From Desulfitobacteriaceae bacterium (GTDB lineage Bacteria; Bacillota; Desulfitobacteriia; Desulfitobacteriales; Desulfitobacteriaceae), in NCBI GenBank assembly GCA_028704155.1, contig JAQVLN010000012.1, forward strand, positions 1-33,378: 33,378 nucleotides of DNA, given 5' to 3'. A program made the translations under genes and the position numbers. Position 1 is the stretch's first letter. Each line of letters starts with the position of its first letter. Under the pieces are notes generated by a model that did no database searches, was not told the origin of the DNA, and saw only the letters and a list, made by a program, of their open reading frames with translations. Positions 1 through 33,378 of this stretch are shown piece after piece.

Positions 1-459
1 AAGCCAGTTGTTCTTGGTTTTGCCCTCAATGGATTTTAGTCGTATTAAAACCCACTTCCCTTTGAGCCTTTTGCCTTTGAGAACAAACTTTAACATGCCT
101 TCGCGCAGACTATCCTCCACAACACCATCTGGTTCCCAGTAGCCTTCATCCCAGATCATGACTACGCCGCCGCCATATTCCCCTTTGGGGATTGTTCCCT
201 CAAAGTTCCTGTATTCCAAGGGGTGTTCCTCTACCTGTACAGCGAGCCTCTTGTCATGGGTGTCATAGGACGGGCCTTTAGGTATCGCCCAGCTCAAAAG
301 GACACCTTCCCATTCCAGACGTAAATCATAGTGATTTTTGCGGGCAATGTGATGTTGCACAACAAATCTCAAACTCCGCGCAGGTTTTTCCGCTTTACCT
401 TCGGGCTCGAGGGTTCTTGCAAAATTCCTTTTTTGATTATACTCGTTCAAAGTAGTCAT
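1..459 (-). CDS. ligD: LigD-type 3'-phosphoesterase domain protein (partial, runs off left edge)
   Basis: The 153 visible residues form the phosphoesterase (PE) module of bacterial end-joining ligase LigD, which trims 3'-phosphates and 3'-ribonucleotides at DNA breaks. The metal and phosphate ligands known for this fold are all present: H37, H43, D45, R47, H79 and Y83, in the motifs HHIARKNHYDLRLEWEG and EEHPLEYRNFEGTIPKGEYG, with the same relative spacing as the Pseudomonas enzyme. The ATG at 459-457 is 5 nt after the ku stop codon, so translation is probably coupled; no strong Shine-Dalgarno is visible. The frame stays open to base 1. Whether ligase or polymerase domains follow, or the PE module is a separate protein, cannot be seen. 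Confidence 0.9.
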   Translation of the reverse strand, partial: MTTLNEYNQKRNFARTLEPEGKAEKPARSLRFVVQHHIARKNHYDLRLEWEGVLLSWAIPKGPSYDTHDKRLAVQVEEHPLEYRNFEGTIPKGEYGGGVVMIWDEGYWEPDGVVEDSLREGMLKFVLKGKRLKGKWVLIRLKSIEGKTKNNWL

Positions 460-464
460 GCAAA

Positions 465-1232
465 TTACACCGTTTCTTTTTTAGACTTCTCGATACTGGC
501 TTTGAGGGCTTCCATGAGGTCAATGACGTTACCGGTACTCTCGGACTCCGCAGCGACGACTTCGCGACCGGCGATTTTCGTGTCAATCAGCTCACGCAGT
601 TTTGCCTGGTATTCGTCTTTGTACCTTTCGGGATCGAAAGGCGTGTCCATTGAATTGATCAGGACTTTTGCCATATTCATCTCCTGCCCGGAGACCTGCG
701 GAATGGCATACGGTTTTTGAAGCTCCTTGATTTCATCGGCGTAGAACATTGTGGAGATAAGGATGCCGTCCTCGCGGGGGATGATTGCCATAAGCGTGTC
801 CTTCGTACCCATGACGGTTTTGCCTATGGCGATCTTCTGCTCGTCCATTAGCGAGGCGCGGAGCAATTCGAAGGCCTTTTCGCCACCCAGCTCGGGCACA
901 GCCTGATACGTCTTTTCATAGTAGACAGGGGAAATCTGGTTTAGCTGGGCGAAGTGCAGGATCTGGATGGATTTCTCTTTTTCTGTCTTGATCTTTTCGA
1001 TCTCGTCGTCTGTTACGACAACATACTTTTCCTTATCGTATTCGTAGCCTTTTACAATGTCCTGCGCTTTGATCTCCTTGCCGCAATGAGCGCAGGTCTT
1101 CTTGTATCGGATACGACTGTTATCTTCCTTATGCAACTGATTAAAATGAATGTCATTATCCTGTGCGGCTATATACATTGCGATAGGAATCGCAACCATC
1201 CCGAAAGTTATGACCGATTTGCGCGATACCAT
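465..1232 (-). CDS. ku: Ku protein (bacterial non-homologous end joining)
   Basis: A 255-residue bacterial Ku, the homodimeric ring that loads on double-strand break ends and recruits LigD. It opens with MVSRKSVITFGMVAIPIAMY, equivalent to the usual 'W.G.ISFGLV.IPV' start of Ku. The family signatures YKKTCAHCGKEI, VKGYEYDKEKYVVVTDDE, SPVYYEKTYQAVPE and the Lys/Glu-rich C-terminus follow in order, and the length is normal for the minimal bacterial form. The start is set by CCGGAGGTG (complement of 1241-1249), 8 nt upstream of the ATG. It forms a two-gene unit with the LigD-type gene downstream. In spore-formers this pair usually serves repair in dormant or germinating spores; that role is inferred here. 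Confidence 0.95.
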   Translation of the reverse strand: MVSRKSVITFGMVAIPIAMYIAAQDNDIHFNQLHKEDNSRIRYKKTCAHCGKEIKAQDIVKGYEYDKEKYVVVTDDEIEKIKTEKEKSIQILHFAQLNQISPVYYEKTYQAVPELGGEKAFELLRASLMDEQKIAIGKTVMGTKDTLMAIIPREDGILISTMFYADEIKELQKPYAIPQVSGQEMNMAKVLINSMDTPFDPERYKDEYQAKLRELIDTKIAGREVVAAESESTGNVIDLMEALKASIEKSKKETV

Positions 1233-1318
1233 TATTTCAACACCTCCGGAATTAGTGTTTCCTATTTAATTCCAAGTATCCGTTATGAGTTCTTTAACCA
1301 GGGGTGCGCAGATCTTGG

Positions 1319-1338
1319 ACTTCCTCTATTGAGGAAGT
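1319..1338. repeat. Perfect hairpin ACTTCCTC-TATT-GAGGAAGT
   Basis: An 8-bp perfect inverted repeat with a 4-nt loop sits between ku and the LysM gene. No T-run follows on either strand, so it is not a standard terminator. Function unknown. Confidence 0.45.
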
Positions 1339-1437
1339 AGCTGCCTTTAATTCCCAATTTATTTAGGTGTACATTCACGAACAAGCCTTTCCAAATCATA
1401 GTATGGATTAGATGGAAAGTAAGGAGTGATATAATTA

Positions 1438-1584
1438 ATGTGTCATTGTGTTCGCAAAGGTGAATCTCTTTATAAAATTGCCAAACGTAACGGTATAACC
1501 GTTCATCGACTACTTCAGAAGAACCCGCATTTAAAACGTCGGCCTAATCTAATCTATCCTGGGGAATGCGTGAAAGTTAGATAA
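1438..1584 (+). CDS. 48-residue single-LysM-domain protein
   Basis: A short ORF encoding almost exactly one LysM peptidoglycan-binding repeat. It has the core GESLYKIAKRNGITVHRLLQ, followed by the NPHL and LIYPGE motifs that end the domain. The ATG has AAGGAG at 1421-1426, 11 nt upstream. There is no signal peptide or membrane segment, and the start MCHC is Cys-rich. LysM proteins bind N-acetylglucosamine glycans; in spore-formers small ones are often found in the coat or cortex, which would explain the lack of a secretion signal, but this is inference. A hairpin follows 12 nt after the stop. It is monocistronic. Confidence 0.75.
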   Translation: MCHCVRKGESLYKIAKRNGITVHRLLQKNPHLKRRPNLIYPGECVKVR

Positions 1585-1595
1585 ATTGAAGAAAT

Positions 1596-1626
1596 CGGCT
1601 AAGAGTTTTTTCCCTTAGCCGTTTAA
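1596..1626 (+). terminator. Hairpin terminator after the LysM gene
   Basis: CGGCTAAG (1596-1603) pairs with CTTAGCCG (1614-1621) around a T-rich loop, followed by a short TTTAAT run. Its position just after the stop at 1584 fits termination, although the T-tract is weak. Confidence 0.55.
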
Positions 1627-1831
1627 TATTGAAGACAACCATCACAGTCTAATCAGGATTAATCGGAAATATCCTGGTATAAAGCTGGTGCGAGGTCTCT
1701 TTTTATTATTACAATTGAACCTTTTAATTCTTAGTTATTAATGTTTAAATATAGGATAAAGAGGTTATAAAATTTCTTTTGCCTATAGACCATGTTTTAA
1801 AGTAAGCTAAATTAAGGGAGGAGGGCGTTAC

Positions 1832-2524
1832 GTGAGAAAAGTTAAATTAAGAGGGCGGTTAAAGCATATTTTTGCTGTCTTGGCTGTCATTATGATTTTA
1901 TTGGGATGCGCTGTCCTTGCCGTTGACCGGTATGTCGAGCGAGTCGGAACAAAATACATGCTAAATGTTAATGATGTTCCGGTTGCTGATGCTGTCCTCG
2001 TCTTAGGGGCTTATGTTTTCCCGGATGGAACGACTTCGTCCATGTTAAATGATCGGTTGAGTCAAGGATATGAACTTTATAAAACAGGTAAGGCTCCAAA
2101 GATATTAGTAAGTGGGGACCATGGGCAGAAAGATTATGATGAAGTTAATGCTATGAAGAGCTTTTTGAAGGACAGGGGTGTTCCTGGCCAGGATGTCTTC
2201 ATGGACCACGCGGGTTTTAGTACTTATGAGAGCGTATATAGGGCGCGGGATGTTTTCAAAGTTCAAAGGGTTATTATCGTAACTCAGGAATATCATCTCA
2301 TGCGGGCCGTTTTCTTGGCCAGGGAGATGGGACTTGAGGCGTATGGGATAGCCTCTGACAAACATGATTATGGACAAGCTATGAAATTTTATAAAGTGAG
2401 AGAAATAGCCGCAAGAAACAAAGATTTCATCTGGGCCAAAATTATCAAACCTGAACCGACATTTTTAGGAGACGCAATACCTGTATTTGGAGATGGAAGA
2501 GCAACTGATGATATTTTTCATTGA
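1832..2524 (+). CDS. SanA/YdcF-like DUF218 membrane-anchored protein
   Basis: A 230-residue protein with an N-terminal membrane anchor (about residues 12-31) and an external DUF218 domain. The family motifs are visible: DAVLVLGAYVFPDGTTSSML, RLSQGYELYKTGKAPKILVSG, an acidic DEVNAMKSFL segment, HAGFSTYESVYRARDVF and VIIVTQEYHLMRAVFLAREMG. This arrangement is closest to SanA of enterobacteria, linked to envelope permeability and vancomycin tolerance; the biochemical activity of the family is poorly defined. The start is GTG with GGGAGGAGGG just upstream (1815-1824). No partner gene is adjacent, and nearly 1 kb without a gene follows. Confidence 0.85.
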   Translation: MRKVKLRGRLKHIFAVLAVIMILLGCAVLAVDRYVERVGTKYMLNVNDVPVADAVLVLGAYVFPDGTTSSMLNDRLSQGYELYKTGKAPKILVSGDHGQKDYDEVNAMKSFLKDRGVPGQDVFMDHAGFSTYESVYRARDVFKVQRVIIVTQEYHLMRAVFLAREMGLEAYGIASDKHDYGQAMKFYKVREIAARNKDFIWAKIIKPEPTFLGDAIPVFGDGRATDDIFH

Positions 2525-3468
2525 GGTTTTATAATTCATTATCCATCCCATATTACCTGTGGATTGTCGTCCTGTTAAGATTGAGATTGCCATTTTCTTT
2601 GGTAGAAAGTATGAAGAGCAAGTCTAGAAAAGTGAGGAATCAGGAGAGGAAGTTCAAACAATTCAGAAAGACGGCGCTGATCCCCTAAATAGACCATTTT
2701 TGGGCTTTGACAGATGCCAATAAATCAATTATATTAATAATAAGCTCCAAGGAATTCCTAAGATTTGGAAAACCTGCAGAGCCGGAAACGGAAACGGAAC
2801 ATTACAACTAAACTTAAGACCGGTGAACTTAAGACTCACTATATCGGAAAGGATTCAGAGAAAAGAGTTTAGCGCAAGTTTGGTGACATGGAAGCTATGA
2901 ACATGAGAGTTCAAAGTACTCAAGTGAAGCAATAGCGGAAATGAAGTTAAGAGGCGGTAGGCAATGAGTAAATGAATACTTGGAAGATGAAGGACTTGGG
3001 AAGAGGATTGATAATGGGAAACAGGAGTTGAAGGTAATGTGGGGGATCTGTCGATAAAGGTTCGTTGGAGCTCATTTTATTTTGGCACTATCAATTATCT
3101 CACCTCATTTTTTTGGATTAAGCATCACAAAGCCGGTGAACAGTTAACAGGGATACCGTCGACGAAAGTTGGCGGTTTTCTCTATATCGGCATTAATTGA
3201 GGACAGGAATATGTACAGGTGTGACATACAATGGTAATCGTATAATAAACTCAAATTGGGTTGCATTGCCCGGCTGATCAAAAGATGAGGAGGGCAGGGG
3301 TTGACGGTGCCTAAAGTCATTCAGACTGGGATATCCTTGGCTGAATTCTGTAGGAGGGCAACCGCTGTCCTCTGAACTGAGTATGGTAGAGTATTTACCC
3401 TGGAAACTGTTAAGATATCAATGATAAATACAGGAATATAGTTCTAAGGATCCCGATATTGATGATGA
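2525..3468. other. 944-base stretch without a recognisable gene
   Basis: No ORF of credible length or coding character is visible on either strand. Around 2772-2945 a plus-strand frame reads TTKLKTGELKTHYIGKDSEK and then meets several stops, which looks like the remains of a small gene that I cannot identify. At 3300-3379 another short frame with a GAGG-like site is interrupted after about 22 codons. I see no clear repeat, tRNA or integrase fragment. The stretch is best read as decayed DNA. Confidence 0.5.
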
Positions 3469-3891
3469 CTACCCCTTTCGTTTAGTCATTAGATTACTTA
3501 AGAAGCCTTTGATTCCGCCCTTTTTGGGTTTTTCCCAGGCAGGCTGAACAGGCGGTTGTCCCCCGTATCCTTGATTATACCCTTGAGACGGATAACCTGG
3601 TGCAATAAAACCCTGACTACCTGCCTTTTGCGGTCCGGTCCCCCAGGTTGGATTCGTTCCGGCGGTTCCTGGGGGAAATACAGGTATTCCTGTTCCCGGG
3701 CAGACTCCGGTTATATTTGTAAATTGTCCCATTCGCGGCGGCGGAAAACTGCTTCGGTTTCTAATCATAGGCACAAACCTATGCGGCCTTGAACCTATTC
3801 CCAAATTATAATTTGTTCCGGCAAATTGCCCTTGCACGGCATGTTGTTGGAACATATTTTGGTGAGGTATAAATGGTTGATTCCCAAACAT
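3469..3891 (-). CDS. Pro/Gly/Gln-rich small basic protein, spore-coat-like
   Basis: A 140-residue low-complexity protein. The N-terminal part is rich in Phe, Gln and Asn (MFGNQPFIPHQNMFQQHAVQ), the middle is rich in Pro, Gly and Thr with PGYPSQGYNQGYGG-type units, and the end is a basic GGIKGFLSNLMTKRKG. This layout, a disordered Gln/Pro/Gly region followed by a short basic amphipathic tail, is reminiscent of Bacillus YppG-like and other spore or coat-associated proteins; I see no catalytic fold. The start has TTAGGAG ending 7-8 nt upstream (complement near 3897-3905). It is probably real given this site, but the function is unassigned. Confidence 0.6.
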   Translation of the reverse strand: MFGNQPFIPHQNMFQQHAVQGQFAGTNYNLGIGSRPHRFVPMIRNRSSFPPPRMGQFTNITGVCPGTGIPVFPPGTAGTNPTWGTGPQKAGSQGFIAPGYPSQGYNQGYGGQPPVQPAWEKPKKGGIKGFLSNLMTKRKG

Positions 3892-3974
3892 ACAATTTCT
3901 CCTAACGACATTTTATAATATTAACTATTGTTGGGAACAGGTTGAATTTGATATTTTTTCAAGACAACCTGCTT

Positions 3975-4000
3975 TTCCTTTAATCCAAGGATTAAAGGAA
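3975..4000. terminator. Perfect 12-bp inverted repeat between two small minus-strand genes
   Basis: TCCTTTAATCC (3976-3986) and GGATTAAAGGA (3989-3999), plus one flanking A/T pair, form a perfect stem with a 2-nt spacer. It lies directly after the 24-residue peptide gene. Downstream of the stem the minus strand has AAAGC rather than a T-run, so it may be a processing or attenuation hairpin rather than a strong terminator. Confidence 0.5.
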
Positions 4001-4013
4001 TCAAACTTTTTGC

Positions 4014-4088
4014 TTAAAATACGAGGCCCATAGCAATTAGTATAAGAACAGCGACTACTACGATACCAATGCCAACACAGAATAACAT
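4014..4088 (-). CDS. 24-residue single-span membrane peptide
   Basis: A tiny ORF encoding MLFCVGIGIVVVAVLILIAM followed by GLVF and a stop, almost entirely one hydrophobic helix. The ATG has GGGAGG 7 nt upstream (complement of 4096-4101), an ideal site that no overlapping frame uses as well. Tiny one-helix proteins of this kind, including the YjcZ-like group, are common around sporulation genes in Firmicutes; no sequence-specific relationship can be proved from so few residues. It may be co-transcribed with the Pro/Gly-rich gene downstream. Confidence 0.5.
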   Translation of the reverse strand: MLFCVGIGIVVVAVLILIAMGLVF

Positions 4089-4175
4089 CAGACATCCTCC
4101 CTTTCCAATATATTACATAATATTCGTGGCGGCTTTGCTTGCCACAAAATAGGAATAAAATTAAAGGACAAAAAC

Positions 4176-4206
4176 AAAAAGAGCCGCTATCTCTAGCGAC
4201 TTTTGA
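4176..4206 (-). terminator. Terminator-like hairpin in the intergenic stretch 4089-4555
   Basis: CGCTA-TCTC-TAGCG with a flanking imperfect AAGAG/CTTTT extension. On the minus strand it is followed by CTTTTTGTTTTTG, a good intrinsic terminator, yet no minus-strand gene is visible upstream of it (4207-4555). The rest of this 467-base gap shows no ORF with a good start; TATAAT at 4384-4389 is a possible -10 box for the kinase gene. Confidence 0.4.
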
Positions 4207-4555
4207 AAGATATAGGATACACTTCATAATATGCAGGTAAATCCAGGTATTTTAACAGTTGTTTGGCCAGACAATCAAGGATATAGTAAAAAGTAATGAG
4301 AGGATAACTTTACTGCTTTCAGCAATGGAATTAATTATTTTTATAATAGATAAATTACGACAATTATTTTTATTTAAAAATGGTATAATTTTTAAGGTTT
4401 TGAAGCATTAATTGACAGGGAAACCATGGGAACTGTTTATTTGCAGCTCCGGATTTTAAAAATTATCTCGATGAACAAGTAATGACCTAATGATTATACA
4501 TAGGTTCCGGTAGCTATAGTTACTGAATTCATGAATGAAGGTGGAGCGTTTTTGA

Positions 4556-5965
4556 ATGAATAATCTCAGAAAAACATACAGCGATCTGCTGCAAATGTTT
4601 ATTTACGATAACGAAGAAGAAGCCTTGTACAGAGCTGATCAATTAAGCAAAGAATTCGAGGGAAAGATAGTTGCCGCAGAGGAACTGGTATACCTTCACC
4701 ATGAAGTAATTATGGAAATTGCCAAAGACTTGCCCGCGGAAAAAATTCTGAAAGTCATTAACCGCGGCCTGGTCTTTCTGCTTGGGGTTATAGTAGCATT
4801 TGGCGCTAAAAAACTGGGCGGCAATTACAGCAAGGAGACATTAAACAACTGGATAGAAACGGTTCTTCGTCTTAATTCCTCATTAGAGCTTTGTAAAAAT
4901 AAACACAAGCTTATTCTTGATACTATTCCTGTAGGGATTCTAACGGCTAATAACCAAGGTAAGATAACCTTTATTAATAATGAACTAAAAAAAATGTTCA
5001 ACTTAAATGAAGGAAGTTACATTGGCAAAAATCTAACCCTTATCTGTGAGGACACTAAAGATTCCGGTGAAAGAAGTTTTATTGACTTAATTTCTGAAAC
5101 TATTGAAACCGGGAAGATATTCACCGATGAAGAAAGGGAATATGCCAAAGAAAATATATTTAAAATTACTACTTCCCCTATCCGGGATAATAAAGGAACC
5201 CTTACTGAAGTGATTGCCCTGATTGAAGATATAACTAAGCAAAAACAGCTGGAAAAGGCTGTTATGGAGAATGAAAAACTAGCTACTGTAGGTACCTTGG
5301 CGGCGGGCATTGCTCATGAACTCCGTAACCCTTTAACATCGGTCCGGGGTTTCTTCCAGTTGCTGAAACCGGAATTAATAAAAATCCACAAAGAAGAATA
5401 TCTGGATATAATCCTTGATGAACTTGACCGAATTAACAGTGTTATCACAGATTTCCTTAATTCTACTAAACCTGCTTTTCCCAGAACCCATGAAATAGAT
5501 ACATGTTCACTTTTAGCTGAGATCCAGGTTCTTACCGAAAGCGAAGCACTCCTGCGTGATATTGACTTGAACTTCTATTGCCCGGCAAATATCCCCAGTT
5601 TGCACATTGATAAGGATCAAATCAAACAGGTTTTGCTGAATATAATCAAGAACGCATTTGATGCTGTTGGCTCGCAGGGCAATATAGAAGTTTCTGCTCA
5701 ATGGCAGGCCGGCTCCCCTAAAGTTTTCCTGATAGTTAAGGACAATGGCGTAGGAATGGATCAACAAACACTGGCCAGAATCTTTGACCCATTTTATACT
5801 ACCAAGGAAAACGGTACCGGGTTGGGGATGGCTGTAACATATCAGATTATCCGCAACCACGGCGGAGAGATAAAGGTGAAGAGTATACTCGGAGGAGGAA
5901 CTAGATTTATAATTAGTTTGCCATTCGATAGAAATTTGGATAATAATACTTTCTTTTACAACTAA
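4556..5965 (+). CDS. Orphan soluble PAS sensor histidine kinase with RsbU-like N-terminus
   Basis: A 469-residue kinase without membrane segments. Residues 1 to about 90 resemble the N-terminal domain of RsbU-type phosphatases (EEEALYRADQLSKEF, EELVYLHHEVIMEIAKDLP). A PAS domain follows at about 115-228 (ILDTIPVGILTANNQGKITF), ending in the usual IEDITKQKQLEKAV linker. The phosphoacceptor is H254 in GIAHELRNPLTSVRGFFQLL. The ATPase domain has N box NIIKNAFDAV, G1 DNGVGM, F box FDPFYTTK and G2 GTGLGM. The HELRNPL type is shared by KinA-like sporulation kinases and NtrB. No response regulator is adjacent, so signalling to Spo0F/Spo0A or another distant regulator is possible but unproved. The ATG has GAAGGTGGAG upstream. 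Confidence 0.88.
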   Translation: MNNLRKTYSDLLQMFIYDNEEEALYRADQLSKEFEGKIVAAEELVYLHHEVIMEIAKDLPAEKILKVINRGLVFLLGVIVAFGAKKLGGNYSKETLNNWIETVLRLNSSLELCKNKHKLILDTIPVGILTANNQGKITFINNELKKMFNLNEGSYIGKNLTLICEDTKDSGERSFIDLISETIETGKIFTDEEREYAKENIFKITTSPIRDNKGTLTEVIALIEDITKQKQLEKAVMENEKLATVGTLAAGIAHELRNPLTSVRGFFQLLKPELIKIHKEEYLDIILDELDRINSVITDFLNSTKPAFPRTHEIDTCSLLAEIQVLTESEALLRDIDLNFYCPANIPSLHIDKDQIKQVLLNIIKNAFDAVGSQGNIEVSAQWQAGSPKVFLIVKDNGVGMDQQTLARIFDPFYTTKENGTGLGMAVTYQIIRNHGGEIKVKSILGGGTRFIISLPFDRNLDNNTFFYN

Positions 5966-6076
5966 GGCATAATTGGGCAGGCCTGTTCGTGTTAATACTA
6001 ACGTCTTGAAAACCCTGCAGAAGTCTGTTTTATCTAAAGAATGCAGAAAATAATTGTGGAAAATGTTCAGAGCTTC

Positions 6077-6106
6077 TTGACACAAAATGATCAGGAATGC
6101 TACAAT
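6077..6106 (+). promoter_or_regulatory. Sigma-A-type promoter for the trp operon leader
   Basis: TTGACA (6077-6082), an 18-nt spacer and TACAAT (6101-6106). The predicted start near 6113 is just ahead of the first T-box stem I. It is the best-matching housekeeping promoter in the window. Confidence 0.75.
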
Positions 6107-6113
6107 CTAAATA

Positions 6114-6392
6114 TTATAATATCAATAAATTGATGAGCAAGAGTAGTAGGAATGATTGGATGTATTCAGAGAGCCGTCGGTCGGTGAGAATGCGGTTACA
6201 GGGATTATTCTGAATGGACTTGCGAGAGCAGCCCGAAATCAAATGAGAATAGGCGCTGCCGGGAACCTTGACCGTTATCAGTGAGGTGCGCTTGATGGAG
6301 CGTAAAATGAGTAGGCGATTTATCGTCAATTTGGGTGGTACCGCAGAAGTATAAGCTTTTGTCCCTTGCTGGGGATAAAGGCTTTTATTTAT
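6114..6392 (+). promoter_or_regulatory. T-box riboswitch 1, tRNA-Trp (specifier TGG)
   Basis: A complete T-box leader. The lower stem GCAAG (6137-6141) pairs with CTTGC (6219-6223), and the specifier loop 5' side has the AGTAGTAG bulge. The 3' side reads T-GAA-TGG-A with the Trp codon at 6215-6217. AGAGAG and GGTGAGAA elements of the stem I apical region follow. The conserved T-box GGGTGGTACCGC is at 6333-6344. The terminator pairs AAGCTTTTGTCCC with GGGGATAAAGGCTTTT (6353-6386), ending in a T-run. Uncharged tRNA-Trp would favour the antiterminator and permit transcription onward. Confidence 0.93.
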
Positions 6393-6487
6393 TCTGACTA
6401 CTTAAGTATCATTTGCCGGACTTCATGTATTACGAACCGGACTGTTAATTATATCCTATAGCAAAAATATTGGAAAATTAGCATTTA

Positions 6488-6747
6488 GAACCGATGAGCA
6501 AGAGAAGTAGGTATTGGAAAGTATCCCAGAGAGCTGCTGATGGTGAGATGACAGCATACCGAAAAATACTGAATGGGCTTGTGAGGGCGGCCCGAAATCA
6601 AATGAGAATAGGCGCCGACGGGAACCCTGTCCGTTATCAGGAGGGTACGCTTGATAGAGCGTAAAATAAGCGGGCGATTTATCGTCAATTTGGGTGGTAC
6701 CGCAGAAGTATAAGCTTTTGTCCCTTGCTGGGGATAAAGGCTTTTTT
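6488..6747 (+). promoter_or_regulatory. T-box riboswitch 2, tRNA-Trp (specifier TGG)
   Basis: A second full T-box in tandem, about 100 nt after the first terminator and 56 nt before trpE. Its specifier loop again reads GAA-TGG (codon 6574-6576), with the GAGCAAG/AGAAGTAG 5' side and AGAGAG bulge. The T-box core and terminator (6692-6747) are nearly base-for-base identical to those of the first copy, whereas the apical stem I has diverged. It points to a duplication in which the antiterminator half stays constrained or was copied recently. Two devices in series should tighten repression when Trp-tRNA is charged. Confidence 0.93.
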
Positions 6748-6802
6748 AATGTTTATTTTCAGTTTGAAGTTGGCAATTAATTAGTGAAATGAGGATGAGA
6801 AA

Positions 6803-8265
6803 ATGATCAGACCCGATTGTGACAGTATTCAGGGCCTGGCAAATGAGTACACTATCATACCGGTATGCCGGGAAATTTACGCTGATGTTGTTACTCCGAT
6901 TGCCCTGCTGAGAAGGTTTGCTGACATGAGCAGTCGTTATTATCTCTTGGAGAGTATGGAAGGCGGGGAGAAGTGGGGCCGTTATTCTTTCCTGGGGTAT
7001 GATCCGGTTATGCGGGTGTCCTGTAAAGATAAAGAAGTTGCTATTGAGGAGGACGGCAAGGTCAGAAAGATAGAAACTGACCGGCCCTATGATGTCTTGC
7101 GGGAGATCCAAAAGGCTTATAAATCTCCCAGGATTTCCGGCCTGCCTCCGTTTACCGGGGGATTTGTCGGGTACTTCGCCTACGCCATGATTGGTTATGC
7201 TGAGCCGACATTATCAATTAAACGGGGCAATTTCAACGATTTTGATCTTATGCTCTTCGACAAGGTAATTGCCTATGATCATCTTAAACAGAAAATCTGT
7301 ATTATAGTCAACATGAAAACAGACCATGTCATGGAGAACTACGGCAAGGCGATGGCGGAGTTGGAGGCGATCGCTGGTCTGATCAGTGATAACCGGAGGC
7401 TGTCCCGGCTTAAGTGTGAGAAGAATGTCCATTTCACCTGCAATGTCAGCAAGGAAGAATACTGCAAGATTGTTGAACGTACCAAAGAATATATTCGGGA
7501 CGGTGACATTTTCCAGGCAGTAATCTCGCGGCAGTTTACAGCTCCTTACACAGGCAATCTGCTCAATGCCTACCGGGTTTTGCGGACAACCAATCCTTCA
7601 CCCTACATGGTTTATCTGAATATTGACGGGGATGAGATAATGAGCACATCTCCGGAAACGCTGGTGCGTTTACAAATCGGGCGCCTGACAACCTTTCCGG
7701 TTGCCGGCTCCCGACCGCGGGGAAGAACGGACGAAGAGGACAAGCGCCTGGAAAAAGAGTTGTTGGCTGATGAAAAAGAACTGTCCGAGCATAATATGCT
7801 GGTTGATCTCGGCTGCAATGACCTGGGGAAAATTTCCCGCTTTTCTTCGGTGGAGGTTACTGAATATCTGGCTGTCCACCGCTATTCAACCATAATATGC
7901 ATATCTGTTCCCAGGTTGAAAGCGATATCTTGCCTGAGTGTGACGGCTTAAGCGCCATTGAGGCCGTGCTGCCGGCGGGAACCCTGTCCGGCGCCCCCAA
8001 GATCAGGGCCTGTGAGATTATCAAAAAAATGGAATCTGAACCGCGCGGCATCTACGGCGGGGCCTTGGGATATCTGGATTTCACGGGGAATCTTGATACT
8101 TGTATCGCTATTCGCATGGCGGTGAAAAAGGATAACAAGGTTTATGTGCAGGCCGGCGGCGGGATTGTCGCCGACAGTATCCCGGAAAATGAATATCAAG
8201 AGTCCGACAATAAGGCCAAGGCTGTAATTAAGGCCATCTGTAATGCTGCGGAGGTTGATGATTGA
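6803..8265 (+). pseudogene. trpE: Anthranilate synthase component I, frameshifted
   Basis: TrpE makes anthranilate from chorismate and TrpG-supplied ammonia. The first frame (6803-7951) matches through LAVHRYSTI and then loses the family sequence. The rest, from MHICSQVESDILPECDGLSA through PAGTLSGAPKIRACEII, GIYGGALGYLDFTGNLDTCI and AGGGIVADS, is in another frame from 7897 to 8265. Removing the two bases AT at 7895-7896 (ATAATATG to ATAATG) gives RYSTIMHICS, matching the conserved RYS-x-x-MH-I-x-S, and one 486-residue protein of normal length. So it is a 2-nt duplication or a sequence error. Other conserved parts are present (FQAVISRQF, STSPETLVRL, GSRPRGRT). The ATG has GAGGATGA upstream and follows the second Trp T-box by 56 nt. 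Confidence 0.88.
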
Positions 8266-8849
8266 TGATTCTGTTGATAGATAATTATGATAGTTTTTCC
8301 TACAATCTGGTACAGCTGGCCGGTGGCCTTAATCCGGATATCAAAGTTGTACGCAATGATGCCCTGACTGTAGCGGAGATTGCAGCTTTGAATCCTTCGC
8401 ACATCATTCTCTCACCCGGTCCCGGTTACCCCAAGGATGCCGGGATTTGCGAAGAGGTGGTACGCCGCCTGGGAGGAAAAATTCCTATCCTGGGAGTCTG
8501 CCTGGGGCATCAGGCTATCTGTGAGGTATTTGGAGCCAGGATAGCTCATGCCGGAAAGTTAATGCATGGCAAGCAGAGCACTGTCAGCCTTGATCTCACG
8601 TGCCCGCTTTTCCGGGGCATTCCTTCGCATATTGATGCGGCGCGTTATCATTCCCTGGCTGCAGTGAAAGAGACTGTCCCCGCCCAACTGCGGGTAATTG
8701 CAGAAGAAGAGACAGGGGAGGTAATGGCAGTCAAACACACGCAATACCAGGTTTATGGACTGCAGTTTCACCCGGAATCTATCCTGACCCCCCTGGGCCA
8801 TATAATTTTAGAGAATTTTTTAAAAGTTGAGGAGGAGAAAAATAAATGA
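8265..8849 (+). CDS. trpG: Anthranilate synthase component II (glutamine amidotransferase)
   Basis: A 194-residue class I glutamine amidotransferase that supplies ammonia to TrpE; it could also serve aminodeoxychorismate synthase (PabA role). It starts MILLIDNYDSFSYNLVQL and has the oxyanion region LSPGPGYP, the nucleophile C79 in GVCLGHQAIC and the H169/E171 pair in QFHPES. The ATG at 8265 overlaps the trpE stop as TGATG, with GGAGG at 8250-8254; a TTG three bases earlier is in frame but less likely. The gene is intact even though trpE is broken, and it overlaps trpD by 4 nt. Confidence 0.95.
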   Translation: MILLIDNYDSFSYNLVQLAGGLNPDIKVVRNDALTVAEIAALNPSHIILSPGPGYPKDAGICEEVVRRLGGKIPILGVCLGHQAICEVFGARIAHAGKLMHGKQSTVSLDLTCPLFRGIPSHIDAARYHSLAAVKETVPAQLRVIAEEETGEVMAVKHTQYQVYGLQFHPESILTPLGHIILENFLKVEEEKNK

Positions 8850-9865
8850 TAAAGAGTGCAATTCAAAAAGTTATCTCCGGTCAGGATCTTGATTTTGAAA
8901 CTGCCAAAGACGTTATGAACGCTATGATGGAGGGGAATGCTACCCAGGCCCAAATGGGCGCCTTATTGGCGGGGCTGAGAATGAAAGGTGAAACTGTAGA
9001 GGAAATTACAGCCTGCGCCACAGTAATGAGGGAAAAAGGATTAAGGATTAATCCTGTACGCAAGGTTATTGATATCGTTGGCACCGGTGGTGACGGGACA
9101 AATACCTTCAACATCTCAACTACTTCCGCTTTTGTAATCGCAGCCGGCGGTGTCCCGGTAGCCAAACACGGTAACCGCGGAGTATCCAGCAAAAGCGGGG
9201 CAGCCGATGTATTGGAACATCTGGGAATCAACCTTAATCTGACCCCTGAACAAAGCGCCGAAATTCTGACCAAGAGTAATATATGTTTTATGTTTGCCCA
9301 GCTTTATCATACCTCAATGAAACATGCGGCACCGGTACGCAGGGAAATGGGAGTTCGGACTATTTTTAATGTCTTAGGACCGCTTTCCAATCCCGCCGGA
9401 GCCACCATGCAACTAATGGGTGTCTATGACCGCAAGTTGGTAGAACCTCTGGCCCAGGTACTTTCTAATCTGGGAGTGGTAAGAGGATTGGTAGTCAGCG
9501 GCAGTGACGGCATGGATGAAGTAACCCTGACCGGAGAAACCTATGTCTGTGAAATTCGAAATGGGGAACTGACTTACTATGAAATAACTCCGGAACAATT
9601 TGGCTTCAGCCGTTGTACCTTGGCAGATTTGGTAGGCGGTAGCCCGGAAGAAAATGCCCAAATTGCCAAGGATATTTTAACCGGCAAAGAAAGAGGACCC
9701 AAGCGGGATGTGGCAGTCCTGAATACGGCCATGGCTCTCTATTTGGGTATTGACAATATTACTGTAGCTGAAAGTATTAAACAGGCTGAAGATATAATTG
9801 ACAGTGGCAGAGCTGCGGCTAAATTAGAAGAGTTCCACCGGCTCACCAACGAGGCGAAACAATGA
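8846..9865 (+). CDS. trpD: Anthranilate phosphoribosyltransferase
   Basis: A 339-residue TrpD, which joins anthranilate to PRPP in the second step of Trp synthesis. The PRPP-binding GTGGDGTNTFNIST, the loop KHGNRGVSSKSGAADVLE and the signature RTIFNVLGPLSNPA are intact, and the length is typical. It starts within the trpG stop (ATGA) after an AGGAGGAGA site, so trpE, trpG and trpD are translationally coupled. In most Clostridia trpC, trpF, trpB and trpA follow; here the next gene is a DAHP synthase after a 348-nt gap. Confidence 0.96.
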   Translation: MIKSAIQKVISGQDLDFETAKDVMNAMMEGNATQAQMGALLAGLRMKGETVEEITACATVMREKGLRINPVRKVIDIVGTGGDGTNTFNISTTSAFVIAAGGVPVAKHGNRGVSSKSGAADVLEHLGINLNLTPEQSAEILTKSNICFMFAQLYHTSMKHAAPVRREMGVRTIFNVLGPLSNPAGATMQLMGVYDRKLVEPLAQVLSNLGVVRGLVVSGSDGMDEVTLTGETYVCEIRNGELTYYEITPEQFGFSRCTLADLVGGSPEENAQIAKDILTGKERGPKRDVAVLNTAMALYLGIDNITVAESIKQAEDIIDSGRAAAKLEEFHRLTNEAKQ

Positions 9866-10213
9866 TAAGCCAGACTCCTATGCTTTCCTAAGCACCAGCA
9901 GAAAATGAAAAGTGAGGAGAGAGATACAAGTGTAAAGAGAACCATTTTCGCGGAAGAGCGTAAGAACGAGAGCGGAGCAGCGTTAAGAAGTGCCGGTGGG
10001 ACTAGTCCAAGGATGGACTGATGCAGTTTTGCCATGGATGGCTAAAAAACTGCAAACATTTATATCTAACCCAGAGGTTTGGCACTTTAGCTGCGTAGTT
10101 GAGTGAGTAGCTCTGTAGCGATGGTGAACGTACACTGGTATCTTCCGGAGGATATTGTTTTCAGAGCAGTTTCCCTGGCGTCTGCTATCTAAATGTAAGG
10201 AGGCAACGGATAG
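9866..10213 (+). other. 348-nt intergenic region with strong hairpin between trpD and the DAHP synthase gene
   Basis: No coding sequence is recognised. The clearest structure is TGCAGTTTT-GCCAT-GG-ATGGC-TA-AAAACTGCA at 10022-10054, about 14 pairs with a small bulge, preceded by the 10-bp palindrome GGACTAGTCC. Neither has a T-run. The near-palindrome TATCTTCCGGAGGATA lies closer to the gene. The region could be a structured leader, a processing site, or the scar left where trpCFBA would usually be. I could not match it to a known riboswitch; no T-box core is present. Confidence 0.4.
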
Positions 10214-11239
10214 ATGATATTTGTCTTAAAACCGGGTGTACCTAAAGCGAAAATTGAGCAGTTACAACAATATATTGAGGCGCGGAATTTCAAAACATTT
10301 CTCAGTGTAGGGACCGAGCATACGGTGGTCTGCCTGCTGGGCAATACCGCTGTCCTTGATATGGATGCAGTTGTTCAAAACAACGATATTATCCAGTATG
10401 GCAAACGGGTAACCGATGCTTATAAAGCCGTAAACCGGACAGTCCAACCTGAAGATACCGTTATTAATGTAGGCGGGGTTACTATTGGTGAGGGTATGTT
10501 TCAGGTCATAGCCGGTCCCTGCTCAGTAGAAAGTGAAGAACAGATTATCGAAATCGCCAGGGCAGTGAAAGCCGGCGGGGCAACCATGCTCAGAGGCGGT
10601 GCTTTTAAACCGCGCACCTCACCATATGCTTTCATGGGACTGCATGAGGAGGGACTGCGTCTCCTGCTTGAGGCCAAAAGAGAAACCGGCTTGCCGATTG
10701 TTACTGAGGTAATGAATCAGACCCAACTGCCCTTATTCAAGGAGATTGATGTTCTCCAGGTTGGCGCCAGAAATATGCAGAATTTTGATCTGCTCAAAGA
10801 AGTGGGACGTTTTAATAAGCCTGTCCTGCTGAAAAGGGGGCTGGCCAATACCATCGAAGAACTCTTAATGAGTGCCGAGTATATTTTGGCGGCCGGCAAC
10901 AGTCAGGTTATCTTGTGTGAGAGAGGAATCCGCACTTTTGAGACGGCTACCCGTAATACTTTGGATTTGTCGGCGATTCCCCTGCTTAAACAGAAAACCC
11001 ATCTGCCGATTATTGTCGACCCCAGCCATGCCGCAGGGCTAAGAAGTTTGGTGGTGCCATTAGCGAGGGCAGCAGTAGCTGTAGGTGCGGATGGTTTAAT
11101 GATCGAGACCCACAACAATCCTGCCAAAGCCCTATGTGACGGCGCCCAGTCTCTTGATCTGGTACAATTCAGTAATTTAATGAAAGATTTAAAACGTCGG
11201 ATTGCCTTTGAAGGCAAACAGATGGAAAAAGAAAAATGA
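10214..11239 (+). CDS. aroF: DAHP synthase (type I-beta) with N-terminal regulatory domain
   Basis: A 341-residue 3-deoxy-D-arabino-heptulosonate 7-phosphate synthase, the first step of the shikimate pathway (PEP plus erythrose 4-phosphate). An N-terminal ferredoxin-like regulatory domain (residues 1 to about 67, [20 protein letters not shown]) precedes the TIM barrel. Barrel motifs are [56 protein letters not shown] and DPSHAAG. The N-terminal domain is the type that binds aromatic end products in Thermotoga-like enzymes; which amino acid acts here is not visible. An AAGGAGG site stands 9 nt upstream. It is the last gene of the T-box-controlled trp unit and is followed by a bidirectional terminator. 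Confidence 0.95.
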
Positions 11240-11360
11240 GGCCGACCGTGATAAAATTATTGTGATGAAACATTAATCCGAACCTTGAATCATTGTACGT
11301 ATAGGATATAATATTAAATAAATCTGCTGCCAAGAAAATTACGTTTCACTTACTTAATCT

Positions 11361-11407
11361 CAAAAGGATCAATCAGGCATGAAAAGCGCCTTGATTGATC
11401 CTCTTTT
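11361..11407. terminator. Bidirectional terminator between the two DAHP synthase genes
   Basis: AGGATCAATCAGGC (11365-11378) pairs with GCCTTGATTGATCCT (11388-11402), one bulged base, followed by CTTTTAAT on the plus strand; the minus strand has CCTTTTGAG after the stem. It serves both convergent units. Confidence 0.85.
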
Positions 11408-11409
11408 AA

Positions 11410-12522
11410 TTAGATTACATATTCAGCTTCTCTGGATCTCTTCCCCTTCAACTGAAGCCTTATCGAACAGTCAAAAATCAAGGGATAGATTTGTTGGAGT
11501 AATTCGGCAGGGCAATTAACTTCTGTTGCCCAACTTTCCAGTTTCTGCAGAATTTCCGCTTCTCGTTTCCCATCCCTGATGTGCTCAGGATTTTTATGCT
11601 TGCCGATTCTCCGAACCAGTTTCATTCTGTCAGCCAGAAGTTGAACAATATCCCGGTCGATGAGGTTAATTCTTTTTCTTAATGGTTCAATTCCTGTATC
11701 TTCCAGAGGAAGATACAGCTCCCGGTTAACACCATGCCCTATAACTTGCAGCTCTTTAAGCAGTTCCCGGAATTGAGCAGGGGTCAGGGATTGGGCTCCG
11801 TCGCACATTGCTTCGGCCGGATTAGGGTGCATCTCAACAAGGAGACCGTCTGCTCCCACGGCAATTGCTGCTTTGGCTAAAGACGGGATTAAGTCTATCC
11901 GTCCGGCAGCATGGCTTGGATCTACAATTACCGGAAGATGTGAAAGTTTTTTGGCCAGACTCACAGCACTTAGATCCAGGGTGTTGCGGGTACTGGTTTC
12001 AAAGGTTCGGATACCACGCTCGCAGAGAATTACCTGCTTATTTCCTCCTGCGAGGATATATTCCGCAGCATAAAGCCATTCTTCGATTGTCGCAGAAAGC
12101 CCCCTCTTTAAGATCACCGGTTTCTTGACTGTGCCCAGCTTCTTAAGAAGCTGGAAGTTCTGCATATTACGGGCGCCTATTTGTACAATATCTATTCGTT
12201 CCTTGACAGCTTCCAAACCCTGTTCATCCATAACCTCAGTCACGCTGAGAAGCCCATATTCCTCTGCGGCATCTGCCAAATAGGCAATACCTTCTTCGCC
12301 AAGTCCCTGGAAATTATAAGGGGAGGTGCGGGGTTTGTAAATCCCTCCTCTTAAAATCTTTCCGCCTGCTTCCTGTACAGCCTTAGCAGCAGACCGCATT
12401 TGTTCTTTTGATTCAACAGCACACGGACCACCTATTATGATAATTTCTTTGCCTCCCAATATGGTGTCCTTGACCTTGATTTTACTTCGTTCATCTTTTA
12501 AACCTGCTAACGGTAGATTCAT
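11410..12522 (-). CDS. Bifunctional DAHP synthase-chorismate mutase (C-terminal mutase)
   Basis: A 370-residue fusion. Residues 25-265 are a type I-beta DAHP synthase barrel ([52 protein letters not shown]). Residues 275 to about 350 are an AroQ-type chorismate mutase helical domain (GIEPLRKRINLIDRDIVQLL, ADRMKLVRRIGKHK, REAEILQ). The mutase is at the C-terminus, the reverse of Bacillus AroA. The mutase domain usually also serves as the allosteric prephenate/chorismate sensor. It lacks the N-terminal ferredoxin-like domain of its paralogue at 10.2-11.2 kb. GAGGAGGATC lies 8 nt upstream of the ATG. Expression is controlled by the T-box leader behind it, so it probably serves Phe (and Tyr) supply. 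Confidence 0.95.
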   Translation of the reverse strand: MNLPLAGLKDERSKIKVKDTILGGKEIIIIGGPCAVESKEQMRSAAKAVQEAGGKILRGGIYKPRTSPYNFQGLGEEGIAYLADAAEEYGLLSVTEVMDEQGLEAVKERIDIVQIGARNMQNFQLLKKLGTVKKPVILKRGLSATIEEWLYAAEYILAGGNKQVILCERGIRTFETSTRNTLDLSAVSLAKKLSHLPVIVDPSHAAGRIDLIPSLAKAAIAVGADGLLVEMHPNPAEAMCDGAQSLTPAQFRELLKELQVIGHGVNRELYLPLEDTGIEPLRKRINLIDRDIVQLLADRMKLVRRIGKHKNPEHIRDGKREAEILQKLESWATEVNCPAELLQQIYPLIFDCSIRLQLKGKRSREAEYVI

Positions 12523-12539
12523 AATTAAGATCCTCCTCT

Positions 12540-12960
12540 AAAAAAATAGTCCACGGCTGTCCCTAATATGGGACGAAAGCCGTGGACTTCCGCGTTACCA
12601 CCCAATTTGGCCAATTTGGCCCACCTCAATTCAAAGTACAGGATATTTCCCCTTTTTCTTATCAAGTCATCAGGAGTGTCGAAAAAATAAAACTTCTCAT
12701 CCCTGCAGGGACGAGAAGTAATTCTCGCGTTACCACCCAACTTGGCCTTTAAGGCCCACTCGACTAAGGTACAGGTAAATCCGATACCCCCTTCCTTTTA
12801 ACGGGGAAGAACCGTCCAAGCCTACTTATTAACTGTTCAGCCGGCAGCTCGGGAGGGAACTTCGGACTACTTACACCATAGATAAGCTTTCAGTCGGTGA
12901 CTTTTCCTCCCTGGAAGGTGACCATAGCCTACTTTTCTCCTTCATCGCCTTTAAAGAAAA
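12540..12960 (-). promoter_or_regulatory. T-box leader with one stem I and two antiterminator/terminator modules (probably tRNA-Phe)
   Basis: On the minus strand, stem I runs from about 12950 to 12840: lower GGAG/CTCC, an AAAAGTA bulge, upper GGCTA/TAGTC. The specifier loop reads CGAAGTTCC; TTC (complement 12857-12859, Phe) is the sensible codon, GTT one base over is the strict positional alternative. The first TGGGTGGTAACGCG (12725-12738) is followed by terminator ACTTCTCGTCCC/GGGATGAGAAGT and a T-run (12682-12718). About 100 nt later a second TGGGTGGTAACGCG (12591-12604) and a strong terminator GTCCACGGCT..AGCCGTGGAC with seven Ts (12540-12588) follow. The short gap cannot hold a canonical second stem I. 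Confidence 0.88.
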
Positions 12961-13047
12961 ATATGAATTTATATACATTATACACTTAACCCCAGAAAAT
13001 TGACAACCTGGAGAATAAATAAAATTAATTTTAAGATTTTTCAAAAT

Positions 13048-13710
13048 TTATCCAGAATAAGCCGCTTGATAATAATCCTTTATCTTTCTTGGACCTGTCA
13101 GTACCTCTTTGTCAATAAACAACGTACCGTCATTCCTGGCTTTGACATTCCATTTTACAAGTGTAATGCTACCTTCTGCGATTTCGATACCTGTGATTGA
13201 TCAATCCAGAAAACTGGCTTGATGACCATGAATTAAAAGGATTTTATGACCTGAAACCCTATGTCGTAAAACTAATCCCTCATGAAGCTTAATATTTTCG
13301 AACAAGGGAATATACTTATTCTCTTTTTGATCAAAGTACTGATATAAGTTATTTTTGACGAAATCTTCTTTACTTTTTACTATATCATGATTTCCATAAA
13401 TTAAAGATAGTCTGCCTTCCTTGGAAAATTTCGCAAGCAGCAAAAACGTTTTGAGATGAGTCGCTAAAATGTCGGGAAATCCCTTGTTTTCCCAAAGTTC
13501 ATCGCCGTCACCGATCTCTATATAAGTATAATTTTCATTATAGTAATGGGTTAAGGCAGAAAAATACAGATGTTCATTCATTAAAAAATTATCAGCCTTA
13601 GAACCATCTCCCCTATGAACATCACTCATAATAATAATCCTTGAGGAATCATCAAAAGGTATTGCTTCTGCTGTTTTATAAACTTTGGAAATACGTTTCA
13701 ATGTACTCAT
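13048..13710 (-). pseudogene. Calcineurin-like metallophosphoesterase, internally deleted
   Basis: The N-terminal part has the metallophosphatase motifs IIIMSDVHRGDG, IGDGDELWE, LIYGNHDIV and LLIHGHQASFLD, then a TGA at 13203-13201. In the same frame after that stop come SITGIEIAEGSITLVKWNVK, ARNDGTLFIDKEVLTGPRKI and a stop at 13048, which is the normal C-terminal end of this family. By comparison with the family I expect roughly 80-100 residues, including the GHTH metal motif, between the two parts; they are missing. So the gene carries an in-frame deletion with a stop at the junction. The start MSTLKRI (13710) is preferred because GGGGAGA stands 7 nt upstream; an ATG six codons earlier lacks a site. 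Confidence 0.75.
13195..13206. repeat. 12-bp perfect palindrome at the deletion junction
   Basis: GATTGATCAATC is its own reverse complement and is centred exactly on the point where the two parts of the metallophosphoesterase pseudogene meet (13200/13201). It supplies the TGA stop. Confidence 0.6.
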
Positions 13711-13774
13711 GTGTATCTCCCCATTCAAAGAAAAATCTAATTAACAAAATGTAATTCAATATATTAAAAAATAA

Positions 13775-13803
13775 GAAAAAGGTGCTTTGGATGCACCTTT
13801 TAT
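13775..13803 (-). terminator. Terminator for the ytvI-like gene
   Basis: AAAGGTGC (13778-13785) pairs with GCACCTTT (13793-13800). The minus strand continues TTTTTCTTATTTTTTAA, a strong U-tract; the plus strand also has a short T-run. Confidence 0.8.
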
Positions 13804-13833
13804 AAACAATATTGCGGCGGAATTTTCCGGAGA

Positions 13834-14898
13834 TTAAATTTTGATCTTAGATTGAATAACTTCTGCCTTTACCAAGGCTTTGGCAAGGATTAATAAAAGA
13901 GGTACGATAAAGACTCCCAGGATTCCCAAAACTTTAAAACCTACCCAGATAGAAATAAGAGTAGACAAAGGACCCAGGCCAATACGATCGCCCAATATCT
14001 TCGGTTCAATAATCCGCCTGATAATCGTAATAACAATATAAAGAATCACTAAACCCACTGCCAGAAAGGTTTTCCCGGTTACTAAAGAAAATACGGCCCA
14101 GGGAATTAAGACTGCTCCTGTTCCCAGGATCGGCAGCATATCAACTAATACTATGACAAGGGCAATAGCTGAAGCATATTTAACATGAAGTATTAATAAT
14201 CCGGCCAGACTGACTATAAAGGTTATTGAGCTTAGAATGATTTGAGCCTGAATAAAGCCGATGGTGGCAAATTTTAGATCTGTCAGGACTTTACTGATTT
14301 TAACTTTCGAACTGGATTTGAAATATGAGTAGAATTTGTCCTGGATATTAATGAGATTTAGGCTTATAAGATAAAGGGAAATTAGAAACAAGAGAGTGGA
14401 AAAGAAGAAATTGGGGATTGCTTTACCGATGTCGTATGCCGTACCCCCAACAGCAGTTATTAAATTTAGATTTGAAAGCTGGTTTATGAAATTTGTACAA
14501 GCATTGTTGATCTGGACAGCTATTTCAGGGGGAAGCAATCTGATGAAGTCTTGCGTTTGCAGATATAGGTAGAGGACCCAATTCTGAATTTGGGGGATAT
14601 TAACCTGGATATTTCTGATTAAATCAAAGATTTCAGTTACTATCTTAACTATCACTGTATAACCAAATAACCCCAATAGTCCAAGGAAAAGGAAATATGC
14701 AAGATTTGCTGCAGCCAACCGTTTTATTTTTAATCTTGACATAAATTGCTGAATTAATGGTTCCAAAAGCAAAGCAAAAAAAAGTGCAATGATAAAAGGC
14801 ATGAAATGCGGCAAAACATAATAGATAAATAAAGGTATTAGGATTATACTGATGATTGTTACAAGTATAATTAAAAGTTTTTTTATGAAGTCCCCCAT
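13834..14898 (-). CDS. ytvI: YtvI-like AI-2E family transporter (sporulation integral membrane protein)
   Basis: A 354-residue polytopic membrane protein of the AI-2E exporter family. It has N-terminal helices (residues 6-50 and 62-88), a soluble middle section (about 95-165) and C-terminal helices starting near 165. The family core GFIQAQIILSSITFIVSLAG, VLVDMLPILGTGAVLIPWAV and IIRRIIEPKILGDRIGLGPL is present. The overall pattern fits the YtvI subgroup of sporulation genes; substrate and role in sporulation are unsettled for the family. AGGAAAGGATG lies upstream of the ATG. It stands alone and is divergent from phoB. Confidence 0.85.
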   Translation of the reverse strand: MGDFIKKLLIILVTIISIILIPLFIYYVLPHFMPFIIALFFALLLEPLIQQFMSRLKIKRLAAANLAYFLFLGLLGLFGYTVIVKIVTEIFDLIRNIQVNIPQIQNWVLYLYLQTQDFIRLLPPEIAVQINNACTNFINQLSNLNLITAVGGTAYDIGKAIPNFFFSTLLFLISLYLISLNLINIQDKFYSYFKSSSKVKISKVLTDLKFATIGFIQAQIILSSITFIVSLAGLLILHVKYASAIALVIVLVDMLPILGTGAVLIPWAVFSLVTGKTFLAVGLVILYIVITIIRRIIEPKILGDRIGLGPLSTLISIWVGFKVLGILGVFIVPLLLILAKALVKAEVIQSKIKI

Positions 14899-15156
14899 AC
14901 TGACATCCTTTCCTGATAAAATGTATAATAATTATTATACATTTTAAATCTGAATTTAACAGAGTCAATGCAGAATAATTCTTACTGCCTTTATAGAAGC
15001 AAACATATTTAAATAAACAATAAAAAGAAGGAGTTCTGTGAAAAGATCTTCTATTATTTAAGAAAAAGGATATAGTTTGTTACGATTAATAATATCTGCA
15101 AAAAGAATTTAGTTTGTCTTTCTTAGTTGATAGAAATTTATCATTAGGAGGCTAGC

Positions 15157-15852
15157 ATGAGTAAGAAAGTCCTGGTTGTTGAAGATGAAGAAGCTATTGC
15201 CCGCCTTATCAGCTACAATCTGAAGAAAGCAGGCTTTAAAGTTCTGATCTCGGGCGATGGTCTGGAAGCTCTGGAAAAAATACGCTTGGAAAGACCTGAT
15301 TTAATTATTCTTGATATCATGCTGCCCGGAATGGACGGTTATGATGTCTGTCGTGTGATAAGGAAAGAAGATATCTCTATTCCGGTTATTATGCTTTCCG
15401 CCAGAAATGAGGAAATGGATAAGGTTCTTGGTTTGGAACTGGGAGGAGATGATTATGTCACCAAGCCCTTTAGTCCAAGGGAATTGCTTGCCCGGGTAAG
15501 GGCCCTGTTACGACGATCTCAAAACTTACTGGAAACATCAGAACATAAGACTTTTTCGCTGGACAAGTTGGTTATTGATTTTTCCGGTCATGTATTGAAA
15601 ATGAATGATCGGATTGTACAGCTTACTCCAAAGGAATTTGAACTGCTGGAGTATTTAATCCGTCACAGAGGGATAGTTGTCAGCAGGGATTTATTGCTGG
15701 ATCAGGTATGGGACTATAATTTTATGGGAGATACCAGGATTGTTGATGTTCATATCAGCCGACTGAGGGAAAAAATTGAATCTGATCCCAAAAATCCGTA
15801 CTATATTCAGACTGTAAGAGGTGTAGGATACAAGTTTAAGGAGCATAATTAA
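15157..15852 (+). CDS. phoB: PhoB/PhoP-type response regulator (OmpR family)
   Basis: A 231-residue regulator with a receiver domain (EDEE acidic pocket near residues 9-12, phosphoacceptor D53 in LIILDIMLPGMDG, K at the KPFSP motif) and an OmpR-type winged-helix DNA-binding domain (LTPKEFELLEYLIRHRG, TRIVDVHISRLREKIE, VRGVGYKF). It sits directly before its kinase and the pst genes and should activate them when phosphate is low. AGGAGG stands 7 nt before the ATG, and its stop overlaps the kinase start (TAATG). Confidence 0.95.
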   Translation: MSKKVLVVEDEEAIARLISYNLKKAGFKVLISGDGLEALEKIRLERPDLIILDIMLPGMDGYDVCRVIRKEDISIPVIMLSARNEEMDKVLGLELGGDDYVTKPFSPRELLARVRALLRRSQNLLETSEHKTFSLDKLVIDFSGHVLKMNDRIVQLTPKEFELLEYLIRHRGIVVSRDLLLDQVWDYNFMGDTRIVDVHISRLREKIESDPKNPYYIQTVRGVGYKFKEHN

Positions 15853-17630
15853 TGTTAAAAAGTCTGCGAATAAAATTTACTGCCGCTTTTATTGCTATGG
15901 TCCTGGTTTCTATGCTTGTATCAGGAGTTTACCTTATTTCGGTTTTAGATACCTATTTTATAAATAATTTAGGCGATAAGCTCTTGGTTGAGGCAAGGCT
16001 GGTAAAGGAAATGGTGATTAGCGAACTAGACACCCCCAAACCTCTCTCTTTCGTAATGGAGGAACTTGCCGGAAGGCTTGGGAAGATAACAAGTACCAGA
16101 ATAACAATTGTTGATGCTAAAGGGGCTGTTCTGGGCGATTCTCATGAGTCAATATCTCAATTAGAGAACCATCTGGAACGTCCGGAAATCCAACAAGCGA
16201 TGCAAGAGGGAATTGGATTTTTGGAAAGGGAAAGTACAACCCTTGATACTAAAATGATGTATTTGGCTTTGCCGGTAGAGAAAGCTGGAGAAACACAAGG
16301 TTTTGTTCGTTTGGCCCTTCCGATTACCGAAATTACGATGGCCTTATCCAGGCTTTGGTTTATGTTATTTATAGCGTTGGTGCTGGCTACAGGTATTGCC
16401 GGCATACTAGGTTATAAGCTTGCGCAGAGGTTAACAAGACCTATTCAGGAAATGACTGTCTCTGCCCAGAAAATTGCTGCCGGGGATTTCGGTTTATGTA
16501 CTTATACCGTAAATCAGGATGAAATCGGGGTCTTGGGGCAGGCATTAAATCAAATGTCCCAGCGGCTTAAAGAAACGATCGACGAAGTATCGGCCGGGAA
16601 AAGCAAACTGGAATCAGTTCTGGCTAATATGGACAGCGGCGTTATCTTTATCAGGCAGGATGGTACTGTTGACCTTATTAATCCTGCCGCCCAGAAGATT
16701 CTGGGAATTAAAACCGGTATTACTGACGACTGTCAAAAAGTGGAGATTATTAACAATCATCAATTAAGGGGACTTATAGATAAAGCTCTTGAAACTCAAA
16801 ATACTGTCAAGGAGGATTTATTTATATTATCTCCGCAGGAAAAAAATGCCGAAGCTAATATTACACCAATTACCGGTAGGGACAATTCCGGACTGGGAGC
16901 GGTAGTGGTTCTTCATGATATTACCGAGTTCCGGAGGCTGGAAAGGATGCGTGCCGATTTTATTGCCAATGTATCACATGAATTAAAGACTCCTGTTACT
17001 TCTCTTAAAGGATATGCTGAGACCCTGCTCGACGGGGCCCTGGATGATCCCGCGACTGCCCGGGAATTTATCAGGATCATATTGACGGAATCAGAAAGGC
17101 TTAGAATGTTAATCAAGGATTTGCTGGACTTGTCAAGGATTGAATCGGCAAGAGATCAGGTTAGATGGCGAAAAATAGATATTAAGGTTTTATTGAGATC
17201 GCTGGAAGTAAAGTTTAAACCTCAACTGGAAACCAGACAAATTGAGCTTAACTATATCCTGCCTCAGAAATTGCCTTATGCCTGGGGAGATTACAGTATG
17301 ATTGAGCAGGTTTTAGTAAATTTAACCGACAATGCCATAAAATATTCTCCGACCGGAGGCAAGGTAGAAATTGCCGTTTCTGATCTGGCAGAAGGCATTT
17401 TAATTGAGGTAATAGATTCCGGTCCGGGAATTCCGGCAGACGATTTGGCCCGGATCTTTGAACGGTTTTACCGGGTTGATAAAGGCCGGGGTCGTAAACA
17501 GGGTGGAACCGGTTTGGGTCTGGCTATCACGAAACATATTCTGGAGATCCATGGCACTCAAATAAAAGCAGAGAGTACCTTGGGCCAAGGTTCAAGATTT
17601 TACTTTGTTCTGGGAAAAACTTATTCATAA
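15852..17630 (+). CDS. phoR: PhoR-type sensor histidine kinase
   Basis: A 592-residue membrane kinase: transmembrane helices at about residues 9-30 and 168-188, an extracytoplasmic sensor domain between them, HAMP at about 189-242, a PAS domain from 250 (SVLANMDSGVIFIRQDGTVD) to the VLHDITEFRRLERMR linker, phosphoacceptor H376 in NVSHELKTPVTSLKG and an ATPase domain with NLTDNAIKYSP, DSGPGIP, FERFYRVDKGR and GGTGLGLAI. The domain order is that of Bacillus PhoR. It overlaps phoB by one base, and a terminator follows at 17668-17700, separating the regulator pair from pstS. Confidence 0.95.
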   Translation: MLKSLRIKFTAAFIAMVLVSMLVSGVYLISVLDTYFINNLGDKLLVEARLVKEMVISELDTPKPLSFVMEELAGRLGKITSTRITIVDAKGAVLGDSHESISQLENHLERPEIQQAMQEGIGFLERESTTLDTKMMYLALPVEKAGETQGFVRLALPITEITMALSRLWFMLFIALVLATGIAGILGYKLAQRLTRPIQEMTVSAQKIAAGDFGLCTYTVNQDEIGVLGQALNQMSQRLKETIDEVSAGKSKLESVLANMDSGVIFIRQDGTVDLINPAAQKILGIKTGITDDCQKVEIINNHQLRGLIDKALETQNTVKEDLFILSPQEKNAEANITPITGRDNSGLGAVVVLHDITEFRRLERMRADFIANVSHELKTPVTSLKGYAETLLDGALDDPATAREFIRIILTESERLRMLIKDLLDLSRIESARDQVRWRKIDIKVLLRSLEVKFKPQLETRQIELNYILPQKLPYAWGDYSMIEQVLVNLTDNAIKYSPTGGKVEIAVSDLAEGILIEVIDSGPGIPADDLARIFERFYRVDKGRGRKQGGTGLGLAITKHILEIHGTQIKAESTLGQGSRFYFVLGKTYS

Positions 17631-17667
17631 TTTTAGAGAAATTAACCAAACTATAGGTGTAAAATAG

Positions 17668-17700
17668 GATGTCTCAAGCTGATACAGAGACATCTTTTTA
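17668..17700 (+). terminator. Terminator after phoR
   Basis: GATGTCTC (17668-17675) pairs with GAGACATC (17687-17694), followed by TTTTTATTT. It ends the regulator unit just before the Pho box. Confidence 0.85.
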
Positions 17701-17707
17701 TTTCGAA

Positions 17708-17746
17708 TTTACACAATTGTTACAATTATTTAAAGTAATATTAACA
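17708..17746 (+). promoter_or_regulatory. Pho box: four hexamers at exact 11-bp spacing upstream of pstS
   Basis: TTTACA (17708), GTTACA (17719), TTAAAG (17730) and TTAACA (17741) follow each other at 11-bp period, as in Bacillus Pho boxes (TT[A/C/T]A[C/T]A). TTAAAG is the weakest. A second tandem direct repeat, AATGTTATCTTTT at 17751 and 17765, lies just downstream. Together they should bind phosphorylated PhoB/PhoP dimers. Confidence 0.75.
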
Positions 17747-17830
17747 ATTAAATGTTATCTTTTAAATGTTATCTTTTTTGCAAAAGGAAAAGCTCGGGTA
17801 GAGAATATCGTAAATTAAAGGAGAAATGGC

Positions 17831-18658
17831 ATGTTTAAAGTAAAATTAAGGATTATTGTTTTGGTTACATCCCTGATTGCACTTTTGGTTTTGGCAGGAT
17901 GCGGGCAAACTGCCGCACCAAACAAAAAGACTATTTCTGCCGCGGGTGCAACATCCCTGCAGCCTTTGGTCAAGGCAGCTGCTGATGAATTTATGGCCAA
18001 AAATATTGAAGTGCAGGTAAATATCAGTGGCAGCGGTTCAATGACTGGTCTGAATAATGTTGCTAATGGTTCGATAGATATCGGCAACTCTGATGTAGAA
18101 GTCACACCGGAACTGCAGGATAAAGGATTAGTTGACCATCAGGTTTGTATAGCTCCTTTTCTGATTATCGTAAACAAAGACGTTACAGTTGATGACCTGA
18201 CTAAAGCCCAATTGGCTGATGTTTTCACCGGTAAAATAACCAACTGGAAAGACGTTGGCGGCGAAGATCAGAAGATTTCGATCATCGGAAGGGCGGCATC
18301 TTCCGGCACTCGAATGACTTTTAGAAATATTGTATTGGATGGTGCGGAATTTACAACAGATGCTATTGCCCAGGATTCTACCGGCAATCTTCTTACAGGT
18401 ATAAAACAAACTCCTGGTTCTATCGGTTATATTGATGCAGCTTACCTGAATGATACTATAAAGGCACTAAAATATAATGGGGTAGCTTACAGTGTAGATA
18501 ATGTAGTAAATGGTTCCTATCCAATATATGCTTATGAACACATGTATACTAAAGGTGAACCTGTCGGTATAGTTAAAGAGTTTATTGATTACATTTTAAG
18601 TGATGAGTTCCAAAACAACTTTGTAGAAAAAAACGGTTTCATTCCGATCAATAAATAA
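17831..18658 (+). CDS. pstS: Phosphate ABC transporter substrate-binding lipoprotein
   Basis: A 275-residue PstS. The signal peptide ends in a lipobox LAGC with acylated C24. The phosphate-binding motifs are ISAAGATSLQPLVKAAADEF, ISGSGSMTGLNNVANGSIDI, the conserved ITNWKDVGG and the GRAASSGTRMTF loop. It captures phosphate outside the membrane and hands it to PstCA. AAAGGAG stands just upstream of the ATG. The gene lies directly behind the Pho box and is separated from pstC by a 197-nt gap with a hairpin, which probably keeps PstS in excess. Confidence 0.95.
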   Translation: MFKVKLRIIVLVTSLIALLVLAGCGQTAAPNKKTISAAGATSLQPLVKAAADEFMAKNIEVQVNISGSGSMTGLNNVANGSIDIGNSDVEVTPELQDKGLVDHQVCIAPFLIIVNKDVTVDDLTKAQLADVFTGKITNWKDVGGEDQKISIIGRAASSGTRMTFRNIVLDGAEFTTDAIAQDSTGNLLTGIKQTPGSIGYIDAAYLNDTIKALKYNGVAYSVDNVVNGSYPIYAYEHMYTKGEPVGIVKEFIDYILSDEFQNNFVEKNGFIPINK

Positions 18659-18681
18659 ACAAATAAAACGACAATTTTTAT

Positions 18682-18713
18682 CCGGCCTAATACAGGTAAT
18701 AAGTGGAGGCCGG
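18682..18713 (+). terminator. Hairpin between pstS and pstC (processing or attenuation)
   Basis: CCGGCCT (18682-18688) pairs with AGGCCGG (18707-18713). No T-run follows, so it may protect the pstS 3' end or reduce readthrough rather than stop it. Confidence 0.5.
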
Positions 18714-18855
18714 TATAGTGTGCTTAGCCTTTATAATAAAATCGTAAATAAAGGGATATTAACGGCTAATTTTAAACTTAAGTAGCTTTATCGTATACAT
18801 AAAATAATATAATTTTGAAATTTTACAGTATATTAATGTTTTCGGAGGTGAGATA

Positions 18856-19737
18856 TTGGCCAACCGGAAATCATCAGTGAAGCTCACTAACCAATTGTCC
18901 AAATATTTTTTTCTCAGTTGTGCTGTTTTAGTATCCTTGATAATTATCTCTATTGTGTGGTTCGTAGGTGTCCAGGGATTATCGACTTTTCGCCAAGCCA
19001 GTGTGCTTGAATTTTTTACAGGCACAAACTGGAATCCGGAGACAAATCATTATGGTGCTTTAACCTTTATTACCGGCTCCCTGGCCACAACTGCAATTGC
19101 TATTATCTTGGGCGGTCCATTTGGTTTAGCTGTTGCTGTCTTCATGGCGGAAATTGCCCCGGCTAAAATACGGTCCTTGATGAGACCGGCGACCGATCTC
19201 TTTGCAGGAATACCGTCGGTTGTCTATGGTTATGTCGGACTCACCGTATTTATAGATCTTATTCGTAAAACAACTCATTCCGCAACAGGCTATGGTCTGT
19301 TGGCCAGCGGCATCGTGCTGGCAATTATGATTCTGCCTACAGTGATCAGTATCTCTGAAGATTCTCTGCGTTCCCTGCCCAATACCTATAAGGAAGCCTC
19401 ACTGGCTTTGGGAGCTACCCGCTGGCAAACAATCTGGAAAGTTTTGCTCCCGGCGGCAACTCCCGGTGTCCTGACAGCTGTGATATTAGCTATGGCCAGG
19501 GCTATCGGTGAAACAATGGCCGTGCAGATGGTTATCGGCAACTCGTCGCGCTTTCCTCAATCCCTGGTAAGTCCAACCTCGACTTTAACTAGCAATATTG
19601 TAATGGAAATGGGCAACACTCCCTTTGGCTCAACCTGGAACAATGCCTTGTTCATGATGTCGTTTATCTTGCTCTGTATCTCCCTGCTCTTAATAATCCT
19701 GGTACGTTCTGCGAGCAGAAAGGGGGAATCCCATTGA
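18856..19737 (+). CDS. pstC: Phosphate ABC transporter permease PstC
   Basis: A 293-residue permease with about six transmembrane helices and the ABC-permease EAA loop (LPNTYKEASLALGATRWQTI). Conserved PstC segments include GIPSVVYGYVGLTVF and MARAIGETMAVQMVIGN. It forms the channel with PstA. The start is TTG with GGAGGTG 5 nt upstream; no ATG alternative fits. The end overlaps the pstA start. Confidence 0.93.
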   Translation: MANRKSSVKLTNQLSKYFFLSCAVLVSLIIISIVWFVGVQGLSTFRQASVLEFFTGTNWNPETNHYGALTFITGSLATTAIAIILGGPFGLAVAVFMAEIAPAKIRSLMRPATDLFAGIPSVVYGYVGLTVFIDLIRKTTHSATGYGLLASGIVLAIMILPTVISISEDSLRSLPNTYKEASLALGATRWQTIWKVLLPAATPGVLTAVILAMARAIGETMAVQMVIGNSSRFPQSLVSPTSTLTSNIVMEMGNTPFGSTWNNALFMMSFILLCISLLLIILVRSASRKGESH

Positions 19738-20570
19738 AAGCGAAACAGCGTGATTATGTAGCTACAGGGTTATTATGGCTGGCAGCCTTGGCAGTTATCG
19801 CTTTGCTGGGCTGGTTTCTGGCCTTTATTCTTGCCCGGGGCCTTCCTGTTTTTGACTTGGAATTTTTTATAGGCAAGGATGGAGTTGGCGCCCAGCTTTT
19901 TAATTCATTTTACATCCTGGCCTTATCTCTGCTTTTCTCTTTGCCGGTAGGGCTGAGTGCCGGCATTTATCTGGCGGAATACGCTCCGGCCAATAAATTG
20001 ACGGATTTAATACGCTTGAGTACGGAAAGTTTAGCAACTGTCCCATCTATAGTATTCGGGCTTTTCGGGATGATAATCTTTGTCAACCTGCTGGGTCTGG
20101 GGTTTACTATAATCGGCGGTGCGGCTACTCTGGCTTTACTGAACCTGCCTATCCTGGTCAGGGTAACCGAGGAAGCCATCAGTGCAGTTCCGGAAAGCTA
20201 CAAGGAAGCCAGTCTGGCTCTTGGGGCTAATATGTGGCAAACCCTGCGCAAGGTAATCCTGCCCACGGCCCTGCCGGGTTTAACAACCGGCATAACCCTG
20301 GTAGCCGGCCGGGCCCTGGGTGAAACAGCAATCCTGATTTTCACAGGCGGTATGAATGTCTCACGGCATATGTTTGATGTAAATCCCTTGGCTGCCGGTG
20401 AAACCCTGGCCGTACACTTATTCGCTGTCCAATCCAATCCTTTGCCGGGGACCAATGCTGAGCAAATTGCCGATGGGACTGCTGCTTTATTGATTATTGT
20501 GGTTTTAATCTTCAATCTTTGTTTATCCTTGCCCATACGCCGGTACCAAAAGCGTTTAATGGGAAAATGA
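19734..20570 (+). CDS. pstA: Phosphate ABC transporter permease PstA
   Basis: A 278-residue permease with about six helices, EAA loop VPESYKEASLALGANMWQTL and GRALGETAILIFTGGM. It starts at TTG, overlapping the pstC stop (TTGA), with AAAGGGGG upstream; the first residues are MKAKQRDYVATG. It pairs with PstC. Confidence 0.93.
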   Translation: MKAKQRDYVATGLLWLAALAVIALLGWFLAFILARGLPVFDLEFFIGKDGVGAQLFNSFYILALSLLFSLPVGLSAGIYLAEYAPANKLTDLIRLSTESLATVPSIVFGLFGMIIFVNLLGLGFTIIGGAATLALLNLPILVRVTEEAISAVPESYKEASLALGANMWQTLRKVILPTALPGLTTGITLVAGRALGETAILIFTGGMNVSRHMFDVNPLAAGETLAVHLFAVQSNPLPGTNAEQIADGTAALLIIVVLIFNLCLSLPIRRYQKRLMGK

Positions 20571-20585
20571 TAAAGGAGTAATTCA

Positions 20586-21338
20586 ATGGATAAAATAAGT
20601 GTTGACAAGCTTGATTTATATTATGGTGAGCAAATGGCCCTTAATAAAATTGATCTCACTATAGCAGAAAATACAGTGACTGCCTTGATTGGTCCCTCCG
20701 GATGCGGCAAATCGACCTTTATTCGCGCTTTAAACCGGATGCATGACCTGTTGCCCAATGTCCGTATCGAGGGCAAAATATTCATTGACGGTCAGGATAT
20801 TTATCATCATGACACTGATGTCGATCTTTTGCGTAAAAAAGTAGGAATGGTTTTCCAAAGACCAAACCCCTTTCCCAAGTCTGTTTTTGAAAACGTTGCT
20901 TATGGCCCCCGCATTCACGGTGAGACAAACAAAAAGAAGTTGTCTGAGCTTGTTGAAACAAGCCTTAAAGGTGCTGTTTTATGGAACGAGGTCAAAGACA
21001 GACTTCATCAATCGGCGCTGGGGCTTTCTGGCGGACAGCAGCAACGGCTTTGCATTGCCCGTTTGCTGGCTGTTGAACCGGAAATATTATTGATGGATGA
21101 GCCAACCTCGGCTCTTGATCCTATTTCCACTATGAAGATTGAAGAACTGATCAGCCAATTGAAAAATTGTTATACAATTATTGTTGTTACTCATAATATG
21201 CACCAGGCATCACGGGTTTCTGACCGTACCGCCTTTTTTTTAAACGGGGAACTAATTGAGGAAGACAATACCGGAGTGATCTTTACAAAACCGGCTAAAA
21301 AACAAACCGAAGACTATATTACCGGTCGTTTCGGTTGA
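20586..21338 (+). CDS. pstB: Phosphate ABC transporter ATPase PstB
   Basis: A 250-residue ATPase: Walker [11 protein letters not shown]-loop [12 protein letters not shown], signature [13 protein letters not shown], Walker [14 protein letters not shown] and switch histidine in VVTHNMHQA. The [19 protein letters not shown] stretch is diagnostic of PstB. The ATG follows AAAGGAG. It lies 15 nt after pstA. Confidence 0.97.
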
Positions 21339-21354
21339 TAAGGAGTTGAGATAA

Positions 21355-22017
21355 TTGGCTGCTACCCGCCAACAGTTTGATAATGCCCTGGAAGATTTAC
21401 GCCGGCGGATCATGGAGCTGGGAACTTTAGTTGAAGAACGCATTGCCCTGTCTGTGGGAACATTATATTCTCAAAATACAGAAACTGCCAATTCGGTTAT
21501 AACAGGAGACCAGCAATTAAACCGGTTGCAAAATTTAATTGAAGATAAATGTATTTTGCTAATTGCCACCCAGCAGCCTTTGGCCCGTGACCTGCGCAAA
21601 GTTGTGGCCGGGTTTAAAATCTCTATGCACTTGGAAAGAATGGGTGACCTGGCTGTCAATCTGGCTAAAGTAACGATCAGGATCGGCAAAGAAAAACTGA
21701 TTAAGCCGCTGATCGATATTCCCAGAATGAGTACAATTGTCCAGGAAATGATAGCCAAAGGATTAACTGCCTATATCCGGGAGGATGCAGCATTAGCCGA
21801 AGAAATGTCGGAAATGGACCATGAGGTCGATGACCTTTATGCTCAGATTTTTCGGGAATTGCTTATCCTGATGATGTCAGACCCGAGGACTATTAATCAG
21901 GCGAATCACTTGCTGTTTGCAGCCCACCATATGGAACGTATGGGTGACTATTGCACCAATATTGCTGAGGAAATAGTTTATATTGTAAAAGGCAACCGTG
22001 CGGACCTTAATCAATAA
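21355..22017 (+). CDS. phoU: Phosphate signalling protein PhoU
   Basis: A 220-residue all-helical PhoU with two copies of the three-helix repeat carrying the metal-binding E/D-rich motifs (HLERMGDLAVNLAK, HHMERMGDYCTNIAEEI). It holds PhoR in the inactive state when phosphate is ample, acting through Pst. It starts at TTG with AAGGAGTTGAG upstream and ends the operon before a strong terminator. Confidence 0.95.
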   Translation: MAATRQQFDNALEDLRRRIMELGTLVEERIALSVGTLYSQNTETANSVITGDQQLNRLQNLIEDKCILLIATQQPLARDLRKVVAGFKISMHLERMGDLAVNLAKVTIRIGKEKLIKPLIDIPRMSTIVQEMIAKGLTAYIREDAALAEEMSEMDHEVDDLYAQIFRELLILMMSDPRTINQANHLLFAAHHMERMGDYCTNIAEEIVYIVKGNRADLNQ

Positions 22018-22032
22018 GAAATAGCGTTAATC

Positions 22033-22074
22033 AATAACCTTAGTTCAGTAGGGTTCCAACTAAGGTTATTTTTA
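22033..22074 (+). terminator. Terminator of the pho-pst operon
   Basis: A 13-bp perfect stem, AATAACCTTAGTT (22033-22045) with AACTAAGGTTATT (22058-22070), followed by TTTAT. Confidence 0.9.
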
Positions 22075-22237
22075 TGGACTTTTCTGATATATGTTTGAAT
22101 TAAATTACTGGTTTGGTTTAATGTCATCTGGATAAAAATAGATTTGTGTTTCGGAACCAGGCAGGAAAACAGCGTATGTTAGTTTAATAAAGATAATGGC
22201 AGAAACAGGTTTATTTTATATTAAAGGAGAATATAAA

Positions 22238-22264
22238 ATGGCTAAAGCACTGCATACTTGTTGA
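22238..22264 (+). other. 8-codon mini-ORF with an ideal ribosome site, running into a hairpin repeat
   Basis: ATG at 22238 has AAGGAG 8 nt upstream and encodes MAKALHTC before a TGA. The codons from the sixth onward lie in the hairpin repeat, so this may be the start of a gene cut short by an inserted element, or a leader peptide for the branching enzyme gene. Confidence 0.3.
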
Positions 22265-22291
22265 AGTGGGAGTCTGACGATTGGATAAATT
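22255..22291 (+). repeat. Hairpin repeat, copy A (IS200/IS605 end-like)
   Basis: This 37-base sequence matches copy B (25823-25859) at 32 of 37 positions, including GATTGGATAAATT at the end and TACTTGT..GAAG at the start. Together with the bases before it, it forms an imperfect stem around GTTG (ACTT/AAGT). Compact hairpins of this shape with a loop GTTG/GTAG flank IS200/IS605-family elements; no transposase is nearby. Confidence 0.55.
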
Positions 22292-22318
22292 TGCGTGCCT
22301 GAAAGAGAGTGTGGATCT

Positions 22319-24364
22319 ATGAAAAAAAATTCTTCTCAGATTACTGGCAAGAACACTTCAAGTACTGAAAAGGATCTAAAAATACTGGAAATTGATCCTT
22401 GGTTAAAGCCTTTTCGGAAAGATCTGGAGCTTCGTCAGAATTGCTATACCCAGGTTAAAAAATTGCTGCTTGGCGAGAACGGCAGGTTCAAGGATTTTGC
22501 TAATGGTCATGACTTCTTTGGCTTTCAGAGGAGTGAGAATGGTTGGTACTACCGCGAGTGGGCTCCGGCCGCCGAGGCGTTGTTCTTGATTGGGGATTTT
22601 AACAACTGGAATTCTGAGTCACATCCTCTCATAAAAAAAGAGGGCGGATATTGGGAAATATATCTCCAAGGCAAAGAAACTCTCGTCCATAAATCACGGG
22701 TTAAGGTCCGCGTCAAGTCCAAAGGTACTGAACGCGACCGGATTCCCTTGTACATCAGGAAAGTTATCCAGGATCCCGGGACCTGTGATTTCAGCGGGCA
22801 GATCTGGGAACCAGAGGAAGCATATAAGTGGAGGTGTGAAGAATTCCGTGTAGATGATACAAAACCGCCGCTGATATATGAGGTGCATATAGGAATGGCC
22901 CAGGAAAAAGAAGGGATCGGAACATACAAGGAATTTGAGGAGAATATTCTGCCGAGAATAAAAGACCTGGGCTACAATACCATCCAGATAATGGCTGTCA
23001 TGGAGCATCCCTACTATGCTTCTTTCGGATATCATGTTTCCAATTATTTCACTGCTTCATCCTGGTTTGGGACACCGGAGGAACTGAAGTCCCTTGTTGA
23101 CAAGGCACATGGCCTGGGAATTGCTGTTTTGATGGATATTGTGCAGTCTCATGCGGTTAAAAATTTTGGCGAAGGTATTAATGAGTTTGACGGTACAGTA
23201 CACCAATTTTTCCATTCAGGCAGTCGCGGTGACCATATTGCATGGGATTCAAAGCTTTTTAACTATGGAAAACATGAAGTAATCCACTTTCTGCTGTCCT
23301 GTATAAAGTTCTGGCTGGAGGAATATCATTTCGACGGTTTCAGGTTTGATGGTGTAACATCAATGATTTACCATGATCATGGTTTGGGAACGGCTTTTGA
23401 CGAATACAGCAAGTATTTCAGTCTTAATACGGATATTGAAGCCATTACCTATCTTCAGTTTGCCAATGAGCTGATTAAAGAAGTCAGGCCGGACGCAATA
23501 AGTATAGCGGAGGATATGAGCGGTATGCCGGGCATGTGCCTTCTGGCAGCAGACGGCGGAATCGGATTCGATTATCGTCTGGCAATGGGCATGCCGGACT
23601 TTTGGATAAACACCCTCAAGAATAAGGATGAGGACTGGGATATGGGTAAGCTTTGGTATGAGCTTTCAACAAGCCGCCCGGCTGAAAAACGCATTGGCTA
23701 TGTGGAATCGCACGACCAGGCACTGGTTGGTGACAAGACCTTGATTTTCAGGATGGCAGATAAGGAAATGTACTGGCATATGAACAAGGAAGGCCGGAAT
23801 CTGGTGGTAGAGCGGGCAATTGCCCTGCATAAGATGGCCAGGCTAATCACAATTTCTTTGGGATCTGAAGGTTATCTTAATTTTATGGGCAATGAGTTTG
23901 GGCATCCGGAGTGGATTGATTTTCCCAGGGAAGGTAACGGCTGGAGTTTTAAACATTGCCGAAGACGATGGACACTCGCTGACAGTGATTATCTCAGGTA
24001 TTATGACCTGAATCTTTTTGACAAGGCAATGATCCATTTTGTAGCAGAAGAGAATCTTATGGGAGGTGGCGTTCCTCAATCCTTATGTGTAGATCAGGAA
24101 AAGAAAATTATCGCGTTTAGAAAAAAAGACTGCATATTAATATTTAACTTTCATCCTACAGAATCATATCCGGACCTTAAGCTTTCAGTCAATGATAATG
24201 GCTTTTATCGGGTAGTCCTGGATACTGATGAGCAAAGGTTCGGGGGACAGGGGCGCATATGTCATGACATTAAATATGAAACCCGTAAGTTGAAGATAAA
24301 CGAAGAATTCAGCGGGATTTCAATATATTCGCCAAGCCGCACGGGTATGATTTTAAAAAAATAG
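22319..24364 (+). CDS. glgB: 1,4-alpha-glucan branching enzyme, eukaryote-like type
   Basis: A 681-residue GH13 branching enzyme that moves alpha-1,4 chains to 1,6 positions in glycogen. A CBM48-like domain (residues 65-120, YYREWAPAAEALFLIGDFNN) precedes the barrel. Catalytic residues: nucleophile D344 in FDGFRFDGVTSMIYHDHG, acid E398 in IAEDMSGMPG, and D466 in YVESHDQALVGDKT; NFMGNEFGHPEWIDFPREGN follows. These motifs, with no spacer domain, resemble the GH13_8 clade of plants, animals and some bacteria more than the usual bacterial GH13_9. ATG at 22319 is preferred; GTG at 22295 is in frame, and neither has a strong site. No other glg gene is nearby. Confidence 0.88.
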   Translation: MKKNSSQITGKNTSSTEKDLKILEIDPWLKPFRKDLELRQNCYTQVKKLLLGENGRFKDFANGHDFFGFQRSENGWYYREWAPAAEALFLIGDFNNWNSESHPLIKKEGGYWEIYLQGKETLVHKSRVKVRVKSKGTERDRIPLYIRKVIQDPGTCDFSGQIWEPEEAYKWRCEEFRVDDTKPPLIYEVHIGMAQEKEGIGTYKEFEENILPRIKDLGYNTIQIMAVMEHPYYASFGYHVSNYFTASSWFGTPEELKSLVDKAHGLGIAVLMDIVQSHAVKNFGEGINEFDGTVHQFFHSGSRGDHIAWDSKLFNYGKHEVIHFLLSCIKFWLEEYHFDGFRFDGVTSMIYHDHGLGTAFDEYSKYFSLNTDIEAITYLQFANELIKEVRPDAISIAEDMSGMPGMCLLAADGGIGFDYRLAMGMPDFWINTLKNKDEDWDMGKLWYELSTSRPAEKRIGYVESHDQALVGDKTLIFRMADKEMYWHMNKEGRNLVVERAIALHKMARLITISLGSEGYLNFMGNEFGHPEWIDFPREGNGWSFKHCRRRWTLADSDYLRYYDLNLFDKAMIHFVAEENLMGGGVPQSLCVDQEKKIIAFRKKDCILIFNFHPTESYPDLKLSVNDNGFYRVVLDTDEQRFGGQGRICHDIKYETRKLKINEEFSGISIYSPSRTGMILKK

Positions 24365-24375
24365 CCAAATTTACC

Positions 24376-24414
24376 TTGGCAATTCGTTAATTCATGTAAA
24401 AACTGCCAAGTTGG
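24376..24414. terminator. Candidate terminator between convergent glgB and dac genes
   Basis: CTTGGCA (24376-24382) pairs with TGCCAAG (24403-24409) across a roughly 20-nt loop. The long loop and lack of T-run make it weak. Confidence 0.35.
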
Positions 24415-24449
24415 AAAACGAAAAGTAGAAATGAAACAGAAACGTAATA

Positions 24450-25652
24450 TTAATTTCTTAAAAGCCGCCATAATAATCCGGGCCGGTTTATTTGCTTCGT
24501 ATTTTGAAGCGGGACTTCCAAGAGCTCCTGACCTGATTGAATCTTTAATACTGCAACATTTTCACCGACTGAAATCGGTAATTGTGTCTTTAGCAAGTCT
24601 ATTGATAATGATAATTTCATACCGGGATATCCGAAAATTTGAACAGGTTGAGTGGTTGTCAAATCACTGTTAGTGTGCCAAGCAGTTGTAATTTGACTGA
24701 ACCCTGTCGATGGTTGTGTCAAGGGATACAATTGTAACTGGGTGCGGACCTGATTCAAAATTTCCGCATTGGTATCCAAGGCACTTTTTAAGGATTGCTC
24801 AGTCTTTTGACCAAGTACGGCCGCAATAATATAATGCTTTTCCTTTCCGGCAACTATGGGTGCAGCCGACACAAAACAGCCGCCGGCATCCAGGGTAGAT
24901 CCGGTTTTAATTCCCACAATTCCATGTTTGCCAAGCATATAATTGACGTTGTATACGGTACCTGCTACGGGTAGGGTAACTTGCGGCATAGCTACTATTT
25001 CACGAAAAATCGGGTCTTCCATTGCAACCCGGGCAATCTTGATTTGGTCAACTGCATTACTGACAGTTTCCGGGCTCACCCCACTGGCATCGGCATAGTG
25101 TGTATCTTTCATACCAAGAGATTCAGCTGTTTCATTCATCTTATCCACAAAAGCCTCTTCCGATCCGGATACCCAACGGGCTAAAGTGTTGGCGATATTA
25201 TTTGCTGATGGTAGCATTAAACCCTGCAAAAGTTGTTTTTCGGTCAGGCTTTCTCCCTCTTCAACCTTTAACACGGAATGACCATTTTCCACACTGAATT
25301 GATAATCAGAGACATCTTGTGCATTCATTATCAAACTGGGCCCTGTTTGGCCTGCCTTCAAAGGATAAGTTTGCAATACCAGATAAGCAGTCATTATTTT
25401 TGCCACGCTGGCAATCGGGACCGGAGTTTGGTCATCGGTGGACGCAATTACTCCCAGGTTATCGGTACCAACTGCAGACTCACCTTGTGCCGGAAAAGTA
25501 ACTGAAAAGTTTCCCGGCAACTCAATTTCCGGTGAGATGGGCTTGGCCTCAATTACCGGGCAAGGGCGAACAACCTGAATAATCGGAATTAATAAGATAA
25601 TAAGGATAAGGCCTAAAATAATAAAACCTTTTGAGTTCGGAAAATATGCCAC
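24450..25652 (-). CDS. D-alanyl-D-alanine carboxypeptidase (DacF-like, peptidase S11)
   Basis: A 400-residue penicillin-binding carboxypeptidase that trims the terminal D-Ala of peptidoglycan stems. It has an uncleaved-looking N-terminal membrane helix (residues 9-28). The three active-site motifs are SVAK (S82, K85), SAN (S149-N151) and KTG (249-251). The region after 290 is a PBP5-C-like beta domain. In spore-formers DacF-type enzymes work on cortex or vegetative wall; which applies here is unclear. The minus-strand start is 10-15 nt after an AGGGAGG site (complement of 25660-25668). Confidence 0.9.
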   Translation of the reverse strand: MAYFPNSKGFIILGLILIILLIPIIQVVRPCPVIEAKPISPEIELPGNFSVTFPAQGESAVGTDNLGVIASTDDQTPVPIASVAKIMTAYLVLQTYPLKAGQTGPSLIMNAQDVSDYQFSVENGHSVLKVEEGESLTEKQLLQGLMLPSANNIANTLARWVSGSEEAFVDKMNETAESLGMKDTHYADASGVSPETVSNAVDQIKIARVAMEDPIFREIVAMPQVTLPVAGTVYNVNYMLGKHGIVGIKTGSTLDAGGCFVSAAPIVAGKEKHYIIAAVLGQKTEQSLKSALDTNAEILNQVRTQLQLYPLTQPSTGFSQITTAWHTNSDLTTTQPVQIFGYPGMKLSLSIDLLKTQLPISVGENVAVLKIQSGQELLEVPLQNTKQINRPGLLWRLLRN

Positions 25653-25811
25653 GAAATAACCTCCCTAAATTAAATATAATCTAATTTTACAGGAAGATAA
25701 TGAAATCGACAATGGAGCAACCAGATAATCCTGCATTTTGGTATCAAAAAGATAGGATAAAGTAATTTTAAACATCCTTATCTGGAAATTAAGCTGAACA
25801 CAGGGTGCGGA

Positions 25812-25860
25812 GGCCCCACTCCTACTTGTAGAAGCAGGAGTCTTAAGATTGGATAAATTA
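25812..25860 (+). repeat. Hairpin repeat, copy B (IS200/IS605 end-like)
   Basis: GAGGCCCC is followed by ACTCCTACTT-GTAG-AAGCAGGAGT, a nearly perfect 10-bp stem, then CTTAAGATTGGATAAATT. It is the better-preserved copy of the repeat at 22255-22291, in the same orientation. The form resembles the subterminal hairpin at the right end of IS200/IS605 (tnpB) elements; none is intact here. Confidence 0.6.
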
Positions 25861-25884
25861 TATATTTCTTGTGAAATAAGATAA

Positions 25885-25924
25885 CTAAACTCCCTGTAAT
25901 TAAAAAAACACAGGGAGTTTTAGG
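25885..25924 (-). terminator. Terminator after the acyl-CoA thioesterase gene
   Basis: AAACTCCCTGT (25887-25897) pairs perfectly with ACAGGGAGTTT (25910-25920), lying directly after the minus-strand stop at 25966; the T-tract (TTTAGTTATCTT) is modest. Confidence 0.7.
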
Positions 25925-25965
25925 ATGCTGTTTTCAGCTGTCATCCGATATTTAAATTAATGCAA

Positions 25966-26484
25966 TTAGTTTTTTGATACTTCCTTCAGCCTTTTAAGCC
26001 TATTGAGTGCATCGTTTCGTTTAAGCTCCTGTTCCTTGTTTTCTATTTTTAACGGTGGCACAGGTGTAGGTTTTCCATTCTTATCAGCGGCTACCATAAA
26101 CCAATAACCTTCCACTGCCGGTTTGGTTACCCTGATTTTAACTTTTTCGACGGTAACTGTTACATATAACCCTATCGATGTTCTTCCGGTATAGATTATT
26201 TCTGCATTACAAAATATCAGATCTCCGACACGAATAGTTCTTTTAAAAACCAGGTTGTCAATACCTGCTGTAAGCATATTTGGGGCGGAACTATGTCTTA
26301 TGGCAACTACTCCTGCCGCGTTGTCCATGAGTTTAACCAAATCACCCCCGTGCGTGTTCCCAAACGGATTAGTTTGCTCAGGCATAATAACCTGAGTCAT
26401 GGTAAGCTGAGAAAGTGAAGCCGACCTTGGCTCCATATTTTGATGTTTTGTCATTTCCTTGTCATTTATATGCAAATTTTTCAT
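25966..26484 (-). CDS. Acyl-CoA thioesterase (YkhA-like, hotdog fold)
   Basis: A roughly 172-residue hotdog thioesterase that hydrolyses acyl-CoAs. The family motif NPFGNTHGGDLVKLMDNAAG holds the active-site His/Asp region, and VFKRTIRVGDLIFCNAEIIY forms the next strands. The first 25 residues are unlike the family, so the exact start is uncertain: ATG 26484 is chosen, TTG 26490 and an ATG further in are possible, and none has a clean ribosome site. It is divergent from the 57-residue gene. Confidence 0.85.
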   Translation of the reverse strand: MKNLHINDKEMTKHQNMEPRSASLSQLTMTQVIMPEQTNPFGNTHGGDLVKLMDNAAGVVAIRHSSAPNMLTAGIDNLVFKRTIRVGDLIFCNAEIIYTGRTSIGLYVTVTVEKVKIRVTKPAVEGYWFMVAADKNGKPTPVPPLKIENKEQELKRNDALNRLKRLKEVSKN

Positions 26485-26678
26485 CCTCAATTTCGTTTAA
26501 GTTATACCTTGCCGGTAAATAAGGTTTGAACTTGGTCACAAATAATTTATAAGGTTACGAGAAATATGTCAAGATGTTTTTTTCTATTCTTTTGGATAAC
26601 TTAACAATTAACAACAGCTATATTGTTATTATATTTCTGCCATACTAAAATCGTAAATAAAGAGAGAGGTGAATAAGA

Positions 26679-26852
26679 ATGACATTTGTTCCTTATGAAT
26701 CCTTAAGAACTATGGAACCGTTCTGTAACGAAATGGATAATAAGGCGCTTCGTAGTAAAGTAACCTCCGAAAAAGGCATTTCGGAGATTCCCAGTATTGA
26801 GGCAAAATATGGTTTAGACATTAAAAAAGCAATGTCCGTGAATGTAACCTGA
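26679..26852 (+). CDS. 57-residue protein of unknown function
   Basis: A short ORF with a well-placed AGAGAGGTG site 7-8 nt before the ATG. The protein (MTFVPYESLRTMEPFCNEMD, then NKALRSKVTSEKGISEIPSI, then EAKYGLDIKKAMSVNVT) is mixed-charge, soluble and has no recognisable domain. The ribosome site, codon use and isolated position support a real gene. Nothing visible assigns a role. Confidence 0.6.
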   Translation: MTFVPYESLRTMEPFCNEMDNKALRSKVTSEKGISEIPSIEAKYGLDIKKAMSVNVT

Positions 26853-26869
26853 TAAAAAACTATTTAAAT

Positions 26870-26902
26870 GAAATAAAAAAACCCCCACTTTAATTGGGGG
26901 AA
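26870..26902 (-). terminator. Strong minus-strand terminator
   Basis: CCCCC (26882-26886) pairs with GGGGG (26896-26900) plus flanking pairs; on the minus strand GGGGG is followed by TTTTTTTATTT. It follows the cysteine synthase unit. Confidence 0.7.
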
Positions 26903-26987
26903 AACAAAATAGCAAGGTAATATTAATTGTGTTAATCAGGCACTATACTATTATTAACATTTGATCTATTAATTATTCAGGAAACTC

Positions 26988-27017
26988 AAAATCCCCGGTA
27001 AACAGCCGGGGATTTCC
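26988..27017 (-). terminator. GC-rich terminator hairpin after the cysteine synthase gene
   Basis: AAATCCCCGG (26989-26998) pairs with CCGGGGATTT (27006-27015) around a 7-nt loop; the minus strand continues TTTTGAGTTT. With the stem at 26882-26900 this gives two terminators in series. Confidence 0.75.
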
Positions 27018-27107
27018 TGTTATCCGTGCGCCACGCATGGCGATTAAGTATTGGTGTTATAATTTTTCATTGAATCATTGATTGATAGCTTTAAGCTGGA
27101 ATTAATA

Positions 27108-28016
27108 TTAATGTGCTGGAGTAAACAAATTCGTGCTCAGGTATTTTTCTCCCCGGTCTGCGAATAGTACCACTACAAAACCTTCCTCTAAATCCTTTAT
27201 GCATTCGAGTGCTGCCACCATAGCAGCTCCGCTGCTCATACCTACAAAGATTCCCTCGTTTAATACAATTGCCCTGGACATGGCAAAAGCATCTTCAGAT
27301 TCAATCATAACCCTGCAGTCAATCTTTGTTGAATCATAGATTTCCGGTACAATAGCTTCCTGCATGTTCTTCAGGCCTTGAATGTAATGTCCCTGGACAG
27401 GATGGGCTTCAACTATTTGAATAGAGGGGTTCTTACTTTTTAAACCCATGCCTACACCCATGATGGTTCCGGATGTACCGAGGGCAGAGACATAATGAGT
27501 AACTTTGCCCTGGGTATCATTCCAGATTTCAGCGGCTGTAGTATAATAATGAGCCAGTTTATTATATTTATTGGAAAACTGATTGGGCATAAAGTATTTG
27601 TCTGGATTTTGACGACAAAGTTCATGGGCCTTTCTGATTGCTCCGTCAGTTCCCTGGGTAGGGTCCGTCAGGGTTGTTTTTGCTCCGAAAGCCTCGATCA
27701 TTTTGCGGCGTTCAACGGAAACTGATTCGCTCATGACAATTTCCACTGCATATCCTTTGACGGCACCTATCATAGCCAGGCCAATTCCTGTATTGCCTGA
27801 GGTGGGTTCAATTATTGTTTTTCCCTGGGTTAAAGCACCACTTTCTTCTGCTTGCTCAATCATCTTCAGGGCAATGCGGTCTTTGATACTCCCTGTTGGG
27901 TTAAACCCTTCCAGTTTGGCGTATAGCCGGATATTTGGTTTGGGATTTAATTTGTTGATCCTTACTAACGGTGTATATCCAATGGTTTCCAGAATGTTGT
28001 TGTACATATGCTTCAT
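27108..28016 (-). CDS. cysK: Cysteine synthase (O-acetylserine sulfhydrylase)
   Basis: A 302-residue PLP enzyme that makes cysteine from O-acetylserine and sulfide. The PLP lysine is K45 in GFNPTGSIKDRIALKMIE; the substrate loop is PTSGNTGIG and the PLP-phosphate loop is GTSGTIMGVG. The segment HPVQGHYIQGLKNMQEAIVP resembles CysM-like members, so CysK versus CysM is not firmly resolved. GGAAGGATG lies upstream of the ATG. No sulfate assimilation gene is adjacent. Confidence 0.9.
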   Translation of the reverse strand: MKHMYNNILETIGYTPLVRINKLNPKPNIRLYAKLEGFNPTGSIKDRIALKMIEQAEESGALTQGKTIIEPTSGNTGIGLAMIGAVKGYAVEIVMSESVSVERRKMIEAFGAKTTLTDPTQGTDGAIRKAHELCRQNPDKYFMPNQFSNKYNKLAHYYTTAAEIWNDTQGKVTHYVSALGTSGTIMGVGMGLKSKNPSIQIVEAHPVQGHYIQGLKNMQEAIVPEIYDSTKIDCRVMIESEDAFAMSRAIVLNEGIFVGMSSGAAMVAALECIKDLEEGFVVVLFADRGEKYLSTNLFTPAH

Positions 28017-28126
28017 CTACTTTCATCCTTCCAGTATATTATCGATACTGTACCATCAGGGGGTTATGGAACACTACAATTAACAAGAGGCTGTGCCGGG
28101 ATGACGGTTAATAATAGCCTGATTAT

Positions 28127-28573
28127 TTATTCAAAAGCTTCGGTTTTTGTAATTCCTTTTGCTGTCGACACGGCATCGTCATTAATTACTTCTGCATTGT
28201 CTTCAATAACTTTTGCGGTTTCTTTGGTTTCTTTGGTTTCGTTATCTTCCAAGGTATCAGGATTAACCCGCAAGTTAACTAATTTAGTTACTTTTTGATT
28301 AATCAGGCCGGCAGCAAATAAGGTCAGTGCCATACTTAAATATACAGCAATTGGTTCAAATATTCCCGGTAGTAATTGGTTTTTCAACAAGACATTGAAG
28401 ACTTCCGCATAAGGATACCCTTGTTGTAAATATTGATTAAGATTTTCTTTAAATAAAGTTATATTATTGACTAAAGACGCTGCGGCAATAAGAAAAGTTA
28501 TTACAGAAGCAATATATAAAATAATTGAACTGAGAGGTAACCTGGATTTTCCGGATTTCGCGATTTTTTTCAT
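28127..28573 (-). CDS. Small two-helix membrane protein with acidic C-terminal tail
   Basis: A 148-residue protein of unknown function. Two hydrophobic segments (about residues 15-35 and 73-92) flank a short loop, and the C-terminal 45 residues are strongly acidic with KETKETAK repeats. No domain is recognised. AAAGAGGCG stands 6 nt upstream of the ATG. It lies 110 nt before cysK on the same strand and may be co-transcribed. Confidence 0.65.
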   Translation of the reverse strand: MKKIAKSGKSRLPLSSIILYIASVITFLIAAASLVNNITLFKENLNQYLQQGYPYAEVFNVLLKNQLLPGIFEPIAVYLSMALTLFAAGLINQKVTKLVNLRVNPDTLEDNETKETKETAKVIEDNAEVINDDAVSTAKGITKTEAFE

Positions 28574-28743
28574 AAATACGCCTCTTTCTTATAAGATAGT
28601 TTTATGTATAGTAACTGTAAAGACTACAAGAATTATTATAACAAATTTAAATCAAGATGTTGATTAATTTTCTGAAAGATTGCATGCAGCCCCTGGAATC
28701 AATTACAATATTATCAATGAATCATCAATCAAGGAGATTTTCA

Positions 28744-29748
28744 GTGTATACAAAATTTGCCGTTTGTAACAGTTGGCTCAATGAACATATGTTTCTTGTT
28801 GTCTTAACCGGCCTGTTTGTTGGTTTTAGCTGGGCTCCCGGACCATCAGATTTGTTCAGTATCCTAGTCATTGTCCTGTTTGCTTATATGACATTCGTGA
28901 CGGCTCTTGGAACCAGCCTCAAGGATTTTATCCGTGTTTTTAAGAAACCGCTTATCCCTCTCTGGTCACTGCTGCTCATTCATTTTGCCGCACCGGCGAT
29001 TGCCTGGCTGATTGGAATAATATTTTATCCTGATGATTTTTCGATAAGGATAGGCTTATTAATACTGGCATCAATCCCAGTGGGGGTTACCTCTATTATG
29101 TGGACAGCTATTGTCAAGGGGAATGTTCCCCTGGCCCTGATAGTAGTTACCATTGATACCTTCATTGCGCCGATCTTATTGCCTGTTTTCCTCCAACTGA
29201 TAGCAGGTAAGACAATGCAGATAGATTTTTGGAAAATGTTTTTTCAATTATTAATGATGGTTTCCTTGCCCAGTTTCGCAGGTATGATCCTTCATGATGC
29301 AGTTCGCGGTAAAACAGTTGAATTTGCCAGGTCTGTCGGTGGGTTAACTGCCAAGATTTCATTGTTTGGTGTAATTTTAATTAACGCAGCCCAGGTCGGT
29401 CCCTCAATTCATTGGAATGTCACTATGGGAAAAATGTTATTTGTCGTCCTGCTCATGGCAGTTTGCGGATACAGCCTGGGATTTTTGGGTGGCCGCATCT
29501 TCCGCGACCTCGAGAATGAAACAACCAAGGCAATAATTTATACTGTCGGTATGCGCAATATTAGCTTTGGTTCAGTTTTGGCTGTTGTGTATTTTTCTCC
29601 GGCGATAGCTGTCCCGGTTACACTTGGCATGCTTTTCCAACAGCCATTGGCTGCCACAATAGCTTACTTTTTGTCCCGACGGGAAAAGGCAGCAGCTAAA
29701 AAAAAAAGTATGATTATAACCTTCTTCCGCAGTAGGGGCAAAAGCTAA
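28744..29748 (+). CDS. BASS-family (bile acid:sodium symporter-like) transporter
   Basis: A 334-residue membrane protein with about nine to ten hydrophobic segments and the family features PVGVTSIMWTAIVKGNVPLA, IDTFIAPILLPVFLQL and ETTKAIIYTVGMRNISFG (crossover region with the conserved N). BASS members carry organic anions with sodium; the substrate cannot be read here. An earlier frame extension starts at 28657, but GTG 28744 has AAGGAG 7 nt upstream and is preferred. Its 3' end overlaps the convergent zinc-ribbon gene by 35 nt. Confidence 0.82.
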   Translation: MYTKFAVCNSWLNEHMFLVVLTGLFVGFSWAPGPSDLFSILVIVLFAYMTFVTALGTSLKDFIRVFKKPLIPLWSLLLIHFAAPAIAWLIGIIFYPDDFSIRIGLLILASIPVGVTSIMWTAIVKGNVPLALIVVTIDTFIAPILLPVFLQLIAGKTMQIDFWKMFFQLLMMVSLPSFAGMILHDAVRGKTVEFARSVGGLTAKISLFGVILINAAQVGPSIHWNVTMGKMLFVVLLMAVCGYSLGFLGGRIFRDLENETTKAIIYTVGMRNISFGSVLAVVYFSPAIAVPVTLGMLFQQPLAATIAYFLSRREKAAAKKKSMIITFFRSRGKS

Positions 29749-30085
29749 ACCCAGGTTCGACATTGGCCCCGCAATTGGCACAGGAACTGGAGGAGAGAAA
29801 GTGATTAACTGAACGCAGGTATTCATCTCTGATTTCCGTGATTTGGCCTTTTTCATATTGCCGGGCATAGATTGGATCAAATTCGTAAATACTGCCGCAG
29901 CAAGCCGACTTTACAGAATACTTTGTATTCCATTTGAAAATTGGTATAAAAAATACATGGAAACAGGCATAGGTCTTGAAAACTTCCAGGCGGGTCAGGG
30001 CGTGGCAAGCAGGACAGATGACGTTATTATGAGGACCGATTGATTTTTGGACTTCCTTAATCCCAAAAATGCCAATAAAGATCAT
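29714..30085 (-). CDS. Double zinc-ribbon protein
   Basis: A 123-residue protein with cysteine pairs at 24/27 (CPAC), 62/63 (CCG), 102/105 (CANC) and 116/119 (CPYC). A hydrophobic segment separates the first pair from the second. The pattern is that of the zinc-ribbon-15 type followed by a classic C-terminal ribbon CANCG..CPYCG. It lies 17 nt after the protease gene and is probably co-transcribed; AAGGAG lies 12 nt upstream of the ATG, a long spacing. Function unassigned. Confidence 0.72.
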   Translation of the reverse strand: MIFIGIFGIKEVQKSIGPHNNVICPACHALTRLEVFKTYACFHVFFIPIFKWNTKYSVKSACCGSIYEFDPIYARQYEKGQITEIRDEYLRSVNHFLSSSSCANCGANVEPGFSFCPYCGRRL

Positions 30086-30102
30086 GGCAAGGGCACACTC
30101 CT

Positions 30103-30885
30103 TTACTGCAAGTATTCCTGCGGAATTGACTGTACGGGAATCGCCAGGGCCCTGGATTCTGATTTCTCGTTAATTTTCAGGTTGGCACTGGCGAAAATTA
30201 CTCCTACAACCTGCATGCGACTGTTGATTACCGGACTGCCGCTATTACCGGGATTAACTGTTATATTAACATCAAAGACCAATAAACGGTCTGCTTCCAT
30301 CTTATGAAATTGACCTGCCTGTCCTCGCTGTGCTATGGACTTGTAACCGAGCGGGTTGCCGATAATAGTAACAAGATCACCTTCCCGGATCGGATCAGTC
30401 AGATTAAGGGATACCGTAGGCAGATCATTTGTTTGCAAATTAATTACGGCAATATCCATATTGGGTATGATTTCGTATTGTTCGGAAGAAAATTCCCGGC
30501 CATCCGCAAAACTGACAGTGATACTTTCTGCATTGGCCACAATGTGACGATTGGTAATAATTTTGCCTGTGGGGGAGATATTGAAGCCTGTACCCAGGTA
30601 TACTCCGTCGGCTGATGTTTCATTCTTGACTGCTGCTTCAATGCTGACTACTGCCGGTTTACATTTTTGCACGATTTCATCTTCTCTTAATAGTGTATTT
30701 TGATCAATAAATTTGAGTTTTTCCGAAAGAAGTAAAGGAAAGTTGGGCACAGAAATTGCCAGGAAAGCCAAGAGAATTACTAAGGCAATTATTTTCAGTA
30801 AACAGCCAAATTTTCTGTTGTCTTTAGTTTCGTATTCGGTTTGTTCTTCCTCATCTGTATATTCCCGGAATTTATCATCATTCAT
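30103..30885 (-). CDS. Membrane-anchored trypsin-like serine protease (HtrA-type, no PDZ)
   Basis: A 260-residue protease: acidic cytosolic N-terminus, single membrane helix at about 28-46, then a trypsin-like domain. The triad is H114 (IITNRHIV), D144 (PNMDIAVINL) and S215 (NPGNSGSPVI). The PDZ domain usual in HtrA/DegP is absent, as the chain ends after the catalytic domain. Such proteins act in envelope protein quality control; the specific substrate is not visible. It forms a unit with the zinc-ribbon gene. Confidence 0.88.
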   Translation of the reverse strand: MNDDKFREYTDEEEQTEYETKDNRKFGCLLKIIALVILLAFLAISVPNFPLLLSEKLKFIDQNTLLREDEIVQKCKPAVVSIEAAVKNETSADGVYLGTGFNISPTGKIITNRHIVANAESITVSFADGREFSSEQYEIIPNMDIAVINLQTNDLPTVSLNLTDPIREGDLVTIIGNPLGYKSIAQRGQAGQFHKMEADRLLVFDVNITVNPGNSGSPVINSRMQVVGVIFASANLKINEKSESRALAIPVQSIPQEYLQ

Positions 30886-31004
30886 TCTATTTTCCCCAAA
30901 TAATATATTTTTTTTAATTTTTTGTTGATTCTTAACTAATCATTAGCATCACTTCTTTGCACTATAATTTTAACCGATAAAGCCTTATTATTGATATTGA
31001 TTTC

Positions 31005-31061
31005 TTGGGTAAAATTTACTTAAGGATATAAAATATATGGAAACATTCGATCATACAATGA
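31005..31061 (+). promoter_or_regulatory. Promoter with overlapping candidate GntR operator (permease gene)
   Basis: TTGGGT (31005), 16 nt, TATAAA (31027-31032), then a 20-base element at 31042-31061 starting AACATTCGATC and ending CATACAATGA. It matches 17 of 20 positions of the element at 33152-33171. Its place at the expected transcription start suggests repressor binding. Confidence 0.6.
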
Positions 31062-31217
31062 TTTAATGGGCATAAAGTTTTAAAAATATGGTGCCAAGAA
31101 AAGTAATTCTGACACAACATGATGTAGAATCAGATAGGTAACACAAAAATCCTATTCTATTTAGAAATAAAAATGATAAATCAGATTTTAATGAATTGGA
31201 AGGAGAAAAGGATCAAT

Positions 31218-32153
31218 ATGCTACTTAGTCAAATATTTAGTCGTATCGCAGTACTTTTTATTGTTGCCCTTATTGGATATATTGCAGCTAAGGTTAAAAT
31301 ACTCGACGAAGTTGCCAGTCAAAGATTTTCAAAATTCGTAATTAATATCAGTGCTCCGCTGCTGATTATTTCTTCTGTCATTGGAAATAGCAGTTTACGC
31401 GGGATCAACGACATACTGCTTGCACTTTTACTGGCATTTGGATACTACATAATTATGTTTTTTGTTGCCATACCCATTACCAAATTAATAAATGTACCAA
31501 GAGAAGAGAGAAACCTTTACCGTTTTATGTTGATATTTCCCAATGTGGGATTTATGGGTTTTCCAATAATAAATTCTATCTATGGTAAAGATGCAATATT
31601 TTACGTCTCAATTTATAATCTTCCCAGCATAATTTTTTTGTTTTCCTTAGGAATATATTTAGTCAGGAACCAAAAGGATCAGATGGATTTTAACATAAAA
31701 CAGCTTATTAATCCTTCCATAATTGCCTTTTTCATAGCTATTTTGATTTTTATTCTTAAAATTCAATTACCTCAAATGATAAATGATACAATCAATATGC
31801 TTGGAGATATTACGATTCCTTTATCCTTGTTGGTAATTGGCTCATCTTTATCAACAGTCTCAATCAAAGAATTACTACTTGAAAAAAGGTTATATCTTAT
31901 TACAGTCATAGGAAATATTATAATTCCAGTAACTATATTACTGCTTTTGAGGTTAATAATTATCAACAAAGTAATCATTGGAGTAACTGTTCTTTTGGTC
32001 GGAATGCCGGTTGCTTCACTAATGGTCATGTTTTGTCATGCTTATGAAGGAAATGTTGAATTAGCTGCCAAAGCAGTCATGTTCACCACCTTATTCTCAA
32101 TTGTATCCATTCCATTTCTAGCTTATCTGTTATCGAGATTTGCCCTCTTATAA
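31218..32153 (+). CDS. AEC-family permease (auxin efflux carrier/malate permease-like)
   Basis: A 311-residue transporter with about ten hydrophobic helices in two halves. Landmarks are the opening FIVALIGYIAAKVKILDE, FPNVGFMGFPIINSIYGKDA in the first half and VGMPVASLMVMFCHAYEGNV with NVELAAKAVMFTTLFSIVSI in the second half, all typical of the AEC family. Members carry malate, lactate or malonate. ATG 31218 is preferred because AAGGA lies 5 nt upstream; the frame extends to 31173. The GntR regulator follows 188 nt downstream and the same operator-like palindrome appears before this gene. Confidence 0.82.
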   Translation: MLLSQIFSRIAVLFIVALIGYIAAKVKILDEVASQRFSKFVINISAPLLIISSVIGNSSLRGINDILLALLLAFGYYIIMFFVAIPITKLINVPREERNLYRFMLIFPNVGFMGFPIINSIYGKDAIFYVSIYNLPSIIFLFSLGIYLVRNQKDQMDFNIKQLINPSIIAFFIAILIFILKIQLPQMINDTINMLGDITIPLSLLVIGSSLSTVSIKELLLEKRLYLITVIGNIIIPVTILLLLRLIIINKVIIGVTVLLVGMPVASLMVMFCHAYEGNVELAAKAVMFTTLFSIVSIPFLAYLLSRFALL

Positions 32154-32341
32154 AAAAAATTTATGGGCTAAACTTTTAAGTAAAAATATACAATTGCTTA
32201 ATCTTACCTTGATAACTTATAAATGCGAAAATCATATATTTTAAACTTTCTTCTTACATTCTTAACTAAATTGGACATCGTAAAAAATGTAGCAGCCTTT
32301 AGTGACACCTTTTAAAGATGAATAACTTGAAGGGAGAAAAA

Positions 32342-33040
32342 ATGGCTATCCAGAAATTTCAGATGCATGAACTTGTTTATGAAAAGTTAAAAGAAATAAT
32401 CTTATCCGGAAGATTTAAAGAAGGGGATTACCTACCGTCACAGCTGGAATTGGCCCAAGAACTTGGAATCAGCAGATCTGCCCTGAGAGGAGCAATTTTA
32501 TTATTACGGAAAATGGGTGTTGTGGAGGTAACACCTGGTATAGGGACAATTATCAGGAGTGTTACATTTCCCGCCAATAGTAGATCGGTATTACAGGATA
32601 CACATGACTATAAGGATCAGATACTGGAATTACTGGAATTCAGAATAAGTATTGAAATTGAGGCAGCCGGTTTAGCAGCAGAAAGAGCCACTAATGAACA
32701 GATAATTAAGTTAAGGGAAGCTTATGAATACCTCGTAACTGTTACCAGAAATGGTTATAAAGGTACAGAAGCTGACCTTAATTTTCATCTTGTTCTGGTA
32801 GAGATTAGCGGAAACAAATTATTCTATAAAATAATGTTATCAATTATAGATTTATTTAGGGATATTATCGATAAAGTTAGACAGGATACACGTAACAAGT
32901 CGGGAGAAAAAGCCATTGAAGAACTAGAGCGTCATAAAAAGATTCTAAATGCTATTGAAGGCAGGGATAAGATAAAGGCACGAAAAATAAAAGCTGAGAA
33001 TTTGGAATATGTATATAATACAGTACGATCTTGGCTGTAA
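32342..33040 (+). CDS. FadR-subfamily GntR transcriptional regulator
   Basis: A 232-residue regulator. N-terminal winged helix (MHELVYEKLKEIILSGRFKE, GDYLPSQLELAQELGISRSA, VTPGIGTIIR) and an all-helical FCD ligand domain with the metal-site residues of the family (D near LEFRISIEIE/EADLNFHLVLVEISGN, H in ELERHKKILNAI). FadR-type members respond to organic acids. ATG 32342 has AAGGGAG 5 nt upstream; the longer frame from 32318 is unlikely. It is most likely the controller of the neighbouring permease and the gene at the right edge. Confidence 0.9.
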   Translation: MAIQKFQMHELVYEKLKEIILSGRFKEGDYLPSQLELAQELGISRSALRGAILLLRKMGVVEVTPGIGTIIRSVTFPANSRSVLQDTHDYKDQILELLEFRISIEIEAAGLAAERATNEQIIKLREAYEYLVTVTRNGYKGTEADLNFHLVLVEISGNKLFYKIMLSIIDLFRDIIDKVRQDTRNKSGEKAIEELERHKKILNAIEGRDKIKARKIKAENLEYVYNTVRSWL

Positions 33041-33061
33041 AATTAAAACATTTTATTTATC

Positions 33062-33100
33062 AAATAGTCCGAACCTTTTTTAAGGACGGACTATTTTTAA
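33062..33100 (+). terminator. Terminator after the GntR gene
   Basis: AAATAGTCCG (33062-33071) pairs with CGGACTATTT (33087-33096), followed by TTTAATTT. Confidence 0.85.
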
Positions 33101-33123
33101 TTTAAAATATTCAAAAATTATAA

Positions 33124-33172
33124 TTGAAAAAAAAGAAAAGAATAATATAATAACATTGGAACATACAATGTT
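33124..33172 (+). promoter_or_regulatory. Promoter with palindromic candidate GntR operator (right-edge gene)
   Basis: TTGAAA (33124), 16-nt spacer, TATAAT (33146-33151), immediately followed by AACATTG-7 nt-CAATGTT (33152-33172), a perfect 7-bp inverted repeat. The arrangement is the same as upstream of the permease gene. Confidence 0.65.
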
Positions 33173-33269
33173 TAGACAATCAAAATATCTAACGTTGAAA
33201 AATAATTAAAAGGAGGGAACTTTTATTGTTCGTGAAAATTTTAAAATTTTAAAGGAGGCACGACAGAAC

Positions 33270-33378
33270 ATGGTTATATCTTATGCGAATTCCGATAAAA
33301 CCGAAACAACCAAGGCCCTTAGTATTGGTAACCTTACCCCGATTGAAAAAGAAAATCTGGCCAGGTGTATCGCCAAGC
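33270..33378 (+). CDS. Unidentified protein, N-terminus only (runs off right edge)
   Basis: AAAGGAGG is followed by an ATG at 33270 and an open frame (MVISYANSDKTETTKALSIG, NLTPIEKENLARCIAK) to the end of the window. The 36 residues do not let me name a family. A second, tiny TTG ORF with an AGGAGG site lies just before it (33226-33252, eight codons). The gene is under the operator-like promoter and is the likely catabolic or effector gene of the GntR module. Confidence 0.55.
   Translation, partial: MVISYANSDKTETTKALSIGNLTPIEKENLARCIAK

Follow-up and report, generated by a model that had tools for sequence, protein, structure and literature searches.

Organisation of the locus

The window, by which we mean the whole 33,378-nucleotide stretch of DNA that was analysed, is one entire contig (C83) of the assembly, and the features considered here lie towards its right-hand edge (Table 1). 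The AEC permease named in the initial annotation is confirmed by its Pfam match (135.6 bits against a cut-off of 25.7, residues 6-301), with the domain covering the whole length of the protein; a match to the auxin efflux carrier family TIGR00946 fell below the cut-off. The regulator gene said to lie between two similar elements, here O1 and O2, is also present, and its product carries an N-terminal GntR wHTH domain (PF00392, E = 1.4e-15, 57.1 bits against a cut-off of 27) and a C-terminal FCD domain (PF07729, E = 1.8e-21, 77.3 bits against a cut-off of 24.3), an alternative start being possible at the ATG at 32342.

Table 1. Coordinates of the genes and signals at the regulator locus (window positions).
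Feature	Position	Strand	Details
Weak promoter-like sequence, permease(-regulator) unit	31005-31032	+	TTGGGT-N16-TATAAA, read from sequence
Candidate operator O1	31042-31062	+	AACATTCGATCATACAATGAT; 7 of 10 dyad pairs
AEC-type permease, 311 aa	31218-32153	+	Mem_trans, PF03547 E = 2.1e-39
FadR-subfamily GntR regulator, wHTH + FCD, 240 aa	32318-33040	+	Pfam
Intrinsic terminator after regulator gene	33062-33097	+	10-bp stem, further inner stem, U tract
Right-edge gene promoter	33124-33151	+	TTGAAA-N16-TATAAT, 11 of 12 consensus bases
Candidate operator O2	33152-33172	+	AACATTGGAACATACAATGTT; perfect 7-bp inverted repeat
5' end, probable glycyl radical enzyme gene	33270-33378	+	AAAGGAGG, then ATG 33270; ends at contig edge

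The terminator scan found no terminator between the permease and regulator genes, which are probably one transcription unit, and O1 would for that reason govern the regulator as well, which probably also controls itself through this element. Behind the regulator gene lies an intrinsic terminator (-16 kcal/mol, z = -5.8, 0 of 200 shuffles), and since it separates the regulator from the right-edge gene, O2 serves a separate promoter. Both elements had been described as lying right after a -10 box, which holds exactly for O2, beginning at 33152 where the -10 ends at 33151, but only loosely for O1, which begins nine bases past the TATAAA at 31027-31032 of a promoter with a poor -35 that was absent from the promoter scanner output. 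As O2 starts at the base following the -10, a dimer bound there would cover the transcription start, the usual position for a repressor. Between O2 and the right-edge gene there is a possible leader open-reading frame of eight codons (33226-33252), with a TTG start behind AAGGAGGG and a stop that overlaps the gene's ribosome-binding site, so placed that translational coupling with that gene is possible; nothing similar was seen on C94, the contig carrying a related cassette described below.

Operator-like elements around the regulator gene

Reading the sequence bears out the positions given for O1 and O2 and their agreement at 17 of 20 positions, and the perfect 7-bp inverted repeat claimed for one of them belongs to O2 (AACATTG-N7-CAATGTT). 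About the same centre, symmetric pairs number 7 of 10 in O1 and 8 of 10 in O2. The common core proposed in the initial annotation, AACATT..CATACAATG, is indeed shared, but its spacer is four nucleotides and not two (AACATT-N4-CATACAATG), and the literal pattern with a two-nucleotide gap has no exact copy in the whole window.

Simple identity is a poor test of such a pair because the intergenic regions holding O1 and O2 are about 77% A+T. When both intergenic regions were Markov-shuffled, 430 of 3000 shuffles (14%) reached an identity of at least 17 of 20, and a 7-bp inverted repeat was present in 51% of shuffles; the 17/20 identity by itself is weak evidence and is not significant here. Weighting the O1-O2 similarity by base composition gave p = 0.0028 against shuffles, and when similarity was combined with dyad symmetry around one shared centre, the observed value was matched in none of 1500 shuffles, for a statistic picked after the sites had been seen.

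The initial annotation had suggested a search for further copies in the genome and had held random-frequency occurrence to count against a shared operator. Across the 2.26-Mb assembly the core, a search pattern itself derived from O1 and O2, occurs in exactly two copies at zero mismatches, both at this locus, with no copy at one mismatch and eight places at two (loci L003-L010). At up to three mismatches there were 99 matches, against 86 for a reversed control pattern, and there is little or no excess of the motif beyond the two exact copies. Matrix scores separate the real pair (23.7 and 24.4) from the best sites in the loci around the two-mismatch places, which scored 17.7, within a 543-aa open-reading frame, and 17.6, in a 38-bp gap upstream of a thiamine-phosphate-synthase-like gene. 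The assembled genome is without a further strong site, and the random-frequency occurrence that would have counted against a shared operator was therefore not seen, for a pattern drawn from the two sites themselves.

The regulator and its paralogues

The regulator fell below all the NCBIfam cut-offs compared, scoring 111 bits against 311 for LldR (the best), 99 against 260 for NanR, 85 against 301 for GlcC and 73 against 330 for PdhR, and its nearest solved structure is NanR (6on4, E = 1.1e-16). Two more paralogues are present in the genome, one 63% identical on contig C178 and a broken one on C94 that is split into two frames, with near-identical recognition helices in all three. No good copy of the O1/O2 element was found at either of these paralogue loci. 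With positions assigned by matching conserved motifs to FadR, the equivalent of FadR Arg35 is Leu43 in the regulator and L, P and V across the three paralogues. Arg occupies this position in 48 of 53 sampled relatives, as a frequent and not an absolute trait, and the Arg45 and Arg49 equivalents are retained in all three paralogues. Within the FCD domain, D153, H157 and H206 are kept and the third His is replaced by N228, these being the residues which we take to be the metal ligands; Asn stands at the last position in all three paralogues and His in 49 of the 49 relatives aligned there. Judged on these residues, the regulator and its paralogues form a small group that diverges from its relatives at DNA-contact and metal-site positions.

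The operator consensus of the FadR subfamily is TKGT-N3-ACMA, a common and not an obligatory feature, with NanR and BioR as published exceptions inside the subfamily (PMC4494728). The bottom strand of O1 and O2 reads TTGT-ATG-WTCS, with one full half and the other degenerate, and so departs from it; the AACATTG/CAATGTT register offers a second reading of the dyad. By a published correlation, an Arg at the Arg35 position favours G/C as the K of TKGT and disfavours A/T (PMC4494728), the roles of Arg35, Arg45 and Arg49 being tabulated in that study and discussed in PMC7797058. The half that O1 and O2 strictly conserve is the bottom-strand TTGT, in which K is T, the direction expected if Arg35 had been lost; this is an argument of consistency and not a proof, and the altered residues of the regulator would fit a non-standard operator. 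The prediction that follows is that repressors lacking Arg35 should tolerate A/T where the family normally needs G, and the rule could aid operator prediction for other FadR-subfamily regulators without that arginine.

The right-edge gene and a related cassette

Before the contig ends, 36 residues of the right-edge gene product can be read (MVISYANSDKTETTKALSIGNLTPIEKENLARCIAK), and these match no Pfam family. Their sole other match in the genome is the N-terminus of a PFL-like open-reading frame on C94 (58% over 24 aa, E = 0.0015 per genome), with an alignment score of 70 where 20000 shuffles gave at most 54, and the two peptides share the motif IGxxxPIEKENLxRCI. The similarity lies ahead of the PFL domain proper, whose start is near residue 60, within an N-terminal extension. 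The family of this gene had been given as unknown, a statement that can now be improved upon: because of the sequence similarity and of a parallel position after a paralogous regulator, we name it as very likely a glycyl radical enzyme (GRE) gene. Its continuation was not found on another contig of the assembly, and the C-terminal Gly_radical domain (PF01228) has no match in the assembly, the rest of both genes being missing or truncated.

The C94 open-reading frame matches PF02901 (E = 4e-57), and among solved structures it is nearest to the glycerol dehydratase GdhB (1r8w, E = 1.6e-39) and choline lyase. It reaches no cut-off for a functional subtype of GRE, its truncation depressing the scores, and shares at most about 41% identity with anything found; its N-terminal extension of about 58 residues is without a match in any GRE found. 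The enzyme gene lies directly downstream of the broken regulator paralogue, from which a strong hairpin terminator divides it. It breaks off at about residue 318, giving way to an SDR fragment; further downstream are SDR genes and a GRE activase gene (C94, 6144-7064; TIGR02494, 340 bits against a cut-off of 174), whereas C83 stops before a linked activase copy could come into view.

The region of C94 from 2906 to 7064 (locus L062) has the appearance of a decayed copy of the cassette, in which the SDR fragment lacks its own middle and is followed by an intact-looking SDR gene and the activase gene. Upstream of the enzyme gene, at 3845-3885 of L062, is a perfect palindrome with arms of 16-17 bp and a 3-nt loop (TTGGTGAAATATTCAA-ATG-TTGAATATTTCACCAA), which overlaps a promoter-like sequence and may be the operator of that copy. 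The DNA upstream of the cassette includes a stretch similar to a group II intron maturase (GIIM; 275-523, weak and below the cut-off) and a gene for an HTH protein similar to an IS21-type transposase (1819-2286). A repeat at about 751-880 is found again at the start of contig C178; both the duplication of the cassette and the contig breaks may be due to mobile elements. Contigs C178 (L061, 1962-2582) and C174 (L063, 3486-4115) carry near-identical membrane-protein genes of about 206 aa (about 97% aa identity), next to the regulator paralogue on C178 and to two SDR genes on C174; naming this protein an acetate transporter was considered and dropped, with no Pfam match. L061 also has repeats a few hundred bases long (3020-3970), with recurrent GC-rich units resembling GGGGCTACAAGG...CGCAACCCC and including a run of N.

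Searches for the locus elsewhere

No orthologous locus was found in 46 genomes of the family (searched with the regulator), 83 of the class (searched with the enzyme) or about 400 of the phylum (searched with both), nor in the classes to which the two genomes with the best matches belong or in one scan of named genomes. Among the genomes searched, no regulator homologue outside this genome exceeded about 38% identity, and no enzyme outside it carried the N-terminal extension. Plasmid records held remote FadR/GntR and GRE matches only, viral contigs gave no match, and a literature search returned no paper evidently on the pairing of regulator, permease and GRE. With no orthologous locus found for phylogenetic footprinting, the candidate operators are without phylogenetic support, a point against reading them as operators.

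Regulatory model and alternatives

The initial proposal of one operator shared by the permease and the right-edge gene stands as the best-supported reading, given the paired dyads, a motif confined to this locus and a GntR and FCD gene between its two copies. We consider it likely that O1 and O2 are operators of the encoded FadR-subfamily repressor, controlling the AEC permease and the probable GRE gene. With its effector absent, the dimer would sit on O2, over the transcription start of the right-edge gene, and on O1, a short way 3' of the promoter for the permease, blocking both promoters. The permease would import a small organic compound, or a related organic anion, for which the GRE would carry out the radical step of anaerobic breakdown; the imported compound or a pathway intermediate would then bind the FCD domain and release the repressor, inducing the permease and the glycyl-radical pathway together. 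The repressor would limit its own production as part of the permease-regulator unit, and the enzyme would be driven by its own strong promoter behind the terminator. The signal may be an organic acid, as the initial annotation had it; the FCD domain suggests this, as do the nearest named families, LldR, NanR, GlcC and PdhR, though by its scores the regulator belongs to none of them. Against the model, the paralogue loci are without the element despite near-identical recognition helices, unless their sites have changed or decayed; the O1 promoter is weak, with O1 set back from its -10; and the element is not of the standard TKGT-N3-ACMA form.

The departure from the subfamily consensus (PMC4494728) would also suit another owner of the sites, either the 63% identical C178 paralogue, with its near-identical recognition helix, or an unlinked factor; in that case the GntR protein encoded here would bind elsewhere or cross-bind. 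We regard this as unlikely, as the motif is confined to the surroundings of this regulator gene and is missing near its paralogues, and a global factor would have more sites. The pair could instead be partly coincidental, with O2 a real operator or else a structural palindrome belonging to the right-edge promoter, and with O1 a chance look-alike; the frequency of 17/20 identity among shuffles, the weak O1 promoter and the imperfect left arm of O1 all point that way, but the composition-weighted similarity, the 7 of 10 dyad pairs of O1 about the same centre and the joint result (p < 1/1500) make it improbable. Very improbable is that the repeats act as RNA hairpins in 5' leaders and not as DNA operators: the O2 transcript could form a 7-bp hairpin (-5.3 kcal/mol), but with the -10 ending at 33151 transcription should begin inside O2, leaving the left arm at most partly transcribed, and what O1 and O2 have in common is sequence more than base pairing.

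The identity of the right-edge gene can be doubted separately, its short motif being perhaps shared with the C94 enzyme by chance or as an accessory domain. The few readable residues, their want of a Pfam match and the position of the similarity outside the PFL domain proper favour this; the genome-wide E-value with a single other match, the gap between the observed and shuffled scores and the same placement after a paralogous regulator leave it little probability. Returning to the reading of a repressor shared by permease and GRE, a broader and more doubtful extension of it is that the extended enzymes are an undescribed GRE class and the regulators a new subgroup of FCD repressors, on a cassette duplicated and partly decayed within one genome, in which the loss of Arg35 might have accompanied a changed operator and a changed metal or effector site. 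If the preferred reading holds, a previously unnamed gene at a contig edge becomes part of a testable glycyl-radical pathway with a probable permease and switch.

Comparison with known systems

The circuit would be of a common type, an ordinary local catabolic switch, and what would be unusual are the regulator subgroup and the extended GRE. LldR, PdhR and GlcC share with the regulator described here the wHTH and FCD architecture, the Arg45 and Arg49 equivalents and the FCD Asp and two His, and each has a local regulon with an operator adjoining the promoter of a transport or catabolic gene, as predicted at this locus. It differs from them in having Leu for Arg35 and Asn for the third metal-ligand His, in an operator that is not TKGT-N3-ACMA and in scores far under the equivalog cut-offs. 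The sialic acid repressor NanR likewise has an FCD domain, and its operator is located downstream of the site for RNA polymerase, the arrangement predicted here, but it recognises direct repeats of GGTATA and retains an equivalent of Arg35 as its Arg59 (PMC8012715), whereas the site at our locus is a dyad and the arginine has been lost. On the enzyme side, the C94 homologue resembles the GREs of the PFL2, glycerol dehydratase and choline lyase group in its PF02901 match, in its alignment with GdhB and choline lyase and in having an activase gene close by, and is set apart from the GREs found by its N-terminal extension and its low identity to anything found.
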